From the NCBI GenBank assembly GCA_015178975.1, contig WHVD01000184.1, positions 90,030 to 154,029 on the forward strand: a stretch of DNA of 64,000 bases. The letters are read 5' to 3'. This DNA is from Hysterangium stoloniferum (Eukaryota; Basidiomycota; Agaricomycetes; Hysterangiales; Hysterangiaceae). Position numbers and translations under genes: made by a program. Positions 1 to 64,000 of the stretch are shown in pieces; position 1 is the first letter of the stretch, and every line of letters begins with the position of its first letter. The notes below the pieces were generated by a model. The model worked only from the letters and a program-made list of their open reading frames with translations, was not told the DNA's origin and searched no databases.

Positions 1-20
1 GAAGGACAGGTAAGATCCAT
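1..20 (-). CDS. Membrane-protein gene, copy 1, first codons only (runs off window)
   Basis: The start codon and first codons of the same gene that is complete at 46437-47354. The sequence around the start (GTGACATGGAT on the minus strand) and the following ~600 bases upstream match the other two copies. Only six codons are inside the window, so whether this copy is intact cannot be judged. The first residues already differ slightly from the other copies (MDLTCP here, MDPTFP there). Confidence 0.5.
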
Positions 21-795
21 GTCACTATCCCAAATGGTCGAGAAGGAACGGGGATCTGCTATAGTAATCCTACACTGCAGGGGATATTAACAAAGTATGG
101 TGTTTGGTGCTATGTTGTAACATGAGGTCAAGGTAGCCAGACAACTGTCATTATTAAATAGTGCCCACCTAATATTTGAATAAATGACTGGCAGCCGAAC
201 GCTCCTTTTGGTTAGAGTCGACAATATCATCATAGCATATCGATACCCTCAGCGTTCACTGGAAAAACGCCCCGGATTTGAGGATCCGGGGCTTCTTCCG
301 GTGAAAGAGGGTTGAGAGGGTGTCGATTGTAGAAAAAGACTTCCTGTCATGTCCCTGTGTTTGTACGCTACGGGAGTGTGGAATAATTACCACCTCTCAG
401 TGGTTTTAGAATAGCTAAGCTTTATTAGACGTCCCCACTCACCACATTTTTCATCGAGAATGCCCGAGAAACGCTGAAAAAATGAAGCCGAGGTCGAGAG
501 GCAGATTACGCTTCTTGACCCTTCCTTCTAATTAGCCTGATCACGCTCCATTTCAGGGACCTGTCAGACAGCGACTAACACTATATGTTAGTACATTGTT
601 AGTGGTGCTGGAAAGATTCGTGGAGAGTAACTACGAAATTTAGCAGAAACAGATTTGAACGTTATAGGTCTTCGTGCCAACCCGGTATAATTCAACCATA
701 GGTATTTCAAAGTTTTTTATAGAAGTAGATATCGCATTTACGTTTGCTAATTCGTCGCATTCACTCATTATGTATTGATCTTGAGTAATAGTCCA

Positions 796-1139
796 TGTTA
801 AAAATCAAGACCCTAAAACATCTCAGTCTCGTATAAGAAGTATAACGGACTAGGTTAAGTACCTAAAACATCTATAAAAGACATGAATAAAGCATACCAT
901 GTATACTAAAAGAAAGCTTACCTCAGTCTCATATAAGAAGTATAACGGACTGAGGTAAAGTAAACTATGATCTACTGCTTATATATCTTTGGTAGAACAA
1001 TGAGATAGTTAGAACAATTAGCAGCAGAACAAAGAAAAAGGTGTAACAAAGAGAAGTTGGTCAAGTGACGTGATTCCTTTGTTGTCCTAAAAATAGATGG
1101 GGTCTTCGGAATTTGTTGTCTATGATGTACATTCCAACA
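796..1139. mobile_element. Solo LTR, 344 bp, with 5-bp target duplication
   Basis: Absent from the matching place in duplication copies 2 and 3, so the empty site is known. It begins TGTTAAAAATC and ends CATTCCAACA, the TG...CA ends of an LTR, and is flanked by the perfect direct repeat GTCCA (791-795 and 1140-1144). Inside, a ~33-bp motif (TCAGTCTC..TATAAGAAGTATAACGGACT) occurs twice, near 822 and 922. Confidence 0.85.
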
Positions 1140-1324
1140 GTCCATGCACTTGGAGCTTCGTCACTATAGGGACATTGTGGCATTAGGTATGTAATGTTTA
1201 ATGCGACCATCAGGTGTCAAGCGGAGGAGATATTAGAGTGCCTTCAAGGCGTTCTGGAGGCCAGATCAATAATACACCTTTTTCCTCCGAGTCGATATCG
1301 CCGACTGCGATGTGAGCACCATTT

Positions 1325-1596
1325 TATTAAAAATAGTATGAGTTGACTCTATTGCAATACACAATATACAAGGGTTTAATAAGCTTGTAATAAAAGTACT
1401 TTGTGTCTCAATATCTTGTGTCAGTTAGTGTAGCACCTCCTGACAATATAGGTTGGATGCTCTGGGAGGTGTATAGTGATTCTGACACACATTAACCTCC
1501 AAATGCATGGTCCCCAATTAGCATCTTCATATGAAAAGTTGCAATAATTGGTGGACTCCCCCTATAAAAAGGTGTGTTTCATCATCAAATTTAACA
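1325..1596 (-). repeat. Copia-1 3' LTR
   Basis: Direct copy of 5862-6133 with about four substitutions. Read in element orientation it starts TGTTAAATTTGATG and ends in TTTTTAATA, so its outer end is TA rather than the canonical CA. Confidence 0.95.
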
Positions 1597-1605
1597 CACC
1601 CCCTT
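1597..1605 (-). other. Copia-1 polypurine tract
   Basis: On the element strand AAGGGGGTG lies directly against the TGTTAA start of the 3' LTR, the expected place for the plus-strand primer of an LTR retrotransposon. Confidence 0.75.
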
Positions 1606-1635
1606 GATGAAACACTTTTTTAATCCCATATCTGT

Positions 1636-4600
1636 TCAATTTCCTAATCCCATCATAAATCTGAACTTTTCCACCTTTGGTTTTGGTAATGCTTTGGTTA
1701 AGATATCTGCCGGCATTTCATCTGTTTGTAGATAGATAGGGTTGATTGATTCCTTTTCTACCATGTCACGTAACCAGTAGTAGCATAGGTCCAGATGTTT
1801 CATTCATCCATGATGTTCTGGATTCTTGGCTACAGTTAGTGCTGACTGGTTGTCAATGAAGAGTTTTGATGGACATGGTGCTTTGTATCCCAATTCCTTT
1901 AACAGGTTCTGCATCCAACAGATCTCCTTCCCTGCTGCAACTGCAGCAACATATTCAGCTTCTGTGGTGGATAGTGTCACAATTGGTTGTAGTTTGCTGC
2001 TCCAACATACTGCTCCTGATCCCACTTTGATTATGTACCCTGTTGTTGATTTTCCACTGTCCTTGTCTCCACCATAACTAGCATCACTGAAGCCAACGAA
2101 TAGATCTGTATTTAATGGATCAGGACCATATGTGAGTTTCATATCCATAGTCCCCTTCAAATATCGGAATAGATGCTTGACAGCCTTCCAATGTGCTATA
2201 CCAGGGTTTGAATTAAACCGAGCCAATACTCCTGCAGTGTATGCAATGTCGGGACGGGTGGTAGTGGCCAAGTACATCATGGACCCAACTGCATTAATGT
2301 AGGGAATGTCACACATTTCATTCTGTTCCTCCATGGTTTTGGGTGACTGATCTGATGATAGTTTTGCCCCTGGATCCATGGGTGTACCCACTGTATGACA
2401 ATTTGACATCCCAAATTCCTGTAATTTGTTCAAGATGTACTGGTATTGTGATAGAGATATAGTCCACTTTTCTCGATCTCGTGTGATTTCAATGCCTAAT
2501 AGGAAAGATGTAGGTCCTAGATCCCTGAGTTTGAAATGTGTAGCTAATTCAGCTACAAAATCATCCAGGACTTTTTCAGATGGTCCTGCAAGGGTGATGT
2601 CATCTACAAATATGGGAACAATGACTTGGATTCCATCTCGTTGATAGATATAGACCAATGGATCAGAATAAATCCACTTGAAGTCCATTTTCTCTAGTAC
2701 ACTCCGCAGGTGTTTGCTCCAGAGATTGCTTGCCTGCTTGAGTCCATAGAGCAACTTGTCTAGTCTACATGCTACATCTGATCCTCCTTGGTGAAATCCT
2801 TCTGGCTGGACCATGTATATTTCTGCATCAATATCACTGTTGATGAATGCATGTGATATGTCAACTGATCGGAGGTGAAGGCCTTCTGCTGCAGCCAGTG
2901 CTAATACTAGACGAATAGTAGCATGGCGCATTGTTGGGGCAAAAATCTCTGTATAGTCAAATCCTGGTCTCTGGTTGTATCCTTTAGCAACCAATCGTGC
3001 CTTAAACCGTTCTATTGATCCATCTGCCTTTCGTTTCACTTTGAAAACCCATTTTGATCCTATAGCCTTTTTTCCTGGTGGTAGTTTCATTATGGTCCAA
3101 GTTCCATTGCTCATGTGTGTGTTCATTTCCTCCAAGGCTGCCTCTCTCCATTGTCTTGCCTGTGGACCATTCATTGCCTCTGTAAATGTCCTTGGTTCAG
3201 AAATAATTGACACATGTGCCTCCTCCAATTCCACTTCATTGGTACTGTCAGAAGTGGTAGGATTGGGTTCCCAGGTTTTCCACCATTCATTAGGAGGTTT
3301 TTTGTTGCGCAAAGGTTTTTGAATAGCAATTGGTCTGTTATCTTCCTCCTCCTCTTCCTCCTCCTCATTATCTGTGATCTGGGGGGATGGTGTGATAACA
3401 TTGTCTTCAGATTCAGGTACAGGGAATTCATGATCCTCCACAGGGGCAGTTGGTAATTCACTTGGTGGATTATCATCTTCTTCAACAACTGGACCCCCTG
3501 GGATATAATCCCTAGTACTTGATTCATCCTTCCCACCAGTATCTGGAACTTGTGGTGGTTGGTGTTTCCATGTGTATCGTTCATCAAATTCAGCTCATTC
3601 ACTATCCTTCTTGTCAATGGGTTGTAGAATAACCATCCCTTATACCCTTCAGGATACCCAATGAAGATGCATTTCTCCATGTGAGATCCCAGGCTTGATT
3701 GTTTATCCTTTTGAATGTGGACATATGCAATGCATCCCCAAACTCTGATGTGACTGATATTTGGTTTCCTTTTGTGCCAAATTTCATATGGGGTTTTGTC
3801 CTTTGAGGCAGATGATGGGCAGTGGTTCCAGATGTGTACAAATGCAGCCAGGCAGTACTCCCAGAATTTCTTGGGTAGTTCAGACTCTGTTAGCATGGTT
3901 GTAATCCCTTCTGCTAATGTTCGGTTTGCACGCTCTGCCATTCCATTTTGCTGAGGTCTATTACAGACTGTATGCTGACGCAAGATACCGTGTTTATCGG
4001 TGAATTCAATGAATGCCCTTGACATGTATTCTCCACCCTTGTCATCCCTAAGTTTCTTTATTTTCCATCCAAGGAGGTTTTCTGCAAATGCTTTGTACTG
4101 TTTGAATGCCCAGAAAACACCACTTTTGGACTTGATTGGGATGACATAATAGAATCTTGAAGCCTCATCAATGAATGTAACCCAATAGTAACATCCAGAT
4201 CGGGATCTTGTGCCAATATAATGTACATCTGTATGTACCAACTCCAAAGGTTCATTGCAGTGATGTTCTGAGGGGGGAAATGGGTTAGCATGCATCTTTC
4301 TTGCAAGACATGGTTCACAAATTGGATCTGGTTTAGCCTTTGAATTAAGTACCAATCCTTTAACCATGTTTCTTTTCATTAGATTCTTTATCCCCTCATA
4401 GTGGTGATGTCCCAATCTTCTATGCCACAGAGACAGATCTAGAGGTAAAGTAGAGGACATGTGCACATTCTCCATTTTATTTATAATAGTCTTGCCATCC
4501 AAGTAGCCCACATTTCGATCAGTGATTGATGCAGTGAATAAAAGATTCCCATGGCGATTAAATCTTATGGTTTTGGATGAAATGTGTACATCAAATTCTT

Positions 4601-5057
4601 TATAACGTGTGAGGTATAGGACAGCAAGAAGATTATTATGTAAAGCTGGAACATGTAATACTTTTGTGAATTCAACCTCCCGGCTAACTCTTCCATCAAT
4701 GATTGGTTGAAAAATAACACTCCCAACACCTTCAGAATATACAATTCTATTGTCTGCAAGTTTTATTGGGGTTCTGTATGGGGTATAGGTGTGGAACCAG
4801 TTGTAATGGGGTGTCATATGTGATGTGGCCCCTGTGTCTGTATTCCAATCGTAGATATTAGCTGAGGTTGCACATGCATCATGTTGTGAAAAGACACTTG
4901 CTTTTCCTGTCTGTTCCTCTACTTCCTCTATTTTTGCCTCTTCCATCTTGTTAGCACTGTTGCGTGACTGCCAGTATTGCTGTATCTTTTCTTTATTCCT
5001 TGGCTTTGGACAGTCATAGCTGAGGTGCCCTTCCTTGTCACAATTATAGCAAACCAT
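1636..5057 (-). pseudogene. Copia-1 Pol (zinc knuckle, protease, integrase, RT, RNase H), frameshifted
   Basis: Domains in order: CCHC knuckle CYNCDKEGHLSYDC at the start; aspartic protease motif DTGATSH; GAG-pre-integrase HRRLGHHH; integrase core with HTDVHYIG and the later NGMAERANRTL; then after a frameshift near 3590 the RT with FVDD catalytic motif and RNase H with SDASYGG and STTEAEY. A TGA at 1804-1806 sits where Copia proteins carry Arg after NPEHHG, so CGA to TGA is the likely cause; reading on gives a normal C-terminus ending ADILTKALPKPK...MMGLGN at 1636. The protein would make, process and integrate the retrotransposon DNA; it can no longer be made as one chain. Confidence 0.93.
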
Positions 5058-5063
5058 CTTTTT

Positions 5064-5706
5064 TCAATGCTTGATGGGTGCTTTGGCCCTATTAACCATT
5101 TCTCCACGGTGATTGCGATTTAGTTCCTCACTTCTAAATGCCTGGAGAATGGTATTCTTGTCCAACTTCTCCATGAGTAATAATGATGAGGAGAGGTGTG
5201 CATATTCCTCAGGAAGAGCCCGGATGAGTGCCATGCATTGTAATTCTTCATCCAACTTTTCAATTGTGAAGTCCTTTGGGCGCAGGTTTTGAATAGTCCC
5301 CATTGCTTTATCAATTCTGACACCCAAATCCATCAGACTCCTTTTCATCCTTTTGGATTGAGAATAGGTCATCATAGGCATTGAAGCGGGCTCCTGGTTT
5401 TTGTTGTAAGTGTGTCCTTTCCAACAAGTCCCACATTTTGATTAGATCTTCTTCAAATCCATGGAAATGCACCCTCTGATCATTTTCCACCATAAGATAT
5501 ATCTCTGCAGCTGCTTTCTCTGCCTTTGTTTCCCACTTCTCAATGTTATCACTGCCATTTACTGGCTTGATTTCTTTTCCACAAACAAGCTTCCAATAAC
5601 CCAACTTCATCAACCATGCCTTCATTTCTCCAGACCATTCTGGATAATTTTGGTTGTTTAATGGTTTGAATTTTGGTAATGATTCTGAGGATGTCATGTT
5701 TGACAC
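5064..5706 (-). pseudogene. Copia-1 Gag (UBN2/DUF4219-like), frameshifted
   Basis: Starts MSNMTSSESLPKFKPLNNQN at 5706, with the typical Copia Gag N-terminal YPEWSGEMKAWL motif, then shifts frame near 5350 and continues into the part ending LNRNHRGEMVNRAKAPIKH, with a stop just before the Pol knuckle. In an intact relative Gag and Pol would be one reading frame. Confidence 0.88.
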
Positions 5707-5849
5707 AGTAGGGAAATTTTCGAAAATCCAAAAATTAAGGTTTCTTGCTTATGCAAGCAAAAGTGACAGGCTCAACCAAACACAAAAGTTGGTTTGTTAT
5801 GCCTCCAAATTCAAGTACTTATAGTAATGTGTATTATAATTAGAAGCTG

Positions 5850-5861
5850 GGGCCCATAACC
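5850..5861 (-). other. Copia-1 primer-binding site for the middle of initiator tRNA-Met
   Basis: Directly inside the 5' LTR the element strand reads GGTTATGGGCCC, the complement of GGGCCCAUAACC, the anticodon stem-loop of eukaryotic initiator tRNA-Met (anticodon CAU). This is the half-tRNA priming known for Drosophila copia and yeast Ty5, not priming by a tRNA 3' end. Copia-2 has the same 12 bases at 33790. Confidence 0.8.
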
Positions 5862-6133
5862 TATTAAAAATAGTATGAGTTGACTCTATTGCAATACACA
5901 ATATACAAGGGTTTAATAAGCTTGTAATAAAAGTACTTTGTGTCTCAATATCTTGTGTCAGTTAGGGTAGCACCTCCTGACAATATAGGTTGGATGCTCT
6001 GGGAGGTGTATAGTGGTTCTGACACACATTAACCTCCAAATGCATGGTCCACAATTAGCATCTTCGTATGAAAAGTTGCAATAATTGGTGGACTCCCCCT
6101 ATAAAAAGGTGTGTTTCATCATCAAATTTAACA
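5862..6133 (-). repeat. Copia-1 5' LTR
   Basis: Partner of the 1325-1596 LTR. The element reads right to left, so this copy is the 5' LTR, with the primer-binding site against its inner edge. Confidence 0.95.
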
Positions 6134-6389
6134 TGTTTACAGTCAAACTATTAGTTTTAAATAACCCAGGTGATTCGCTGGTCCAAATTTTCTCACTTAT
6201 GCGACCATTTTCGATTTTTTATGCATGGTGAGGGTTCCTAACAATGTTAGGATGAAAACACTGTTCACTGAAGCGAAGGCACTAAAGAAAGAAAGAATAA
6301 ATATTTGCACTTGCAGAAGCTGGATATACCTACATCCCTATAATAGGACCTTCAGCAATCTGGGTATAATTACCAGCATAGGGTAAGGC

Positions 6390-6956
6390 CTGACAGAAAC
6401 AAGTCCTACCTGCGCACTTCAATCGCCCGAAGAGTGGCTAAACAAAGCTGACAGCATTGGAAGCACGACTCATTCTTGATGGCAGCATAACTGATGCAGC
6501 AGAGGGAGTGCCTGGCGAAATTTGGATCAGTGGTCCACATGTCATGAAGGTACGGCCCTTTCGTCTTGTTCTATTCATGGTGCTGGTGTTCGGGACCCCT
6601 TCATCTATGACTAATTCTCAAATTTGTGTGTAGGGCTATTTGAAGTAATCCATCTGCAACAACAGACGCCATCACTCCTGATGGCTGGTTCAAAACGGGA
6701 GATATCGCTGTAGTAGACAGGGATGGACATTTCTTTGTCATTGACTGAAAAAAAGAATTAATTAAATACAAGGTAAATCAGCAATTTCTTATAATACTGT
6801 AATGGATTGGAATAAAATGTCTTGTACAGGGATTCCAAGGCAGGCTCATCCGACTGCATAATATCCTGATTTTACTGATCCTCCATGCACAGTCCCTCCT
6901 GTGGATCTAGAAGGTGTCCTCCTTACATACCCAAATGTTATCGATGCTCATTGGCA
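6390..6956 (+). pseudogene. Acyl-CoA ligase (4-coumarate-CoA ligase-like) pseudogene, part 1
   Basis: Reads GVPGEIWISGPHVMK, then after an intron GYLK, DGWFKTGDIAVVDRDGHFF and VID*KKELIKYK. These are the hallmark C-terminal motifs of AMP-forming acyl-CoA synthetases (ANL superfamily; the lost R in the D-R-K-K-E-L-I-K motif is the usual substrate-binding hinge). Two lesions: one extra base after GYLK, and TGA at 6746-6748 replacing the Arg codon (CGA to TGA). A following exon reads VDLEGVLLTYPNVIDAHW and is cut by the KDZ transposon at 6957. The N-terminal half is missing; the left neighbour is segmental duplication. It continues at 18540. Confidence 0.85.
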
Positions 6957-7461
6957 CACCTGTGACTCCCACAAATCACCTCCAATTAGAGGTGTATTCA
7001 CATGCCTAATACACCTCTAAGTTGAAGGGTTTCAGCTAAATCTTCTGTTCTGCCAATAAAAGCTGATTAATTCTTGAGGTGACTCCAAATTTTAAAACCA
7101 TCACCAAACCATTGCTGGATTATAGCACCATGTTCAGCAATGTTGCCACCCAACATCTGGTCGCAACTTCAGCATCAATCATCTGCCCCCGCATCATTGC
7201 CAAATAAGGTTGCCCGTCATCACCATCAACAACAAGCTCGACACACTTTCTTTAACAATTCAATTTTTAATATAAATTTTGAAAAAAAATTATAGACAAT
7301 TCTTGCAGAATATACCTACATACATAAGCCTTCAATATAAGAATAAAGTAAGCTGTATGAGCTGAGCATGACTTTAGTGCCAAATATGGTTGCTCGTCAT
7401 CGTCATCAATGATGAGCTGGAGACCTTGTTCTCAGCATGTCAATTCTTAGAGTAAATGCTT
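6957..7461 (+). repeat. KDZ transposon left terminal inverted repeat (~505 bp)
   Basis: Matches, in reverse complement, 18439-18531 plus 16772-17188. Identity is high throughout, with many differences being CpG against TpG or CpA (for example GCCGATAAAAG right, GCCAATAAAAG left). Long TIRs of this kind are the substrate of the transposase. Confidence 0.92.
6986..7020. repeat. Subterminal 13-bp hairpin in left TIR
   Basis: TTAGAGGTGTATT (6986-6998) and its exact complement AATACACCTCTAA (7008-7020) around a 9-base loop. The same hairpin occurs in the right TIR at 18468-18502. A possible transposase-binding or end-folding structure; that role is inference. Confidence 0.8.
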
Positions 7462-7518
7462 GTAAACAGTGTATTTCATAGAATAAATGTAAAAGGAACA
7501 AAATGTGAGCTACTCCGA

Positions 7519-10500
7519 CTAGTCTTCAGAAACTGTTAATAAAGACATGATATTCTGAATGAGTTCATACTCTGCCTCCTCCTCTGCCTCCTCCTCCTCT
7601 GCTTCTTCCTGCTCTGTCAGAGTATTGTTGAATTGCTCCTCATTACCAGTGGAAGCATCTCCATCACCAGTGCCATTGCCTTCTCCAGCTGGTTCTGTCA
7701 ACTTCCACACTCTTGCACTCTCCCCCTCCCCATCCTGGATACTTGTTCCTGGCACAATGCTACCACTAAACCCTGCAAGACTGGCAATATCATGCAATCG
7801 GCACTTGTGATATGATGTGAAGTGCCCACGAACCATGCTATGCAACCATATTTGATGAGCAATTCGAAGATCCGATAATCGAGTATTTTTCTCGGCATTG
7901 TAAAGGTAGTGCATTTCATCATAGATGTATGTAGCAACACGTCGGACTTCAATGTTGAGCTGATTGATCTCTTCATAGGCACATTGGATCTTGAAGTATA
8001 GGTCCATGGCGAGCCTTCCAGCTGGTGTTGCCCACAGTTTATGTGAGATATCTTGACGAGCATCACTGTTAAGAGCAGAAACTGCAGATGGTATGAGTAT
8101 ATTTTGACAGGGGCGTAAATGAGGTTTGATCGCCATGAAGGTATACGTCAATGTCGGGTTCCGAAGGTTGCCAAAATGATGACTTGATCAATAACTTGGA
8201 ACATCGATAGACAGTAGTATTCTCGGGGTCCGTCGGTTTGCGACATGGGTTACGACACGGTCATAACAATCATGAAGAAGGTCAAAATCAGCAAGAAAGG
8301 CATATTCGACAACTTCTTTCCATTCAAGTTGACGCCGAGGGATGGGAAGCCCTTTTGCTGCAGTGTTGTATCGGCCTAGTGCAGTTTGAATGGCCTGTGA
8401 GTGGCTCTGAAGTGCCTTTGCTATGTGCTTTCGTAGCTTATACCCTGTAATATCTCCTTGTCAATACTATTTGAGATGTTTTACATTATAGTATTTACCT
8501 GTCTGCAACATATTCAGTTTTGTGAGTTCAAACATCTGTGCCACAATTAATCCCTCAAGCTGATCGAGAGCTTGTTGGTACATGCGCATGGCTACCAGTT
8601 TACTGGTATTTACCCACTCTGCACTCCCAGGTTCCCAGCATTTAGCAACTACAAGCTTCTTCTCAAGGTCTTGCACAATTTTCAAATCTTTCTCGTACCC
8701 TTCTAAGAGATGTCGCCAGGTGGTCTCAAGAGATATTGTATTATCCCTCATGCTTGTAGAGATAGTTATAGGTGTTGCCTGTATCCAAGCAGCTCGGACA
8801 TTATCAAGATTCTTTCTAATTAATTGTTGGTTAAAACAATAAATAAAGTTACAGAGAACTTGGAACTTACTCGCTCACTCGAAGATTGATTAACTTCTGG
8901 TAGTACTCCATCTCCAGTGTTTCCATAATTGGCTCCTTTGATAACCCTTCGAGATAAATCTTTTCCTCCTCACGCCATTCCTCAAAAACATTAAAATTGG
9001 AAATCTGGAGATCCTGCATTGCTTGGGATAGGGCAGTGGGGCCACTATTAATGATATCAAGTGCTTGCTTATAGTTATTATATAAAAATGTTGCTACACA
9101 AATTTGAATGACTTAGTTTTGGTGTCGAAAAATTATAATTGTCACTCACTGAGATTCTGGTAAACCTCCATGTCATCATTATATTTGAAATATGTTGTGA
9201 TGGCTTGCATGCGATGAAATGCACTTGCATAATGGACAGCTCAAGCGACATCATTTGATTTGAAAATGCTTGTTCACAGCCTTCCAGATCTTCAAGCCCA
9301 AGACCCTTTGTATATGTGGCAAGATGGACAAATTGACAAAGCCGTCGATGTACATGACCATGAAACCCACCAATAAGAGATGTATAGTTGAGTTCTTTTG
9401 CTTGAGGTCCAAGGGGACTCTGGGCAAGTGTAGTTTTGAATTGGCAACCAATATCAAACCTGCCACCCAAATCCTTGCCAAAAACCTGAAGTAGTTTTGC
9501 AACCACAGCTGATGGGTATTTCACCCTGAAATATATGGGTAACATCGTGAATCACAATTAAAAGGAACTTACAATTCTCCACTCTGAACCATGTCCGCTA
9601 TTACCAAGGAGAAACCATGTCAACACAGTGCAAGAAATACCCCTGTCTCATCAAAGATAGCCCACATACGCTTTGTAATATCATCCTTCATGTTTTTCCA
9701 TCTGTCTGCACATGGGTTGTAGTCCACATCATGCTGTAAAATTTCAATAAGTGATTTTTGTATAGCTTATCAATGTCTTAGAATTCTCACCCTATCTGCA
9801 TTAAATGCCATGAGATTCTGTAGTGGTTTATGAGCCCACTTATCGACTTCTTCTCTAGTTAGGTAAAAGTCATCATGGACTTTTCTGGAGTCAGTGTGTT
9901 CAGAGCTACTACCAGGCATACCATCTTCATCCATTACCCGTCGTCGTATTCGCTTGAGAGAATCATTTCCATCCATTGTGAATAGAAGTGAAAATAATAA
10001 TGGTTTTTCATCCTTGAGTTTGTAGGTGCAAGCAGGGGAAGCATGACGAAGTCGCCAGTCTGGTAAATCACGATTGAGTGAAGTTTGTACAATCTTGTCA
10101 GTTGCATGACATATGCTGAGGTATAAATCAAATGTAATTGAGAATTGACGAGATAAGTAGCAGTGAAATTGGACCTACAATAAATGATTCAGAATTATAT
10201 GTATAATATATGAATGAAGACTAACACCATGCATGTCACAGAGAGTTTTTACCCATGCTTGGATGGAGAGACGTGGTGACCGTAGATGAGTGACTCGATA
10301 AAGCTCCAGAGCTTTTATTGTGATACAGACTGATGGGGATAGAGGTGCTGATGGCATAAGACCTTGTCGAACAAGAGCAGATATAATAAAAGAATCTGTC
10401 AGTAGAATAGTGGGTTTCGCATCATAAGCAGCTGGTGAATCTCATCAGCAATGCCAAAATCAGGTATGAGATACATATAGACTCACTGAATAAATCAACA

Positions 10501-11165
10501 ACATGAATCAAGTAAACACTGGAATCAGCTGTCAGAGGCAGATCTGGTACTGGGTCATCCTGATCCACATATTTCAAGCACCAGTCCATGTATGCATCAG
10601 TAAGTGCCTCCATCCATCCCTCAAATGCTGCTGTACATCGTTCAGTTCGATCCTGACGTGTTCTGTAATCAACTCGGCACACATGACTGGATATGGTTAG
10701 CCTATGGCAGTTTTTAGATAAGGGATTACATACAATTTTCTTCACTTATCCTTAAGATCAGTGAGAGCAGATAGCTCTCCACCTGCATGGCTGACCTCCA
10801 AGCAATGCGAGCCATATAATACCTCATCCAACATGATCCAATCATCAGAATCTTGTCCCATCTCATCAGGGAGTTCCCGAAGTGCTTGGAAAGACCGATG
10901 TTCATCCGGAGTCATTTCTACAAATAGGGGTAAGCTAACAATATATGTGGCAATTCTTAAAAGATACATCGCACCAGCTATTCTTTCATTCTGCTTTTGA
11001 ATAGTGTCTAATTGGTGTGCCCAGACACCCTGAGACCCAAGAAGTTCCCTGACTGGATGAGGTAGACGTCAACCAGATTCATCCCAGGTAGTCCTGGTGT
11101 GTCGTATGCGCCTCAAAGTAGTTCTACTTGTATTTTGTGATCTGTTAGAGAGTGCACACATGCAA
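7519..11165 (-). pseudogene. KDZ transposase (Kyakuja-Dileera-Zisupton family), inactivated
   Basis: A multi-exon transposase read from about 11165 down to 7519. N-terminal part: LPHPVRELLGSQGVWAHQL and ALRELPDEMGQDSDDW. Middle: ALELYRVTHLRSPRLSIQAW, then MDGNDSLKR. Core: ADRWKNM, a segment ending ADMVQSGE, then GGRFDIGCQF, GGFHGHVHRRLCQ and LEDLEGCEQ, the conserved acidic and His positions of the family. C-terminal part: LDQLEGLIVAQMFELTKLN, EVVEYAFLADFDLLHD, MDLYFKIQCAYEEINQLNIE and an acidic tail. Lesions: TGA at 11069-11071, a 202-bp LTR insertion at 8067, and exons in several frames. I recognise the family by these motifs; exact exon edges were not all resolved. Confidence 0.88.
8067..8268 (-). 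mobile_element. Internally deleted 202-bp LTR inside the transposase gene
   Basis: On the minus strand it starts TGTTATGACCGTGTCGTAAC and ends TTTCTGCTCTTAACA, the same two ends as the 1,245-bp LTR at 17189-18433, but the middle is missing. Flanks are ATCAC (8062-8066) and ATCAT (8269-8273), a 5-bp target duplication with one transition. Deleting the insert and one repeat restores the transposase frame FDLLHDARQDIS. Confidence 0.88.
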
Positions 11166-12768
11166 GCTTAAGCACGAGTTGTGCTGTCACATGTGACATG
11201 TCCACTTTGTCATGCACCATACTACCACCACTACAACAACAATAACTGTGAGTCCTTCTGTAGCTCATGTCCCACAGCCCTCTTCCTAAGGCCCAGATCC
11301 AAATACTAATGTTCTACGGTTGAAGGTCAGTCATTCTTATATATATATATCATTCTGGACCTATCCCCTATTTCATTTTATCAGGCATCTTCCCTTGATG
11401 AGGCAACACAATCTGGCGTGACTGGTGGATGCATGACATGGTCAAAGCATACTCTGGAATGAATGCCACTTTAGCAGCACCCCTGGGTCATATCAATGTA
11501 CATATTCGAGGCGGTTCAGCATTGCTCCTACACAATAAGCCAGGATATACAATTGAGGAAACACGGAGTGGCCCATACACACTCCTTGTATCATTGTCGA
11601 GCAGTGGATCAGCCATGTGATATTTACAATATGTATGGGGAGTATCTTCAACTGCAGTAACAACCACTAAGGCTGACTCTTCGTTTTCCATCTTCACCGA
11701 AGGACAGTTCTATTTATGATGACCTTTTACTAACAATGTGCTTTCAATAGGCACGACGATGACGGTGCGTACCTTTGATAGGCGTGACTTTCAATTTCGA
11801 TTTGTGTGCTCTCGTTAGGCACTGCAACGGTACGAGCAATGGTGCACGTTTTTGATAGGCGTGACTTTTGATGTCGAACTCGGTGTGCTTTCAATAGGTG
11901 GGAAGGCGACAATGCACACTTTCAACAGGCGCGACTTTTGATGTCAAATTTGGTGTGCTTTCAATAGGCACGGCGGCGGTGTGAGCGACAGTGTGCATTT
12001 TCGATAGGCACGGCTTTTGATGTCGAATTCAGCCTCGATGGGGCAGAAGAAGTGTTTTATGCGCTTGTGTTGGGATTTCACAAGCGAGGACCCAAGACCG
12101 TACAGAGCCAACTTGGAACTGTATCTAGTTACAAGCGCATGACATGTAATTTACATGTAGATACGTATAAACTAATGTCTCACCATTGCCTCACCATGAC
12201 ACGAGTGCAACGTCGATTCGATGACACTCCCACATAACAATCCATAATATCCAATAATTGCTCCTACACGATAAGCCAGGATATGCAATTGAGGAAACAC
12301 GGAGTGGCCCATACACACTCCTTGTACCATTGTCGAGCAATGGATCAGCCATGTGATATTTACAATATGTAGATAGATATGCAATGTTCAGCTTCGCCAC
12401 CTAACCTTTGTATGATTGAAATATGTTAGCATGGAAGATTGACTGAAATATTCTTAAAGGTTTATCAGTAAGAATAGCCCCATTTCATATGTGCAGTGCC
12501 AACCTAGTTTTCTAGTCTACATTTTCCTAAATTACGGACTGTATGTGATATTTACAATATGTATGAGGAGTATCTTAGATAGATATGCAATGTTCAGCTT
12601 TGCCACCCAACCTTTGTATGATTGAAATATATAGCATGAAGATTGACTGAAATATTCTCAAAGGTTTATCAGTAAGAATAGCCTGTTTCATGTGTGCAGT
12701 GCAAACCTAGTTTTCTGGTCTACATTTTCATAGATACCAGCAATATACTAACCAATGTCAATTATATT
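11166..12768. repeat. Degenerate direct repeats between transposase and CxxC ORF
   Basis: No gene recognised. Three kinds of repeat are visible: a ~75-bp segment (GAAACACGGAGTGGCCCATA...) at 11555 and 12294; an array of ~70-95-bp units sharing TTTGATAGGCGTGACTTTTG and GTGCTTTCAATAGGC between 11741 and 12030; and a ~160-bp direct duplication (AGATATGCAATGTTCAGCTT...) at 12373 and 12578, identity roughly 90%. They may be slippage products or degraded transposon sequence. Confidence 0.7.
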
Positions 12769-12927
12769 TTAATTGAATATGTACTGTATATATAAGTGTT
12801 TACTAGGCCTTGCATGTAACTGAGACACTTGCCGGCACTCTGAGCATTGCACACGGTGTGATTCCTCTGAGTGGGGCCCTCTGCACTTTCTGCACCGAGC
12901 ATCCTTCACCTTCGACCGTCTAGACAT
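12769..12927 (-). CDS. Small ORF with two CxxC pairs, possibly transposon-encoded
   Basis: Begins MSRRSKVKDARCRKCRGPHS and goes on with VQCSECRQ, so two CxxC pairs about 14 residues apart plus intervening His, a pattern typical of a small zinc-binding fold. A plausible splice donor follows the LHARP residues. It lies upstream of and on the same strand as the transposase, inside the KDZ element, and could be a first exon of the transposase or a separate protein. Function unknown. Confidence 0.35.
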   Translation of the reverse strand: MSRRSKVKDARCRKCRGPHSEESHRVQCSECRQVSQLHARPSKHLYIQYIFN

Positions 12928-13229
12928 TTGAACATTTTTCGAAAGTGTCTTGCAATAATATATAACCATGTATAGTCTTAGCATTTTGAATGTGCGATAA
13001 AAGTGTAACATAACACAGACTCGAGCTATTACTTTAACAACAATTGGTTATTATTCCTATCTACTATTTTTGGGAACATAATGGAATAGTTGGAGTGGTG
13101 AAATAGGAAGGTCAGTCGACCGACTTGTGCTGAAGGTGTTACGAAAGTGAATGGTAAACCACATTGTTCGAAGAAAACTCTCAAGTTGAATCATCAGTGG
13201 AGCAGTGTTGTTACAGTCCATAAAATCAT

Positions 13230-13690
13230 GTCAGCCTCGCATCTGTCCAAAATCCTGATTCTGCGGCCTCATAATACTGCCCCTTGTTTCTCTGAGATCT
13301 CAATAACGGGCTTACAATGTCTTCACAGTGGACACAGAGAATAACACATTCGTCAGAAACCACCTGGTGTCCACTCTCCATGCTTTGAAGTGGCATGTCG
13401 AGAAGGATTTATTTACCGACATGACGCCCTATGGCGAAAAGAGGTTCATGAACGTCATAGCAACTAAGGATCCTGATGCTCCAAGACGACTGGTGTTGGC
13501 CGCTCATTTTGACAGTAAATATTTTCCTAGCGTGCCACAGAACCAGGTACACCATTTTACTCCGGACTAGGGGAAACTCACTTGGGATGTCAGTTTGTAG
13601 GTGCTACCGATTCGGCCGCACCTTGTGTTATCCTTCTCGACGTGGCCGAGACGTTGAATCAATTATTAGACCAGTGACAAGAAAGGCTAG
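13230..13690 (+). pseudogene. Glutaminyl-peptide cyclotransferase (M28-type) gene fragment carried in the transposon
   Basis: Two exon remnants: NTFVRNHLVSTLHALKWHVE, RRLVLAAHFDSKYFP, then across a ~47-bp GT/AG intron FVGATDSAAPCVILLDVAE. These are the conserved blocks of animal/fungal glutaminyl cyclase, including the Zn-ligand Asp of the GATDSA motif. The enzyme cyclises N-terminal Gln to pyroglutamate in secreted proteins. A TGA at 13675-13677 follows LLDQ, and the C-terminal half is absent. It lies on the strand opposite to the transposase. Confidence 0.8.
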
Positions 13691-14149
13691 AGCAGGCCTC
13701 TGAGTCAACTCACAGCTTATTCAGGAGAGCAGTAGTAGCATGTTGAATTCTCAAAACTTGGGCTCAGTCATGGATTTTTCCAGTGCAGTTTTATTTTTGG
13801 GAGGATGCCTAGCGTCGGAGCTTCCATGGCATCACTTTGAAAATGTTCTAGTACGGTTTGTGTATATTTATCAAATCCCATTGGAATAAGCCATAATTAT
13901 AAGCCATACTCAACTCTAACTTTCTATGTACCTCTAAATTCTGTTCGGCATGGTGGGGTTCTTTGTAAGGCTGTGCTGAGTCCTGTGAATCAAGACCCTG
14001 GACTCTTTAGTAAATGTAAGCATCAGCACATCGCTGCTTGGGTGTACTGTATAGTTCAGGGTCGCAAAGTGACCCTAGATAGTGGTGCGATTGAGAGTGT
14101 GACCTCTTAGTGAAGTTGTCACTCACTAAGAGGTACACAAAGGGGGATT

Positions 14150-14980
14150 TGCAGGTGATGAGTGAGTGTCCAAGGGCCCAGCATTTGGAGCACTGTCAGA
14201 GTTTGGGTTTGTCAACCCATTTCTGTGTCCTCACTGGGCTAGGGGCCCGTGATTGAGGGCTGGGTGGTGGGGTGGCAGCAGCAACAGTGGTGTATGATGT
14301 CACAGTGTTCCCAGCTGCCTCAGGTGCCAGCCAATTTGCAGGAGATTGGTGCTTGAGCCTGCGTGGACTTTGGGCATGCTGGGTGTCAAAGTGTTGTTCA
14401 AGGCGTGTGAGTTGCGTGTGATGGAGTTCCTGATGTCCACCATGGACTTGGACAGAAAATCCATGATAGGGCATGGTATTTGGTCAGGGTTGTATGACTG
14501 GGATGGGGTAGGCTGTGGGGTCTGGGTGACAGGGTAGCTCTCACCCAGAGATCCCAGTGTATCATCAGGGCTTTGGATGTGGTAGGTAAGGTCATGGAAT
14601 TTGGTGATACAGGTGAGGGCATCACTTGTAATCTCATGAGAGCTGTGGAGAGCGCTGTTAAGTGTTTCCACAAACACCTTGATGAGGTTAGAGGCAATCT
14701 GCTCTAGGGATAGCGGTTGGTAGAGGGATTCATCATCCCAATGGGACGCCAGTACCTGAACCTTGGAAATGAGGCTAGGAACAGGGTCAACTGGGGGGCA
14801 GAGGGGGTCAGGGAGAATTTCTGAGCTATCAGGAGACAGGGAGGGGGCCATGCAGGTATGGGGCCATGGTTCGAAGCAGCCTTCAGTCACTGGGGTGGTA
14901 GCAGCCTGTTTTCTGTTGTTAGAGGGATCAAGGGGGTCCTGAGGGGCCTTAGGTCCAGGGTCTTCGAGTGAAGGATCCAT
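14150..14980 (-). pseudogene. Gag-like protein with CCHC zinc knuckle, broken
   Basis: Starts MDPSLEDPGPKAPQDPLDPS, is Pro/Ser-rich, and after a frameshift near 14430 continues to WVDKPKL*QCSKCWALGHS..ITC, a CX2CX4HX4C zinc knuckle. The TGA at 14196-14198 stands where Arg or Lys would be expected. Such knuckle proteins occur as ORF1/Gag of retroelements and in transposon accessory proteins; the exact source is not recognised. It starts head-to-head with the accessory gene to its right. Confidence 0.5.
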
Positions 14981-15194
14981 TGGGGAGGTGATGGAGCCAG
15001 AGTCAGGGTTGAGAGAGAGGCAGCCACAGGAGCAGGTGGTGGGAGCAAGAATAACCCAGCCATGCCACGTGACTACATATAGTTTTTTTCAACAGCTAAC
15101 TCCTCCAGTTGCTACCAGTGCAAGGTCTCCACATTCCTACCTACCTCTTCTGCAGCTTTTAATTCCACTGGCTCCAAATCCCAACAACTTAATA

Positions 15195-16714
15195 ATGTCA
15201 TTGGAAACACCTGTGGTACCCCATGCTGATAGAACTACGTGGGCCAAACGAAACCCAGCTGCTAATGTTCAGGCTTCTCGTGAACCTACACACAAGCTTA
15301 CTGATGCAAAGAAGGCAATGTGCAAGTTGGCAGCTGAGCTGAAAAAAACAGGTCAAGTGGCCCTAAATGCTGCTGTCAGCACCTACTTGCTTGAGCAGAC
15401 AGAAAAGCTCAATGCATTAGCTGCAGTGTACAATGTTAAAGTCAAAAGGATTGAGGATATGGTGAACTCACAGACTCACTACAAAAAATCTCAAGCCCCT
15501 ACACTTCAGAATGCCATTGTGCATTTCCTTGCCAAAAAGGTCAACAGTTGTGAGTTCTTATACAGTATTCATTATTCCATATGTCCTAAATGTCAATGGA
15601 ATACAGACCTACCAGTTGGATATCGAAAGACCCTTGCAGAGCTGAAGGTGATGGCCCAGGATGATCTGGATGTTCAAAGTTTTACGAAGGATGATGAGGA
15701 GAACCTTATCATTGAACTCATTGAATACCGAGCTTTCAAGAAAACTGGTGTTCGTGCGACCAACAAGGTAGCATCACAAGATATTCTTCTTACCTTGGAC
15801 CGGGTTATTAATGAGGTGAGCTATAATAAATGACTACAAGTATTATTGCATACTGATATGAACCTTTTTTTTAGCTTGACTGTTTGGCAGATCGGACTGG
15901 ATTCAGTACATTTATACTTGGTGCTCGCAACAGTGTAAATGATGAGGCCCTGCCCACATTCCATGGATCTGGTGACTCTATGGAATTCTTTTCTGAGGTG
16001 CTAGAGAGAGACCCTTGGGAACTCGCACGGTTATTTGAGCAGTGGCTTTGCAAGAGAGAGAAAAGTATGTACCTGTGATACAATCCAAATCAAATATTAA
16101 CATACAGTACATACTATTGTCAGACATATGTAGTTGAATGTGATACAATTGGGAAGCTTCGTATACAGTCAACTGGAATGATTAGAGCTGGCTTGCGTAT
16201 GGCTTTACATGTTTCTGATACGGCGTATACTCACTTCTGTTCTACTTCAGGCAACATCACAAACATCAAAAGAATTGAAATGAACTATACCAACTACGAA
16301 ACTACAATTGTTCAAGCTCACGGTGTCAAATTGATTGGCTTTTCACTCAACCAGTTTGTGAATCCATCAGAAGTTACCAACATCACAGATATGCAACAGC
16401 TACACAATGCTTTAAGGTCAGGCGAGTGCAAATGGATTCGGCTGTTACAACCAGAGCTTGACATTCATGCCGAGGGCTGCAAAGCATGTCACAAGGATGG
16501 TGAGGTTGTTGGGAAACCTAGGAAGAAAAGATGTGATGCTGGGGTTCTGAGGGGAAAACAAAAACGAGCTGGCATGGATTCAGACAAGGAAAAGCAGGAC
16601 ACACTATCAAAGAAGCAGAGAACAAGTCATTTATTGACTCAGAGCAAGTTGAACACAGGCCTGCAGAGGCAGAAGAAGAGGCCAAAGAGCTGCGAGTTCA
16701 TCAATTTAGATTAA
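15195..16714 (+). CDS. KDZ-transposon accessory protein of unknown function, apparently intact
   Basis: Exons 15195-15815, 15875-16064 and 16134-16714 join in frame through GT/AG introns to 463 residues. A further in-frame 57-bp intron inside exon 1 (GTGAG...ACAG, near 15549) is likely and would give 444. The chosen start is MSLETPVVPHADRTTWAKR; an upstream in-frame ATG at 14988 also exists. N-terminal half is Ala/Lys-rich and helical (LTDAKKAMCKLAAELKKTGQ); C-terminal half has MNYTNYETTIVQAHGVKLIG, ALRSGECKWIRL and VVGKPRKKRCDAG, the last a basic, possibly nuclear segment. From memory of annotated mushroom genomes, similar proteins of no known function accompany large DNA transposons. No stop or frameshift is present, unlike the transposase next door. 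Confidence 0.72.
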
Positions 16715-16771
16715 TCTGATAGCATGGACAACAATGAAGTTGCACTCAGCTCAAATACTATACACTTTTTT

Positions 16772-17188
16772 TAAATATTTACTCTCATAATTGACACTGT
16801 GAGGACAAAATCTCAAGCTCATCATTGATGACGATGATGAGCAACCATATTTGGCGCTAAAGTCATGCTCAGCTCATATAGCTTACTTTATTATTATATT
16901 GAAGGCTTATGTATGTGTGTAGGTATATTCTGCAAGAATTGTCTATAATTTTTTTTCAGAATTTATATTAAAAATTGAATTGTTAAAGAGAGTGTGTCGA
17001 GCTCGTTGTTGATGGCAACGATGGGCAACCTTATTTGGCAATGATGCAGGGGCAGATGATTGATGCCGAAGTTGCGACCAGATGTCGGGTGGCAACATTG
17101 CTGAACATGGTGCTATAATCCAGCAATGGTTTGGTGATGGTTTTAAAATTTGGAGTCACCTCAAGAATTAATCAGCTTTTATCGGCGG
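16772..17188 (-). repeat. KDZ transposon right TIR, inner part
   Basis: Reverse complement of about 7048-7461. It is separated from the outermost 93 bp (18439-18531) by the solo LTR that inserted at the GGCGG site. Confidence 0.92.
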
Positions 17189-18433
17189 TGTTACGACCGT
17201 GTCGTAACCCATGTCGCAAACCGACGGACCCCGAGAATACTACTGTCTATCGATGTTCCAAGTTATTGATCAAGTCATCATTTCGGCAACCTTCGGAACC
17301 CGACACTGACGTATACCTTCATGGCGATCAAACCTCATTTACGCCCCTGTCAAAATATACTCATACCATCTGGTTATGCTTTGATACGTCCCCTTTCATT
17401 ATGATGATCCGTTTTACTCTATGTTTCGCATATGCCCGTATATACTTGTAGCCCGTGGACTATTCCCTTTTCTCGTAATCCCACTCTCGGCTAAATCTCG
17501 GCTTCTGATCTTATCATAACCTTCCGGTTTCTAGTCAAATCTATTTGTCAAATAGTGTTTCCGCTCTTCCCTTAGTTAGTAGTTTCTAGACACCGACAAC
17601 TCATATATAAACCCGCTGTAAATGTAGTTACAAGACAATCAGAATATCAACTTAGAATGTCAACTTAGAATGTCAACTTAGAATGTCAACTTAGAATATT
17701 GACTTAGATTGACTTAGATACCCCTCTAATTTCCGACTCCATTATCTATTCACGACCACCACATTCTGACCCCATCCGATTTACGATTCAACCTACATTT
17801 ACGACTTCAACCTCTAATCCCGACTCTCAGTCTCCGACTCTCGGTCTCCGACTCTCTCAGTCTCCGACTCTCTCAGTCTCCGACTCTCTCAGTCTCCGAC
17901 TCTCTCAGTCTCCGACTCTCTCAGTCTCCGACACTCTCAGGCTCCGACACTCTCGGTCTCCGACACTCTCAGTCTCCAACACTCTCAGTCTCCAACACTC
18001 TTAGTCTCCGACACTCTCAGTCTCCAACTCTCTCAGTCTCCAACTCTCTCAGTCTCCAACTCTCTCAGTCTCCGACTCTTGGTCTCCGACCCTTGGTCTC
18101 TGACCCTTGGTCTCTGACCCTTGGCCTCCGACCCTTGGCCTCCGACCCTTGGTCTCTGACTCTTGGTCCCCGACTCTTGGTCTCCGACCCTTGGTCTCTG
18201 ACTCTTGGTCTCTGACTCTTGGTCTCTGACCCCTCAGCCCAACCCTCGACTTATCCTTCAGTTTCCGATTGGTAGTTCACCGAGAGGTTTACCTGACAGG
18301 ACTAGTTTCCACCCGCCCGAAATTTAAGGACACCTGACGGTAATTTGCGAGGGTGCAGCACATAAGCTGAAGCCAAGTCCTTCTGTTCAATCCCCGTCGG
18401 TCAACTGACATCTGTCAGTTTCTGCTCTTAACA
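17189..18433 (+). mobile_element. Solo LTR (family LTR1), 1,245 bp, expanded by a minisatellite
   Basis: Begins TGTTACGACCGTGTCG and ends TTTCTGCTCTTAACA, flanked by the perfect 5-bp repeat GGCGG (17184-17188 and 18434-18438), inside the right TIR of the KDZ element. Related copies are at 38191-38933 (743 bp) and, deleted, 8067-8268. The extra length comes from a 16-bp repeat described separately. Its CpGs are largely intact, whereas the 38 kb copy has lost them. Confidence 0.93.
17822..18235 (+). repeat. 16-bp minisatellite within solo LTR1
   Basis: About 25 tandem units, first of CTCAGTCTCCGACTCT type, then drifting to CTTGGTCTCTGACC type. The 38 kb LTR copy holds only one or two units at the corresponding place, so expansion happened in this copy or its source. 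Confidence 0.85.
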
Positions 18434-18438
18434 GGCGG

Positions 18439-18531
18439 AACAGAAGATTTAGCTGAAACCCTTCAACTTAGAGGTGTATTAGGCACGTGAATACACCTCT
18501 AATTGGAGGTGATTTGTGGGAGTCACAGGTG
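18439..18531 (-). repeat. KDZ transposon right TIR, outermost 93 bp with hairpin
   Basis: Mirror of 6957-7049, including the 13-bp hairpin arms at 18468-18480 and 18490-18502; the 9-base loop contains CACGTG. Ends GGGAGTCACAGGTG directly against the CATTGGCA target duplication. Confidence 0.92.
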
Positions 18532-18539
18532 CATTGGCA

Positions 18540-18841
18540 TGTGGTCAGAAGCTGAGGTGACTGAATTCCCTCGGTGAGTTTTATGCCCTGAATTTCCCCA
18601 CGATTGTCCTGTTCTCAATGTATTCCCAGGGCATATGTTGTCCCTAGAGGTGGTGCAGGGAGTCTGAAAACATCTGTAGATAAAGATGCCTTTGGTCATG
18701 ATATTCAGACTTGGATACGGAGCAAGGTTGCACACCATAAATATCTGCGTGGTGGTGAGTTTGATTATGTTTATTCGATTGCATCCACCTGTATCTAACC
18801 ATACCCTTACAGGTGTTGTGGTGGTTGATGTGGTATCCAAA
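18540..18841 (+). pseudogene. Acyl-CoA ligase (4CL-like) pseudogene, part 2
   Basis: Continues part 1 across the transposon: SEAEVTEFPR, an intron, then AYVVPRGG, FGHDIQTWIRSKVAHHKYL and, after another intron, VVVVDVV. These are the last conserved blocks before the PK-S-x-GKILRR end of this enzyme class. The final GKILR lysine motif is missing because Gypsy-derived sequence begins at about 18842. Confidence 0.85.
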
Positions 18842-19075
18842 AGTTAAGCTCCACAGGTGTCTAGAAAGTTATACTGTTAGCTATCCAGTCAATCAATGGA
18901 TTGTAGTGGGTAAGCCAGTTGTGTCCTAGGACCACCAAGCAACTTGAGTCTAACTGGGTCACATAGAAAGTGACCAACTGAGATGTTCCACACAGGAAAC
19001 AGATGGATAAATCACAAGCTTGGGTGACAACCAAATTACTTGTGCCATCGAAAAGGCGGAGGCTGATGGGATTTA
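18842..19075 (-). mobile_element. Gypsy retropepsin fragment
   Basis: On the minus strand it matches the protease region of the Gypsy element at 57260-57480, including [20 protein letters not shown]-like and VVLGHNWLT codons. It is a short isolated piece between the ligase pseudogene and a TIR element. Confidence 0.85.
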
Positions 19076-19601
19076 GGAGGATAACCCAAAACTTTAAAAG
19101 TTATTTATCCACTAAAGCATATATATTTATATTATTTCTTGTAAAATTAATATTTAAACAAATTCAGTTGATTAGGTATCACTCTGAAGAATGCAAAAAT
19201 ATTAATATTTATCCTATATCTGACAAAATTTAGTCAAACAATCATCTGTAGATTATTCTTTTGGAATAAATTGCACAATGGGGATTGGTACCCCAGATAG
19301 TTCTGGTTAACTCTCTAAGCCAACTAAATTTAAATTATATGAAATATATTTGAAAGTTTGCTTGTATACAAGAGAATACATCATAACCCAAAGATTAAGT
19401 CATAACCCAAATAATCTTGTTTAACCCAAATAATCTAGGTTAATCCAAATAATCATGTGTAACTATGTCATTTGTGTGTATTTTAAAAGGGCATGCATAT
19501 TTTCAAGATGAAATTTCAGGTAACTAAATATAAACTTATAGAATAAGTTGTCATGGCGAGAAGGAATAGTCTCACTTGGAAAATATGAGGATTTTTTCAG
19601 T
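19076..19601 (+). mobile_element. Non-autonomous TIR element (GGAGGATA family), copy A, 3'-truncated
   Basis: Starts GGAGGATAACCC and matches copy B (37471-38074) for over 500 bp, but stops at a shared CAGT before the last ~45 bp of the element, where the membrane-protein gene resumes. AT-rich, no coding capacity. Confidence 0.82.
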
Positions 19602-20254
19602 ATAAACCTGTGTGATATCAGGAATAAGGGGAATACCATAAACACTATGGCCAGAGTGGATCCTATCCATATGTTGTTTCGATATAAAAAATTTATCGTC
19701 AATGCCATGGCGGTGAGAATGATGGAGAGGATGAGCAGTCCTACTGTGTATAGAACCCATCATTTTACCCTCATCCATGCAGCAATTGTTATCCACACGC
19801 CATAAACCGCCACGGGAAGACTAGGATACATCCAAAGAGATGAATTTAATCCAGAGACGTCTTGGGTACTACCACCTCTACACAACCTATAGATTGACAG
19901 GCATGTGGTAACGAAAATAAACGAGTCTTTGACAAAATCTTTTATGTATCCTCCTAGGGTGGCTTCTTTGTAGATGCCGGAGTAGTAGCACATGTGCCAA
20001 TATTTATGTTCTTGTTTCCAGGTAGAGGTTAATGCGGCACGCGATGGTAAGTGGACACGCAAACGTTCCCATGCTACATCGTGGAGGTAGCATTTGAATC
20101 CTTCACGGAACAGAGCGGGAAGGTGGAATAGCCACCATGTCACGTTTAAGTTGATCATCATAAGAACAAAAATGCCCCAGTCCAATGCATCAGTCTCGCA
20201 CTGCTTGCTGGTGGGAGAGGTGACACGAGGGGGTGATGGAAAAGTAGGATCCAT
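19602..20254 (-). pseudogene. Membrane-protein gene, copy 2: nonsense mutation and truncation
   Basis: Matches the intact copy at 46437-47354 for 217 codons with only a few substitutions (T to M, C to R, H to Y). At 19760-19762 a TGA replaces the CGA codon of copy 3 (AWMRVK-R-WVLYTV), giving a 164-residue product, and the sequence is cut after HRFI-encoding codons by the TIR element. The last ~85 codons are absent. Confidence 0.9.
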
Positions 20255-21605
20255 GTCACTACCTCAAATGGTCGAGAAGGAACGGGGATCTGCTATAGTA
20301 ATCCTACACTGCAGGGGATATTAACAGCGTATGGCGTTTGGTGCTATGTAGCCAGACAATTACTAAATGGTGCCCGCTTAAGCTTTGAATAGATGACTGG
20401 CAGCCGAACGCTCCTTTTGGTTATAGTCGATAATATCATCATAGCATATCGATACCCTCAGCTTTCACTGGAAAAACGCCTTGGATTTGAGGATCCGGGG
20501 CTTCTTCCGGTGAAAGAAGGTTGAATAAGGTGTCTATTGTATTGTAGAAAAAGACTTCCTGTCATGTCGCAGTGTTGAGCCGCTTACATCGAGCTCATCA
20601 CCGCCGCTGCCGTCACTCAGTACTTGAGGACGCAGTCATATGGTCCGAATCAGTACTCGCTTCGGCGTATGCATGAGATAATATAACTACTACGTGAGGC
20701 TGGCTGTAGCGTCTCTCGTTCTACATACTCCCAGAGCTTTCGGATTAAAGATGCGTTTGTACGCTACGGGAGTGTGGAATAATTACACCTCTCAGTGGGT
20801 TTAGAATAGCCAAGCTTTGTTAGATGTCTTCACCCACCACATTTTTTATTGACAATGGCCGAGAAACGCTGAAAAAGCGAAGCCAAGGGCAGATTACGCG
20901 CCTGCATGGTCAAGATAAATCATGCTCCATTTCAGGGACTTGTCAGACTGGGACTAACACTATATGTTAGTACATTGTTAGTGGTGCTGGAAATATTCGT
21001 GGAGAGTAACTAGGAAATTTAGCAGTAACAGATTTGAACGTTATAGGTCTTCGTGCCAACCCGGTATAATTTAACCCGTAGGCTTGTATTTCAAATTTTT
21101 TTATAGTAGATATCGCATTTGCGTTTGCTAATTCGTCGCATTCACTCATTATGTATTGATCTTGAGTACTAGTCCATGCACTTGGAACTTCGTTACTATA
21201 GGGACATTGCAGCATTAGTTATGCAATGTTTAATGCGACCATCAGGTGTCAAGCGGAGGTGGAGATATTAGACTGCCTTCAAGACGTTCTGAAGGCCAGA
21301 TCAATAATACGCCTTTCCCCTCCGAATCGATACCGCCGACTGCGATGTGAGTACCGTTAACAGCCAAACTATTAGCTTTAAATAACCCAGGTGATTCGCT
21401 GGTCCAAAATTTCTCGCTTACGCGACCATTTTCGATTTTATGCATGGTGAGGGTTCCTAACAATGTTAGGGTGAAAACTCTGTTCCCTGAAGCGAAGGCA
21501 CTAAAGAAAAAAAGAATAAATATTTGCACTTGCAGAAGCTGGATATACCTACATCCCTATAATAGGACCTTCAGCAATCTGAGTATAATTACCAGCATCT
21601 GGGTT
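19602..21605 (-). repeat. Segmental duplication, copy 2
   Basis: The copy that still joins the complete WD40 gene to the membrane-protein gene, so it probably shows the ancestral order. It shares all of its upstream region with copies 1 and 3, including a ~190-bp stretch (20570-20755) missing from copy 1. Confidence 0.85.
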
Positions 21606-22639
21606 AAGACCGTCCCACTTCCGCCGTTTTTTCTTTGAAGCACTAGTACTTCTCTCACTTGAGGGGATGGGGATCCTTTCACCACCTGATCCTAACCAAA
21701 TACGACCATCGGCAAGTCCACACGCGACCAGTCCATTAGAGGATATATCCAAACTTTGGATAAACGGCGGGGATAACGACACCTGAGCGGATGGCTCTGA
21801 TGGCCCTTCTATATGCCACTAGTAAGCAAAGAGGGAAGATATGTATATTGAAACAAACCTGACCGAATTTTAAGGAGGATAAGAATTTTCCAAGGGGAAA
21901 ATCAAAGTGTAACAGCGTGAAATCATAACCACCGGAAATAACTGTGCAAAAGGATGTTATGAGGAGACGTTAGGTTAACAGGACTACAGACGTTCGCGTG
22001 GGCGATCAGGTATAAATGAGACGTTTGTGCAGAGCTAATTATGTTGTGAAAAGTTTACCAAAGGGGAGAAACGTCTACATACATTGGAATGTAATGCCTT
22101 CATGACAATTTTTTCTCGAGATTTTAGGTCTATAACCCCAATAACGCCAGAGTCTAGTGAGTATGCCAAATGGGAGCCGTTGGTTGCGATCTAGCCAAGC
22201 AAGTAAACGGATTTTCTCCACGGGGCTAACACAGATGCAACCTCATTTAAGACGTCATCATCCTCTTCAGTGATGCGAATTTTGGTCAACGCGTCGTTTT
22301 CCACCAGAATCATCTTAGATGCAGACCCAAGCTCAAAGCATAAAACCTAGCCACTTTTAGAATAAATCAAATACGGTATTTACGTGTCTCAAAACGTACA
22401 TTCTGCCCACAAGCTAGCCAAACCGGAACGCTGTCGACCTTACCGCCGCCTTCGACAAAAACTAATGAAGAAACTTCCGAACCCAGATTCCTCGCTGCTT
22501 TCCAAACTTTCTTATAAGGAGCCTCATAAACTCTTAAAGTCCCATCATCCCCCGCCACTCCTAAATGGCCTGAATATGAAAACGCGGCAGCTGTGACGGA
22601 CGACGGTAAACGTAAGGATTCTGGTGCACTCATTGCCAA
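21242..22639 (-). CDS. WD40-repeat protein, WDR53-like
   Basis: Exon 1 (22400-22639) encodes MAMSAPESLRLPSSVTAAAF, a first blade GHLGVAGDDGTLRVY, and ends ACGQN. Exon 2 (22242-22346) reads VLCFELGSASKMILVEN; exon 3 begins at 22190 with HLAYSLDSGVIGVIDLKSR and the segment continues to HSNV. Downstream are VISGGYDFTLLHFDFPLGK, SLDISSNGLVACGLADGRIWLG and FKANSLAVNGTHIAVGGIDS, ending ISPPPLDT at 21242. Introns are ~50 bp. The join after HSNV could not be resolved, so either an odd splice site or a small lesion lies near 22000. Beta-propeller proteins of this type are scaffolds; the particular partner is unknown. Copies 1 and 3 of the duplication keep only its last exons. Confidence 0.75.
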
Positions 22640-22791
22640 TGGATGACTTGGGAGGTGAAAGCGTCACGTCACATTTACATAAAATTAGCGGACACGTGCC
22701 TATTCATACCACAGAGAAGAATTCTAGACCTATTAGAAAATCATTCTTTATTTTTAGACCAATAGGAGTAAGGATATTCTCTTCAACCCTC
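22640..22791. promoter_or_regulatory. Shared divergent promoter region
   Basis: Only 152 bp separate the start codons of the WD40 gene (-) and the glutamine-synthetase-like gene (+), so both must use this interval or reach into the other gene. No canonical TATA box stands out. Confidence 0.5.
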
Positions 22792-25041
22792 ATGTCACTA
22801 GCTCTTTCTTCTCCTCAAACATTGCAACACTTACGAGATCTTTTGAAGGATGATATCAAGGTCAAGGTAGCTGGTTAGTTATTCTGAAGTTTTTGATATT
22901 TAAATCAGCGTTATGGCCGCTAATGTACTTCTTGTTAGGCATTGACGGTACGATAACCGTATCTAAATAGCACTGATAGCAAATTCTATATTATCTCTAG
23001 TCGATGGCGTTCTACGTGGAAAGTATATGGTACGATGTGTCCTATGTCCGACCAAGCTGTTTAATTAACACATGTATCGCAGTCGAAGGAGAAATTCCTC
23101 AGTGCAGCCTTCGACACCAATGGATTTGGGTTTTGCAGCGTCATATTTGGTTGGGACATGCATGACCAGCTATACAGCAGAGAGCTCTCGGTATCCAACA
23201 AAAAGAATGGTTACCGCGATATATTGGCCAGAGTCGACCTTTCAACATACCGACGAATTCCTTGGGAATACAACGTCCCATTCTTCCTGGTGTCTTTCCA
23301 TGATCCTGACACTAAGGAACCATTATCGGTGTGCCCCAGAGGTACTCTAGCGAAAGCGGTAGCTGCGGCTAAGAAGAATGGCTGGGAATGTATAGCAGGT
23401 GTGGAATATGAAGTACGTAAAAGTATTCTCTGTAGTATACGTACTAACCCATATGTCTAGTACTTCCAATTCAAAGGTAGAAATATCATTTTATCCTTCC
23501 TAAAATGAAATTGTCTCAACTGGTCGAAGAAACCCCTCAATCACTCGTGGAGAAGAACTTCATGACTCCAATGCCTTTGACTCCCGGAAGTACGCAATTT
23601 ACTGTCTGACTAAGTATTTCTGTGCACTAAATTCTTTCAGTGCATGGATATTCACTTCTGCGCACCCAACTGAACCAACAATATTTCAACGACCTCTTTG
23701 ACGAGAGCGCGAAATTCGGGGTGAGTATCGAGGGTCACCGTACGTCTACATCCGTGATTTCTTTTCTTTCCTTTCATTAAAACGGAGACATCACAAGATA
23801 CCGAAACGGGTCCTGGTGGGTACCGTGAATTTTCTGCATTCCTCGGTAATAATAACCATTTTCGCGAAAGGTGTTTATGAGACTGCCCTGGCATATACCT
23901 CAGCTTCAACAATGGCCGACAACGCAATACTTTTCAAGTTCATTGCCAAATCAATTGGAATGAAACATGGCATTATACCTAGCTTCATGGCGAAGCCATG
24001 GGGCAACGTATGTGCTACAATATGTTTTTTGATGGCAATGGTCATTAACAAAATTATTGCAGCTTCCAGGTTGTAGCGGGTAAGTACAGACACGAATGTA
24101 TTTGATTTTATGATCTAAATCATATGGTTAGACACGTTCATGTTTCGTTGCGAACTGCAAGCGGGAAGAACTTATTCGCTGTGTCGGATTCCGAACTTAA
24201 GACAGGTCGCAAAGGAGCCGCAAACGATGAGACGAAGTTCCTGAGTCTGGAAGGAGAGCACTTCTTGGCTGGTATCCTGGATGGTTTAACAGATGGTTGG
24301 TCCTGATACTTGCTGTCTGTATGACGAACCTAACAAATACTGCAGTAGTTCCGCTGGTTGGTATAATCCATTCGTATTGTCTTTTTATGTTTAATCATGT
24401 ATCTAGTTGGTCCCCACAATCAATGGCTACAAGAGGCTTGTCGGCGGCGAGGTTAGCCTCATTTCCTCACCTTTGCACACTAGTCTGAAATGTATTAGGC
24501 GTTCTGGGCACCCAATGCTGTTACTTATGGTTATGACTCACGTGCAGCGTCAGTCCGAATTATCTCTCCGCCTTCCGTTCCACCATCAGGGACCCGGTTT
24601 GAAGTCCGGATAACCGGCGCAGATATGTAAGAAATATGCAATATCCGGCAGGGCCAAAAGATTCTGACGCATTTTGAGGCAGGAACCCTTACTATGCCCT
24701 CTCTACAATCTTCCTTCTGGGTTTACGTGGAATTGCAAAGAAGCTGCCTCTCACGACGCGTCCAATGTCCGAATTGGCGAATGATAAGAGCAGCGTTGTA
24801 CACCTGAGCAATTCATTGGAGAGCGCTACTGTCAATATGATGAAAGCCGGTAGTGTCGCCCGTGAGATATTTGGAGATGAATTCGTAGAGCACTATGGCG
24901 GGACTCGTGAGCACGAAGTTAAACTGTGGAATCAGGCTGTTACGAACTGGGAAGGTATGTAGATCCATATATTGCTTCCTACGATCAATTCTGACTTCTT
25001 ATATCTTATTTTCAGTGGAGCGGTATTTGGAACTCACTTGA
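22792..25041 (+). CDS. Type-I glutamine-synthetase-like enzyme, 16 exons, five exons of 9-18 nt
   Basis: Exons 22792-22873, 22939-22947, 23001-23029, 23083-23412, 23461-23476, 23530-23589, 23641-23739, 23798-23815, 23871-24007, 24063-24079, 24132-24295, 24346-24356, 24407-24451, 24499-24626, 24683-24954 and 25016-25041 join in frame with GT/AG introns to 480 residues. Motifs: VDGVLRGKYM near the N-terminus; FGFCSVIFGWDMHD; HTETGPGVYE (metal/glutamate site); KPWGNLPGCSGHVHVSL (ATP-binding signature); PTINGYKRLVGGE; NAVTYGYDSRAASVRI; end VERYLELT. Length and motifs fit the fungal relatives of bacterial GlnA, whose members ligate ammonia or amines to glutamate using ATP; FluG and polyamine-glutamyl ligases are relatives, so the substrate is uncertain. 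The frame is fully open, so the gene looks functional. Confidence 0.92.
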
Positions 25042-25427
25042 ATGTCGGTAGGTCGGATGACAGGTAGTTCGGCCATGTCGACTGAAAGATTTGTTTGTTG
25101 TTAGCTATTTATCACTTAAGGTTGACTTCTTGCAATAATCAAGGCTGTGACGCACGTATTGTACATTGAGCTTATTACCTCTGACCAAATCCAACCAAGT
25201 CGTGCTTCTTAGATCGGACTATAAGTACGAGGACGAGCAGCCTAATTGTCGGTGTATCCCATCAACTACCGCGTCGAAGTGGTAGTTGAACTTAAGAGAA
25301 CGCAGAATATATTCGTCAAGTCATAACTAGTCGTAAAGCTAATGTCATAAGATAAATGATAGTAAATAAAAAGATGTAGGAGGTGCAATTGTTCCAGTGA
25401 AAAAGAAAGAAGCCGAGTCCGAGAACA
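25042..25427. other. Convergent 3' region
   Basis: 386 bp between the stop codons of the glutamine-synthetase-like gene (+) and the membrane-protein gene (-). No gene or repeat seen. Confidence 0.5.
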
Positions 25428-27295
25428 TCATGTCCGTGTCCGCGGTGACGCCCTACTGGCGTGTAAATCCATAATGTCGAAATATACACTAAACCCAAAT
25501 GACATGAAGAGAAAGCACGCCGTCGCCGTGGCAAGATTGTACGAAGTGCACCTATCACAACGGTTTCAGCACACCATCTACTCTACCAAACAAAATTTGT
25601 AGAACTCACCAGCCATTGAATTGACCAGGCGGGCACCTCTTCCCAAAGAGAACGAAGATAAAGACTGCGGCTGACACGATCAAACATAAAATGTCCACGA
25701 CAAACATCTTCTTTAAGAAGGAACGGGCTGCTATCCATTCTTTCTCTAGCGCCAGGCCTTGGAAGACACTTCGACGTGCATTCCCACCATTACGAGGCCC
25801 TCGTTTCCGTGATGACGCTTGTGAACCGTCAAAGTTCCCCTCATCATCCGACCCGTAATCATCTCTGCGACCACCAGGAAACATGCTTGGATCAACAATC
25901 AGGTTGACGTGGACATCAGCTGTTCCGTTGCCTTTGCCTTTTTTGCCCTTTTTCTTTTTCTTCTGGCCACTTTGCACAGGAAGGACCATCATGCCACCTG
26001 GCATATTTGGAAAGGGCCCGTTGGCTTTCTTTCGCTTGCTACAACAACACGGTCGCAGGGCAAAAAGATAGAAAGTTAGGGAAAAGCTGATGATGCTAAG
26101 AGCATAGAGGGCGAAAGCAGGTGGCTGTGAGGATGGCGGCGCTGGCGTCGGTGATTTGATGAACTACACAAATGCTTCATCTCAATAGATCACACGAGAT
26201 TGAAATTCGACGTACCAATGCACCATATATCGAACTGGCACCAGTCGCCAGCGCAAAAATGGCCTGGGCCCATCTAGCCAAGGCCCGCTTCTTAGGACCT
26301 CGTGTTATCAAGTCACCTTTGTCGTCTACACTTCCGATAATAGGCTGGTCTGCCACTTCCTTATCGCCTTTCTTCCCAAACTCATACTCAAGCATCCGTA
26401 TACGTTCCTCTTTAATCGAATCATCTACGGGCGGACTATTGTCATCCGTGAGCTGAGAGCTCCATGGTAGAAGATTTCTTGAGCTGTCAGAAGTTCTTGA
26501 TGGCACACCATAGGATGATGATTGGGAATAAGGCGGTAGTGATGATCGCTTTGGTTTATGAGGCTCGTCATACCAACCTCGTGAAAAGGCAGGAAAACGA
26601 GATAGATCTACTTCATCTGGATCTTCCAGCATGGGTGATGCCAGACGAGGTGATTTCAATCTAGGTGACGAAGAGGCGGCAGAAAATATGGCGGGTTTCC
26701 CTTTCTGGGGATTCTCTCCGGAAACAGGGGCAAGAAACGAAGGGAGGGAATATGGTCGCCGGTTAGGATATGGATGTGTGCTGCTGTAAGTTTCATGAGT
26801 CTCATACGAGGACTCTCCAGACACAAGAGATGGCGGGGCTTGGTTAAAGGAGTCATGACTTTGTGCAGAGAATGGTCGTAAGTTATCGGGGGATGGAGGG
26901 TATTCAGGATATGAGCCAAATGGAGGCTGTGGGTTTGATACCTGGAATCTACTAGTGTGGATCGGCGTAGGGACAGACAATGGATGGACATGTGAAGTAT
27001 GTGGAAACGGCGGGTATGGACTGTCCTGCCCTACACCACCAGGCCTCCTAAGTGTTTGAGCGTAGTCGGCGAGGTCCAATGCTTCGATCGAATCTTCTGA
27101 GGCCTCCTGTCTCGATCCCCGTAAAAAAGATCCTGGAACTTGATCTTGGGAATAATAGTTGTGCATGCCTTGACTATAGGTGACATCATCATCATAGTTA
27201 ATAGGTGACCATGGTCTTCTAGCACGCTGGGGGAAGGAAGAGGTTCCTGCCCGGCTCGCAGTTGCTTCAACCTCGAAGTGTCCTGGGAATTGCAT
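25428..27295 (-). CDS. Four-TM membrane protein with long Pro/Ser-rich N-terminus
   Basis: Three exons (26216-27295, 25610-26163, 25428-25551) join through GT/AG introns to 585 residues. Residues 1-330 are rich in Pro, Ser and Tyr (YPEYPPSPDNLRPFSAQSHD) and probably disordered and cytoplasmic. Hydrophobic stretches follow: WAQAIFALATGASSIYGALV, FALYALSIISFSLTFYLFAL, a short loop with a KKKKKGKKGKG stretch, FVVDILCLIVSAAVFIFVLF and ATATACFLFMSFGFSVYFDI. The end is RASPRTRT. No catalytic motif is visible. I believe related proteins exist across Agaricomycetes, but I cannot name a family. Confidence 0.82.
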
Positions 27296-27673
27296 TTGTG
27301 TGTTCGTGAAGGTCGTAAATGTTTTAAAAGTATTGAGTGTCTACCAGTAACTGGCGACTGCCCTTGCAAGCCGTCTTCAACGAGTAAGACAGGCTAGGGC
27401 GTTGACCGTACGTATGCTGGGTATTAGGTAAAGCTACGCTGATGACTCAGCTGTGCCGTCATTTCTTAATTTTAAGCTAAGTCGCGGCGAAAAATCAAAT
27501 ATTATATGGAAATTGATTCTATGTACTCTAATGATTGCTGTTGATAAAAAAAAAGGTCAGTCAGGGAAAGGCTAATTTTAAAAGTATTTCAGTGAATAGG
27601 GGTCCTCTAAAAGCGAGAGATGAGTGGGGCGCCAGATAGAAGTAAACACCAGGAGAAGACAGCGCAGTCCGTA

Positions 27674-29009
27674 TCATAACTTTCCCAGCACGCCGCGCAA
27701 CAACTTCTCCTTTTCTTTTGCAGAATCTTCCTTCAGCATAGCTTTGTATTTCTTGTCTAGGGACGCAACTGTACGAGCCATATTGTCCTCAAGTTGATCA
27801 AGGACGCCAACTTGCAGATCAGCTAACAGCAGGCGACGAGGTGTTAATCTTCCAAGCAAGAGCGATTCAAGAGTACCTACTGAGTTCTTGGATCTTAGCG
27901 TCGAGATTCACCCATAACTGCGCTCGGGCATCATGTGCTTGCTTTAGTTGGACCAGTAATTTTTTTATTTCAGCCTCAAGTGCATAGTTAGGCATGGATA
28001 TCGTCAAGAAACAAATGAAACAAGCCGTACTTGGCCGCATGCCAGGTCATCCTTGAGTTCTGCTTGCAAGTGAGAGGCTTCGACGTGACGTTTATCACAA
28101 GCGCTGTTGAAGTAGACTATGCCTTTCCTACAGTAAATAGCGGAATTGTTCGAGCCCCAGACGGTTGTGATGATGAGACGTTTAGATCCTACCCTCTACT
28201 AGCATCTACACTCTGATCGACTTGGATGTGGGCTTGGCGAATGTCGTCGATAGCAGAAGCAAGTCCGTTGCAAAGTTCTCGTTGGAGTTCATGAGCTTTC
28301 TCCTGGAACGGTACTAGACACAAAGTGAAGTACAACGTAGTGACTGCATTACTTGTAAACCATACTTTTTAGATATTCGACAAGGGCGATAGCGCGCTCT
28401 TCCTCGGTTTCGGGGTTGCTAAAGCGTCGTTAGTAACGTGGATGCAAATCAAGAGCTCTACATATAAACGATGCGGAAGACGACGACTTCGCACATTCTG
28501 AAGTGTGATGTATATTGTGCATGGACCGCACAACTCACTCTTCGCCATACTGTGCGATCAAAGTTAACCCGTCGAGCCAGTCATGCTCGTCTTCATCACT
28601 GTCGTCTTCATCACTGCTTGTTACGGGATTCGACCTGTTATCTTCATCTTCAACCACGTGTTTTTTGTTCTTAGCCATCGAATCAAATGTGTTGTCTACA
28701 TCGTCCTGCCGCTGATGATGTTTGCGAAGCTGCAGGGTGTTTTGAGCTCTAGGAGCGGAGCTAGCAGATATCCGAGTAGCCTTGGGTGATTCAAGCAATT
28801 TATTTTTCTTTTCTATAAACACAGAAAGTCAGGTCGAACAGGAGTTGACCTTGATTATTAAGTCGAACTGGTCGTGGAATGCTTAGTTAAAGGTCCTCGT
28901 TTTCGAAGGAGTTCCTCGACCATGCTCGACCTAATTTTAGTCTTTCCATTAGAAATTCTGCCTCGAGAAGTGGATTTGCTGTGTAAAGGCGACTCAGAGG
29001 AACGGCCCA
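27674..29009 (-). CDS. Coiled-coil protein of unknown function
   Basis: A chain of exons on the minus strand: probable start MGRSSESPLHSKSTSRGRIS at 29009, an acidic segment (SSDEDDSDEDEHDWLDGL), then NPETEEERAIALVEYLK, FQEKAHELQRELCNGLASAI, PNYALEAEIKKLLVQLKQA and the last exon ending LKEDSAKEKEKLLRGVLGKL. The second half is almost entirely heptad-like helix with few prolines. The join between the first two exons was not resolved (stops follow HSTTSST), so the start is tentative. It resembles small structural proteins such as kinetochore or tether subunits in composition only; no family is claimed. Confidence 0.6.
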
Positions 29010-29193
29010 TGTTGTAGGAGGTAAAGGTAGTTCGCGTCTATCGAGGCGATAGGCGCCCTTCAAATTTACTTGTGAAAAGGCTCTATCGACAGTAAACGTT
29101 CCCTTGAAAGGTCAAGGAGGTAGGTAGTATTGTTTGGATTTGTTCAGTCATGACTACTTATTCTCTGCTTACAGAGCAGCCGTTATCAGGAGC
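29010..29193. promoter_or_regulatory. Shared divergent promoter region, coiled-coil gene / UTP21
   Basis: 184 bp between the two probable start codons. The UTP21 leader may include a short intron ending TTACAG just before the start. Confidence 0.4.
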
Positions 29194-32100
29194 ATGGCTC
29201 CTACAAAAACTTCAACCGTGGCTGCTGTTGCACCAGACGATGCCTCTAGGCCGCGAAAACGTCCAAAACGCAATAAAAGAAAAACAGCAATTGCTTCCCC
29301 AAAAGAAAGATATACAAATAATCTTTTTGTACCGTTTCGTGCATTAGGATTTGTCACCAATCATGTCCCATTCGTTCTGCAGACAAGGTCTTATAAAGGA
29401 GCTGCTGAAGGTCCGCGAATTCATATCCTTACCTGCCTAGGACGTTCGTGGGCACTTTGGGAAGGCGGTAAAATGACACTGCTATTCATTGGTATGTGGC
29501 GTTTTGTATTAAGAGTAAGACAGCAATGCTGAAACGTACAGGGCCTGACACGGAGGATCCGATATCCTCATTAGCCATAGATGGCGATGCTGTGTGGGCA
29601 GCCCATGGCATTCATGCATCAAAATATCTTCGGGGCAAGGAGGTTGCTGCGTTTTAGTTACTGAACGAATGCTTCTCTAATACCTTCCACGTTAATATAG
29701 GTAGCTCGCGTCTCCAACCCTTTAGGCACACAATTGTCGTCGCTTGTTATCTTCGGTTCGCAGTTATTATCTTTAACTGAGGATGGACGACACCTTCTCG
29801 TGTGGGATACTCAGAATAATGGTGAGTTACTCCGATCTATCAATGAATCTGTTCTAAATGGCTTTTAGCATTGTCTTCGACAATTGCCTTTGATCCTGAC
29901 TTTACTGCAACGTGTGTCCTTCACCCCGCCACGTATCTTAATAAAATCCTTGTCGGATCCTCTCAAGGGTCTCTTCAACTGTGGAACATCCGCACGCAGT
30001 CATGCATTCATCGCTTCTCGCCCACAGACCTACAATCTCTTCCCTCGTCGTCCCCATCTCCCAGCCCTATTACGGCGTTAGTTCAATCGCCTGCTATTGA
30101 CGTTGTTGGCATTGGTTTTGCATCAGGAGAAATATCTGTTTATGATATCCGGGCAGGTGAACGCTTAATGAGAATATTCATGGAGGGTGGGGCCGTCCAG
30201 TCATTGAGTTTTAGAAGCGGCAGGTGCTTCCTTCGGGGTAAATGCTCATTACTGATGACCCCCTTCAGATGAGCATGCTGTGTTGGCAAGCGCCTCCTCT
30301 ACTGGCCACGTCGCTTTGTGGGATCTCAGCCATCAAGGGCGTTTACTTCACATCGTCAGAGGTGCTCACGATGGGCCGGTATCCTCCATAGAATGGATAC
30401 CTGGCCAACCAGTTCTCATTACTTCAGGCGACGACAATAGTGTCAAGGTTGTTGAAGTACTTCTTTACATGTCATGGCATTACTGATATGATCTGCAACC
30501 TTATAGCAATGGCTATTTGACTCACCAACCGCACCCCCACGGTTACTCAAATTCCGAGCGGGACATCATTTCCCGCCACATGTGATCCGATACTACGGAG
30601 AAGATGGGAAGCAACTTTTGACTGCCTCCCGAGATCGAAGTCTGCGGTGCACATCGGTCGTTCGCGACTCACGAAGCTTCGAGCTATCTCAAGGTGAGTT
30701 TATTTTGGTATTTCACCCTGGGTGAGTTACCGACACGCCCCCTAGGCTCTTTACTAAAAAAAGCTACGTCTCTATCGACTCCCATTGCCAACCTAAAGTT
30801 CCCGCCTGTGACATCTCTTGCATTCTCATCCGCACGATCCAAAGATTGGGAGGACGTATTAACGGCACATACGGATGAAGCGTTCGCTCGCACATGGTCT
30901 GTTCAGAACAAGAAAGTGGGGCGTTGGACATTCGGTACAGCCGATAAAGGAAAGGCTGGGTCTGTAAAGGTCAGGGGTTGTGCCAGTTATCCTGTTTATG
31001 CCGACTAATATATTGTCTCCTAGGCAGTCTGTGTCAGTGCGTGCGGTAATTTTGGTATTGCAGGATCCTCTACAGGGGTCATCCTCATGTGGAACATGCA
31101 ATCCGGAATACAACGTAAAACTTTCAATATTGGGCCCGCGCCACAGCAAGTGGCGGAACGCGGATTTGGAACCAAAAAAAAAGACCGTGCTGTTGTTGGT
31201 CTTGCCAGTGATGTTCTTGACCGTGTTGTGGTGGCATGTACAATGGATGGGACTTTGAACGTAAGTTTATTTTGTATATTATCAGAAATGATTTAGGTTG
31301 ACCACGCGGTGTAGTTTTTTGACTTCCACAGCCAAAACTTAGAACATGTACTTATTCTTCCGTCTACCGCATCGCAAACACTGCTACAAAGGGACAGCAA
31401 TCTCCTTGCTGTTGTCTGCGACGACCTTGTTGTGCGAATAGTAGATATTGAAACACAGCGGATAGTCCGAGAATTGACAGGATTCAAGGGCCGTGTCTTA
31501 GATATTGTACGTCTTATCGACGCATATGGTTGAAATATTTCTTATGTATTGCTTATATTTTACAAGGCATTTTCGCCCGATTCTAGATGGCTCATCGTGA
31601 CGTCGTTAGATTCGATTATTCGAACATACGATGTTCCAACTGGTCGCCTAATTGATGCATTCCGTACAGCTTCTATTGCCACAAGCATAGCATTTTCTCC
31701 CACAGGTGATTTTCTTGCGACATCGCATGTCGACAGTGTTGGGGTATATTTGTGGTATATGCCCATTTACTAGTATCCCATACGCCGTTTCTCTAAACAT
31801 AATCTTGAAGGGCCAATCGGGCGCAATACGGTGAAGTGTCGTTCAAAACCATCACCGACGAGGACATGAGCGATGTCGCGTTGCCAACCATGCAAGGCTT
31901 TGGAGAGGATGAAGGTAACATCACAATTAATTTCTCCTTAGGGTTACACCTAATTTATTTTCATCCTGTAGCACTGGAAGGCTTAACAGGTCTTACACTT
32001 AAGGATGAGTCAAGCTTATTTATCACACCCGATCAGCTCGACGGCGAGCTGGTGACATTGACACTATTACCTCGCTCAAGATGGCAGACCCTATTAAACA

Positions 32101-32758
32101 TCGAAACTATCCAGGTATTCTTCGTTCTATATCCGTCTCGTTATGTTGTTCGCTGAGGCTCGCCTAGCAACGGAACAAACCCAAGGAACCGCCTAAGCCT
32201 CCAGAGAAAGCACCATTCTTTCTTCCTACGGTGGCAGGCATCGAGCCTAGATTTGATGTGCAGCAAAGTCAGCCGAACGGCCCAGAGGCTAAACAGTCAA
32301 CAAGACTTTTGGATGCTATGGCCCGTGGGCTAGAAAGCGAATTCTATAAAACCTTATCTTCATCGAAATCGGATGGTGACTGTAGGCAAAGTCAAGTTTT
32401 GTTAATCGACCTTGCATTTTGATTATTATGTGTCTCAGATGAAGATTTTTTCACATATGTCAAAAGGCTATCACCCGCAGCAATCGATGTAGAAATGCGC
32501 TCGTTATTGACCCCAGAGAACCTGGATGTCTTTCTACAAGCCCTAACGCAACGATTACGTTCACATCGGGACTTCGAAGCTGTTCAAACCTTCCTCAACG
32601 TTTTTCTTCGAATCCACGGGGATGTTCTCGTGGAAAACACGGAACTGCAAAGATCGTTACAGACACTCTTGAGTGTCCAAAAATCGGAGAGTATGCGGAT
32701 AGTAGATCAGATTTCAGCAGCGTTGGGAACGTTGAGTTTTGTACGGGATACTTTATAG
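29194..32758 (+). CDS. UTP21: U3 snoRNP protein UTP21 (WDR36 homologue)
   Basis: Start MAPTKTSTVAAVAPDDASRP with a basic RPRKRPKRNKRK stretch, then LFVPFRALGFVTNHVPF, the hallmark opening of UTP21. Two seven-bladed WD40 propellers follow (for example VLASASSTGHVALWDLSHQG, MWNMQSGIQRKTFNIG, AFSPDSRWLIVTSLDSIIRT, TSIAFSPTGDFLATSHVDSV), and the C-terminal Utp21 domain (KPKEPPKPPEKAPFFLPTVA; LLTPENLDVFLQALTQRLRS) ends at VRDTL. Many short introns; all pieces are open. The protein belongs to the small-subunit processome and is needed for 18S rRNA maturation in the nucleolus. It is the best identified host gene of the window. Confidence 0.95.
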
Positions 32759-33539
32759 TGTATTCGGAAAGTGGACCACTGTGTTGTTGGGCCCATATGA
32801 GAACTGTTCTCCTACCAAATATTTGCAAATACATATTGTGGACCATGCTCAGTGAGGCTGATGCATGATTTAACCTGTGCACACCTAAACTACCACCAAA
32901 CCTATCATGTCAGAAGGTGATTCACTGACTGACACATTGATTGCTACAAGTATTTCATTACAAGCTTATTAAAGCCTTTTAGTTTGTGCATTTATAATAG
33001 ACCCAACTCATACTATGTGTAAAGATCTGTTCCTGGAAACTCCTCAGACTATTCTCCAGATATAATATCAGTTTCTGAAACATATTCTGGATTAGTGTTA
33101 AGATCTGGAATCCACTGGAACCTGACCCTCATCCCTCAAGGACCCCTCAACTCAGTTCCCAATCAGATATTCTGCCCTCAACTAGATGCCTCACCTTACT
33201 GTATGTATGTCCTGGAACCTGTCAGACTCTGCCCCTTCCCAGCTAACCTCTCCAAGTGTCTTTGGTCATTGCCTGACCCAGACTCCCTGTGTTCCTCTAA
33301 ATGTTTCCATAATTCATGACTCAACCCTCACCAGATTATATCTGTGTCAACCCTCATCACTTTCTCTAAATTAATGTTCCCACTTCCCTGAACCCATTGG
33401 ACTTGCTCAACTGGAACTCCAGTCAGACTCACTGCATTCTTATAAATGCTTCAGTAATCCATTTCTGGACTATAGTGGATATCCCATGGATATTCCTGTT
33501 GGAATAATAGCATTGACCACTTAGAACACAGGGGGAGAA
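32759..33539. other. Intergenic, no gene seen
   Basis: Noncoding; short ORFs have no recognisable content. The right end (ACAGGGGGAGA at 33528-33538) looks like a polypurine tract preceding the LTR at 33540, so part of this stretch may be the decayed 3' end of another Copia-2 copy. Confidence 0.4.
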
Positions 33540-33789
33540 TGCTGACTTGGCAATGTGCTGCCAAAGTAGTATATACAGTATATCTTAGTGAGAAGTTTTT
33601 GCCACCTTAGTTGCTCACCTAATGGTCCAACTGAGGCATAAGTAGTGATACCATACTTATCATGATATACATACCTATACCAACCTACATGTAGTTATAC
33701 ATTATATGTAGGTAGTTAATCTTAATTGCTCGCCTAATGGTCCCAACTAAGGCTTATACATTATAGTTTTTACTCCATTAATTTCTACA
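33540..33789 (+). repeat. Copia-2 LTR, 250 bp
   Basis: Begins TGCTGACTTGGCAATG and ends TTTCTACA, with a purine-rich tract on its left and the GGTTATGGGCCC primer site on its right. Only one copy in the window, so the outer edge is inferred. Confidence 0.6.
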
Positions 33790-33801
33790 GGTTATGGGCC
33801 C
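33790..33801 (+). other. Copia-2 primer-binding site (initiator tRNA-Met anticodon arm)
   Basis: GGTTATGGGCCC immediately after the LTR, identical to the Copia-1 site and complementary to the anticodon stem-loop of initiator tRNA-Met. Confidence 0.78.
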
Positions 33802-34153
33802 TGCTGGCCAAATTGATGCTGCATTACTTCCCATGAGTCAAACCCTGCCCTGTTAGGGACTGTCTGTACTCAGACTACAGTAGATGCCATGTACCCAAGT
33901 CAATTACAAAGTTAAGGACCTACTGTCTTTAACTCCCTATATTATATACATGGTTGTGCATCTAGCTAAGACCTAAAGCAGTACTAGGTGTCATGCACAG
34001 ACCTTCTCAGATCTCATGCACAGACCTCGTAATCTAATATCTAAACACTACTAAAGATATCTGTCAATAGCACTAACCCAAACCTTGGGATGTCAGATAG
34101 GACAACAAATATAGATTTATCTGTCTAGGGTTGGCATTAAGACACACCCTGAC

Positions 34154-34945
34154 ATGCCCCTACCAAAGCTAGACACCAATGGGTCAAACTGGGTCCTATA
34201 TAAGGTGTGAATTATATCAGTGTTGACCTACCAGAAGCTTATCCCCTACATCAATGGCTGAGTACAGAAACCTAACCCATCTAGTGCCAATGCAACAACT
34301 GATATCAAAGAGAAGTTCAAAGATGATCTTGAAACATGGGAGATCAGGAATGAATATGCTTGCTCAATAATGCTGAGCACATTACCCAAAACATACCAGA
34401 TTGATGTAATTGGCCTAAAAATGGCAGCAGAAACTTGGAAGATGATCAGCTCAAAGTTTGACAATCAATCTGAAATGGTCCAGGTGGATATACATACTTT
34501 GGCAAATCAACCAAACCCAATGTTCCAAGGATGATGACCCCCACAAGACTATCCAGACACTACAAACCCTGTGAGAAAAATATGCATCAGCAGGTGGACA
34601 CCTGGAACCCTCCCAATACACTGCAATGATACTCAGCACCATGCCAGACAAATACCAACCACTGTTTCACACACTTATCACCACTACTTGTGTTAACAAA
34701 CAGTCCCTAAGCCCAAATGACCTTATATCACACATCACCAAAGCCACCAAACATGACTTTACTCAGATGCAGGTGAAGAAGGATAATGCCACACTAGCAG
34801 CCAGAATGGCCAGCAATTGTGGTGGGAATAGCAGCACTGGCAATTGGACCAACCCACAGAGAGAAGGAAAATGTGACAATTGTGGTAGAGAGGGCCATTG
34901 GCAGGAAGATTGCTGGAGAAAGGGCCACAGCAAAGAGGGTCAATG
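34154..34945 (+). pseudogene. Copia-2 Gag with zinc knuckle, nonsense-mutated
   Basis: Starts MPLPKLDTNGSNWVLYKV; TGA stops at 34208-34210 and 34259-34261 both stand where Arg fits (CGA to TGA). It continues KFKDDLETWEIRNEYA, with the UBN2-type Gag body, and after frame changes ends with the CCHC knuckle CDNCGREGHWQEDC. Confidence 0.88.
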
Positions 34946-35050
34946 ACCAAAAAAGTATGGTGGACACTGTGGGAAAGGTGTTAATAATAGCAAGTCTTTG
35001 CATAAACTGAAATCACAATTGAATCTGCAATGACAAATGTATGTGCATAT

Positions 35051-35872
35051 TGTTAGGATACGTACAGGGTGGGTTTCCGGAGAAACCCGCGGGATATCCG
35101 GTAGGACTTGGCTTCAGCTTATAGGCTGCACCCTCGCTAGATCATTTTGTCCAATTTCAGACAGGTGGTCAGGAATCCTGGGGAGTCCAGGCGGAGGTCA
35201 TGGGTCAAGGGGTCGTAGGTTGGAGGTTGGAGGTCATGGGTTGTGAGTCGAGATTTGGTGAGAGAGATAGATGTGCTGGAGCCTGTGGGCTCCGACTAGT
35301 GTGAGTGGTGTAATTCAAGTAGGAGTTTAGAGCAGAAAATGTATTAGATTACTGGGGGGAATCTAAGCTGATTTTCTGACTGGATTGTATGTACAACATC
35401 TGCCAGTTTAAATAGACCGTGGATGAATGTCATACCAAATCCAGTAATGATGAAATGAAATGAGCAAAACATAAAACGGGAATAGTAAACACCAAATTGG
35501 TGTTAGGAATGGGACAGAATGGAGTGGAGTCCGAATAGTGACAAATCATAAACCATAATGGGAAACGGAGTGGGAGCGGAGTCCCAATCATGACAGGTCA
35601 TTTGACTAAAATGGGAATGGGGCTCTGTTAGAGAGGTGATGGGTTTTCTGAGCGGGGTCTGGTGACTGACGTGTGGGATGAGGTCGGAAATAGACAGAGA
35701 TGGAGTCCGGTGAGTATTCCGGTGACTGAAACACAATGTAACGAAGATGAATGTAGACGAGTCTGATGTATGGAGTCCGGTGGGAATTCCGGTAAACTGA
35801 TAATGGGTGCATATAGGGTGTGGGTGCATATAAGTTAGTGCCCGGAGTCCGGCAGGATTTCCGGTTGTAACA
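35051..35872 (-). mobile_element. Solo LTR (family LTR3, Gypsy type), 822 bp
   Basis: Ends TGTTAGGATACG and GGTTGTAACA, with the perfect 5-bp target duplication CATAT (35046-35050 and 35873-35877). Inserted in the Copia-2 remnant. In the orientation of the Gypsy element at 54264 this copy is reversed. Confidence 0.92.
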
Positions 35873-36154
35873 CATATACCATAACGCCATAAGGGGAACT
35901 AACTCCTTATTTCTCCTTAATGATGCAATTGGCTAGAAACTTCAAGTATCTAAATTTTTTTTTTTTTTTTTTTACTCTCCTAAAGACTCCCCTAAATAAT
36001 TACAAAGTAAATAAAAGAACACATGCCATGTACCTCAGTGAAAGTCATTCACTCACTCACTGAGATTCGTGTTTAAACTCAATCCTTCCAAATTCTTGTC
36101 TTCTACTCAACAAAAGGGAGTTGGAATGAGAATGCAAAAGTAGCAAATGACACA

Positions 36155-36484
36155 TTGAATACAGATGAGCATGCTTTCTTCATGGCCACCAATTTCACAC
36201 TTGTCACATCTGATATCAAAGAGTCAGGATGTATACATGACTCTGGCACAACAAGCAGTCATTTCAGCCCAATCCATGAGAACTTCATAAATTTCCACAC
36301 CATTTCACTATGCCCAATAAAGGCAGCTGATGGGTGTACTTTTCATGCTACAGGCCAAGGTGACATCATGTTTGTTATACACAATAGTCAAAAGGATCAT
36401 GAGATAACACTGAAGGACATGCATATGCACAAACCATGCTGCCCCTCTGATATCCATCAGTTGAATTGCAAAATCTGGCTATGA
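36155..36484 (+). pseudogene. Copia-2 protease region
   Basis: Reads ESGCIHDSGTTSSHFSP, an aspartic-protease site of Copia type (D-S-G-T), followed by IKAADGCTFHATGQGDI, typical of the protease to GAG-pre-integrase link. Confidence 0.8.
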
Positions 36485-36728
36485 GCTAACATTGGTGAAG
36501 ATCATGCTCAACTAGTCCATCCAAATGGAAGTGAGATCTTTAAAGTCCCAGAGAAAAATAGATTATATGTCATCACTCCAAAACACAGCATCAAATTGGC
36601 TGGTCACACAGAACATGCCAATACTGCACTTACACCAAGTCAATTACACTTATATCTTGGCTACATCCACCCATCAACTGCATTATGAATTGTCAAGAAC
36701 AAAATCATTGACAGCATTGAATTAGTTG

Positions 36729-37130
36729 CAGTCGTGCGCCTTTGTGACCATTGTGCGCCTTTGTGACTGTTGTGTGCCTTTGTGACCATTGTGCGCCTTT
36801 GTGACTGTTGTGCGCCTTTGTGACCATTGTGCGCCTTTGTGACCATTGTGCGCCTTTGTGACCATTGTGCGCCTTTGTGACCATTGTGCGCCTTTGTGAC
36901 CATTGTGCGCCTTTGTGACCATTGTGCGCCTTTGTGACCATTGTGCGCCTTTGTGACCATTGTGCGCCTTTGTGACCATTGTGCGCCTTTGTGACCATTG
37001 TGCGCCTTTGTGACCATTGTGCGCCTTTGTGACCATTGTGCGCCTTTGTGACCATTGTGCGCCTTTGTGACCATTGTGCGCCTTTGTGACCATTGTGCGC
37101 CTTTGTGACCATTGTGCGCCTTTGTGACAA
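36729..37130 (-). repeat. 19-bp minisatellite, array 1 (~21 units)
   Basis: Unit CCTTTGTGACCATTGTGCG on the plus strand, nearly perfect. Since 19 is not a multiple of three and no frame meets a stop, all three minus-strand frames stay open for ~140-158 codons and encode the same TKAHNGHKGAQWSQRR-type repeat. Related to array 2 at 61788, but with TG/CA where array 2 has CG. Confidence 0.97.
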
Positions 37131-37470
37131 CTGTCACCTGTTGTGATGGCTGTCACTCGTTGTGATGATTTTCCCGCGCACCGTGTAATAAATGCCAGGT
37201 TGGCCGATTTTATATTATTATATAATTATTATATTTACTTTTAGTTAATTATAAATATAATAATATTTTATTATAATAATATATAAATATATATTTCACC
37301 TTGATTATGCATGATTACTTCACAATGCATTTTGTCGTTGTCGGAGTTTGAAATGTCATGTGAATATCATGTGATCTCTCGCGCGTTGTGAATAAGCGCT
37401 GAGTCACTGGCATATTAATCAAAAAAGAATAAAAGGCAGAAATTCGATAACTTGCTCAATTTATGAGATA
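37131..37470. other. AT-rich noncoding stretch
   Basis: No gene. It includes a TA-rich block near 37210-37290 made almost only of A and T with several small inverted repeats. Confidence 0.5.
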
Positions 37471-38074
37471 GGAGGATAACCCAAAACTTTAAAAATTATT
37501 TATCCACTAAAGTATATACATATATTTATATTGTTTGTTGTAAAATTAATATTTAATCAAATTCAGTTGATTAGGTATCACTCTGAAGAATGCAAAAATA
37601 TTAATATTTATCCTATATCTGACAAAATTTAGTCAAACAATTGTCTGTAGATTATTCTTTTGGAATAAATTGCACAATGGGGATTGGTACCCCAGATGAT
37701 TCTGGTTAACTCTCTAAACCAACTAAATTTAAATTATATGAAATATATTTGAAAGTTTGCTTGTATACAACAGAATACATCATAACCCAAAGATTAAGTC
37801 ATAACCCAAATAATCTTGTTTAACCCAAATGATCTAGGTTAACCCAAATGATCTAGGTTAACCCAAATGATCTAGGTTAACCCAAATAATCTTGTGTAAC
37901 TATGTCATTTGTGTGTATTTTAAAAAGGCATGCATATTTTAAAGATGAAATTTCAGGTAATTAAATATAAACTCATAGAATAAGTTGTCATGGCCAGAAG
38001 GAATAGACTCACTTAGAAAATATGAGGATTATTCAGTAAAATTTTGTATATTCAATAAAGTGTGACCATCCTCC
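37471..38074 (+). mobile_element. Non-autonomous TIR element (GGAGGATA family), copy B, 604 bp
   Basis: Full-length: starts GGAGGATAACCC and ends GTGACCATCCTCC, flanked by TA on both sides. Internal AACCCAAATGATCTAGGTT-type repeats near 37800-37880. No ORF. Confidence 0.85.
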
Positions 38075-38146
38075 TAAGCTGAAGCCAAGTCCTACCAGAT
38101 TTCCCATGGGTTTCTCTGAAAACCCTCTGTGTACGCACCCTTAACA
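38075..38146 (+). mobile_element. LTR3 end fragment
   Basis: TAAGCTGAAGCCAAGTCCTA through CACCCTTAACA matches the 3' end of the 54264-55092 LTR (72 bp). Confidence 0.8.
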
Positions 38147-38190
38147 AATGTGCAGCATTGCATGCACATTAAAAGTACATGCAGGCAGCT

Positions 38191-38933
38191 TGTTACAACT
38201 GTGTTGCAACCCTGTCACAAACCGATGGTCCCCAAGGATATGACGTTTCTAGTTATTAATCAAGTCTTCGTATTGGAAACCATCAGCCACCTGACACTGA
38301 TGTATACCTTCACAGCAATCAAACCCCATTTATGCCCCTGTCAAATTATACTTGTACTATCTGGTTATACTTTGATACATCTCCTTTTTACTTATGTTGA
38401 TCCACTCTACTCTATGTTTCACCTATGCCATATATACCTGTAACCCTTGGACTATTTCCTTTTCTTGTAATTCCGCTCTCGGTTAATCATGGCCTCTGAA
38501 CTTATCGTAACCTTCCAGTTCCTAGTCAAGCTTATTTGTCAATAGTATCTTCCACTCTTCCCTTAGTTAGTATTTTCTAGATGCTGATAACTCGTATATA
38601 GACCTGCTGTAATTGTAGCTACTACACAATCAGAATATCAACTGAGAACACCCACATACATCTCCCATAAGCCTCACTCTAAGTATCCCGCTCCCTGCCT
38701 CTGTGTGTGCTTGCCCACCCTTGGCCTCTGACCCCTTGGCCCAACACTCGACTTACCCTTCAGTTCTGATCAGTAACTCACTGTGAGGAATTCGATAGGA
38801 GTAGTCTTCGCCTGCCCGAAATTTAAGGACACCTGACAGTAACTTGTGAGGGTGCAGCACATAAGCTGAAGCCAAGTCCTTCTGATTGGTCCCCGTCGGC
38901 CTACTGACATTAGTCAGTTTTCTGTTCTTAACA
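38191..38933 (+). mobile_element. Solo LTR (family LTR1), 743 bp, CpG-depleted
   Basis: Aligns with 17189-18433 from TGTTAC... to ...TTCTTAACA. Flanks CAGCT and CAGAT are a probable target duplication with one mismatch. Many CpGs of the other copy are TpG or CpA here (ACGACCGTGTCG there, ACAACTGTGTTG here). Confidence 0.88.
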
Positions 38934-38936
38934 CAG

Positions 38937-41645
38937 ATTTCCTTCATTATATTTGTAGTATAATCTGTTTAATAAATAAGTTCGAACATCATCCAAGTTG
39001 CATGTGTGTACATACCTTTCATACTGTTCAACCCATTGGATAATAGATTGCCGAAGTTCCTCCAATTCTTGAGATATTATTTTGAATTGAAAGCATTTCT
39101 TTATAATTTTGATGAGAAGGAGGAGGTGCTTGTAATACCGGTCATTGGGAAAGTGACCATGTAAGAGTGCAGGGGCAAGATATATAATCCAAAAAGACCA
39201 ATATTCCACTTTGTACTTTGATTTGGTGATATCTGGCATTGCTCCCACAAAATCAGATGGTATGATCTTGTAAGCATCAGCTGTCTCATGACCAATGTCT
39301 TCCCAGATATGAGGTGCAAGCCTGTAACCAGGGTCAGCTGGTGGCTTATCTTTGAACTTGCATGCACCAATCCAATGATCCCGCAATAATGGACAAATGT
39401 TCTCAAAGAATAGATGCATGATATCATGTGGGAATGAGGCTGGAAAAGAAAGTGAGGGGACCTTGAGAATATATGAGAAACCATTGATGCCATAATGTGT
39501 TGCAAGAACATCTTGTTGTTTATCTGTTGCAGCAGTCTGTATTTCGTGAAGTTGCTCCTTTAAACCATTTATACTGTGTCAAGGGAGATTTGATGGGTCC
39601 CAACCAAGATCAGAGAGTGTGTGGCTTCGAATTGGAGCACACAGTGGAACATAGTAGACACTATTTGTTAATCCTTCAATATGTTCACCATGAATCATAC
39701 AGGTGCAACAGGGGCAATATCCATTGTGTCCTTTGAGGCGTAGAAGCTTTGAGATTGCAGGAATGTTCCCAAATGTAGTAATCAGGTAGGCATGCATAGC
39801 AACGTTCTTTCGACAGGATGCATCATAAGTGTGAACTCCATGGGCTAGTTGAAGGCATTCATCACTAAAAGGGATGTAGAATGAATCAAGGGCTTCTGGG
39901 GAATTTGGTCTGGGAATGACTCCTAAAGGGATAAGATTTTCCACGAGCATTTGATCCTCTGGTGGTAGATTGTAACTGATGAGGATCATTGGCCAAGCTG
40001 AAGTGCTCTGCTGTTTGCCTGATGCTGGGCGTATTGCAAATATCTACCAAAATGGCATATTTATATAATGTTATGCATATAACCTGGTCTCACCTGAAAC
40101 CCATCTGTTGATCCACCCAAAGCAATGTCTCAATGATCTGAGAAATACTTGTGATCTAACTCTTGACCATCTATGCAAACCTGTCTCTCACAAAGCTCTT
40201 GATAATGGGTACTGTCGAAGATATCATTAATTTCCCCATTTATGTGGTCATAGTTGTTCCGGTAATTCATACACTTAATCATCTCTGGAGATTCAAACCA
40301 ACCATGAAGACAAGGAATAAGAGACAGATAAGAGAAGTGGGACACAGGTTTGCCATTTGGATGAAATCGAGGTGCATTGCAAAATTCACAGGTGTGTTGG
40401 TGTGAAGAGTCGATAGATTCTGACCGTTCAATATACAAAGAATAGTGTTTATTCAACTACTATTAGCAGGTATTGACCGTACAGTACAATACCGTAGATT
40501 ACTAGACAAGCAGTACTAGTAAGAAGACACGCTATGCGTCACAAGAGCAACTGTACAGTTGCTCTTGACGGCTAGAATGAAAGAATGAAAGAGTTGACCT
40601 TCACGGTACAACTCGTAGCTAGATGTAAAATAGATAATCAACGCGAAGCTGAATATCTAGAGTAAAGAGATAGTAGCGCGAGTTGACTATAAGGTCGACT
40701 AGCGCAAAGACCTTAGAATGGAACTCGACCTTCGCGGTTCGAGTTCAAAGTACGTTAGTATGCGAGAGAATACTACCTTTATAGGTAGTTGAGACGTTAC
40801 CCTTGACACCTCTCACTATTCGACGTCTGGGTCGTTTACGAGGTGGTGTCTGCTGGGTAAAAAGTGTCTGTCGTTTTGGTGCCGAGAGTGCCCATATGTA
40901 TACACAAAGCTTTGAACTACAAATAAGGGTATGCTCGAAATATAGAAAGAATGTAAAGAAAGAAAATAAAAGATAAATAATAAAGTGCTATAATCCAACT
41001 ATTATTCCTTAGTCCAATTATGCATATATGCATACCCTTTACAGTTGGTCAATACGACCTCCGGCATAAAGACAACAAGAATTTCAGCACATGTCAAAGT
41101 ATTGTGGAGTGACACCAGATAGAAACTCAATACATTGAGACATAAGATATTCAGTATTGAGTTTGTGTTTGTGTCTGAACATTTGGCACATGTGGTTGAA
41201 AGTTCATCTGGATAGTCCCCTGCCCTCCAGGCCTAAAGCAAATGCACTAATGTTATCCATGTCATCATCAGTGAGCTCCTGATCACCTATGTACAATTAA
41301 TATGAATAAAATACTATCATTACTTTATACTGTGAGACAACTTATGAAGGTCATGTAACATGCAGTCCCATTCTTCAGCATATTTTTCCTTCAGAATCCA
41401 GATCAGATCTTCGTTGGTCAAGCCATCATCATAAATCTCCTCTTCTTCATCTTGCCCAAAACCTTCTCCATGATCACTAGTATTGTTGCTGGCAGAGCTA
41501 CTACAACTTTGGGTAGGTGAACGCATTGAATACACATTGTCTATATCCATCCCTTCTCCTTCCCATGTTTGATTAAAGTTGGTGCCTTGACTGTTGTCAT
41601 CACTAAGTAAACCATCATCTGATGATTGATCCAGATGAGCCAATG
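38937..41645 (-). pseudogene. Tnp2-type (CACTA/EnSpm-like) transposase remnant
   Basis: Read right to left: an acidic N-terminus (MAHLDQSSDDGLLSDDNSQG), CCLYAGGRIDQ, then after an inserted repeat the HTCEFCNAPRFHPNGKP segment, FSYLSLIPCLHGWF, DSFYIPFSDECLQLAHGVHT, AYLITTFGNIPAISKLLRLK with GHNGYCPCCTC, and finally MHLFFENICPLLRDHW with WSFWIIYLAPALLHG. These are the conserved blocks of basidiomycete Tnp2 transposases (Transposase_21 family). TGA at 41084-41086 replaces an expected Arg, and the 40421-41040 insertion splits the gene. No TIRs or target duplication were found for the element. Confidence 0.82.
40421..41040 (+). mobile_element. Inserted repeat (LTR-like) splitting the Tnp2 gene
   Basis: Starts near TGACCGTTCAATATACAAAG and ends near CCCTTTACA. 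The same start and the GGGTAAAAAGTGTCTG block recur at 56178-56740 inside a Gypsy gag, so it is a mobile repeat of ~560-620 bp. Boundaries are approximate and no clean target duplication is visible. Contains a perfect 26-bp palindrome at 40542-40567. Confidence 0.65.
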
Positions 41646-42387
41646 AGCTACTTGAGATAGTGCCTGAGCTATTTTGAGAGGACTCAGATTGTTCTTCAAG
41701 TTGTCAGTGATGTCATTCTTGTTGACATTTGATCAGTTCTTTAGTGCAAGAAGGATGACATAGACATGGTTTTCTATGAGTCATACTGTAATGTGTTGAT
41801 GCAGGAGGGGAAAGTATATGCCAGTACACTGTGGACATGAACAGAAAATGTCGGTATTACTAAGTTACTGTATTGGACTACTGTACATAGCTAGCACAAA
41901 ATATATTGGGGATCCACAAGTGTCATCACAGTGAGGTTATTACTGAATGGTGAAAACTATGGACTACTTTAGCAAAATCTGTGTTAAGTTCATTCAAACT
42001 TCACTCACAGTCCTTACGAACAATCATTTATTAGAATAAACTGCAAGCCTGGGGAGCAAGTTGAATGACTCTCTATGTAGGGCAGAGAATGCGACTTAGA
42101 TAGAGCGGTGTAGAAATAAACCGATGCTATAACTAGGCTTCCAGTTGAGGTTTCTACTCCTCAACTGGGGCTAACTATATACTATATTACATGGTTAGTG
42201 CATGGGTCTGTGCTCACAAGGAACTCGGAACTCCGTCACTAAACTAATAATACTATCACGGAAGTCCATGAACCGGCAATAACCTAAGCAGTCACAAGAC
42301 AAGGTATGAGGTCATACTAATAGATGATACCTCATATTCCAACATCATTCTCTATCCCCACCACTCATTATCACTTGAACAAGCTTA
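41646..42387. other. Noncoding; short repeat and possible solo LTR
   Basis: 41862-41952 resembles 50790-50870 at roughly 75% identity, the 41.9 kb copy having lost CpGs. 41982-42344 begins TGTTAAGTTC and ends ATTCCAACA, like the solo LTR at 796-1139 in its ends, but no target duplication is seen. No gene. Confidence 0.4.
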
Positions 42388-43278
42388 ATGGAGAATTCAG
42401 AAACAGATCCTGAAATGTGGGCAGCATTCATAGGTAAGTAATATCTTATTAAGTCCATATGAACTTCCCTGAACTGTTCACATTATCCACAACCATCCTG
42501 GGAATTCTAGCCTTTCAAAAGTCCAAGAATGCTTGTGGTCATTCCCACACATCCAATCAAGATATATCCTGTATTATTTCCTATTTTTCAACGCATATAG
42601 CTATATACTAACATATTCCTACGCTGAAGCTGAAAATGAAGAAGGGAGTCATTCAGTCAACAATGATAATGAAGATGATGGAAATAGTACTGCTACTGAT
42701 GAAGAACCCATTGACCTATCACATGTTCTCGTGCAGCAGAAGAATGGTGACATAATCGAGAGGATCTTCAAACCATCTGGGTGTGGTGGGCGCAACTTCA
42801 ATGTGTGCAAAGCCATTGGCTTAAGGGATGATGGTGTGTGGTACCAAGACATTTTGGTGGGCTTTATTCCATTATTTGCTATCACCAGACTCATTTACAG
42901 ACTATTGTGAAGCAATCTGTACATCGCTGTACATCTAAATACATTGACATCCGGCATTCTATTCGTGATCAGTCAAAAAGAAACCTTGTTAAGGTCGAAA
43001 TTGAGGTGAGCTACTCATAACTATTGTGCTGTCAGACTTCATTCCATATAAATGAATATCAGGTCTTGGAGGACCATCCCGAGCTTGAAGTCTTTGATGG
43101 TGCCTGGCCTATCCATGCTCTCATCCGACAATATCTTAAGAATACATCAGAACGAGCACGAATGGCAGACAAACGTCGCATCAAGCGACTTGGAACGGAT
43201 CTTCAGCTGAAGAAGACTACACTCAGGTGCCAGCCAAGCTCACAGAAATGCCAAGAACAAAAACAAGGAATTGCATAG
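42388..43278 (+). CDS. Transposon-associated ORF of unknown function
   Basis: Exon 1 (42388-42433) MENSETDPEMWAAFI with donor GTAAGT; exon 2 with an acidic run and PIDLSHVLVQQKNGDIIERI, GGRNFNVCKAIGL; a later exon HLQTIVKQSVHRCTSKYIDI and, across a GT/AG intron, VLEDHPELEVFDGAWPIHAL and KNTSERARMADKRRIKRL. Exon joins in the middle are tentative. From memory, similar proteins sit next to transposases in many mushroom genomes; here it lies divergently beside the Tnp2 remnant. It may be decayed. Confidence 0.55.
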
Positions 43279-45190
43279 AAAAAAGCCCAAGAAATCCAGT
43301 ACGCCTACCATATTTTCCTATATACTACTCCTAACATTCCACTCGAGGAACACATGCTCCAATTACCTCAAAGACTGTTACGAAAACCACTGACAAATCA
43401 GGTTCGTTTTATTTACAGACTGCATTTATTTATTTATATTAATATTATCATTTGTGAAGCGTCCGGTGTTTCCATTTCTATATCACAGAATGTGACAAGT
43501 AGCAGCCATCTGGTCACTGCAAATGGTAACATGAACATCTAATATGTCATTCACACTAACTATCAAGCACATTCAGAATCTAACAGGAGAAGCCTATCAA
43601 AGGTGACACAAACATCTTCTCGGCCAATCAATCATCTTCGAAAGGAAAAAAGTAATGCCGTTGATTTGGTATGTTCCCTTTGTATGACTTCACTTCACAG
43701 TTTCACCCACTTGCCACAGAGTCCCCCGGCGTTATCGACTATCCTTCCATCCGTATCTTCACCCATCACAGTCTCACAGCCCAAACTACACCAAAATGTC
43801 TGCCCCCACATCATCAGTGACGAAGAATCCAACAACAATCATGATAGTGACGGGACTGAGATGACTGATGGTGAAGAGAACTGCGAGAGTATGCAGTGTG
43901 CTGGTCAATTTACCACCAAAAGGGGACGAAGGCCAGCGTCGAGCCCCAATGACGGCCCAATAGTTCGTGCATAACTCCCACATTGTATCCGCGAAGATCT
44001 ACCAACCATTTTTACTTTATATTATTAGTCAAAGCGCCATAAAATCATTCAAGACATTACACCGGTAGGTTTACTCCTCACTGTATAACCCATCTCAAGC
44101 CTACTTTTTTCATTCAATATAGCCCGTAACAACTACCCAAAAGGTACAGATATTTATATGTCAGATTATAGCTGTACTGAATGGCATCACATAGGGCAAG
44201 GGGAAGAAACCTCAGCAATCATCGGGTCCTTCATCGAAGCCCACGCATGTTACAGTAGTACGTTCTCAATAATTATTGATATTATTGATTTTGTTTAAAC
44301 ACTGCCGATAACTCACTGTTCCCAAATCCACTCGAGGAAAGAAAGCAAAAGCAATGGTCAGTGGATTCCTTACATTTGCGACCAATCAGTCCATGTTTAT
44401 TATGTATACTCACAATCGAACAGGTGCCCTCACCAGCATTTTCTACCGGCAGTGTAAATGAAGGACGGTGATTTTAAGATTATTATGATTATTCGAAGAT
44501 TATTTTAATATATTTGGCTATAGGTATTGATATTTAACGTTAACAGTTGTAGTCATTGAAATGACATCATTCAAAGCTGCCGCCTGAGTCTCGCACCCCT
44601 CATCGTACATCCAATGCTGACAATCCCGATTCCCTGCAACCCCTCACCCCCCACCATTCCCCACTGAAATTTCTCTTTCGTTTCCGTTTCTGCTGGTACG
44701 CAATGTCTCGGAGTATTCGCTTCTACAGTCGTCTTCGTTTCCTTATGCGGACAACATCAAAATTTCAAACTACTGTCACTTTTGCTATCGCTTACGTCTC
44801 CCAGTGAGGTATTTGTTGTTCTTTTCCTTCCCAGTGGTTCAGCAAATCAATTAATATGGACTGATTGGCGATGAATATATTTCTATTCCACTGTGCATGT
44901 ACCATTTCGAACTAGATGAAAGCCCCTCTGGCACCGAATATACTATATTTTCAAGCTGATATGGATCTACTTGGGAACCTGTGAAAAGCCTGATATCGAC
45001 CGATAACCAGTGCTAATTTTCACTGGCTGCGACATTTTTTCGCAGTGGCACCAGTGCCTTTTGCACTTATCAAAAAGACCGGCGCTGAACTAAATTTTTT
45101 TCAAAAGCACTGATAATCGGTGCGATGGGACTTATGACCAGTACGTAAGGAAGCTATTCTCAGCATCCGAGGGCTTTCAAATAAGTCCGT
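43279..45190. other. No gene confidently seen
   Basis: A Ser/Thr- and Pro-rich open stretch at 43603-43974 may be a 3' exon of the transposon-associated ORF, but nothing in it is recognisable. The rest to 45190 is noncoding; 45000-45130 has self-complementary CACTGG/CCAGTG and GTGCC/GGCAC pieces. Confidence 0.4.
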
Positions 45191-47354
45191 AATCGAAAAT
45201 GGTCGCATAAGCGAGAAAATTTGGACCAGCGAATCACCTGGGTTATTTAAAACTAATAGTTTGGCTGTAAACGGTACTCACATCGCAGTCGGCGATATCG
45301 ACTCGGAGGGGAAAGGTGTATTATTGATCTGGCCTCCAGAACGCCTTGAAGGCACTCTAATATCTCCTCCGCTTGACATCTGATGGTCGCATTAAACATT
45401 GCATAACTAATGCCGCAACGTCCCTATAGTGACGAAGCTCCAAGTGCATGGACTAGTACTCAAGATCGATGCATAATGAGTAAATGCGACGAATTAGCAA
45501 ACGCAAATGCGATATCTACTTCTATAAAATTTTTTGAAATACATACCTATGGTTGAATTATACCGGGTTGGCACGGAGAACTATAACGTTCAAATCTGTC
45601 TCTGCTAAATTTCGTAGTTACTCTCCACGAATCTTTCCAGCACCACTAACAATGTACTAACATATAGTGTTAGTCGCTGTCTGACAGGTCCCTGAAAGGG
45701 GGCGTGATTTATCTCTTGACCATGCAGGCTAATTAGAAGGAAGGATCAAGAAGCGTAATCTGCCTCTCGACCTCGGCTTCATTTTTTCAGCGTTTCTCGG
45801 GCATTCTCGATCAAAAGTGTGGTGAGTGGGGACGTCTGATAAAGCTTAGCTATTCTAAAACCACTGAGAGGTGGTAATTATTCCACACTCCCGTAGCGTA
45901 CAAACGCATCTTTAATCCGAAAGCTCTAGAAGTATGTAGAACGAGCAACGCTACAGCCAGTCACACGTACTAGTTATGTTATCTCATGCATATGCCGAAG
46001 CGAGTATTGATTCGGACCATATGACTGCGTCCTCAAGCACTGAGTGACGGCAGCGTCGGTGATGAGCTCGATGTAAGCGGCTCAACACAGCGACATGACA
46101 GGGAGTCTTTTTCTACAATCAACACCCTCTTCAACCCTCTTTCACCGGAAGAAGCCCCGGGTCCTCAAATCCGGGGCGTTTTTCCAGCGAAAGCTGAGGT
46201 ATCGATATGCTATGATGATATTATCGACTCTAACCAAAAGGAGCGTTCGGCTGCCAGTCATTTATTCAAATCTTAAGCGGGCACCATTTAGTAATGTCTG
46301 TTTAAGCTACAGTTGTCTAGCTACCTTGACCTCAGGTTACCACATAGCACCAAACACCATACGTTGTTAATATCCCCTGCAGTGTAGGATTACTATAGCA
46401 GATCCCCGTTCCTTCTCGACCATTTGAGGTAGTGACATGGATCCTACTTTTCCTTCACCCCCTCGTGTCACCTCTCCCACCAGCAAGCAGTGCGAGACTG
46501 ATGCATTGGACTGGGGCATTTTTGTTCTTACGATGATCAACTTAAACGTGACATGGTGGCTATTCCACCTTCCCGCTCTGTTCCGTGAAGGATTCAAATG
46601 CTACCTCCACGATGTAGCATGGGAATGTCTGCGTGTCCACTTACCATCGCGTGCCGCATTAACCTCTACCTGGAAACAAGAACATAAATATTGGCACATG
46701 TGCTACTACTCCGGCATCCACAAAGAAGCCACCCTAGGAGGGTACATAAAAGATTTTGTCAAAGACTCGTTTATTTTCGTTACCACATGTCTGTCAATCT
46801 ACAGGTTGTGTAGAGGTGGTAGTACCCAAGACGTCTCTGGATTAAATTCATCTCTTTGGATGTATCCTAGTCTTCCCGTGGCGGTTTATGGCGTGTGGAT
46901 AACAATTGCTGCATGGATGAGGGTAAAACGATGGGTTCTATACACAGTAGGACTGCTCATCCTCTCCATCATTCTCACCGCCATGGCATTAACGATAAAT
47001 TTTTTATATCGAAACAACATATGGATAGGATCCACTCTGGCCATAGTGTTTATGGCATTCCCCTTATTCCTGATATCACACAGGTTTATACTCTTCGGGG
47101 TAGCCTTCGGGTCTTTTGCAAGGATTGGAGGCCCACTGGCGGGTGCACTCAACTCAGGCGCATATTTCCCCTTTTGTTCAGCCAGAGGGTGGGGATTTGC
47201 AGGACCTGTTATGGCGTTGGGAATCGTATCCGCCTTATTAGCACTCTTTGCCTCGATACGAATGGAACCTCGAAAACCAATCCAGTCCACGAATGGTGAC
47301 GCTCTGGACTTGAATGTGAAAACCTCGAACGCGGAGAACGTGGCTTTGCCATGA
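45191..47354 (+). repeat. Segmental duplication, copy 3 (inverted)
   Basis: Runs opposite to copies 1 and 2. It starts within the last WD40-gene exons (AATCGAAAATGGTCGC), carries the intervening region and the complete membrane-protein gene. Copy 3 keeps the CGA codon that is TGA in copy 2. Confidence 0.88.
46437..47354 (+). CDS. Multi-pass membrane protein, unknown family (intact copy)
   Basis: Single open exon, 305 residues, start MDPTFPSPPRVTSPTS. About six or seven hydrophobic segments: WGIFVLTMINLNVTWWLFHL (~26-45), SFIFVTTCLSIYRL (~119-132), LPVAVYGVWITIAAW (~150-164), VLYTVGLLILSIILTAMALT (~172-191), STLAIVFMAFPLFLISHRFI (~203-222), FGVAFGSFARIGGPLAGAL (~224-242) and FAGPVMALGIVSALLALFA (~253-271). 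The region 46-110 is soluble, with conserved-looking Trp, Tyr and His (KYWHMCYYSG). No signal peptide or transporter signature. Start supported by conservation of the upstream sequence in three copies. Confidence 0.75.
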   Translation: MDPTFPSPPRVTSPTSKQCETDALDWGIFVLTMINLNVTWWLFHLPALFREGFKCYLHDVAWECLRVHLPSRAALTSTWKQEHKYWHMCYYSGIHKEATLGGYIKDFVKDSFIFVTTCLSIYRLCRGGSTQDVSGLNSSLWMYPSLPVAVYGVWITIAAWMRVKRWVLYTVGLLILSIILTAMALTINFLYRNNIWIGSTLAIVFMAFPLFLISHRFILFGVAFGSFARIGGPLAGALNSGAYFPFCSARGWGFAGPVMALGIVSALLALFASIRMEPRKPIQSTNGDALDLNVKTSNAENVALP

Positions 47355-48253
47355 CAAATCTTTTTCAAGTTCTTCCGTTATACTGGGCTTACATCCGCCA
47401 ACCTGTAATCAATGCTTGGGGTGTGGCGCATTTTGATAGTTTTTATTTGTTGTAATTTCTGGATATTTGTGTTGTAAGCCGTTGAGGACGCACGGGGTTT
47501 TGCTGCACTCATCACGGTCATACTGTGTTAGCACAAGGATATTTGACGTTACCAATTTATCTACAATCTTAGTACATTTAAACAGCTATAAGAGTATAGA
47601 AAAGATGAGGCCCCTCGAAAATCCGCCGTATATTTTTAACATTATTGACGTATACCATGACAATGGTACTTTTACTTCTGGAATTTCTATCTTTCCTTGA
47701 ATTTTAAGGAAATTGTGGTTCAACATAGGATCCAAATCGTCGGACATGATCCCATCAATCTTTGGTTTTAGCCGTGGGTGTATAGCATATGATGGGGGAG
47801 GGGGCATAGATATATCTCAAGAACCTTAACCATACTGTTTAGCGTAAGCCTACTTGTTACACTGACTTTGAGCATATTGGTTGGTAATTTAATGATGCTG
47901 GCATTAGCCCTCCTAGCCAGACAAACATAAGTGTTTGACTCACACAACTTGAATTCAACATGGACAGATGCCCTATCCATGTTTATATATCATACTCAGA
48001 CCTGCTGGGGCAAGTGCTCGGATGGTGTTTGCCGCGCATTACTCTGTAAGCGAAAGAGATAAGAGAAATGAAAGCCAAAGTGACAGATCTGGTTCCCTAG
48101 CTCTTCTGAAGCTCTACCGGCTCGCTTAGCTCGATTTAGGCGACATGTCAGGGCTCGAGGGGACAGACAGATAACAGTCTTCTTCTAAACCTTTCCCCCC
48201 ACTCTGTGAAAACCACCATCCTCTGTCCATACAGATGAGCAAAACATCTTAGT
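47355..48253. other. Intergenic, no gene seen
   Basis: About 900 bp without recognisable coding sequence or repeats. Confidence 0.45.
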
Positions 48254-48419
48254 ATGTCGGCAGACTTTTTACTTCAACACCTTTACTTATCCTTTCACCT
48301 CAGTGACCGTGACCTTGAAGGAGACCTTGATCTCCCCAAATCACTCAGAACGTTGCACACCCTGAGTGTCGGGGAAAGACACGAACATCAACAGCAGTGA
48401 GAGATTAATTTGAAAAATT
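48254..48419 (+). other. Possible first exon of the next gene
   Basis: An ATG at 48254 opens MSADFLLQHLYLSFHLSDRD with a potential donor GTGAGA near 48401 and acceptor CCACAG at 48437. The phases do not match the following open frame, so it remains only a suggestion. Confidence 0.25.
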
Positions 48420-50006
48420 TTGTTCGCTTACCCACAGGCCTACAGGGTTGGTACTAGTGCCAACTTGAAACTTGTCTCAGCAACTCGCGGGACAAAGTCT
48501 TCAGAATCCACCCCGCCTTCTCTCCCAAGGATTCGTCGCCGTCGCCCACGAATATTTTTCTTCGCGGACGAATCCGATATTGATGACACCCCACTCGCAC
48601 TCCCTTTCAGACGCAGAGAGGCCAGCGTTTCTCGGGATCATATAGATAGACTCCCAAAAATGGTAATATACGACCCCCTGCAGCCCGTGAGGAGTAAAAA
48701 TAAGCGTGCTCTTGTATCCCACGGGTTGCCAAAGACCATTGTGACTCCTCCCTCCTTAGAGGACATCCCCCACCTGGTAAAAACTGGCGACCAGCTACCA
48801 TGGCCTCCCCTTGCTCGGCGAGTCCCCACCCATTTTCAGTACCCAATTGGTCTGGGGCGGGCTAGAGGGGACAGCAATAGCGATGGGTCTGGTGACAATA
48901 TGTTGATTAAAGAGGAGTCGGTATCAACCTGTGTATATGATGCGACAAAACTGAGTTTTTCCCCTTAATAGTGTAGCATTCCCGAGTGGCTCAGGATGTC
49001 AGATGCGAGCCAGCTCCAGCACAGGACCCGTCATGTCTCCCTCTCGGATAATCCCTACCGCTCATAGCACTGAGGACCATAGGGATAATATTCTTGAACT
49101 GCATAAGTCCCTGAATCTGTAAGCATGAAAAAATTATGATGATGTGGACTGAAAATATATAATGCTAAAAACAGGGTTCTTTCCAAAGACGGTGCAGGAT
49201 TCAATTTACACGTCAAACTAGCGGATTGGAAAGAGATCTGCACCGGACTGTTGAACATGAGTGGAACGTGTGGGAACTATTATCCCAATTCCATATCGAT
49301 TTATGACGGGGAGATGAAAAAGTGAGTAAAGCGGATCTATTATTTCAATTCACTGATTACATTTCCCGATCGATTTGCTGGCTGCAGTGCAACTCCCCGT
49401 CAACCTTTAAATACTGATCACATGGAGCACCCGGAGGGAAATATCGCTCCTGTGGTGCCCCTCGGGAAATCCACTAAGGGCGAGGAGCTGGACGCACTCT
49501 CCAGCAATGATTTACCCCTTACTGCACAATCACCTTCCTCTTCCCTCCCCCCAACCTCTTCCCATACCGTATGGTCGGATACCCTCAGCAATTTCCAACC
49601 GCCGGATCCCACATGTTTGCCCATGATCCAAACCGATCTGGCTCGGAGACGCTGCTCATACCGTTACAACTCTCCACAAGATCTCATGGAACACTGGCTA
49701 AAGGGCCATTTATTTGAACTTTGGGAAGGTGGAAGTGTCGACTTATCTGGCCAACAGTGGGAAATTGTTTATAACTCACTGCTGAGGTGTCAAGAAGAAG
49801 CTTGCCCCAAGCGGGGCGGTTTTTTCTTTTCTGAAAATTTTGAGCAGCACTGTAAGGACCACAAGAAAGGCCTTGCACCTGGGGATGTTTTAGATGGTAT
49901 TGAGAAACGGGAGGCAGATCAACTTTGTGCAATGCGCACACTTTTATCCAAGGACGTCTCGTCTTATATGTCCTGGGAAGACAAGTTTATATGTTCTATC
50001 TTCTAG
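48420..50006 (+). CDS. Multi-exon protein with Cys/His motifs, unrecognised
   Basis: Four exons: one ending near 48920 (PSLPRIRRRRPRIFFFADES, basic then Pro-rich), one ending at 49118 (IIPTAHSTEDHRDNILELHK), 49175-49321 (KDGAGFNLHVKLADWKEICT) and 49388-50006. The last three join in frame (NL/VLSK and EMKN/ATPRQ); the first join is tentative. The last exon holds RRRCSYRYNSPQDLMEHWLK with GH, and CQEEACPKRGGFFFSENFEQ with HCKDH, two patterns like degenerate C2H2 fingers. It ends KFICSIF. A DNA-binding or adaptor role is a guess. It is the only likely host gene in the right half besides the membrane protein. Confidence 0.55.
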
Positions 50007-51639
50007 CTATCATAGTTTGTCCATAAACCTCCCAATGAATCTGATTTTTGCATTAGTGATGTGCTCAAAGAGAAGTAACATTATGGGGGAGATTCCCGTG
50101 TGGTGACGTGGCAAATTGCGCCTTGTGAAAACCAAAATACCCCCTGATCGTCTAGACAAGATTGAATCTATTTTTCCTCTTCTAGGGAAAACCAGTGATT
50201 GATTCTCCCAAATCTCCCAAAGGGGCTCCACATGACTAGTTGACTTCTACACAAACGATCTATAAAACTTTTTTGAGCTAATATTTAATGATCTTCCCCG
50301 ACGAAACCTCACTGTTGCTCCGTGTGCTATGTAATGCTGGACACTCACTCGGGTAATCGACTTCAAAAGGTTCAGCCGTGGTGGGATTAATGGGATGAAG
50401 ATTAAGACTAGCCTGCCTCAATCTTATTTTATGCCGCACCAATCGATCTACTTTATATCCCCTTACTATTAGTGTAGATCGAAGGAAGGTTTTTGCGATA
50501 TTGTTCATGCTACCAACTTAGAGGTCTACGTCAAATGCATTCATGCTGAATTCTCTCTCGAAATCACCCGTTGTTCTTATGCCAAGGTATTAAGTCACGC
50601 ACTATTAAACGTCGAAAATTTTCAGGTTTACGCCAATCTGGTAGGCATTCGGAGACAGGTAATCAAGCAATGTAGAATAGTTTAAATTAACCGAAAGCGT
50701 TTGCAATAGCATGAATCAGAATCGCATCCACAAATTATAACTGTTTACGCAAGAGGTATGCGATAGTACATGAACAAAAATGATTAATATAATGAAGTTA
50801 CTGTACAGGACTACATAGCTTAGCGCCAAATATACTGGTGGCGCAGGTGTCATCATATTGGGATTACTACCGAATGGCCGGAATTTGAACAGTAACATGG
50901 CCCGTCCGTCATGCCGGTCAGACGGCACAAGCTCAACGACATTCCCAAGCTGTCCATCATTCTGATAAGCAAACCTGGAAAGAGTCTGCGTGCCGTTTGG
51001 GGAGACATATGCAGACCAGCGCGGTGCCAACCATGTGGGTAGCTTTTTCTCCGCACTAGACTATGTGTTTTGTATGGTTGTGGATAACGCTTTCGCCTCT
51101 TGCCCAGTGGCTCATGCTTTGTTAAATGTTCTGAATATTTCCAGTACTGTTGTCGGTGTCGGTCCGTGTATCACCAATTTAATTTATTTTGGCAGACTAA
51201 ACTCCGAGGTGTGCGCGAGGCTACACCATTACGGAGTTGGCTGTGACGATTATCTGCGAATATGGCATTTATGGTCAAGGCCGAGATTGGGATGACGCTA
51301 TGTAGACAAGAAGCAGACAATTTAGTTAACCGCCTACACCACGGTGACATCTGTGATGCCAGATTCAATGTGAACGGTGATTGTGAACCGACCGGGATTT
51401 AAATACGAGTTTAATAAGGCCCCAAATATCCTTGACCGATGTGGTATAACGAAAAACGAAATCGTGGGAGTAAAAGGGGAAAGTTGACCATCATTCCAGC
51501 TGGGACAGATAGCTCCAGTCCGTATCGATCGATTATATTAGCCACGGGGTCTCAAGGAAAGTGGTGGGATTGTCTCCATGGATGAAGAGAGGTAATCTTT
51601 GGGGTGGCCTTATTTCCCCCATACGAAGGCTGGCTCGTA
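50007..51639. other. No gene confidently seen
   Basis: A 76-codon minus ORF at 50278-50508 (MNNIAKTFLRSTLIVRGYKV) and a 104-codon minus ORF at 50716-51030 are open but unrecognised; the latter overlaps the repeat shared with 41.9 kb and is probably transposon-derived. Confidence 0.35.
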
Positions 51640-51800
51640 GCAATGGGGGGAGATATTCGGGTCAAGTAACCTGTCCTTCCGCTGCTCCTTTCGCGTATTT
51701 ATCCGCAGCCTCATTTCCACCTACTCCATTATGACCCAGTACCCAGCACAGATCGATCTTGACGTCTGGGATTTTGTCTCTCTGAGAGCCTTTGCCGACT
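51640..51800 (-). pseudogene. RNase H domain fragment of a non-LTR retrotransposon
   Basis: Minus strand reads KIDLCWVLGHNGVGGNEAAD followed by KYAKGAAEG. The W-V-x-G-H-x-G-x-x-GNE-x-AD signature is that of the RNase H domain at the end of LINE polymerases. Flanking frames are broken; further RNase H or RT sequence was not found. Confidence 0.65.
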
Positions 51801-52819
51801 TAGTCTGGTTTAAGACTCAGTTTTATCCAGGGCAGATTCCCAACAATGTCATCATGAAAAATCCCACTCGGTGTAGTAAAGGCATACCGATCTCCAGTGA
51901 TTCGTCATGTTTTTAATATTGTCAATGTCATTTCTCTAACATCTTAAGGTAAAGCAGCACATGCTTCTACTCATGAGGCTTCTCTGAATTGGGATCAGTC
52001 CCATTGACCTTCTTGAGGACAACCTGTTGCATCAGGAATATGGGAAGATCAGTAAGTATGCTGTATATATTGTCTAGAGCCATCTAGGAGAGCTTGCTAG
52101 CTCGGCTAGACAGACCACTTTCTCGAGATCCCTATTTACTGGGCGATACAAAAGCTTACTATAAATTTAGGGAGTCTAGGTAGTCTACATAAAGGGCGCA
52201 GAGATTCCCAAATCTCTGATGTGGGCCATTACCTCAACTTAAATGCAGAGGTATGGCAAACAGGAACTGCAACACAAGTTGTAAATATATATGAGTGATA
52301 TAAGGAGCAGACTCACGAGCAGGGTTTCAGTATGACATTGCGACTTACGCGAGCACAATTTTGAGGACAAGGGTTGAACACAGTTAACTAGGGACATCCC
52401 ACTGGTCTACTAGGCCATGAAGAAGGATATTACTTCTGAAACTCCTGATACCTTACTCAGAAAAATGATATTACAAGATCTGTGTTCTCTTAAGAGAGGC
52501 ATCAATTGAATCCAGTTTGTGATACAGGGCTGGTGTATCGAAATCGGCATTGGAAACTGGGTAGTAAGTGCGAGAAGCAATGACAGCACAGCAATAGGGA
52601 GAACACGGCACTGTAGTAAGGAAAGGGACTTCTTTTCGGTGCTTAAGAGGCTCACACTGATTAGAAGTCCAAAAATGTGCCGGACAGGGTCTCTGAGCTT
52701 GGAGGATTTTAATTAAGAAAATGCACTTATTTCAAGTGCTTAATTGAACTGGTTTTGATGTAACTTTGTACTTCTCTTAGTAGTATTACAGACTTAAAAA
52801 CAGCTGTTTGGCACCTTCT
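51801..52819. other. No gene seen
   Basis: Short ORFs only; composition similar to the neighbouring transposon remnants. Confidence 0.35.
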
Positions 52820-54229
52820 TCAAGTATAATTGCGCACTCTTTCCCATGATGTATATCTATTTGAATTTCCTATCTGCAGGCTAATTGACTCTTCCAGATG
52901 GAATTTAAATAAATAACTAGGCCACAGCACTCCCGTCTTGTGTATGTGATATTCCAACCCGTGAATCTGTCCTCGGTCAGTCTCCCACACCATCACTGCC
53001 ATGTTTCCCACTTCAGGCCCTATATGTTTTCTGCTGATTCTTTCCATACAAATAACTCATACCTTGCCAAATATTCACCTTACAGCCATCTAGCATTGAA
53101 GCAGGGAAGCCATTTGAGAGATTCTAAGAAGGAAGAAAGAAAGTTGCAGAAGGACACCCTAAGTACTAAAATATACATACTTCTTTCAAAACCTATGGTA
53201 TACAGCATGGAAATGACAAGCTAAACTGATAGTTCATTATGAAAACTCTGCATTAAATATGATGACTTACCTGAGCCACATGTCCACAAGCCGTAATCAT
53301 TCCTCATCCATATTGGGCTTGATGAATACAGTCCAAGCAATACCCCACTTTGGTTGATGATATACCAGTCCCTGCCATGTACATGCCCCACAACACAGTT
53401 GATCGTTCGGAGATTAATGAAAATTTCTGTTGAAGTACGATTATAAGAAGTAAGTGATTCAGTTGCATCTTTCCCATTGGTGATGCAAGGTGATATACAT
53501 GCAAGGAGACTGCATGGTGTATCTGGGATATTTAGTTCTGCACATGAGGATAGCTTTAATGAGATGATGTAGTGAATTTGCCCATAGAAAACCTGTTGAA
53601 TCTCAGTAGGTTCAGATTTCCTCTTACTTTGGTGATTATTTTTGACTAAGAGCTCATACTGTTGCCATAAACATTATGTAAATATATGAGAATATATGTA
53701 AAATGTACCACTTACAGGAACAAATGATGAGTCATGAACATTTGTTGCCTGTTCTTCACTAACTGCACTGCTTGTCTGGATTTTGTCACCTGCATTCTGG
53801 ATTCTAACCTTGCCCCAGCACACCGTGCAGTATGGTAATAGAGTGCTGATACGAGTGTGGCTGCATTGGTACACTGCTGCGAAGTACTGTGCTATTTTCC
53901 ACATCACTATAGGTTCTGGTATGTAGCCTAGATGATGTGGAGGTCTCAGAAAATAGTCTTCATCTATAATAGGTTTTAGTACAATATTGGAGGATACTTC
54001 ATTATTTGAACTTACATCTTTCAAAAATCACTTCATATTTGGCCAGCTGATTGTCAACCACACATATTGAAAGATGTGTCCAGACACGAGAGTAATGGGC
54101 CTTGAGTTGAAAGAGTTGGGCTGTTTGTTTCACAAATGAGATAGTGTTGCATAGGGATGGAAACGAAATGTGATATGTTCTCCAAGCTTGCCACAATAGC
54201 ATTCCATGGGGAATGCCCAGGTCATCCAA
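52820..54229 (-). pseudogene. Large-transposon accessory protein remnant
   Basis: Minus-strand pieces: HGMLLWQAWRTYHISFPSLC, LKPIIDEDYFLRPPHHLGYI, YGQIHYIISLKL, TEIFINLRTINCVVGHVHGR with DWYIINQSG. The layout resembles proteins I recall next to Tnp2 elements in basidiomycetes (a YGQ-x-x-x-x-x-x-x-L segment followed by CxVGxV and W-x-IID-x-SG), but no function is known. Frames change several times. It ends where the Gypsy LTR begins. Confidence 0.5.
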
Positions 54230-54263
54230 ACAGGGCTGGCTTGTTTGATATAGTCAGCAATGT

Positions 54264-55092
54264 TGTTATGACCGGAATTCCTGCTGGACTCTGGGCACTA
54301 ACTTATATGCACCCACACCCTATACGCACCAATTGTCAGTTTACCGGAATTCCTGCTGGACTCCATATGTTAGACTTGTCCATGTTTAACTTTGTGTATC
54401 AGTCACTGGAATACCTGCCAGACTCCATCCCTGTCTATGTCCGACTCTGTCCCATGCATCAGTCACTGGACCCCACTCAGAAAACCCATCATCCCTCTAA
54501 CTGAGCCCCGTTCCCGTTATAGTCAAATGACCTGTCACAATTTGGACTCCACTCCCGTTCCATTCCTATTATGGTTTTATGACCTGTCACAATTTGGACT
54601 CCACTCTGTTCTGTCCTGTTCCTAACACCAAGTTTGGTGTTTACTTATCTCATTTTATGTTTGCTAGTTTTATTTTCATTATTACTGGATTTGGTATGTT
54701 ATTCATTCCACAGTCTATATAGTCTGGCAAATGTTGTACATACAATCCAGTCAGAAAATCAGCTTAGATTCTCCCCAGTAATCTAGTACATTTTCCACTC
54801 TAAACTCCTCTTTGAATTACACCACTCTCACTAGTCGGAGCCCACAGGCTCCAATGCATCTATCACTCAACCTCTGACTTATCTATCTCGACTCCCTAAC
54901 CTCTTGACCCATGATCTCTTGACCCACGACCTCTTGACCCATGAACTCTGCCCAGACTCCCCGGGATTCCCATCCGCCCATTTGAAATTGGACAACACGA
55001 CTTTGTGAGGGTGCAGCCTATAAGCTGAAGCCAAGTCCTACTGGATTTCCTGCAGGTTTCTCCAGAAACCCACTGTGTACACACCCTTAACA
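54264..55092 (+). repeat. Gypsy 5' LTR (family LTR3), 829 bp
   Basis: Begins TGTTATGACCGGAATTCC and ends CACCCTTAACA. The left flank AATGT and right flank GTATT differ, as expected when the right side is the element interior and not genomic DNA. Matches 35051-35872 and 60732-61517 in reverse orientation. Confidence 0.88.
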
Positions 55093-55237
55093 GTATTTTC
55101 TGACTAAGACTCGCAGATTGTTCAATATACCACCAAGAAGAAAAGTGCACGCACAGGCATCATTACCTGGACCATGAACTCTTCATTCCCTGTTAACTTT
55201 GTATACCAGCCAGACACTCACAAACCAGCCAGAAGCC

Positions 55238-57028
55238 ATGGAAGAAGCCCATATCGAAGAAGTCCCAGAAAACCAGGATGAATCTGAGCATGAGGACAAG
55301 TCCATGGCCCCTGACAAGGGCAAGGGTGTCAAAAATCCTCCATCTAACGATGGACCGCCACTTTCAGATCCCACCTCTGAGTATTTAGCAATCACTTTAG
55401 AAAGGTTGATGAATCATATGCTCGGAGAAGGCAAAAAGAAGGATCCGGAACCTCCACAGTCAAAAGTCAATGCTCCGGAACCCTTCATGGGTTCCAACCC
55501 AAACAAACTTTCCACCTTCCTCATGCAATGTCACTTCAATTTCTGCAATTGATCCACTGCATTCTCCACAGACTCCCAAAAAGTCAACTACGCACTTTCA
55601 TACTTGTCGGGATCTGCATTGAAATGGTTTGAACTGGCTTTTAGTGGACTTTCCGAGGAAGAGTCGCTTTGGCTCAAAGATTGGGATGCTTTTTTTGAGG
55701 AGCTTGAAACCAACTTTGGCCCATATGACCTGACTGGAGAAGCTGAGAACAGTCTCATTAATCTTCGCATGAAGGACACGCAGCACATCACGGACTATAT
55801 CATCCAATTCAATAATCTTGCAGCTCGTTGTCAGTGGGGCAATCCTGCTCTCTGCCACCAATTCTATGCCAGTCTGCTGTCCCACCTTAAATATGAAGTC
55901 TCAAAAGGAGAAGATGGCAAGCCAAAAACCCTGTCCTGTATGTGCCTTAAAGCTCAAAACACAAATGCATGCTATTGGGAACATCACACGGAAGTTGCCT
56001 GCAAGACCTCCACGGACAAAGTAAACAAGTCCATGGCCAATAAAAACAACAACAACAACTCATCAACCAGCAACCAGAACTCCACACAATCCGACAAGAA
56101 GAATGATAAAAAGTCTTCTAACAACAACAACAACAACAAAGGTCAACAGTATGGCTTTGAAGAGTGGTGGAAGTTCTAACCGTTCTATATACAAAGAATA
56201 TCGACCGTTTAGGTACAACATGACAATGTATTGACTATTTACATAAGTCTAATACAGACCAAATGCGTATTGACTGTTTAGTTCAATATGGTCGAGTGAA
56301 TTAGCTATCTAAAGTAGAATAGACTAAAATGAGTAAAGGAGAATCAACTGTAAAGTATGATTCTGAATGACTGCTCGAGTGTTGAAAAGAATAATGAGAG
56401 AGTAAATAACAGAGTAGCGTGGATGTAGTCCGCACAGATTGAGATAATGGTTTGAGTTTCAACTAGTATAGTTTGAAGCTTTGATTGCACTAGTAGTTAA
56501 AGCCTGTCTGTGATGGTCGAGACGATACCCCAATCACAACTTACAGGACACTAACTGGGTGGGGTAAGTCGTGGTTGCAGGGTAAAAAGTGTCTGAGTTC
56601 TAACTCCGGTGCTAGAATACATAAGTCTGGCATGTATGCACCCATAAGAGTCAATGTACCGAATGCATAGGTTGTTGAACTAATTATATGCGTATAATAA
56701 AATAGAGAAAAAATAGAAATAATAATGGAAATATAGTATGAGCTCGTCCAGACTATATTTCCAGAGTATATTTCACTGTACCTCTCACACTGGCAAGCAA
56801 ACGGGAAAACCTGACCTCACAGGCAAGCTTGGACCTGATGGCAAATTGACCCCACAAGAAAGGCAACATCGTATGGACAATAACCTCTGTCTCTTGTGTG
56901 GAAAACCCAGTCATCGAGTCCTGGAATGTCTGCTGGCAAAAGCAAACTCTGCAAAGGGTCGAACAGCCAAGACCTCCACGGAAACTTCTTCGAAGGACAA
57001 ACCGGCTTCCGACTCGAAAAAAGAGTGA
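55238..57028 (+). pseudogene. Gypsy Gag, nonsense-mutated and split by an insertion
   Basis: Starts MEEAHIEEVPENQDESEHED. A TGA at 55550-55552 lies in an otherwise continuous frame (FCN*STAFSTDSQKVNYALS), Arg being likely, so CGA to TGA. The capsid-like part ends in an Asn-rich tract (~56035-56150). An LTR-like repeat interrupts it at 56178; the rest resumes near 56790 with LTPQERQHRMDNNLCLLCGK and the CCHC knuckle CLLCGKPSHRVLEC. Confidence 0.88.
56178..56740 (+). mobile_element. LTR-like repeat inserted in Gypsy Gag
   Basis: Shares its start (CCGTTCTATATACAAAGAAT) and the GGGTAAAAAGTGTCTGAG block with 40421-41040. Boundaries approximate. Confidence 0.6.
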
Positions 57029-57060
57029 GCAACCCCATGGATTCCATGTGGGTTGGGGGT

Positions 57061-57480
57061 TGCATTGCCTCTCCGCACATTCAAGAGTTTACCCGTCTCA
57101 ATGTATCCACTCTTTTGCATTCTGATTTGTTTTTTATTAAATTTATGTCTAATATGATTCTGAAATTTGTTTTTTCAGTCCTCATAGATTCCAGCTTGAC
57201 TCATTGTTTTTTAGATACAAAATTCACACAAAAAAATCTGTTGTCAACTTATCTGATAAATCCCATCGGCCTCCAACTTTTTGATGGCACAAGCAATTTG
57301 GTTGTCACCCAAGCTTGTGATTTATCCATCTGTTTCCCATGTGGAACATCTCAGTTGGTCACTTTCTATGTGACCCAGTTAGACTCAAGTTGCTCAGTTG
57401 TCCTAGGACATAACTGGCTTACCCGCTACAATCCATTGATTGACTGGGTAGCTAACTTTCTGGACACCTGCAGCAGCTGA
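57061..57480 (+). pseudogene. Gypsy aspartic protease domain
   Basis: Reads VFSVLIDSSLTHCFLDTKF and [17 protein letters not shown], the retropepsin layout of Ty3 elements; the catalytic D-S/T-G is D-S-S here, which would weaken or abolish activity. A TGA ends the frame shortly after. Confidence 0.85.
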
Positions 57481-57483
57481 GGA

Positions 57484-59060
57484 AACTGTACCTGACACAG
57501 CCTCCACAGCACCCATGGCCTTCCCAGCACCTGCAGTCTCGAGGACTCCTGTGATCCCTATGGCACCCATGGCTTCCCTGGAACCCATGGCACATCCATC
57601 TATTTCTCTGATTAATGCTGCAGCTTTTATTAGGGCTACAAAAATGGACGGGTCCCAGGTGTTCACTATCAATTTAAAAATTGATGAAGCAACTGGCTGT
57701 TTTCAACCCCAGTATCTGAATCTGAGAAAACCACCAATCTAGAAGGTGTCCCAGAGAAATATCATGACTTCATGGATATTTTTAGTAAGTGGAAAGCTGA
57801 CTGGCTTCTGCCCCATCTGCCCCACAGAGAGTATGACTTAAAAATCAACCTCAAAGAATGTGCCCAGCCACCCCTAGGACATATTTACCCACTCTCGTCC
57901 ACAAAACTTTCTGCAATCTGCAATTTCCTGGATGAACATTTGTCCATAGGCTTTATCAGACCCTCTAAGTCTCCTTTTGGAGCACCTGTTCTGTTTGTCA
58001 AGAAAAATGGTGGATCCCTTAGACTATGTGTTGATTTTAGAGGACTCAATGCTGTCACAAAAAAGGATAAGTATCCACTTCCACTTATATCTGATCTGCT
58101 CGATGCTCCACAGAATGCCCAGATTTACACCAAAATAGACCTTAAACATGCCTATCATTTGGTCTGGATCTCAGCAGGTGACAAATGGAAAACCACTTTT
58201 AGAACCTGTTATGGGGCCTTTGAGTGGTTGGTGATGCCCTTTGGACTCACCAATGCTCCGTCTGTTTTTCAGCATTTTATCAATGACATTTTCTCCAACA
58301 TGCTCGATGTATGCGTCATTGTTTACTTGGACGACATTCTTATCTACTCTGAGAATCCCACAGAACATGACAAACAAGTCTGTGAAGTTCTCTGGAGACT
58401 TAGACAACATGGTTTATTCGCGAATGGTAAAAAATGTACTTTTGACACAGACTCTGTGGAATACCTGGGCTTCATAATGGGACCTGACAGACTCTGCATG
58501 GATGAAACTAAAGTACAAGTCATCAAAGATTGGCCAGAACCCCAAAAAGTCAAAGACATACAATCTTTCCTCAGCTTTGCCAATTTTCACCAACAGTTTA
58601 TCTGTGGACATTCCAACATCATGGTTCCCCTTACCCATCTTATCCATAAGGATACTCTGGAATTTTAATGATAAGTGTCAAAAAGCTTTCAATCTTTTAA
58701 AAAATTCTTTTTCTTCAGCTCCTATCCTGTCGCATTGGAAACCGGACTTCCCGCTCATTGTCAAAATGGATGCCTCAGACTATGCACTTGGAGCCATTCT
58801 GTCTATCCAGGACTCTGATGGAGAAGTCCACCCCATGGCTTTTCTGTCCTGGACTTTTACCGGAGCAGGGCTCAATTACAATTTCATGATAAGGAACTCC
58901 TGGCAATTTTTTCAGCTTTCAAAACATGGCGACACTATTTGGAAGGCTCGGGAACTCCGATTGACAATATAACAGATCACAAAAACCTGGACTACTTTTC
59001 TACTACAAAACTTTTGACCCACCAGCAGGCCCACTGGTCTGAATACTGTGATGTATTAGC
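57484..59060 (+). pseudogene. Gypsy reverse transcriptase and partial RNase H
   Basis: RT blocks: FGAPVLFVKKNGGSLRLCVD with FRGLN, KIDLKHAYH, FGLTNAPSVFQHFIND, catalytic YLDDILIYS and EYLGFIMG. A frameshift near 58660 leads to the RNase H start FPLIVKMDASDYALGAILS; a second one follows GLNYNF. Recognition ends at DYFSTTKLL codons near 59010. Confidence 0.92.
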
Positions 59061-59691
59061 CTTATTTTAATACTATCTTCTGAAAAAGGAGTCCAGTGCT
59101 CTATCAAAATGTGCAAATACTCAATTCACTGCAAGGTAAAATAATTTAAGTATTTGATATTAATCAGTGGCAGCCTGAATAGACTTAGAACCCCTGAAGT
59201 CAAGAGTTTACTTGAATATATGCACCCTACTTCGCAAAGAAGGTTTTGAGAGCTGCTTGTGCAAGTATACTTAAAATATGAATAACAATTCACTGATTCA
59301 GAATCTAGATTCAACTTCAATTCTAGCTAGTTTATATATATTTCATACTATTTATCAAACAGTAAAATATTTATAAACAGGTCAAAAGGTTAGATATAGA
59401 ATAAAACACTTATTTGGCTAATATATGCTTTATTTGCACTAACCTACAGGGTCTACTGTGATACTAACTTATCAGGATCTTAATGTAGTCTTAAAGATCT
59501 TGCAAGGATATTCTCAGTATTTATTTATGTGAATATGCTTTACTGATTCACAATGAATGAACAATGGAAAAGGGATTATTTGCAATGTAATAAACAGTCA
59601 AATTACTCAACTAGAGGTGACTGAAGTCTTAGACTACAAATAACAATGTAGAGGGATTATTTGCAATGTAATTAACAGTCAAATTACTCAA
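59061..59691. repeat. Noncoding with an internal direct repeat
   Basis: GGGATTATTTGCAATGTAAT followed by AACAGTCAAATTACTCAA occurs at 59574 and 59654. The first copy runs straight into CTAGAGGTGACT; in the second, the TIR element copy C stands between. No gene. Confidence 0.75.
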
Positions 59692-60311
59692 GGAGGATAG
59701 TCACAATTCATTGAATACACAAAATGTTATGAAAAACTCCTCATATTTTTAAGTGAGACTATTTCTCCTGGCTATGACTACATGTTTTAGGGATTTATAT
59801 TTCATTAACCCAAAACTTCATCTTTAAGACTTGTACACTCCCTTAAAATATGCACAAATGTCATGGTTATACAAGATTATCTGGGTTGTTACCTAATCTT
59901 TGGGATAAAATACATTCTCTAGTATCTCCATGACTTTTAAAATGTCCACAAACATTATAGTTAACCAAAATTACTCGGGTTATGACTTAATCATTGGGAT
60001 AAGATGAATTCTCTTGTATATTATGCAAACTTCCAAATATAGTTCATATAATTTAAATTTATTTGGTTTAGAAAGTTAACCAGAACTATCTGGCCAACCA
60101 ATCCATGTTGTGGAATTTATCCCCAAAAGGATAATCTATATATGTTTGTTTGACTAACTTTTGTCAGATACAAGATAAATATTAATATTTCCTTATTCTC
60201 CAGAATATTATCTGATAGGCTGAATTTGATTAAATATTAATTTTACAACAAACAATATAAATATATATACTTTAGTGGATAAATAACTTTTAAAGTTTTA
60301 GGTTATCCTCC
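59692..60311 (-). mobile_element. Non-autonomous TIR element (GGAGGATA family), copy C, 620 bp
   Basis: Minus orientation: starts GGAGGATAACC at 60311 and ends TCACTATCCTCC-like at 59692. The empty site is preserved 80 bp upstream (TTACTCAACTAGAGG), giving a CAA or AA duplication around the element. Confidence 0.85.
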
Positions 60312-60731
60312 CAACTAGAGGTGACTATAGTATAAAGGATTAATACCAGAAGCTCAACAAGAGGTGGCAGGGAATCCTGATTGGTCAGAAGAGTGACCAG
60401 GGGGTAGGACTATTGTCAGAAGCTCAACAAAAGGTGACAAAGGGATCCTGCTTAGGTCAACTAGAGGTGACTAAGTATTTGTATTTATTTGTCCAACAGC
60501 CCAACTAGGGGTGGAATAAACTGCTTGCTGCAGTGGCACACTGATGTGGCTGATAAAATGTAGTAAAGATGATATGATTTTCAAGGCTGGAGCTGAGCTC
60601 CTTATATACATTTTAGTCTGAGACATTTAGAAGATTCTAGAAGATTGAATGATGTCATTCTGGGAGGAATGATATCATTTAGAATTTTCTAGAATTTTCT
60701 AGAGCATTGTGGAACGTTCTAACTACTTCAC
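60312..60731. repeat. Dispersed CAACTAGAGGTGAC motif region
   Basis: Variants of CAACTAGAGGTGACT recur near 60312, 60357, 60427, 60460 and 60500, and also at 59610, spaced irregularly. No gene. Confidence 0.55.
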
Positions 60732-61517
60732 TGTTAGGATACGTACAGGGTGGGTTTCCGGAGAAACCCATGGGATATCCAGTAGGACTTGGCTTCAGCT
60801 TATTGGCTGCACCCTCACTAGATCGTGTTGTCCAATTTCAGATGGGTGGATGGGAAGCCCAGGGAGTCAGGTTGGAGGTCGTGGGTTGTGAGTCGAGATT
60901 GGTGAGAGAGATAGATGCACCGGAGCCCATGGGCTCCGACTAGTGTGAGTGGTGTAATTCAAGTAGGAGTTTAGAATGGAAAATGTATTAGATTACTGGG
61001 GGGAATCTAAGCCAATTTTCTGACTGGATTGTATGTACAACATCTGCCAGTTTAAATAGACTGTGGAGTGAATGTCATACTGAATCCAGTAATGATGAAA
61101 TGAAACGAGCAAAACATAAAATGGGAATAGTAAACATCAAATTGGTGTTAGGAACGGGACGGAATGGAGCGGAGTCCAAATAGTGACAAATCATAAACCA
61201 TAATGGGAAACAGAGCAGGAGCAGAGTCTGAATTGTGACAGGTCATTTGACTAAAACAGGAACGGGGCTCTGTTAGAGAGGTGACGGGTTTTCTGAGCAG
61301 GATCCGGTGACTGACATGTGGGATGAGGTCGGAAATAGACAGAGACAGAGTCCGGTGAGTATTCCAGTGACTGAAACACAACATAACGAAGACGAATGTA
61401 GATGAGTCTGATGTACGGAGTCTGGTGGGAATTCCGGTAAACTGATAATGGGTGCATATAGGGCACAGGTGCGTATAAGTTAGTGCCTGGAGTCCAGTGG
61501 GATTTCCGGTCGTAACA
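60732..61517 (-). mobile_element. LTR3 copy, 786 bp
   Basis: Ends TGTTAGGATACG and GGTCGTAACA, same family as 35051-35872. Flanks TTCAC and CTACT do not match, so it is not a simple solo LTR; recombination or local rearrangement is likely. Confidence 0.88.
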
Positions 61518-61787
61518 CTACTTCTAAGACACTATAGAATGTTCTTGGCATAATAGAACATTCTGGAATCTTATAGAATATTCTACAATATTCTATCTAT
61601 TATTAGTACCTATTAACTACTGTTCCATTGGAAGCCACTGGAATATTCCAGGGAGTTTCCGGTTTTTGCTGTAGTAGCATATATGATGACATAATGCTCT
61701 CACACCTGTGCATGTATGATACCCTTCACATCTTGTGACTGTCACACATTGTGACTGTTGTGTGCTCTTATTACTGTCACACGCCTT

Positions 61788-62465
61788 TGTGACCGTTGCA
61801 CGCCTTTGTGACCATTGCACACCTTTGTGACCGTCTCGCGCGCCTTTGTGACCGTTGCGCGCCTTTGTGACCGTTGCGCGCCTTTGTGACCGTTGCGCGC
61901 CTTTGTGACCGTTGCGCGCCTTTGTGACCGTTGCGCGCCTTTGTGACCGTTGCGCGCCTTTGTGACCGTTGCGCGCCTTTGTGACCGTTGCGCGCCTTTG
62001 TGACCGTTGCGCGCCTTTGTGACCGTTGCGCGCCTTTGTGACCGTTGCGCGCCTTTGTGACCGTTGCGCGCCTTTGTGACCGTTGCGCGCCTTTGTGACC
62101 GTTGCGCGCCTTTGTGACCGTTGCGCGCCTTTGTGACCGTTGGCGTTGCGCGCCTTTGTGACCGTTGCGCGCCTTTGTGACCGTTGCGCGCCTTTGTGAC
62201 CGTTGCGCGCCTTTGTGACCGTTGCGCGCCTTTGTGACCGTTGCGCGCCTTTGTGACCGTTGCGCGCCTTTGTGAGCGTTGCACGCCTTTGTGAGCGTTG
62301 CGCGCCTTTGTGAGTGTTGCGCGCCTTTGTGACCATTGCGCGCCTTTGTGACCGTTGCGCGCCTTTGTGACCATTGCGCGCCTTTGTGACCATTGCGCGC
62401 CTTTGTGACCATTGCGTGCCTTTGTGACCGTTGCGCGCCTTTGTGACCATCACGCGCCTTTGTGA
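61788..62465 (-). repeat. 19-bp minisatellite, array 2 (~36 units)
   Basis: Unit CCTTTGTGACCGTTGCGCG, very uniform except for one short irregularity at 62140 and end units with AC/TG changes. All three minus frames are open for 200-300 codons with the repeat TKARNGHKGAQRSQRRATV. It is the CpG-rich relative of array 1. Confidence 0.97.
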
Positions 62466-63656
62466 CCAGTGACAAGGTAACTTTTTGCAAAGCATGCGTG
62501 AAAGTGAAGCACACATGCAATAGTTTCCCAAAGGAATGTGAAGGTGAACACAAGACTGAATATGGTGTATGTTGAGATTATTTACGCAGTTCTAATAATA
62601 ACTCTTAGTGAGTGATAACTCCACTCAGTATATATAAGTATCTACCTATAGGTAGAGTAAGTCACTGTACCCGCCCGGATTTACGCCCTAAACGGCGTAA
62701 ATCCCACCGACCCCTGTAAATTGTGGCATCGTGCCGGCATGACCGCTGCACCCCGCCGCATGGCAGTGATGTCCTGGGAACCCAGCTCAGTGATCCTGCT
62801 GTCACGTAAGGGGGGGTTGGGGTTTAGCACCACCAATAAAGAAAGTCGCAGGGCGATTTATATTTATATATCTATGTGTATATATATATATAATTATTAT
62901 TCAATTTGATTTTGCAACCACCAAGAAAAAAAATTTATTATTAATTTTTTTTCAAGCAAGGTACATAGGGTACTTTGTAACTTTGTTGTAGGAAGACTCT
63001 CGTGATTATTTGCCTGTCTTCCTTAAATTTATGAATTCTATCATTTTACTGCAGACCATTTACGAGGGGATATCTGCCCCATTTTTTTAGCCTTATAAAC
63101 CAGGGGGCGATGAGTTTTGTTATAGCATTTATGAGACGTATAGACTGCCCACACTCAAAATTACCAATATAAATTACACGAGTCACTTCTGGGAGACCAC
63201 GGCATGTTCCTCAATTTTTTATATAGCTACATGTTTTCATCTTGGCTAGATTTATGGTGGTAAGAGCAGGTAAGATAGGAGGTAAGTGAGCGCCTAGTGA
63301 GATTTACAGGGTGGATTTACTGTAGATTTACCGTAGATTTACACATCTGGGCAGCACACTTCCAAATGGTTTTTTGATAAATTGGAGGCTTCAAAAGATT
63401 TCTAATTATAACAATATATATATATATTCTATTCTATACAAAAAACCGATTAATCTAGTATGAGTTTCATCATTGCCTGCCCTTCCCTCAGTCCAGTGGT
63501 TCATTGCTTATGTAATGGTTCAAGCCCACCCACAACCAACCACCACCCAAGTCATCTTCATTCTCCATGTAGTATGCAGTGTTGAACAGAGGACCATGAC
63601 TTCTCCGTAAAGGACATTGATTGTTCCCTCGACTTTATTCGTACCACTCCAAATGA
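62466..63656. other. Noncoding; possible small TIR element
   Basis: 62673-63352 is bounded by GCCCGGAT and ATCTGGGC and contains GTAAATC-type repeats and an ATTTACGCC/GGCGTAAAT hairpin near its left end. No target duplication found, so the call is weak. No gene elsewhere. Confidence 0.3.
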
Positions 63657-64000
63657 CCACCATGTCCGTGATCGAGGACGTGGTGGTCGACATGCCCTAC
63701 CGCACCGGCCCCCACCCTATCTCTCTTTCTCTCCCTCCCTCCAGACTTGTATCGCCCATCTCCACTCTCCAACAAGAGACCGCGTCGTGATCGAGGACAG
63801 GGTGGTTGACATGCCCTACTGCACCGGCCCCACCCCATCTCTCCTCTCTCACTCTCGCTCACTCTCACTCTCTCTCCCTGTGTCAATGGTACTTGTATCG
63901 CCACCCATTCTCCACCCTCCAACAAGAGATCACAACATCCCGCATTCCCACCTGTGTCAACGGTACTCATATCGCCCATCTCCACCCTCCAACAAGAGAC
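63657..64000 (+). repeat. Tandem duplication (~130-bp units)
   Basis: GTGATCGAGGAC...GACATGCCCTAC...CACCGGCCCC occurs at 63668 and 63787, and CCCTCCAACAAGAGA-type segments at 63764, 63917 and 63986. Units are CpG-rich and run to the window edge. Confidence 0.8.

Follow-up and report, generated by a model that had tools for sequence, protein, structure and literature searches.

A decayed KDZ transposon with a conserved partner gene in the genome of Hysterangium stoloniferum

Organization of the element

The window, the whole 64,000-nucleotide stretch of Hysterangium stoloniferum DNA analyzed here, contains a KDZ (Kyakuja-Dileera-Zisupton) element at positions 6957-18531, inserted in a ligase-like gene. 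It is 11,575 bp long, or about 10.1 kb without two nested LTRs (1,245 bp and 202 bp), and lies between perfect 8-bp duplications, CATTGGCA. The termini CACCTGTG...CACAGGTG directly adjoin both copies of this duplication, which is perfect and flush with the element as given in a preliminary description of this locus. The features are:

6949..6956, unstranded, left target site duplication CATTGGCA, perfect 8 bp
6957..7474, plus strand, left terminal inverted repeat, about 518 bp, starting CACCTGTGACTCCCAC
7519..11068, minus strand, KDZ transposase gene, several exons, 5′ end approximate; interrupted by a stop codon and a frameshift, with an LTR nested in it
8067..8268, minus strand, 202-bp LTR inside the transposase gene; 5-bp duplication ATCAC/ATCAT with one mismatch
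11312..11614, plus strand, captured piece from the 3′ part of a GH31 alpha-glucosidase-like gene; matches C34:188836-189137 and C34:183032-183333 at 91-92%
13234..13696, plus strand, captured fragment of a glutaminyl-peptide cyclotransferase-like gene with an apparent intron; 93% to C29:75321-75786
14007..15088, minus strand, gag-like open frames, judged by eye; 5′ part overlaps a dispersed repeat
15195..16714, plus strand, second (partner) gene, four exons at about 15195-15549, 15607-15815, 15875-16066 and 16130-16714, splice sites by reading
16760..17186, minus strand, inner section of the right terminal inverted repeat, matching the left arm at about 93%
17189..18433, plus strand, solo LTR (1,245 bp) within the right inverted repeat, ends TGTTACG...CTTAACA
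18434..18531, minus strand, outer 98 bp of the right terminal inverted repeat, matching the left arm at 98%
18532..18539, unstranded, right target site duplication CATTGGCA, perfect 8 bp

The inverted repeats, previously put at about 505 bp, are indeed present, but their length is about 518 bp and the right arm is split by the 1,245-bp solo LTR. An imperfect palindrome occupies 6974-7032 in the left arm. The solo LTR has TG...CA ends and a 5-bp duplication, GGCGG, at 17184-17188 and 18434-18438, and its insertion site is uninterrupted in all four sister copies of the element (C517, C527, C113 and C535, described below). The 202-bp LTR is missing from C517, C113 and C527, the three sisters that retain that place.

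As originally reported, the element encodes a KDZ transposase on one strand and a second gene on the opposite one. Pfam profile PF18758 matches two of the transposase exons over its cut-off (E 1.2e-29 and 4.7e-10) and a third below it (7.9e-05); in a search of the genome it also scores over the cut-off at C95:99284-99553 and 99601-100023. The cysteine-cluster profiles of KDZ proteins give weak matches, CxC3 at E 0.007 and CxC2 at E 0.013, neither of which reaches the cut-off. The window element thus has the transposase domain, the 8-bp duplication and the inverted repeats of the KDZ group, and on its sequence we assign it to the KDZ DNA transposons, as a decayed copy with confirmed ends.

The cyclase and glucosidase fragments indicate that KDZ elements can carry host-gene pieces, as has likewise been reported for fungal Helitrons (PMC4289320). 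The gag-like frames at 14007-15088 are probably an old passenger retroelement fragment. One open frame among them (14300-15088, minus strand) has a dN/dS of 0.75 and a single stop, in one of the four sisters, and was considered as a genuine element gene. It was set aside because the DNA of its 5′ end matches many other places; we tentatively read it as a passenger repeat.

Other KDZ families and a common end pattern

The window family was compared with four elements belonging to three other KDZ families of the same genome, whose inverted repeats measure 131 bp, 355 bp and a minimum of about 400 bp. All seven two-ended elements examined, from four families, have a perfect 8-bp duplication directly outside their ends, which exceeds chance, and all seven have CACCTG as the 5′ terminus. 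With exact ends available for four families, CACCTG together with 8-bp duplications provides a simple search pattern for complete KDZ elements.

The partner gene

Comparison across the genome also bears on the second gene. First, 16 of 28 partner-gene loci have a KDZ match no more than 10 kb away, where 0.22 would be expected. Second, the gene adjoins KDZ matches of several families, and its own matches are about 25-45% identical between families. Third, it has four exons both in the window family and in C420, and the core of exon 4 contains N-P, A-L, G, C and W residues that are invariant among four aligned sequences. Fourth, its orientation varies: C420 and the window family have transposase and partner in divergent orientation, whereas C79, C176, C367, C512, C554, C90 and C511 have them on the same strand, so that the arrangement proposed earlier as general, with transposase on one strand and accessory gene on the other, does not extend to these seven loci. 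Judging from these sequences, the partner gene is a regular companion of KDZ elements in this genome. Ten of the 28 loci have no KDZ match inside 25 kb, and the gene can therefore either stand alone or sit beside KDZ copies too decayed to score.

Neither Pfam nor NCBIfam has a match above cut-off for the partner protein, and exons 1-3 have no PDB match at E 1; enzymatic activity is thus not indicated. The exon 4 alignment, searched against viral and prokaryotic collections, gave 61 and 39 pattern stretches, of which none was confirmed. Exon 4 has a tail that by eye is rich in lysine and arginine, which suggests a nuclear protein. Searches of the literature on Zisupton and KDZ elements found no description of this gene, which may still be described elsewhere.

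We tentatively propose, at slightly less than even confidence, that KDZ elements of the CACCTG type in fungi are two-gene systems, in which a conserved partner travels across families in both orientations and is needed for transposition. Harbinger elements offer a parallel, in that their Myb-like second proteins are thought to be needed for transposition.

Two other roles for the partner have to be weighed. It could serve to evade host silencing rather than transposition itself, as has been proposed for the TET/JBP genes of other KDZ elements; such dioxygenases are known in fungal KDZ elements (PMC12730594), and the basic exon 4 tail would suit a nuclear protein of this kind. The lack of any Pfam or NCBIfam match above cut-off, and of a PDB match for exons 1-3, speaks against this role, and we think it rather unlikely. 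TET/JBP (PF12851) itself had no match in the whole genome, and the control genomes were equally silent. Somewhat less likely still is that the gene is a passenger acquired by KDZ elements and without a role in transposition. Such an origin would fit with the other captured host fragments in the element, with the partner loci far from any KDZ match, and with the decay of the partner, which has proceeded like that of the transposase since the copies split. However, diverged relatives of the partner adjoin KDZ matches of several other families in both orientations, which points to long inheritance or repeated retention and not to a single accident.

Sister copies and decay

The window family has four sister copies in the genome, two with both ends and two truncated. 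The window, C517 and C527 copies are full insertions with ends identical to the base and three different perfect 8-bp duplications, which agrees with the boundaries first assigned to the element and passes the check on other genomic copies that was proposed with them. The C517 copy lies within an LTR, and its flanks, when joined minus one duplication, match the window's LTR through the junction, gap-free over 94 columns.

Aligned blocks of the sister copies differ by about 4-9%, and CpG-type sites account for 1035 of 1530 transitions. Disabling changes (stops or frameshifts) are present in all five copies of the family, with nested LTR elements in several; stops occur in all four sisters, and the window transposase has one stop and one frameshift. 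Stops were scored in the window's frame on our own exon model, and some are common to several sisters. In the partner gene, a small length difference between the window copy and the four sisters shifts the frame of exons 3 and 4. Overall dN/dS in the family is 1.33 for the transposase and 1.18 for the second gene, not below controls; three short exon pieces have values of 0.40-0.48, and constraint on parts of the genes may therefore remain.

Dating the insertion from the divergence of its left and right repeats was considered and dropped. Between copies, inner arms of the same side are closer (transposase side, 95.7 and 96.0% identity; partner side, 94.6 and 94.4%) than are the inner left and right arms within a single copy (93.1 and 93.9%), which places the split of the inner arms before that of the copies. 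This pattern holds for the inner part and is not seen in the outer 98 bp, which are 98.0% identical between left and right in the window copy and 95.9% identical when the transposase-side arms of window and C527 are compared.

The interrupted gene and the history of the insertion

The host gene was initially thought to regain its reading frame upon removal of the element. However, a paralogous empty site has five more bases directly left of the duplicated 8 bases. Compared with the paralog, the left flank in the window is deleted for 20 bp, has 1 bp inserted and contains an in-frame stop, and the right flank is deleted for 5 bp. With these differences, the host gene would stay broken after loss of the element. 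Its identity as an acyl-CoA ligase is tentative: two paralog peptides weakly match AMP-binding (E 0.00033) and AMP-binding_C (E 0.0031) in Pfam, both below cut-off, and a third has no match.

The original reading, an intact, recently active reference element interrupting a working ligase gene, is extremely improbable. In its favor are the perfect duplication and the 98% agreement of the outer inverted repeats. Against it, the transposase gene contains a nested LTR besides its stop and frameshift, the sister blocks are about 4-9% apart with most transitions at CpG-type sites, and the ligase flanks are damaged apart from the insertion.

We are confident that the feature is instead an old, dead KDZ insertion with an inherited second gene, likely a helper, from a family that has died and that acquired two host-gene pieces. 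As a cut-and-paste DNA transposon, now no longer functional, it would have moved by means of the predicted transposase, which would have recognized the terminal CACCTG as well as sequences within the long inverted repeats, excised the element, and rejoined it elsewhere with an 8-bp stagger. The ends, the footprint and a related empty site are observed directly; the cutting chemistry is taken by analogy from DDE transposases. The second protein, encoded at the other end of the element, was inherited as part of the system. Its conservation and linkage are observed; the role we infer is most probably that of a nuclear helper binding to DNA or to the transposase. The family then died in this genome, all its copies having stops or frameshifts and several of them nested LTRs, and the element picked up pieces of two host genes along the way.

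Comparison with known KDZ systems

The KDZ group is large in fungi, and few of its members have been fully bounded in the literature surveyed. Complete elements were said in the preliminary description to be seldom documented, but some are already on record (PMC12810828, PMC12730594), among them examples with inverted repeats and 8-bp duplications (PMC12810828), and the value of the window element as a reference is thus modest. In Cryptococcus neoformans, KDZ1, KDZ2 and KDZ3 are about 9-11 kb long, have inverted repeats of 241, 139 and 169 bp and duplications of 8 bp (KDZ1) or 4-8 bp (KDZ2 and KDZ3), and were caught transposing; the portions of that report available to us describe a transposase bearing a CxC1 domain, without mention of a partner gene (PMC12810828). 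The window element resembles them in its KDZ transposase, size, long inverted repeats and, with KDZ1, 8-bp duplication. It differs in being decayed, in having repeats of about 518 bp, and in carrying a partner gene together with captured pieces of host genes.

Kyakuja-1_LB and Kyakuja-2_LB of Laccaria bicolor are reported to lack inverted repeats and to have 7-bp duplications together with a TET/JBP gene (PMC12730594). They are fungal KDZ elements with 5′-CA..TG-3′ termini, like those described here, whereas the elements of the present genome have 8-bp duplications and long inverted repeats; the window element, with 8 bp and about 518-bp repeats, shows neither of the two Laccaria traits. Zisupton and the Dileera element Zisupton-1_PGr both have 8-bp duplications, as in the window element, and the former has inverted repeats also (summarized in PMC12730594). 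Two papers on Marasmius oreades mention Dileera or Kyakuja, with no ends given in the parts available (PMC9674265, PMC8290104). Set beside these systems, the newer points are the partner gene and the shared CACCTG terminus, and the partner gene offers a concrete second component for testing in KDZ systems.

Ends and copies of the element

The outer coordinates in the preliminary description are exact to the base: CATTGGCA is present at both 6949–6956 and 18532–18539, and each copy lies directly beside the terminus CACCTGTGACTCCCAC or its reverse complement. The inverted repeats described there are indeed present at both ends, but the right arm is not continuous, being split by what we read, from its sequence, as a solo LTR.

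Features of the element in the window
6957–7474; left inverted-repeat arm
~11068 to 7519, minus strand; KDZ transposase gene, three of its exons matching the KDZ model in Pfam
8067–8268; 202-bp LTR within the transposase gene, with ATCAC on one side and ATCAT on the other
11312–11614; GH31 alpha-glucosidase-like end fragment, 91–92% identical to two places in contig C34
13234–13696; glutaminyl cyclase-like fragment, 93% identical to C29:75321–75786
~15195–16714, plus strand; second gene, four exons
16760–17186 and 18434–18531; right inverted-repeat arm, in two pieces
17189–18433; putative solo LTR within the right arm, starting TGTTACG and ending CTTAACA, flanked on both sides by GGCGG

The genome is fungal, and probably that of an agaricomycete, judging from its KDZ genes and short GT-AG introns. 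A search of it (111 Mb in 554 contigs, the window being C95:90030–154029) with the left arm yields at least 11 matches, which represent five elements: the window copy and sister copies on contigs C517, C527, C113 and C535, after which they are named. Three of the five keep both ends, each with its own perfect duplication; C535 and C113 have a single end each, the other being truncated, and the remaining end of C113 is one base short. This inverted-repeat search had been proposed as a check on the element, and its outcome agrees, with further copies that share the ends and have different 8-bp duplications. The C517 copy is inserted inside an LTR, and its flanks, joined minus one duplication, match the window solo LTR without gaps across the junction (94 columns); this is a related empty site, and the ends and footprint are thus settled independently of the window. 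Elements of other families, on contigs C554, C90, C420 and C367, all start with CACCTG, and C554 keeps a 339-aa open frame with a KDZ domain covering nearly the whole model (Pfam E = 3.6e-65).

Elements and their duplications
Window copy; both ends; CATTGGCA
C517 copy; both ends; GTCCATGG
C527 copy; both ends; CTTCAGTT
C554:204566–212882; 131-bp repeats; GTATCAAA; same family as C90
C90:83752–92274; 131-bp repeats; GCCTGTCG; same family as C554
C420:365606–375263; 355-bp repeats, 98.9% alike; ACTGAGGA
C367 element; outer repeats ~400 bp, 93% alike, with more inverted matches inside; CAATATCC

In the C90 copy the left terminus occurs twice, at a distance of 104 bp (C90:83752–83986), with the 8-bp duplication beside the outer one. 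By eye, a palindrome, CACCTCYWATTAGAGGTG, begins at base 21 of the terminus in the window family (6977–6994) and C420, and is less marked in C367 and C554; it is possibly a binding site.

Nested LTRs and captured host sequences

The solo LTR site is unbroken in all four sisters. The 202-bp LTR, whose ends resemble those of the solo LTR (184 bp at 98%), is missing in C517, C113 and C527, the three sisters retaining that place; C535 is truncated before it. Without both LTRs and one copy of each LTR duplication, coordinate arithmetic gives an element of ~10.1 kb. A minisatellite of 16- and 14-bp units occupies 17789–18232 of the solo LTR; the 202-bp LTR is too short to contain it.

The cyclase fragment is present in all five window-family copies, and the glucosidase fragment is complete in four and partial in C113. 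The C29 sequence extends as glutaminyl cyclase-like on both sides of the match (by eye); the fragment matches Pfam Peptidase_M28 weakly, below cut-off, and in the PDB its joined peptide hits glutaminyl-peptide cyclotransferases (2.4e-19). It keeps an apparent GT-AG intron, so capture was probably at the DNA level. C170:48434–48915 corresponds to the neighborhood of window 13009–13960 without the fragment; there the joint shows an overlap of 5 bases, which is suggestive of a repair-type capture. For the glucosidase fragment, the match is to the end portion of GH31 alpha-glucosidases (PDB E = 3.6e-05; the Pfam match, at E = 0.0055, falls below cut-off). Also inside the element (14007–15088, minus strand) are open frames that, by eye, resemble gag and may include a cysteine/histidine knuckle; their 5′ end overlaps a dispersed repeat.

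The insertion site

The flanking sequence resembles a gene for an acyl-CoA ligase (AMP-binding): Pfam AMP-binding models are matched by two of three peptides from the paralog, in both cases below cut-off, and by the third not at all. A paralogous empty site lies ~41 kb away (C95:54584–55503), matching the flanks at 89 and 91%, and a third related stretch is at C95:63597–64228. In alignment with the empty site, 5 bases are missing from the window copy just to the left of the 8 duplicated bases. Its left flank also contains an in-frame stop, a deletion of 20 bases and a single-base insertion, and its right flank a deletion of 5 bases. Because of these lesions, the claim that removing the element restores the ligase reading frame is wrong. 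The 5 missing bases sit exactly beside the target site (6947–6949), and their loss may reflect either a chance deletion or an earlier event at that position. Copia-like gag-pol open frames (3171–5748, minus strand; by eye) adjoin the ligase pseudogene.

A second gene linked to KDZ transposases

We counted 28 second-gene loci and 43 KDZ loci (71 rows); 34 of the 45 rows of one second-gene search were dropped beforehand, as they matched only query residues 1–68, a part that overlaps a dispersed repeat. A KDZ match lies within 10 kb at 16 of the 28 loci (0.22 expected by chance) and within 25 kb at 18, copies within one family not being mutually independent; the other 10 have none within 25 kb. 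Without the five window-family copies 12 of 23 loci are near KDZ (≤10 kb), and without the query loci C420 and C367 as well, 10 of 21. The relation extends to low identity between families, with 25, 37 and 35% for the C420 exon pieces, 30% (C367) and 29% (C79) for exon 4, 25–26% for the exon 1–2 part of both, and 43% over 61 residues for C554. The second gene matches no database family above cut-off. The opposite-strand layout first described is found, as a divergent pair, in the window family and C420, but both genes are on the same strand in C79, C176, C367, C512, C554, C90 and C511.

Decay of both genes

The window insertion is a fossil. Its transposase is interrupted in the conserved domain by a stop codon and, compared with the four sisters, is also frameshifted; its second-gene exons are open, the last being shifted by a small length difference from all four. 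In the exon pieces compared, C517, C535, C113 and C527 have 7, 7, 8 and 4 transposase stops and 6, 4, 5 and 3 second-gene stops, read at window codons on our exon model; a few could reflect errors in that model. Several are common to more than one sister, through either descent or repeated change at CpG sites. Using alignments of at least 300 bases and >88% identity, excluding gap and stop codons and with a fixed transition weight, crude dN/dS against the window is 1.33 for the transposase (280 replacement, 91 silent differences) and 1.18 for the second gene (144 and 54). Controls give 0.85, 0.90 and 1.03 (three frames of 12800–14200, captured cyclase fragment included), 0.67 and 0.84 (wrong frames of exon 4), and 1.17, 1.12 and 0.71 (reverse frames of exon 1). 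Overall there is no sign of constraint on either gene since the copies split, although values of 0.40–0.48 in three short pieces (two transposase, second-gene exon 3) count against its full lack. Transitions make up 1530 of the 1857 differences, and 1035 of these fall at CpG-type sites, as would be expected of methylated, silenced copies.

Probable mechanism, and comparison with published KDZ elements

The sequence data establish where the element ends, its footprint and family, its linked partner gene, its decay and its captures. As for mechanism, the transposase most likely made cuts at the CACCTG ends, staggered by 8 bp, with the partner protein assisting as a nuclear binding factor.

In the two papers drawn on here, Cryptococcus KDZ1 measures ~11 kb, has repeats of 241 bp and makes 8-bp duplications at new insertions, and KDZ2 and KDZ3 are similar in design with 4–8 bp duplications (PMC12810828); Laccaria Kyakuja has 7-bp duplications and no inverted repeats, 8-bp duplications are given for Zisupton and one Dileera, and Zisupton alone of the three KDZ groups is considered previously well characterized (PMC12730594). 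From these papers, the statement that complete KDZ elements are seldom documented stands insofar as few are in print, but complete ones, if not many, have been published (PMC12810828, PMC12730594). The termini of the families in this genome resemble those of Kyakuja, as presented there, in 5′-CA..TG and nothing further (PMC12730594), and these families fit within KDZ.
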